NCBI GenBank assembly: GCA_014859225.1
Contig: JACUUP010000022.1
Location: 1 to 16,272 of the forward strand
From: Candidatus Aerophobota bacterium
Lineage (GTDB): Bacteria > Aerophobota > Aerophobia > Aerophobales > B3-G15
DNA length: 16,272 nucleotides
Direction of reading: 5' to 3'
Shown: positions 1-16,272 of the stretch, one piece after another
How the letters are laid out: each line of letters begins with the position of its first letter
Position numbering within the stretch: the stretch's first letter is position 1
The notes under the pieces: model-generated
Told to the model about the DNA's origin: nothing
Seen by the model: only the letters and a program-made list of their open reading frames with translations
Databases searched by the model: none
Program-made: the position numbers and the translations under genes

Positions 1-1
1 C

Positions 2-784
2 TCTGTTAATGATAAAGAGGCTAATCTTAAAAAAGCAGAGGAGTTTATTCAAGTTGCAGCCGGGGCAGAAGCTAAAGTTGTGGCTTTGCCCGAGATGTTT
101 AACTTTTCCGGGAAGATGGAGGAGAAAAAAGAAAATGCAGAACCTATCCCGGGGAAAAGCATAAATCGTTTAAGCGAGCTTGCCAGAAAACTTAACATTT
201 ATCTTCTCTGTGGAAGCATCTTAGAAAAATCTGATGAAGAGCTTTTTTATAATACAAGCATTTTTTTAAATCCTGCAGGTAAGATTATTGCAAAATACAG
301 AAAAATTCATCTTTTTGATGTAACCTTGCCCGATGGCTCCTGCCGTGATGAATCAAAATTGGTAAGCGGTGGAGATGAAGTTGTTCAGGTTAAAACTCCC
401 ATAGCATCATTTGGTCTTAGCATATGCTACGATGTTAGATTTCCCGAACTTTATAGAAGGCTGGCAAAAAAAGAAGCTCAAATTGTTTTTATCCCTTCAG
501 CTTTTACCCTTGAAACCGGCAAGGACCACTGGGAGGTTTTGGTGAGAGCAAGGGCTATAGAAAACCAGTTTTATATAGTTGCTCCAGACCAAATTGGAGA
601 AGATATTTACAAAAGAAGGTCCTGGGGAAAGAGCATGATAGTTGACCCCTGGGGAACAGTGCTTGCTGTAGCTTCAGAAAAAGAGATGGTTATCTTTGCC
701 GAAATAGACATATCTTACCAGCAAAAAATAAGGGAAAACATACCTTCTTTATCCCATGTAAGGGATGATATTTTCAATCTTTAG
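2..784 (+). CDS. Carbon-nitrogen hydrolase (nitrilase superfamily), 5' truncated by window edge
   Basis: Amidase of the nitrilase superfamily, close in pattern to the Nit1/Nit2 group (deaminated-glutathione amidase, omega-amidase), which hydrolyses small amides in the cytoplasm. The reading frame is open from base 2, and the codons before the GTG at 80 encode a natural N-terminal stretch (KVVALPEMFNF), so the gene starts outside the window and GTG 80 is internal. The catalytic triad is visible: Glu in ALPE (92-94), Lys in YRKIHLFD (302-304) and Cys in SICYDVRFPELY (425-427). HWEVLVRARAIENQ and WGKSMIVDPWG further on are typical of the family. The missing N-terminus is probably only about 10 to 20 residues. 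The gene faces the next one tail to tail with 22 bases between. Family is secure; the substrate cannot be read from sequence. Confidence 0.9.
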   Translation, partial: SVNDKEANLKKAEEFIQVAAGAEAKVVALPEMFNFSGKMEEKKENAEPIPGKSINRLSELARKLNIYLLCGSILEKSDEELFYNTSIFLNPAGKIIAKYRKIHLFDVTLPDGSCRDESKLVSGGDEVVQVKTPIASFGLSICYDVRFPELYRRLAKKEAQIVFIPSAFTLETGKDHWEVLVRARAIENQFYIVAPDQIGEDIYKRRSWGKSMIVDPWGTVLAVASEKEMVIFAEIDISYQQKIRENIPSLSHVRDDIFNL

Positions 785-806
785 CTTTGTGGTTATTCCT
801 GGTGTT

Positions 807-1448
807 TCAGCCAATAAGATAAAGACCTGCAGTTAACAAAATTCCGCCCAATACAGGGATAGTGAGATTATCAATTTTGGGAACCATCTCGCCCGCAGTT
901 GCTCCTAATGCTCCCAGAAAAGAGGGAAGGATAGAATTTGCTTGAGCGGTAGTTTTTAGCAAGGAGTAGGCAATTAAAAAACTGATGAGAAAATTCAGGG
1001 AAATTAGCATCAAGGGGCGATAGAAGGTTTTTTCTTTTTTTAAAATTTGTCTTAGCATTTTGCTGAAGGTATCACCAATTGCCAGAAAAAGGATGCAGAT
1101 ACAAGCCACTTCTCTTGCAAAGAGAAAAATTGCCAGCCAGCAGCCTATAACGTAATAGCTTGATGCGGCAATTTTTGTATTTTCATATTCACGCATAACA
1201 GGTTTAAAAATTTTCCTGACAAGATGATTAATTTTTGGCATAAACTGGCGAGAAATATCTCCTGCAAGGAAAAAAAGTGCAATAGCCCCCAGGACTACCA
1301 GAGTCCAATTTTTCGTTATTCCTGTGAGATAGTATATAAGAGCGATGGCTATTCCACTACCAGCGTGAAAGATGCTTCTTGCCCACTCACTCTCTTTACC
1401 TTTTTCATATTTTTGCCCTGAATAAGCTTTTCTGTTAGCCCTTTTCAT
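807..1448 (-). CDS. Small polytopic membrane protein, diverged dolichol/phytol kinase-like (SEC59/COG0170-like)
   Basis: A 213-residue protein with a basic N-terminus (about residues 1-25) followed by about six hydrophobic segments. The start FHAGSGIAIALIYY, the central DTFSKMLR region and the end GALGATAGEMVPKIDNLTIP-VLGGILL follow the layout of the SEC59/VTE5 polyprenol kinase and CTP-transferase group, in which the last block usually reads like VE..P.DDNLTIP. Family members use CTP or another NTP to phosphorylate isoprenoid alcohols or related lipids. Here the usual glycine-rich stretch after the central Asp is reduced to GDTFSKMLRQILKKE, so activity is uncertain. The ATG at 1446-1448 has no clear Shine-Dalgarno, but the basic leader fits a membrane protein. 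It is transcribed away from the WHy/nucleotidase pair. Fold assignment is moderate and function is inferred. Confidence 0.6.
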   Translation of the reverse strand: MKRANRKAYSGQKYEKGKESEWARSIFHAGSGIAIALIYYLTGITKNWTLVVLGAIALFFLAGDISRQFMPKINHLVRKIFKPVMREYENTKIAASSYYVIGCWLAIFLFAREVACICILFLAIGDTFSKMLRQILKKEKTFYRPLMLISLNFLISFLIAYSLLKTTAQANSILPSFLGALGATAGEMVPKIDNLTIPVLGGILLTAGLYLIG

Positions 1449-1588
1449 TTTTGATATTTTTATATAAAATACATTGTGATTTGTGGTTTTTTAGTTGTTT
1501 TTCTACTAAAGTAAGTGTTAGGTATTTTAATAAATCTTCATATTTTTGGCAAAAAAGCTATGGAGGTCTGAAAATAAAGCTAAAAGGT
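1449..1588. other. Divergent intergenic region, AT-rich, promoter not resolved
   Basis: This 140-base gap separates two divergently transcribed genes and should hold promoters for both. It is very AT-rich. TATATAAAA-type sequence close to the minus-strand ATG could be a -10, but it lies too near the start codon for a normal leader. On the plus strand TTGTGG (1481-1486), a 17-base spacer and TACTAA form a poor sigma70-like pair. The short inverted repeat TTAGT-N9-ACTAA (about 1491-1510) could be an operator or chance. No element is convincing enough for a separate call. Confidence 0.3.
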
Positions 1589-2587
1589 ATGAGAATAGCT
1601 GCTTCACTGTTAGTTTCAGTTATAGTAATAGCTCTGGTAACTTCTTTAGTGTTCCCGGGGAGGAGCACATGCTCAGCTGTTTCCCCGCAGGTGGGTCCGC
1701 AGCTATTATCTCAAGAAAAATCAGCTGAAAGCACGGGAAAAATGCCCTTTTTTAACATAGAAAGTATTTCCCATTCCTGGGGCCCTGCCTCTCCTGATAA
1801 AACCACTATCATTACCCGGATTATTCTGGATGATAAAGATTTATCTGAGGTTGCATTATCCGTTTTTTGCAGTATTTACCTGAATGATGTTAAAATGTGT
1901 GAGGTGGAGGTTGATGAGCCTGTTGTAGAAAAAACAGCAGCAGGCACTCTCATTCGCTTTATTAGCCAGATTGACAATAATGATGAGAGCATTAATGAAT
2001 GGTGGTTTTCTCACATCAAAAATGGTGAAAAAACTACAGCAAGGATGCAAGGAAAGCTTAAGATTAGTTCGGGAGATGAGACTTTTTTCTATCCTTTTTT
2101 GTGGGAAAACGAGTTTCAGACGAACATACTTGAAGGCGTAAATGTTGAGGATGTGCGCACCATCAATTTTGGACTTTACAGGCTGGAGATTGAATCACTT
2201 CATTCTGAGTGGGGAGAGATTACACCTGATGAGACTGAAATAAAACATACTCTCAGGATACATAATCCCAGTGTCTTGCCGGGAGCACCCATTGTAAATA
2301 GGGTAGAGTATGAGCTTTCCTTGAACGAGATAAAGATGACAGAAGGTGAAATGGGACTTCCTCTGTTTATCTGGTCAGGTGAAACAAAAATAGTCTCATT
2401 TACCAGCGAACTTGATAGTGAGAAGATAAAAAAATGGTGGGTCTCACATATCAAATTTGATGAGAAAAGTAGCTACCTTTTAAGATACACTCTTTTTGTA
2501 AAAGTTCTGGGTGCTACACTTGCCCGATGGCCAGAGGACAACAGAGGAGCTTTTGCTACAGATTTTTTGGGTAGAAAGGGCTCCTGA
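1589..2587 (+). CDS. Secreted or membrane-anchored protein with two tandem WHy/LEA14-like repeats
   Basis: A 332-residue protein from the ATG at 1589. Residues 1-26 form a signal peptide or signal anchor (MRIAASLLVSVIVIALVTSL), with no lipobox of the usual L-x-x-C form. Two homologous units follow, about residues 53-183 and 194-328. They share IES-hydrophobic-H/S-x-WG, a -SIYLNDVKM-/-LSLNEIKM- strand, and WWFSHIK (138-144) against WWVSHIK (283-289). The second unit has the NPS...PI.NRVEYELSLN pattern of WHy (water stress and hypersensitive response)/LEA type 2 domains, which are small beta sandwiches; the first is more diverged. The frame is open upstream to TTG 1451 without a Shine-Dalgarno. 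GGAGG at 1562-1566 lies 22 bases before the ATG, too far for normal initiation. The stop overlaps the nucleotidase gene, suggesting coupled expression. Coding status is secure; function is unknown. Confidence 0.7.
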   Translation: MRIAASLLVSVIVIALVTSLVFPGRSTCSAVSPQVGPQLLSQEKSAESTGKMPFFNIESISHSWGPASPDKTTIITRIILDDKDLSEVALSVFCSIYLNDVKMCEVEVDEPVVEKTAAGTLIRFISQIDNNDESINEWWFSHIKNGEKTTARMQGKLKISSGDETFFYPFLWENEFQTNILEGVNVEDVRTINFGLYRLEIESLHSEWGEITPDETEIKHTLRIHNPSVLPGAPIVNRVEYELSLNEIKMTEGEMGLPLFIWSGETKIVSFTSELDSEKIKKWWVSHIKFDEKSSYLLRYTLFVKVLGATLARWPEDNRGAFATDFLGRKGS

Positions 2588-4715
2588 TAGACTTAGACAC
2601 AGGAAGAGAAAGATTAATTTCAAAACTGCAGATTCCACATATAAATTAGGCGCAACCTTCCTGGTACAGTTTTTCCTGGCTATTTTATGCATCGCAGTTT
2701 TAATCTTGTCCCCTGTAAGCTCTAAGGTGGCGCTTGCTAAGTACAATTTGACTATTTTGCACACCAATGATTTGCATTCACATCTTGATGCATTGCCGCG
2801 TTTGAGCGCTGCGGTTGAAGAAATTAAGAAAGCTAAAACAGCGCAAAATGAACCCGTGCTTCTTTTAGATTCTGGTGATTTCATCATAGGAACACTTTAT
2901 CATCTTTTGACCACAACCTATAGCCCGGAGCTTACACTAATGAGTAGCATTGGATATGATGCTACAACTTTGGGAAATCATGAGTTTGATTGGGGACCCG
3001 ATAATTTAGCTAACATTATTAATATTGCAATAGAAAATAAAGATGGGGAAATAGTTCCCATTGTCGCTTCCAATATGGAATTTAGTTTCTTTCATGCGGG
3101 TGATGATGAGCTGAAAAAACTTTACGATGCAGGTATTATCCGGCCCTATATTATAAAAACACTTACTAATGGACTGAAAGTTGGCATTATTGGTTTATTA
3201 GGAAGAAAGGCGGCTCAGGAAGCAATGGGAAAATATCCACTAAGGTTTATACATAATCGTGATTTTATACAACAAGTGGTGGGCAAGCTCAAAAATAAAG
3301 GTGTTGACCTTGTTATATGTCTTTCCCACTCAGGCTTTGAAGAGGATAAAAAACTTGCAAGACTAATTGAAGGTATAGATATTATTGTGGGTGGGCACTG
3401 CCATAGTGTCCTTTTTGAACCGGTGCAAGTTGGCAGCACCTTTATACTCCAGGCAGGCTCTTATGGAAATTATCTGGGTAAACTGGAGGTATCCATAAAG
3501 GAGAAGAAAACTTACGTGCGCAACTACCAGTTGCTGGCAATTGACAGTATAGTTTCAGAAGATAAGGCTATGAAAAAGGTTGTCAGAAACTACCGGGATA
3601 TAATTGATAAAGAAATACTTGCGCCTTTCGGGTTATCTTTTAATGAAACTCTGGCAAAGGCAGATTTTGACCTGGTGAAGGAAAGTGAGTATATAACAGG
3701 CACAAATCTTGGAGATCTGGTAACCGATGCCCTGCGCTTTGCTATTGATGCTATCCAGCCTGAGGACTTTGTCAATTTTACCTTTTATCCAGCAGGCTTT
3801 TTACGGGGCAATATTGATGCAGGAGAGATTACAACTTCAGATGTATTTCGCGTTGTTTCTTTAGGCACAGGGCCCGAGGAGATAGGGGGTTATCCGCTGG
3901 TTAGTTTTTATCTTACTCCCAGGGAAATAAAAAATATCCTGGAGTTATCTATATTTTTAGCACTGACAAGAGGTACAGAGTATCTTCTTCAGGTCTCCGG
4001 TATGCGATTCTGGTACAATCCCCTGCGTCCAAATTTTAGAAAGATAACAAGAATAGAAAAATTGCTTCCCGGAAAAGAGGAATATATTTTACTTGATACA
4101 TCCGATACCAGGAGTTTATATAAAGTTGGAGCAAATCTTTTTTTATTAAATATTTCCTCATATATTAAAAAATATCTTCCCGCTCTTGCAATAACACCCA
4201 AGGATAAAGATGGAAATGCTATTTTTTTGCCCGGTATTGAAAATAAGTCTCATATTTTTGCAGGCACAGAATGGCAGGCACTCATAAATTATATTTCTCA
4301 TTTTCCTGATTTAGATGAAGACTTAATACCTGATGTTCCATTAAGTTACGCTAAGGCCAAGGAGCGGATTAATTTAGATTCTGATGATATATTAACTTAT
4401 TACAACAAAAGAAAAAGCCCCCTGATAGGTGTTGGAGCAGCTCTTATTTTCCCTTCTCTTGGTCATGCTTATAGCAACAACTGGTATCCAAATGGATTTG
4501 TCTTTCTTTTAATGCAGTTAGCCTCAGCTCTTTTAGCATCCGGAGAATCCACAAGAGAGGCGGGTATTTTCCTTCTTGCCTCTTTTAAGCTTATGGAGTG
4601 CAAGGATGCCTATGATTCTGCCCTTGAGTATAACCGGAGATTAGACAGAGCACTTGAGGTAATTTCTGCTTCAAATTCCGCAAAAGCAGGATTTGCCTTC
4701 ACTTACAGGTTTTAG
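2553..4715 (+). CDS. Secreted 5'-nucleotidase/UshA-like metallophosphoesterase with extra C-terminal hydrophobic domain
   Basis: Two-domain nucleotidase of the UshA/CD73 type, about 720 residues, which cleaves phosphate from nucleotides or related esters outside the cytoplasm. After a basic stretch (RHRKRK) comes a hydrophobic signal segment ending SSKVALA. Metal-site motifs follow in order: ILHTNDLHSH, LLLDSGDF, LGNHEFDWG, VICLSHSG and VGGHCHS. The C-terminal substrate domain shows GTNLGDLVTDALRFA and PAGFLRGNIDAGEITTSDVF. A further stretch of about 100 residues (from about 4410) has hydrophobic segments and FPSLGHAYSNNW, then KDAYDSALEYNRRL, resembling DUF5683-type domains (PGxGQxY motif), and ends in an aromatic TYRF. 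The start is uncertain: TTG 2553 has GAGGAG three bases upstream and overlaps the previous gene by 35 bases, while the alternative GTG 2511 lacks a Shine-Dalgarno. Enzyme family is secure; substrate and the extra domain's role are unknown. Confidence 0.88.
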   Translation: MLQIFWVERAPDRLRHRKRKINFKTADSTYKLGATFLVQFFLAILCIAVLILSPVSSKVALAKYNLTILHTNDLHSHLDALPRLSAAVEEIKKAKTAQNEPVLLLDSGDFIIGTLYHLLTTTYSPELTLMSSIGYDATTLGNHEFDWGPDNLANIINIAIENKDGEIVPIVASNMEFSFFHAGDDELKKLYDAGIIRPYIIKTLTNGLKVGIIGLLGRKAAQEAMGKYPLRFIHNRDFIQQVVGKLKNKGVDLVICLSHSGFEEDKKLARLIEGIDIIVGGHCHSVLFEPVQVGSTFILQAGSYGNYLGKLEVSIKEKKTYVRNYQLLAIDSIVSEDKAMKKVVRNYRDIIDKEILAPFGLSFNETLAKADFDLVKESEYITGTNLGDLVTDALRFAIDAIQPEDFVNFTFYPAGFLRGNIDAGEITTSDVFRVVSLGTGPEEIGGYPLVSFYLTPREIKNILELSIFLALTRGTEYLLQVSGMRFWYNPLRPNFRKITRIEKLLPGKEEYILLDTSDTRSLYKVGANLFLLNISSYIKKYLPALAITPKDKDGNAIFLPGIENKSHIFAGTEWQALINYISHFPDLDEDLIPDVPLSYAKAKERINLDSDDILTYYNKRKSPLIGVGAALIFPSLGHAYSNNWYPNGFVFLLMQLASALLASGESTREAGIFLLASFKLMECKDAYDSALEYNRRLDRALEVISASNSAKAGFAFTYRF

Positions 4716-4766
4716 CAGGATAAATTTGTAAAGCATTTTTGAAATAAAAGCAAGGAGATATGAGCA

Positions 4767-5114
4767 ATGACAGAGGAGTATATTCAAGTTATTACAACCT
4801 GTGAGAAAAAAGAAGATGCGGAGCAAATAGCTAAAAATTTAATTGAGAAAAGATTAGCAGGATGTATCCAGATACTTGGACCGATACTCAGCACGTACTG
4901 GTGGAAGGGTAGTGTGGAGAGGGCAGAGGAGTGGCTTTGTTTCATTAAAAGCAAAAAGTCATGCTTTGCTGACATTGAAAAAACCATTAAGAAAATTCAT
5001 CCATACGAGATACCCGAGATTATTGCCCTGCCTATTGTTCAAGGTAGCAAGGATTATCTTACGTGGCTTGGGGGTGAGCTTGAGGAAAAGAAACGAGGAG
5101 GAGTAAACAAATGA
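4767..5114 (+). CDS. cutA: CutA1 divalent-cation tolerance protein
   Basis: A 115-residue member of the CutA1 family, small proteins that form very stable trimers with a ferredoxin-like fold and were linked to divalent metal tolerance in E. coli; the exact molecular role remains unsettled. Family signatures are present in order: VITTC near the start, KRLAGCIQI (residues 28-36), [13 protein letters not shown] (44-56), [12 protein letters not shown] (76-87) and a terminal YLTWL. Length is typical. The ATG at 4767 is preceded by AAGGAG at 4752-4757. The stop overlaps the start of the threonine aldolase gene in an ATGA, so the two are probably translated together. The 51-base gap after the nucleotidase gene holds no evident terminator, so read-through from upstream is possible. 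Confidence 0.95.
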
Positions 5115-6136
5115 TAGACCTGCGCAGTGACACAGTTACAAAACCTACTCCAGCAATGCTTAAGGCAATGTTTGAAGCAGAGGTGGGAGATGATGTCTTT
5201 GGGGAAGATGCAACCGTTAACCTTCTGCAGGAGAAGGTGGCAAAACTTTTGGGCAAAGAAGCTTCCATCTTTGTCCCTTCAGGGACTATGGCTAACCAGT
5301 TGTGCATAAAGACTCATAGCCGGCCAGGGGATGAGGTAATTGTAGAAAAAAGCTCTCACATTTTTAACAATGAGACTGCAGCTGCAGCAGCACTTGCTGG
5401 GGTTCAGCTTCATCCTCTGGTGGGTACAAGAGGAATTCTTTATCCCGAACAAATTGAAAAAGCCATCAGGGATAGTGATTACCATCACCCTCTCAGCCGT
5501 CTTATTTGCCTTGAGAACACCCATAATCGGGGAGGAGGAAGTATTTATCCTTTAGAGATAGTGAAAGAAATCTGGAAGGTAGCTAAAAAATATAATCTGC
5601 TTGTCCATATGGATGGAGCAAGACTTCTTAATGCTACTGTAGCTTTGGGAATAATTCCTGTAGAGTACACTCAGTATGTAGATTCGGTCACTCTTTGCTT
5701 ATCTAAGGGTCTGGGTGCACCTGTTGGCTCAATGGTGGCTGGAGATAAAAAGTTTATCCAGCAAGTCAGGCGTTTTCGCAAGATGTACGGTGGAGGGATG
5801 AGGCAGGTGGGATTTTTAGCTGCTGCCGGGATTTATGCTTTAGACCATCATGTGGAGCGATTAGCTGAGGACCACCAGAAAGCCAAAAAATTGGCGGAAG
5901 CTTTAAGTAAAATCTCGGGTATTGAAATTGAGTCTGAAAAAGTTGAGACTAATATACTTTATTTTAAAATTAAAAAAGAAGAATGGACAGCCCAAAAGGT
6001 GGTTGAAGAATTAAAAAAAAGAGAAATTCTTGTTTTGCCCGTGGATGAAAAAACTATGCGGGCAGTAACCCATCTTGATGTAACCCGGGATGATATTGAA
6101 AAAGCCATCCTGGCTATTCAGAAACTTTTCGCTTGA
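5111..6136 (+). CDS. ltaE: Low-specificity L-threonine aldolase (PLP-dependent)
   Basis: PLP enzyme of the aspartate aminotransferase fold that splits L-threonine or L-allo-threonine into glycine and acetaldehyde. At 341 residues it is full length. It begins [12 protein letters not shown], the family hallmark, with [11 protein letters not shown] at 26-36. Other signatures are [11 protein letters not shown] (54-64), His83 in the SSHIFNNE loop that stacks on PLP, HMDGARL (166-172) with the Asp and Arg that contact the cofactor, and [11 protein letters not shown] with the Schiff-base Lys199. GGMRQ follows. AGGAGGAG lies just before the ATG, which overlaps the cutA stop (ATGA). The pairing with cutA is not a known functional unit. 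Substrate preference between threonine isomers cannot be read from sequence. Confidence 0.93.
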
Positions 6137-6147
6137 GTTAGGGGAGG

Positions 6148-6163
6148 ATTATTTCGTAATAAT
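6148..6163. repeat. AT-rich hairpin between the threonine aldolase gene and the next promoter
   Basis: ATTATT-TCGT-AATAAT is a perfect 6-bp stem with a 4-base loop, sitting 12 bases after the aldolase stop and just upstream of the -35 at 6167. It lies inside a wider inverted repeat, GAGGATT (6144-6150) and AATCCTC (6173-6179). The stem lacks GC and no clean T-tract follows (TTTCTTG), so it is a poor intrinsic terminator. An operator role is possible but unproven. Confidence 0.3.
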
Positions 6164-6166
6164 TTC

Positions 6167-6194
6167 TTGCTAAATCCTCGGCTTATGTTATAAT
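6167..6194 (+). promoter_or_regulatory. Sigma70-type promoter
   Basis: TTGCTA (6167-6172), a 16-base spacer and a perfect TATAAT (6189-6194) with a TG two bases before it. Transcription would begin near 6201, about 19 bases before the start codon of the small coiled-coil gene at 6220. It may also serve the YifB-like gene downstream, since no terminator is evident between them. Confidence 0.7.
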
Positions 6195-6219
6195 AAACCA
6201 GATGGACAGGGAGAAGTAA

Positions 6220-6472
6220 ATGAGCGAGAAAGAGCGGTTTGAAATTATTCTGGAAGATATTAACCAGAAAATGGATCTTATTGTGGAGGGACATCAGAAT
6301 TTAGACCAAAAAATCGATAGATTAGCAAAAGAGTTACGGGAAGAGATGGCTAAGATGAGAGATAGTTTAAGGAAAGAAATGACCGAAACGAGGGGAACTT
6401 GGTCAAAAAATAGATAAAATTTCAGACAAACTCCCTGACCATGAGAGGAGAATAACTGCTCTGGAGCAGTGA
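6220..6472 (+). pseudogene. Small coiled-coil protein gene with a one-base frameshift
   Basis: The ATG at 6220 follows GGGAGAAG and opens a 65-codon frame ending at a TAA at 6415-6417. Its product is a charged amphipathic helix with heptad-like repeats (EDINQKMDLIV, LDQKIDRLAKEL). From about 6396 the next frame (+1) continues the same style: ELGQKIDKISDKLPDHERR, then ITALEQ and TGA at 6470-6472. Removing one G from the GGGG at 6392-6395 joins the frames as ETRELGQKIDK and restores an 83-residue coiled coil. The tail of the unshifted frame (GTWSKNR) looks unlike the rest. This may be a real inactivating indel, an assembly error in a homopolymer, or less likely programmed +1 frameshifting. Such small coiled-coil proteins are common and usually of unknown function. 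Confidence 0.65.
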
Positions 6473-6561
6473 ACTTAATTGAAGCCTCACTGAATCAGCT
6501 ACCAAAAAATCTTTCTCTTAGTAAGTAAATTAATTAATCTCAAAGAAGGAGAAGTGAATCT

Positions 6562-8100
6562 TTGATCTCCAGGGTATATGCCTTTTCACTTTTAGGGATA
6601 GATGCCTACCAGGTAGAGGTAGAGGTTGATATCTCCTCCGGCCTTCCCGCCTTCCACATTGTAGGACTTCCTGACCCTGCAGTAAAAGAGGCAAAAGAGA
6701 GGGTGACATCAGCTATAAAAAACTCCCGGTTTCCCTTCCCGGCAAAAAGAATAACTGTGAATTTAGCCCCTGCCGATGTTAAAAAGGAAGGCTCCTCCTT
6801 TGATCTTCCTATAGCTCTGGGTATACTTAAGGCGCAGGGAATTGTTTGCGAAAATGAGCTTTCTAATCTGGCAGTCCTGGGAGAACTTTCTCTTAATGGT
6901 GCAGTGCGCAGGATAAATGGTGCTCTTCCCATTGCTCTTGAGGCAAAAAATAAAAATGTTAAAGCTCTTATACTTCCCGAAGCTAACGCTAAAGAAGCTG
7001 CAGTTGCTGATGGGATAGATATATATGCGGTTAAAACTTTATACGAGGTAGTTAGTTTTTTAAAAGCAGAGATTAAACTTTCTCCTTATAGATATGATAT
7101 TTCTCAGATTCTTTACAGTGATAATTTTTATGAGGAGGATTTTTCCGAGGTTAAAGGGCAAAACTACGTTAAAAGAGCACTTGAGGTTGCTGCAGCGGGG
7201 GGACATAATCTACTTATGGTAGGTCCTCCCGGTGCAGGAAAAACAATGCTTGCAAGAAGAGTTACAACTATCCTGCCCGATTTAACATTAGAGGAAGCTA
7301 TCCAGACAACTAAAATTCACTCTGTAGCAGGACTTTTATCCCCGGGCCAGGCTCTTGTAAAAAATCGCCCTTTTCGCTCACCCCACCACACCATCTCTGA
7401 AGCAGGTTTAATCGGGGGAGGTAGAATTCCCAGGCCGGGCGAGGTTTCTTTATCTCACAATGGAGTGCTCTTTATGGATGAGTTATCCGAGTTTCCCAGA
7501 GGTATCTTAGAGTCCATGCGCCAGCCTCTTGAGGATGGATTTGTTACCATCTCGCGTGCTCTTACCTCGCTTACCTATCCGGCAAACTTTATGTTCATTT
7601 CTGCTATGAATCCGTGTCCCTGTGGCTATTTTGCTGATGTCAGCCGGGAGTGTAGCTGCACTCCTTATGAGATACAAAAACACCTCAATAAACTATCAGG
7701 GCCTCTTGTGGATAGGATTGACATTCACATCCAGGTGCAGGGAGTGAGAAAAGAGGACCTTCTGGGAAAAGATGCTTCCGCAGAGTCCTCCTCCTCAATA
7801 AAAAAGAGGGTGGATCTGGCAAGAAGAATGCAGCTTGCCCGCTTCAAAAAAGCAAAGATATTTTGCAACGCCAAGATGACTCAACGGCACATAAAAACCT
7901 TTTGCCAGGTAGGAAGGGAAGCTGAGAGTTTACTTCGCTCTGCCCTATCTGAGCTTCATTTATCAGCAAGAGCCTATCATCGTATCTTAAAAATAGCTCG
8001 CACCATCGCTGATCTGGAAGAAGTGGACAGGATTCAGTCCCACCATATCTCAGAAGCCCTTCAGTACCGCTACTTAGATAGGGACCTCTGGAGAAGGTAA
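6562..8100 (+). CDS. YifB/ComM family Mg chelatase-like AAA+ ATPase
   Basis: A 512-residue member of the YifB/ComM family. In naturally competent bacteria ComM is a hexameric helicase that promotes branch migration during recombination; elsewhere its role is less clear. The N-terminal ChlI-like, Lon-protease-fold domain (residues about 1-170) has GLPAFHIVGLPDPAVKEAK-type sequence. The AAA+ core has Walker A GPPGAGKT (221-228), HHTISEAGLIGGG (275-287), Walker B VLFMDE (302-307) and SAMNPCPCGY with further Cys. The C-terminal domain carries LSARAYHRILKIARTIADLE. Start is TTG 6562, supported by AAGGAG at 6546-6551 and by family length; the residues after it (ISRVYAFSLLGIDAYQVEVE) match the usual family beginning. 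Function in this organism is inferred from the family. Confidence 0.95.
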   Translation: MISRVYAFSLLGIDAYQVEVEVDISSGLPAFHIVGLPDPAVKEAKERVTSAIKNSRFPFPAKRITVNLAPADVKKEGSSFDLPIALGILKAQGIVCENELSNLAVLGELSLNGAVRRINGALPIALEAKNKNVKALILPEANAKEAAVADGIDIYAVKTLYEVVSFLKAEIKLSPYRYDISQILYSDNFYEEDFSEVKGQNYVKRALEVAAAGGHNLLMVGPPGAGKTMLARRVTTILPDLTLEEAIQTTKIHSVAGLLSPGQALVKNRPFRSPHHTISEAGLIGGGRIPRPGEVSLSHNGVLFMDELSEFPRGILESMRQPLEDGFVTISRALTSLTYPANFMFISAMNPCPCGYFADVSRECSCTPYEIQKHLNKLSGPLVDRIDIHIQVQGVRKEDLLGKDASAESSSSIKKRVDLARRMQLARFKKAKIFCNAKMTQRHIKTFCQVGREAESLLRSALSELHLSARAYHRILKIARTIADLEEVDRIQSHHISEALQYRYLDRDLWRR

Positions 8101-8169
8101 AATTACCTGGTGCCGGCAGGATAATCTTGTCGCTTGGAGCCTTATTGATTTCTTGGTGTTTATATCCAT
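8074..8169 (-). pseudogene. Possible N-terminal remnant of a transposase gene
   Basis: On the minus strand an ATG at 8167-8169, preceded by AAAGGA, opens a 31-codon frame beginning MDINTKKSIRLQATRL and running into the end of the YifB-like gene. The beginning recalls the N-termini of some DDE-integrase-type transposases that start with a short M-D-I-x-T-K-K segment, but this is recall of a pattern and not a database match. If correct, the element was cut off about 17 to 20 codons into its gene. No other explanation for the reading frame is apparent. Low confidence. Confidence 0.25.
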
Positions 8170-8201
8170 TTCCTTTCTTCCCCGAGAGCTTGTTAACTTA
8201 A

Positions 8202-8256
8202 GAACCAGTATGGTTATTTCGGTTACTTTTTGGGTGAGCTAACCAATGCCTGGTTT
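8202..8256. repeat. Cluster of AACCA/TGGTT inverted repeats
   Basis: AACCA-GTA-TGGTT (8203-8215) and AACCA-ATGCC-TGGTT (8241-8255) are two perfect 5-bp inverted repeats with identical arms, 25 bases apart. Arms can also pair across the two units. Between and overlapping them GGTTA (8221-8225) pairs with TAACC (8240-8244). Repeated half-sites with different spacers suggest transposase end-binding sites or an operator cluster for the downstream genes. Arms are short, so chance remains possible. Confidence 0.45.
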
Positions 8257-8287
8257 GGCTACATTTTTCAGGGTTTAACGCGTCTAA

Positions 8288-8315
8288 TTGACAACTATTG
8301 AGTTTTGCTTACACT
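8288..8315 (+). promoter_or_regulatory. Probable promoter of the TIGR04255-type gene pair
   Basis: A perfect TTGACA at 8288-8293, a 16-base spacer and TACACT at 8310-8315 (four of six matches to TATAAT). Transcription would start near 8322, giving a leader of about 47 bases before the ATG at 8369. The AACCA/TGGTT repeats lie 30 to 85 bases upstream of the -35, where an activator or repressor could act. Confidence 0.5.
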
Positions 8316-8368
8316 TATTACCAGAGTATGCTGTTGGGGAGTTTTCAAACTAGGCGGATTTAGACAAA

Positions 8369-9142
8369 ATGACAAGAAAGATTCTAAAAAACAAACCTAT
8401 TTTAGAAGCTATATTTGAGTTACGATGGAAACTTCAAGAGTATGTCTCCCGTATCAAAACAGATCCTCACTACAAACTAATTATTGGGAGATTATATGAT
8501 AAACTCAAGGATGAATACCCCTTTCATGAACAACTGTCTGCAGCTGCTCTACCAGATGAAATTGCAGGTTACTTGGTGCAACATCGATTTAGAAAGGACA
8601 AAGGGAAATGGCCCTTAGTTCAAATAGGACCCGGTATTATTACTGTTAATGATACAAAGGGATATGCATGGGAAGATTTTAAAGGAAGAATTGCCCAAAC
8701 TGTAAATACTCTTTTTGAAGTTTATCCTGAATCAAAAAATAGCTTAGAGGTTAATAGATTGCTATTACGCTATATTGACGGTATTACTTTTAATTTTCAA
8801 AAAAATAATCTATTTGACTTTCTAGAAAAACAAATGAAAACAAAAATAAACTTATACCAGCATTTATTTGAAGATACGGGAGTGGAAAAATTACCTTTAG
8901 CTCTTGACTTAAAATTTTCTTTTGCTTCTAAGGAACCTAAAGGAGCAATCAATTTACGATTTGTCCGAGGTAAAATAAAAGAATCTGATGCTTTAATATG
9001 GGAAACAATAGTTGAATCTATTCCAGAAGATACTCCTAAAGATCAAAATAGAATTACTAGATGGGTAGAAAAAGCACACAGCTTAGCAGATGATTGGTTT
9101 TTCAAACTAATAGAGGGTGAATTATTAAGGAGGTTTGAATAA
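8369..9142 (+). CDS. TIGR04255-family protein
   Basis: A 257-residue soluble protein of unknown function. The opening KNKPILEAIFELRW, the centre VQIGPGIITVNDTKGYAWEDFKGRI (about residues 88-112) and NSLEVNRLLLRYID (about 124-137) match the layout of TIGR04255, a family defined by its sporadic occurrence in bacteria and archaea. No catalytic motif, signal peptide or membrane segment is evident. The upstream Shine-Dalgarno (AGGCGG at 8352-8357) is weak and 11 bases from the ATG. The stop overlaps the next ATG in TAATG, so the two proteins are probably made together and may act as a pair. A sporadic family next to a nuclease operon and mobile debris suggests a horizontally gained module, but the role cannot be stated. 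Family call is from remembered motif pattern. Confidence 0.72.
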   Translation: MTRKILKNKPILEAIFELRWKLQEYVSRIKTDPHYKLIIGRLYDKLKDEYPFHEQLSAAALPDEIAGYLVQHRFRKDKGKWPLVQIGPGIITVNDTKGYAWEDFKGRIAQTVNTLFEVYPESKNSLEVNRLLLRYIDGITFNFQKNNLFDFLEKQMKTKINLYQHLFEDTGVEKLPLALDLKFSFASKEPKGAINLRFVRGKIKESDALIWETIVESIPEDTPKDQNRITRWVEKAHSLADDWFFKLIEGELLRRFE

Positions 9143-9564
9143 TGCCATCTGAAATGACGTCCGAAGAGGCAAAAATAAAAAATTACCCAACTCTATATGC
9201 ATTTACGGGAACTTCAAGGGAAGAAAGAATAGATATAAGTGAAGTATTAGATTGGTTAGCCTTGGATCGGATAAAGCGAGACTTATTTACAAAACCTTTT
9301 TTCTCCCCTAACATACTCTCATTATTTGAAATCGACCTTTCTTCTTCAGTAAATCCCTGTTTTGAACCTGTAGCTGGGACTTCCTTAACTGAAGAGTTTC
9401 ATGAAGAAATTTTACCCGAAGAAGCACCTGAACTTGAATATGATGTAGCTGTTCGTATACCGCCGGCGAGGGAATATACCATACAAGCAAAAATAAAAAG
9501 CGTTGAGACGAGGGAATGTTCCTGGATATCATCTATTAAACAGGTGCAAGTTGAATGGATTTGA
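9142..9564 (+). CDS. Small acidic protein, partner of the TIGR04255-type protein (possibly frameshifted)
   Basis: A 140-residue soluble, acidic protein of unknown function. It has a strong Shine-Dalgarno (AAGGAGG, 9127-9133) and a start overlapping the previous stop by one base. About residues 27-60 contain ERIDISEVLDWLALDRIKRDLF, probably helical; the middle is rich in Glu; EYDVAVRIPPAREYTIQAKIKSV (about 98-120) looks like beta strands, a feature I associate with small genes next to TIGR04255 genes, though this is recall. The last 18 residues or so (TRECSWISSIKQVQVEW) look less natural, and a better-looking frame begins at the same place one base out of register and runs to 9751. The true product may therefore be longer, or this may be the real end followed by a gene remnant. 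Confidence 0.6.
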   Translation: MPSEMTSEEAKIKNYPTLYAFTGTSREERIDISEVLDWLALDRIKRDLFTKPFFSPNILSLFEIDLSSSVNPCFEPVAGTSLTEEFHEEILPEEAPELEYDVAVRIPPAREYTIQAKIKSVETRECSWISSIKQVQVEWI

Positions 9565-9751
9565 GCGAGGTTATACGGTAGTTGATTTTCGTTCTGTGTA
9601 TAGCGTCGCGTTTGATTTTATCGTTGAATTGGCTGAAAAAAGAGGAAAAAGATTGCGTTTGCTACCTCCTTATAGGGAACATCTATCCCAGGCTTTTGCA
9701 AGATTCTTTATGAGAGTTGGCTTGCCTATGGATATACCTTCATTTAAGTGA
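9503..9751 (+). pseudogene. Coding remnant or frameshifted C-terminal extension
   Basis: A frame open from 9503 to a TGA at 9749-9751, one base out of register with the upstream small acidic gene. It encodes a protein-like stretch: GYTVVDFRSVYSVAFDFIVE, then ELAEKRGKRLRLLPPYREHL and ARFFMRVGLPMDIPSF, with alternating strand and helix character. There is no ATG or GTG start near its beginning; only TTG 9503 and a later TTG in the AAG-TTG-AAT context are available, both with weak upstream sites. Omitting one base near 9508 would fuse it to the upstream gene as KIKSVERGNVPGY. It is thus either the shifted end of that gene or a fragment of another. Family not recognised. Confidence 0.4.
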
Positions 9752-9903
9752 AGCGAAAAGCATCGCTTATGCGATAACGGACATATGCATCACTCCATCC
9801 AAATCAGCCAAGGTAATTTTATCACTCGTGAGCATGCTTATTATTTCATTTGCACGGGATTTGAGGTGTAAGCTGAACGTACAGAATCGGGTTAAGAAAT
9901 AAA
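9565..9903. other. Intergenic stretch of apparent gene debris
   Basis: About 340 bases between the TIGR04255 pair and the nuclease operon hold no intact gene. The first 187 bases carry the plus-strand remnant. The rest has a minus-strand protein-like frame and two small hairpins: AGCGA-N6-TCGCT (9752-9767) and ATCGC-TTAT-GCGAT (9762-9775). No convincing promoter or Shine-Dalgarno precedes the ATG at 9904; GTTAAGAAATAAA is all there is. The nuclease operon may depend on a weak local promoter or read-through. Confidence 0.4.
9767..9874 (-). pseudogene. Minus-strand coding remnant, unidentified
   Basis: Reading leftward, the minus strand encodes SLHLKSRANEIISMLTSDKI, then TLADLDGVMHMSVIA and a TAA at 9767-9769. 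The sequence looks like a helical C-terminal domain, with ITLADLDG resembling a helix-cap segment. There is no start codon before the Met inside NEIISM, so if real it lacks its N-terminus. No family was recognised. It may be debris from a gene displaced by the nuclease operon. Confidence 0.2.
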
Positions 9904-10968
9904 ATGAAGATACTTCATACAGCAGACCTACATCTAAGAGAATATGGGGACAAAAGATGGGGGACGCTTGAGAAATTAATTAAAATAGGAAAAGAAAAAA
10001 ATGTAGAGCTTTTTGTTATAAGTGGAGATTTGTTTGATAGGGAAACTGATGCTGAGAGCTTAAGAGTCAAGATAAGGGAGATTTTTTCCAACAATGAGTT
10101 TAAAATTATCTTAATTCCCGGAAATCACGACAGTGAATCTTATAAAAGTGGCCTTTATTTTGGTGAAGATGCAGTTATTTTGACTGATTTGAATGAGCCT
10201 TTTGAATATAAAGGCATCAGGATATGGGGTTTTCCTTTTAAACGCATGGGGGAGGAAAAGATTTTTAAAGAGCTTCGCTCATTAACACATAATTTAACTT
10301 TGGATAAGAAAAACATTCTGCTTTACCATGGAGAGTTGGTTGACGTCGTATTTTCCAGAAAAGACTTCGGAGAAGAAGGTGAAGGAAGGTATATGCCTGT
10401 TAAGCTTTCCTATTTCAAGGATTTGAATTTTAGCTATATTCTTGCAGGCCATTTTCACTCAAAATTTGATACCTGGAAGTTAGAAAATGGAGGCTATTTT
10501 GTTTATCCTGGGTCTCCTATCTCCATAACTGAGAGAGAAACAGGACAAAGGAAGGTGAATATCTTTCAACCTGGAGAGCCACCCACAGAACATCTTCTTG
10601 ATACACCTCACTTTGAGGAGGTGGTTATAGAACTTGACCCTTTCACAGAAAAAAATCCCATAGAAATGATAAGGGAGCATCTTGAGAAAATTCACTCTGA
10701 AGCAAATATTATCCTGATAATTAAAGGGTATATTAACAGTGCAAAGATGAAAATAAACGAGTTTGAACTTGCAAAACAAATAAAAGAAATTATCAGAACA
10801 AAATTTGTAGCAAGACGCATTCTTGAATTTAAGGATATCCACACGATACTTGAGGATGATTTGTTTAAAAATTTCTCTGAGAAACTGGAAGGAAGAAGTT
10901 GCAGTGAACAAAAAAAGAAGAAGTTGTATGAGTTAACAATCAGGGCAATGATAGAGGTAAGAGCGTGA
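9904..10968 (+). CDS. SbcD/Mre11-like metallophosphoesterase (YhaO-like nuclease subunit)
   Basis: A 354-residue DNA-repair-type nuclease subunit of the calcineurin-like phosphoesterase family. Metal-binding motifs are complete: HTADLHL (Asp8, His10), VISGDLFD (Gly41-Asp42), IPGNHD (72-76, with Asn74 and His75), LLYHGEL (His142) and ILAGHFHS (His183, His185). FVYPGSPISIT follows, as in SbcD and Mre11 proteins. The C-terminal 130 residues would form the capping domain and the ATPase-binding helices. In known complexes two of these subunits bind the ATPase heads and cut DNA ends or hairpins with Mn. The stop overlaps the GTG start of the Rad50-like gene in GTGA, strong evidence for a two-subunit complex. 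Start ATG 9904 gives the canonical N-terminus despite a weak Shine-Dalgarno. Confidence 0.92.
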   Translation: MKILHTADLHLREYGDKRWGTLEKLIKIGKEKNVELFVISGDLFDRETDAESLRVKIREIFSNNEFKIILIPGNHDSESYKSGLYFGEDAVILTDLNEPFEYKGIRIWGFPFKRMGEEKIFKELRSLTHNLTLDKKNILLYHGELVDVVFSRKDFGEEGEGRYMPVKLSYFKDLNFSYILAGHFHSKFDTWKLENGGYFVYPGSPISITERETGQRKVNIFQPGEPPTEHLLDTPHFEEVVIELDPFTEKNPIEMIREHLEKIHSEANIILIIKGYINSAKMKINEFELAKQIKEIIRTKFVARRILEFKDIHTILEDDLFKNFSEKLEGRSCSEQKKKKLYELTIRAMIEVRA

Positions 10969-13298
10969 AAATAAAGGAATTTTCCATAATGCGCTATGGT
11001 CCCTTAAGAAATACAGGGAAAGTTTCACTTCGCAATTTTAATTTACTTTTTGGTAAAAATGAAGATGGCAAGACCCTTACCATAGATGCTCTTGTGAAAC
11101 TTCTGGTAGGACGAAATATCCGGGATTTTGAAGAAATAGACCGTGTAGAAGAAAAGCCCGAAGGTTATGTAATTTTAGAAAACGATAAAGGTGAAGAAAT
11201 TAAACTGCCGGAAAAAGGTGACATAGCAAAAGTTGCAGAGCTTACCCCATCTGAGTGTTGTAACATTTTCATTGTGAGAAACAGCAAGCTATCTATCGCG
11301 CGTGATGCTGTTCAAGAAAGTGAGTTTTACACCAATGTGACGGATCGTCTAACCGGTCTAAGGACTGAGGAGATTTTGCGAATAAAAAAAACCCTTGCAG
11401 AATTTAGTAAGATAACACCCACAGGTATATTTAGAGATATTAAGGATGAAAAATTAAAAACAAGGATAGAAAATGCAAACAGGCTCATAGAGGAAATTGA
11501 GCGTCTAAATAGAGAGATTGAGGAGCAAGGATATGATAAGCTTGAGGAGGAATCCGTAACAAAGATAGAGAAGATGGAAAGGATGGAGCACCAGATAGAT
11601 ACTCTTGAGGATGCGAGAAGGCGGGAAGTATACGAAAAGGGAAAAGATGCATTAGACAAAATCAAAGAAGCTTTAGAGAAACTTAAAGGTCTGGAAATTT
11701 ACCGTGAAGCTGACGAGCAGTTATGGAGAGATTGTGAAAGAGATATCAATGCCTGTGAGGAGGAAAACAAAAAGTATCTTAAGGCGCTTGAAGAAAATGA
11801 AGAAGAGTTTAAAAAAACAGGCCAAAAATTAGAGGAGATAGAGAGAGAATTCCAGGTTTTGGATAAAAGAAAGGAAAAACTGGATAATGAAATTAGACCA
11901 GATTTGAAAGATTATGAGAATAAGAGGGAAGATTTGGCAAAGCAGGAAGGAAAAAGCAAATTTTTTACCTCCCTGGGAATAATCTCTGCCATATTATTTG
12001 GAGTGTCTTTACCTGGAGTTATCTTTAGACCATCTCTGTTATCTTATATTTTTGCCCTATTATTTTTTATTTTAATGCTCATTTCAGGGATATTTAAGTT
12101 TCAGTTTGTAAAAAATAAAGCTCATCTTGCAGGTATATTTGAAAGAAATAAATTAGCCCTGGCAAAATTTGGGCTGGATGCGCAAACTATTGAGGGAATT
12201 TTTTCAAATGTTCAAAGATTTGAGGAAGATTATCGTAAAAAATACGATGAGCTGCAGGAGCTTAAAAATAGAAAAGAGCATTTAGATGAAAAAATCAATA
12301 AAGTTAGAGATGAAACAATCCCTGAGATGGATAAAAAAATTAAAAAACTCACCCGTAAGATAGACGAAATAAAAGAAAAATCAAAGGAAAAATCCTTACA
12401 AGTATATTCTGAAAAACTTTATTGTAAGCAAGAGCTTGAAGTGTTGAAAAAAGAGCAAGAAAGCGTCTTAAGCAGTCACTTTGGAAAAAGAAGTGAGAGT
12501 TTAGAAGAAAATATTTTGCACTGGGAAAAAGAAATTACAAATCAGGAGCAGTATAAGAATAAAGTTAGGGATGCAAAATACAGTGAAAGCGCTGTATCAA
12601 AGTTAAAAGAGGAAAAGAAAAAAGCTGAAGATGAGCTAAAAAAGATAAACGATAGAATGGTGATTTTTCAAAAGGAAATGGATGAGGTGCAACGCAAAGC
12701 CAATGAAATTATCCGATTGGAAGGGGATTTCTTATATTGCACTACATTGGTGGAGCTGGAAATGATTAAACATAAATTGCAAGGATTCATAGAGGAAAAT
12801 GAAAGCACAAAAGACGACGCATTAGAAGTTATGAAAATTTTTGAAGAGATAGAGGCAGAGGAAAAAGAAAAGGTCTCTTTGCTTTTTGGAAGCGAAAGCG
12901 CCGTTTCCAATTATTTTCATGAAATAACAGATGGACTCTATGAGGAGGTTAGCTTTAATCAGGAAACAGGCAAAATTGAGGTTAAACGTAAAGATGGAAA
13001 GGTGCTGGACGCAGGAAAACTCTCTGGTGGTGCCTTTGACCAGTTATATTTTTCTATTCGTCTTGCCCTGGGGAAAAAACTTCTAAAAGATGGGAAGGGG
13101 TTTTTTATTATGGATGACCCATTCGTAAAGGCTGATTCGGATAGATTGAGAAGGCAAATTGAGGTATTAAGAAAGATTTCACATCTCGGATGGCAGGTTG
13201 TGTACTTTTCTGCAAAGGGAGAAGTTAAAGATGTTTTGAAACAAGATATAGAAAAACAAACTATCAACTACGTAGAAGTTGAGGGTATATTCTCCTGA
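10965..13298 (+). CDS. SbcC/Rad50-like ATPase with a transmembrane hairpin in the coiled coil (YhaN-like)
   Basis: A 777-residue SMC-type ATPase. Walker A GKNEDGKT is at 30-37 after an N-terminal MKIKEFSIMRYGPL strand. Two long charged coiled-coil arms span about 160-330 and 415-600. At the apex, residues about 335-354 and 358-378 are two hydrophobic segments around a short RPS turn, so the apex would sit in the membrane. There is no CxxC zinc hook. The C-terminal head has signature KLSGGAFDQ (685-693), Walker B FFIMDD (713-718) and DPFVKAD as D-loop. The position of the usual His switch reads VVYFSAK, with no His. This is the architecture of the YhaN group, partner of YhaO, and shorter than typical SbcC. 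The GTG start overlaps the nuclease stop, with GAGGT at 10954-10958. Role in DNA-end or phage-DNA processing at the membrane is inferred. Confidence 0.88.
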   Translation: MKIKEFSIMRYGPLRNTGKVSLRNFNLLFGKNEDGKTLTIDALVKLLVGRNIRDFEEIDRVEEKPEGYVILENDKGEEIKLPEKGDIAKVAELTPSECCNIFIVRNSKLSIARDAVQESEFYTNVTDRLTGLRTEEILRIKKTLAEFSKITPTGIFRDIKDEKLKTRIENANRLIEEIERLNREIEEQGYDKLEEESVTKIEKMERMEHQIDTLEDARRREVYEKGKDALDKIKEALEKLKGLEIYREADEQLWRDCERDINACEEENKKYLKALEENEEEFKKTGQKLEEIEREFQVLDKRKEKLDNEIRPDLKDYENKREDLAKQEGKSKFFTSLGIISAILFGVSLPGVIFRPSLLSYIFALLFFILMLISGIFKFQFVKNKAHLAGIFERNKLALAKFGLDAQTIEGIFSNVQRFEEDYRKKYDELQELKNRKEHLDEKINKVRDETIPEMDKKIKKLTRKIDEIKEKSKEKSLQVYSEKLYCKQELEVLKKEQESVLSSHFGKRSESLEENILHWEKEITNQEQYKNKVRDAKYSESAVSKLKEEKKKAEDELKKINDRMVIFQKEMDEVQRKANEIIRLEGDFLYCTTLVELEMIKHKLQGFIEENESTKDDALEVMKIFEEIEAEEKEKVSLLFGSESAVSNYFHEITDGLYEEVSFNQETGKIEVKRKDGKVLDAGKLSGGAFDQLYFSIRLALGKKLLKDGKGFFIMDDPFVKADSDRLRRQIEVLRKISHLGWQVVYFSAKGEVKDVLKQDIEKQTINYVEVEGIFS

Positions 13299-13322
13299 GG
13301 ATGTGTTTCATCTTTAATCCTC
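13297..13322. terminator. Weak inverted repeat between convergent genes
   Basis: GAGGAT (13297-13302) and ATCCTC (13317-13322) flank a 14-base T-rich loop between the tail-to-tail ATPase and HNH genes, overlapping both 3' ends. It could act as a weak bidirectional terminator, but the stem is short and no U-tract follows on either strand, so chance is a real alternative. Confidence 0.25.
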
Positions 13323-13934
13323 CTCCAGTTCAACATTCCAGTAAGCCACATCCAGAAATTCTTTCCAGGTTTCCCATTTAGAATCAACAGGGAAGGTGCT
13401 TTTTACAAATGTTTTCCAGTTGGGCTTTTTAGCTTTTCTAATAAGTTTCACTCTTGCCTCTCCCAGAGTTCTATTCCCCTTACGTATATTGCACCTGATA
13501 CAGGAGCAAACGACGTTTTCCCAGGTGTTTTTACCACCTCTTGACAGGGGAACTACGTGGTCTAAATTAAGCTCTTCGGTCCTAAGCTTCTTTCCGCAGT
13601 ACTGACAGGTATTATTATCCCTGCGATAGATATTCTTACGGGTAAATTTCACGCGACGAGGAGGAAGGTTGTCATAAAGCATGAGAATTATAACCCGGGG
13701 AATTTTCAACCTGTAGCTTATTGTTGCTATGAAGTTATCTTCTTCACCTGCATGCTGGGAAAAATCTTTCCAATCATCAAAACCAAAGGTGTAAAAAGAG
13801 CCCCCATCCTTTACCACTGCATGGGCGTGCCTCAGGTATAAAAGACAAATTGCCCTTTTTACAGAACAAACATCTACAACTTGCCATAGCTTATTTAAAA
13901 CCAGAACGTTGGTTTGTAGAACATCTGTAGACAT
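13314..13934 (-). CDS. HNH endonuclease domain protein
   Basis: A 206-residue protein with a C-terminal HNH domain. The zinc site has Cys110 and Cys113 (CQYCGKKL) and Cys145 and Cys148 (CIRCN). The nuclease core reads NLDHVVPLSRGG (Asp125, His126), then TWENVVCSC with Asn140, and Asn149 where many relatives have a third His or Asn. The N-terminal 90 residues (TNVLVLNKLWQVVDVCSVKR, then an AIxLLYLRHAHAV helix) are a domain often found in this group of stand-alone bacterial HNH proteins, whose role is not established. It starts six bases after the dehydrogenase stop, so it is last in the transaldolase operon. No methylase or restriction partner is near, which argues against an ordinary restriction enzyme. 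Its link to sugar enzymes may be only positional. Confidence 0.88.
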   Translation of the reverse strand: MSTDVLQTNVLVLNKLWQVVDVCSVKRAICLLYLRHAHAVVKDGGSFYTFGFDDWKDFSQHAGEEDNFIATISYRLKIPRVIILMLYDNLPPRRVKFTRKNIYRRDNNTCQYCGKKLRTEELNLDHVVPLSRGGKNTWENVVCSCIRCNIRKGNRTLGEARVKLIRKAKKPNWKTFVKSTFPVDSKWETWKEFLDVAYWNVELEED

Positions 13935-13940
13935 TTTAGT

Positions 13941-14972
13941 TTAAAATATGAAAATTCCCTTTATTCCGTTGCCTTTTTCAAGTTGGGAAAATAACTTTTC
14001 CCACTCCTCCAAGGTTGCGGTATGGGTGATGAGAGGGGATGTGTTTATTATCCTCTCAGACATAAGAAAAAGGCATCTTTCCCAGCTTTCATATGTTGAG
14101 CTAAAGCAAAATCTAATGTTAAGCACTTTAAATACAGCCTCATCCCATAAAATATTAACTTTTTTTTGTCCGGTTATTCCTAAAATTGCAATATCTCCCA
14201 TCCGCCGTGTAATTTTAATAGCGGTATCAATGGAAGCTTCTACTCCCGCAGCTTCTACTACCAGGTCTGCTCCTTTTTCCTTGCTTAAGATAGATACCTT
14301 TTCCTGGATATTTTCCCTTTCAACATTCAATGTTTCAAATCCAAGCTCTCTTGCGACCTTCAATCTAACTTTTTCATCCTGCTCCACTCCTGTTATCATT
14401 ATCTTACCTGCTCCTGCTGCTCTTGCCGCCATAGCGGCAAGAAGTCCAACTGCACCTGTTCCCTCCACTACTACAAAGTCACCAGGTTTAACCCTAGAAG
14501 TTAAGAGGACGCAGTTAAGTGCTATAGCAGCTGGCTCACATAAAGCAGCTTCCTCATAGGAAACATTCCCAGGTATTTTGTGCAATAGATGGGATGGCAT
14601 CTTGATATATTCTGCAAAAGCACCATCTATTCCCCAACCAATGGAGCGTTTATGAGGGCAAATGTGTATATTTCCACTCCTGCACAGCCAGCAAACTCCA
14701 CAGGCTCTTGTGTGCGGCTCAGCTACAACTCTGTCCCCCACTTTCCATCCGATAACATCAGCTCCTACCTTTATTATTTCTCCTGAGAACTCATGTCCCA
14801 TTATCACCGGGGGCCAGTAGAGCATCTTGTCGTGCCAGATGTGAATATCGGTTCCACATATACCTGCTACCTTAACCTTTATTAAGACCTCATTGGAAGA
14901 GTGATGAGGTATGGGAACATCCTCAATTTCTATAAAACCTTTACCTTTTTTTGTTTTTACAAGAGCTCTCAT
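13941..14972 (-). CDS. Zinc-dependent medium-chain alcohol/polyol dehydrogenase (threonine dehydrogenase/sorbitol dehydrogenase type)
   Basis: A 343-residue NAD(P)-dependent medium-chain dehydrogenase. The catalytic zinc site has Cys39 (AGICGTDIHI), His60-Glu61 (MGHEFSGEI) and Glu146 (LCEPAAIALN). The structural zinc site is complete: Cys91, Cys94, Cys97 and Cys105. The Rossmann motif GTGAVG is at 171-176. The pattern fits L-threonine 3-dehydrogenase, sorbitol/iditol and related polyol dehydrogenases equally well, so the substrate is open. Its ATG directly follows the transaldolase stop (TAAATG, zero spacing), and no good Shine-Dalgarno is seen, implying translational coupling. Neighbouring a transaldolase, a sugar or polyol substrate is more likely than threonine. 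The threonine aldolase gene in this window lies in a separate, opposite operon. Confidence 0.9.
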   Translation of the reverse strand: MRALVKTKKGKGFIEIEDVPIPHHSSNEVLIKVKVAGICGTDIHIWHDKMLYWPPVIMGHEFSGEIIKVGADVIGWKVGDRVVAEPHTRACGVCWLCRSGNIHICPHKRSIGWGIDGAFAEYIKMPSHLLHKIPGNVSYEEAALCEPAAIALNCVLLTSRVKPGDFVVVEGTGAVGLLAAMAARAAGAGKIMITGVEQDEKVRLKVARELGFETLNVERENIQEKVSILSKEKGADLVVEAAGVEASIDTAIKITRRMGDIAILGITGQKKVNILWDEAVFKVLNIRFCFSSTYESWERCLFLMSERIINTSPLITHTATLEEWEKLFSQLEKGNGIKGIFIF

Positions 14973-16181
14973 TTATACTTGAAGTTGTGGAACAGTCTCT
15001 TTAACGAAATTAATCATCTGATTGGCAGCCTGGCTGAACTGTTTTGCCGTATTTAAAAGAGCTGGATGAAAATTGAACTCTTCAGGTTCATAGCCTTTTT
15101 CATCGTATCCTCTGGCAAAATATTCAATATTTAAAAGTTTTTGCAAAACATCATCCGGTGCAGGCTCATCAATCTGGTTAGAAAACTGTATATGGTCTCC
15201 TTCTAAAAGAAGTGGTGCAATAAATTTCGGTGGACAGGTAAAAACTATACCTGCTCCAGCTAATTTTTCCAGGTGCCAGCAGTGTTTTTCCCCGTTTATA
15301 GTCGGGCTTATTCTCATAGAGCAAAGAAGCATCTTAGATGGATAATTTCCCTCCTTTAGTATTAGATAGGCTTTTTTCATTATGGCAAGCTCTACCCACC
15401 TCATATCCTCCTCGGAAAGCTCAATACCTTTTTGTTTTGCCTCTTTTTCTAAGCTGCCCAGGGTGGTAAATCTTGAGCTCATAAAAGTTATTACCGACCT
15501 CCAGGTTGTAAGGTCAACTGCATTTTTCTTTGCTATCTCAACACCCTCCTTTACAGCTTTTGCGCAAGCTGCAAACTGAGGAATCATAAAAGATAAGGTG
15601 TTGTTTGTGGGTATTCCCCTTGAAGTTAAAACTTTTATGAGTTCATATCCTTCTTTTGTCCCTGGAACCTTAATCATTATATTGGGAGAAAGTGAGGCAA
15701 GCTCTTCTGCCTGCTCCAACATAAAGTCAAAATTTTCTCTATCTCTTGGGTCAAGTTGGGCGGATATGTAACCGTGCTTATAATTTGAGCTCTCAAATAC
15801 AGGGATGAAAAGCTCCGCTCCTTTTCTGATGATCTCCTTGTACATCTGCCAGAATATCTCTCCCGCTTTTTTGTTGGGGGAGATTCTATGAACTCTTTGG
15901 ACAAAGCCTCTCCAGTAATCTGTGTGGTACTTCAAAACATCCAGGGATAGGGGTGGATTGGTGGTTACTCCCCTGAAAAAAGATTTTTCTGGATTATCTG
16001 AGTTATAAAAGCGAAAGAGAGTCTTTTTTATTTTCTCTTTTTTATCCTCATCTTTTATGGAGCTTATAAGCTCCTTTGCCCACGCTTCATAGATAAGCGG
16101 GGATGAATCCCACCAAATTTCTGCTTCCGGGTTGAGCTCCTGAAGTTTTTCAAAGACACTTAAGTTTTCAGCCTTTGCCAT
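14973..16181 (-). CDS. Transaldolase family protein (long form)
   Basis: A 402-residue class I aldolase of the transaldolase family, which moves dihydroxyacetone units between sugar phosphates in the pentose phosphate pathway. Motifs include EIWWDSSPLIYEAW (Asp25), GVTTNPPLSLDVLK (71-84), the SAQLDPR strand (140-146) and NIMIKVPGTKEGYELI (167-182), where Lys171 should form the Schiff base. NNTLSFMIPQ and a CPPKFIAPLL stretch follow. It is longer than the roughly 215 to 330 residues of the common TalC and TalB types, with insertions before TTNP and at the C-terminus, so the acceptor or donor may differ. The ATG at 16181 has a strong GAGGAGG upstream and a good promoter, making it first in a three-gene operon with the dehydrogenase and HNH genes. 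Confidence 0.9.
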   Translation of the reverse strand: MAKAENLSVFEKLQELNPEAEIWWDSSPLIYEAWAKELISSIKDEDKKEKIKKTLFRFYNSDNPEKSFFRGVTTNPPLSLDVLKYHTDYWRGFVQRVHRISPNKKAGEIFWQMYKEIIRKGAELFIPVFESSNYKHGYISAQLDPRDRENFDFMLEQAEELASLSPNIMIKVPGTKEGYELIKVLTSRGIPTNNTLSFMIPQFAACAKAVKEGVEIAKKNAVDLTTWRSVITFMSSRFTTLGSLEKEAKQKGIELSEEDMRWVELAIMKKAYLILKEGNYPSKMLLCSMRISPTINGEKHCWHLEKLAGAGIVFTCPPKFIAPLLLEGDHIQFSNQIDEPAPDDVLQKLLNIEYFARGYDEKGYEPEEFNFHPALLNTAKQFSQAANQMINFVKETVPQLQV

Positions 16182-16187
16182 TGGACA

Positions 16188-16194
16188 ATCCTCC
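16188..16194 (-). promoter_or_regulatory. Strong ribosome-binding site of the transaldolase gene
   Basis: Minus-strand GAGGAGG about six bases before the ATG at 16181, read as AAAAGAGGAGGATTGTCC-ATG. It is the strongest Shine-Dalgarno in the operon. The two following genes lack good sites and probably rely on coupling. Confidence 0.7.
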
Positions 16195-16239
16195 TCTTTT
16201 TAGTTTATTGAAATTTTGCCTTCTCCTACTTTGGGGTTA

Positions 16240-16267
16240 ATTTTATAGAATTTTTCCCCTCTGTCAA
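16240..16267 (-). promoter_or_regulatory. Sigma70-type promoter of the transaldolase operon
   Basis: On the minus strand TTGACA (16267-16262), a 16-base spacer and TAAAAT (16245-16240). Transcription would begin near 16233, giving a leader of about 50 bases before the ATG. The leader shows no obvious riboswitch or attenuator. Confidence 0.65.
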
Positions 16268-16272
16268 TAAAT

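Follow-up and report, generated by a model that had tools for sequence, protein, structure and literature searches.

A compact SbcE/SbcF-type nuclease-ATPase gene pair with a predicted apical transmembrane hairpin in a Candidatus Aerophobota genome

We describe a gene pair of a Candidatus Aerophobota bacterium that belongs to a compact subfamily of SbcE/YhaN-type complexes with a wide distribution and is not a new kind of machine. Its products probably form an ATP-dependent DNA nuclease that has two parts, as SbcE/SbcF (YhaN/YhaO) does, and that would be anchored at the inner membrane by a hairpin at the tip of the ATPase arms and would process DNA ends or DNA hairpins.

Results

A conserved, overlapping gene pair

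The window, i.e., the whole stretch of DNA that was analyzed (16,272 nucleotides), is contig 59 of a 1.8-Mb assembly that is 91% complete. On its forward strand, an ORF of 354 aa with an ATG start (positions 9904 to 10968) is followed by one of 777 aa with a GTG start (10965 to 13298), and the stop of the first overlaps the start of the second in the sequence GTGA (10965 to 10968). The original prediction of a complete SbcD-type nuclease gene that overlaps an SMC-type ATPase gene was therefore correct in both ORFs and in the 4-nucleotide overlap. Of 77 homologous pairs, 58 share this -4 spacing. When the species genomes of GTDB were searched, 80 homologous loci emerged, including some from metagenome-assembled genomes, with labels that include Aerophobetes, Atribacteria, Chloroflexi, Deltaproteobacteria, Bacillota, WOR-3, and Spirochaetes, among others; the labels Thermoplasmatota, Crenarchaeota, and Diapherotrites may represent binning errors. 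A homologous nuclease gene lies near the ATPase gene in 77 of the 80 loci, mostly directly upstream. In addition, nuclease and ATPase distances correlate with each other (r = 0.94), as plain vertical descent would also produce.

An Mre11-type nuclease with an intact active site

The upstream gene (9904 to 10968, forward strand) encodes an Mre11/SbcD/YhaO-type nuclease, as judged from its match to Pfam Metallophos (6e-17) and from an AlphaFold model (pLDDT 92.1, pTM 0.86) whose top Foldseek matches are all Mre11/SbcD proteins (best E-value 1.4e-13). The SbcD and Mre11 sequence models match best over their N-terminal part, and the scores stay below the cut-offs (49.7 bits against 77.65 for NCBIfam SbcD, and likewise for Mre11). 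All catalytic positions tested are invariant in 58 of 58 homologues, namely D8 and H10 of motif I (D8-L-H10, 9925 to 9933), D42 of motif II (GDLFD, 10027 to 10029), motif III (N74-H75-D76 of GNHD, 10123 to 10131), H142 (10327 to 10329), and H183 and H185 of motif V (H183-F-H185 of GHFH, 10450 to 10458). By its sequence, the active site is thus intact and of the Mre11 type. The model ends in a pair of helices (residues 319 to 329 and 335 to 353; 10858 to 10962, forward strand). In Mre11, the C-terminal helix pair binds the base of the Rad50 arms, and by analogy residues 319 to 353 are probably the helix-loop-helix that binds the ATPase.

An ATPase head closer to YhaN than to SbcC

The downstream gene (10965 to 13298, forward strand) encodes a 777-aa SMC/Rad50-type ATPase that resembles YhaN/SbcE. 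Its sequence matches Rad50 in a PDB profile search (9e-11), and its modeled head aligns with Pyrococcus furiosus Rad50 (4nck_A; VIA-align Z 21.2, rmsd 3.3 over 262 residues) and also with SbcC (Foldseek and VIA-align). The head carries a Walker A motif, GKNEDGKT (residues 30 to 37, 11052 to 11075), in which N32, E33, G35, and K36 are invariant in 70 homologues; an ABC signature, LSGG (residues 686 to 689, 13020 to 13031), in which L686 and S687 are invariant and G689 is present in at least 90% of the 70; and a Walker B motif, FFIMDD (residues 713 to 718, 13101 to 13118), in which D717 and D718 are invariant in the 70. Motifs, folds, and profile matches of both proteins therefore agree on the Mre11/Rad50-like pair that had been proposed.

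E. coli SbcCD likewise combines an Mre11-type nuclease and a Rad50-type ATPase with the folds of the window pair, and so do the archaeal and eukaryotic Mre11-Rad50 complexes, although sequence identity to the latter is low (about 22%). The apex of archaeal and eukaryotic Rad50 is a zinc hook. E. coli SbcC (1,048 aa) also has a zinc hook, with CxxC at position 506, and its Walker B ends in DE, unlike the window ATPase; the DD ending is found throughout the window family and in all YhaN-type references, whose heads are of the same type. All NCBIfam SbcC/Rad50 models score far below their cut-offs (33.7 against 1,000 for Rad50). The hhalign probabilities for the C-terminal half of the head are 96 to 99 for the YhaN-type references, 36 for E. 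coli SbcC, and 0.5 for T4 gp46. Indeed, these head profiles bear out the proposed kinship with YhaN and place the ATPase away from canonical zinc-hook SbcC; we rejected a canonical zinc-hook SbcCD/Rad50 identity because the protein has no CxxC, the models stay below their cut-offs, and the head profiles favor YhaN. The annotated YhaN references had been fetched with a 43-residue peptide, of which the first 25 residues came from locus L013 and the remainder was a generic Walker A stretch.

The window family differs from the YhaN-type references. In a tree of the heads it forms its own clade (support 99), placed near YhaN with weak support (24 to 68 at the deeper nodes). This separate, well-supported branch and a marginal match to Pfam AAA_27 (8e-5, 22.7 bits, barely above the cut-off, against 78.5 bits for Enterococcus faecalis YhaN) distinguish the family from the YhaN of Bacillota. 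The window ATPase is also shorter, as had been noted from the sequence, with 777 aa against 903 for E. faecalis YhaN and 886 for Lachnospira eligens YhaN.

Three further residues of the ATPase are nearly invariant: W254 and W520, one tryptophan per arm strand, and C592, a lone cysteine near the C-terminal half of the head. They possibly mark a joint in the arms.

A predicted transmembrane hairpin at the arm tip

The apex of the ATPase consists of two hydrophobic segments (residues 333 to 354 and 358 to 377; 11961 to 12095, forward strand) separated by the turn R355-P356-S357, with hydrophobic cores at residues 336 to 354 and 358 to 376 (mean Kyte-Doolittle values of 2.11 and 2.61). No CxxC occurs anywhere in the 777-aa sequence. 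The original prediction, which had placed two hydrophobic segments without CxxC at about residues 335 to 378, was right to within a residue or two. Both segments reach the Kyte-Doolittle threshold of 1.6 in 66 of the 70 full-length ATPases; in each of the remaining four, one segment scores 1.39 to 1.57, while the most hydrophobic 19-mer away from the apex does not exceed 1.51 in any of the 70. Given this conservation and the presence of a nearby nuclease gene in nearly all loci, the pairing and the apex are not a matter of chance.

An AlphaFold2 model built from the 70-sequence alignment (mean pLDDT 83.5) comprises an ABC head and two arm strands of long helices that run antiparallel as a coiled coil, although the low pTM (0.44) makes the overall shape of the arms unreliable. 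Helices 248 to 354 and 358 to 400 meet at the turn 355 to 357, which means that the hydrophobic residues form the tip of the arms and not a soluble domain. The model check suggested with the original prediction thus favored the hairpin, since residues 333 to 377 lie at the arm tip in a helical hairpin with a three-residue turn, with no soluble fold.

Across the 70 ATPases, the turn has four residues on average and few charges, and the outer flanks are rich in K and R (about 3.5 and 3.8 per 15 residues); we therefore expect both ends of the hairpin to lie inside the cell. Segment 1 of the window ATPase holds P350 and has a summed Hessa value of +1.77, which is slightly unfavorable, and its insertion may thus need segment 2. 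Conservation shows a modest local peak at the hairpin, which is slightly better conserved than the bulk of the neighboring arm: plain column entropy over residues 333 to 377 is 2.47 bits, against a mean of 2.68 and a minimum of 2.38 for 45-residue windows of the distal arm. We rely on plain entropies as the safer figure because background-corrected conservation inflates hydrophobic columns. S341, S348, G351, and P356 are conserved at 71 to 85%, and the small-residue pattern of the first three would suit helices packed closely together, in one protomer or between two.

Collectively, hydropathy and conservation indicate that the hairpin is likely inserted in the membrane. We consider it unlikely that it is instead a soluble knob for dimerization or partner binding. 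Tight helix packing by S341, S348, and G351 would suit such a knob, as would Hessa sums that are near zero or positive for some segments and the complete absence of hydrophobic segments from two YhaN-type ATPases; yet both segments have a bilayer-spanning length and are strongly hydrophobic family-wide, with basic flanks, a three-residue turn, and a less hydrophobic remainder of the protein.

A comparable apex occurs in other YhaN proteins. Those of E. faecalis and L. eligens, encoded beside YhaO-type nuclease genes, have apical hydrophobic segments as the window ATPase does, and in these two and in Monoglobus YhaN the hydrophobic apex lacks CxxC. The segment hydropathies are 2.01 and 1.44 in E. 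faecalis (one strong and one weaker), 2.41 and 2.41 in L. eligens, and 2.55 and 2.77 in Monoglobus. In the same comparison of references, the YhaN-type proteins of L061 and Ruegeria showed no hydrophobic apex segments; the hairpin is therefore common but not universal. Loci L061 (1281 to 4001, reverse strand) and L166 (4501 to 7944) both encode YhaN-type ATPases beside YhaO-type nucleases, with neither a hydrophobic apex nor CxxC. At locus L060 of genome G003 (2045 to 2776, reverse strand), a YhaN-type gene stops after 243 codons, adjoined by an intact YhaO-type nuclease gene and restriction-like genes.

Genomic context

Clustering of neighboring genes at the 80 loci indicated that the neighbors of the pair are not conserved between lineages. 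About a dozen Syntrophomonadaceae-type loci share constant housekeeping neighbors, which from their sequences were named gatB-like, purA-like, selA-like, and selB-like. The clustering revealed no conserved LmuA/LmuC partners or defense context, and we rejected a defense island, there being no conserved defense neighbors. Searches of 72,556 plasmids and of 50,697 phages found no copies, and a mobile-element or phage origin was rejected for lack of such matches. Promoter and terminator scans gave signals at the level of shuffled sequence. An HNH endonuclease gene (13314 to 13934, reverse strand) converges on the ATPase gene in the window, and HNH homologues lie upstream of the pair, within about 0.2 to 1.2 kb, at four Deltaproteobacteria loci (L096, L097, L100, and L134). 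The window also encodes a protein of the TIGR04255 sporadic-distribution family (8369 to 9142).

These data bear on a defense role, in which the pair would act against phages or plasmids in the manner of Lamassu and other SMC-nuclease systems and the hairpin would hold the complex where DNA enters. PADLOC gave weak matches (LmuB at 1e-11 for the ATPase and PDC-S10 in 49 of 58 nucleases), Lamassu LmuB and JetABC are among the weaker Foldseek matches of the ATPase, and LmuB is likewise an SMC-type ATPase with a coiled coil. The PADLOC matches, however, reflect shared phosphoesterase and SMC folds, and the LmuA/B/C core of Lamassu has no Mre11-type pair, unlike the window locus, which has no defense context. 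We know of no apical hairpin in LmuB. Given the housekeeping neighborhoods and the absence of plasmid and phage copies, we regard defense as a minor and distinctly unlikely rival to the SbcE/SbcF-type reading.

The window nuclease was the only match to the SbcD model in its genome. The SbcC model found no match in this genome, but it also missed the window ATPase, which makes this null result weak for a divergent SbcC and the SbcD search the stronger test. A search of 17 genomes with the Pfam Rad50_zn_hook model was uninformative, as it detected just 3 of the 14 controls and overlooked E. coli. The window genome also encodes ComEC and an AddB-like nuclease, so that DNA uptake and another end-resection enzyme are plausible.

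Discussion

The SbcE/SbcF (YhaN/YhaO) genes of Bacillus and other Bacillota form a nuclease-ATPase pair that often overlaps, as in the window; the window pair has no adjoining yhaM gene, unlike its Bacillota counterparts. The E. faecalis reference pair has a PBP1A/YlbF pair on one side and, on the other, an HD-domain gene and then a peptidylprolyl isomerase gene; we take this order to be the known yhaO-yhaN-yhaM-prsA arrangement. In an abstract from 2010 (Krishnamurthy et al.), the coiled coil of SbcE is reportedly described as containing a transmembrane segment, in which case the core of the hairpin finding has already been published. The novelty that had been proposed thus holds for the compact form and falls for the kind of complex, because an SbcC-like ATPase with a partner nuclease has already been studied as SbcE/YhaN and other YhaN proteins share the apex.

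In two citing articles (PMC3896406 and PMC4205851), Bacillus YhaN is equated with SbcE, the title of Krishnamurthy et al. (2010) names double-strand break repair and competence, and yhaONM is listed under LexA/SOS control; PMC3896406 adds that the cluster is peroxide induced in Bacillus pumilus. Other articles include SbcE in a list of SsbA interactors (PMC7031210) and call SbcEF poorly characterized in double-strand break repair (PMC6452273). A substrate other than DNA, e.g., RNA or nucleotides at the membrane, is very unlikely, since the nuclease fold and its PDB matches are specific to Mre11/SbcD and its partner is a Rad50-type ATPase, even though calcineurin-like phosphoesterases are functionally diverse and the yhaONM operon includes the exoribonuclease YhaM, according to PMC3896406.

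We infer a role in DNA repair by analogy, from the folds and from SbcE. In an SbcE/SbcF-type complex working as SbcCD does, ATP would make two ATPase heads dimerize around DNA, and the heads would gate a dimer of the nuclease that sits at the arm base. The arm tips would lie in the inner membrane, with the heads and the nuclease in the cytoplasm; the hairpins would anchor the complex and, more speculatively, may substitute for a zinc hook by pairing with one another. At breaks and stalled forks, the complex would most likely process DNA ends or hairpins. As the genome has ComEC, incoming single- or double-stranded DNA may be a second substrate. A bolder version, possible but doubtful, is that the hairpins pair through their S341/S348/G351 faces within the bilayer and so replace the zinc hook, giving a membrane-embedded Mre11-Rad50 ring. 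Some uncultured bacteria would then have this ring as their sole SbcCD-type complex, acting at forks near the membrane or where DNA enters.

Predicted membrane-hairpin Mre11/Rad50 complexes thus extend beyond Bacillota, and the presence of a single SbcD-type nuclease in the window genome suggests that an anchored complex can take the place of SbcCD. Being compact and well conserved, the subfamily offers a possible model for studying why a DNA-end nuclease such as that of SbcE would be tied to the membrane.
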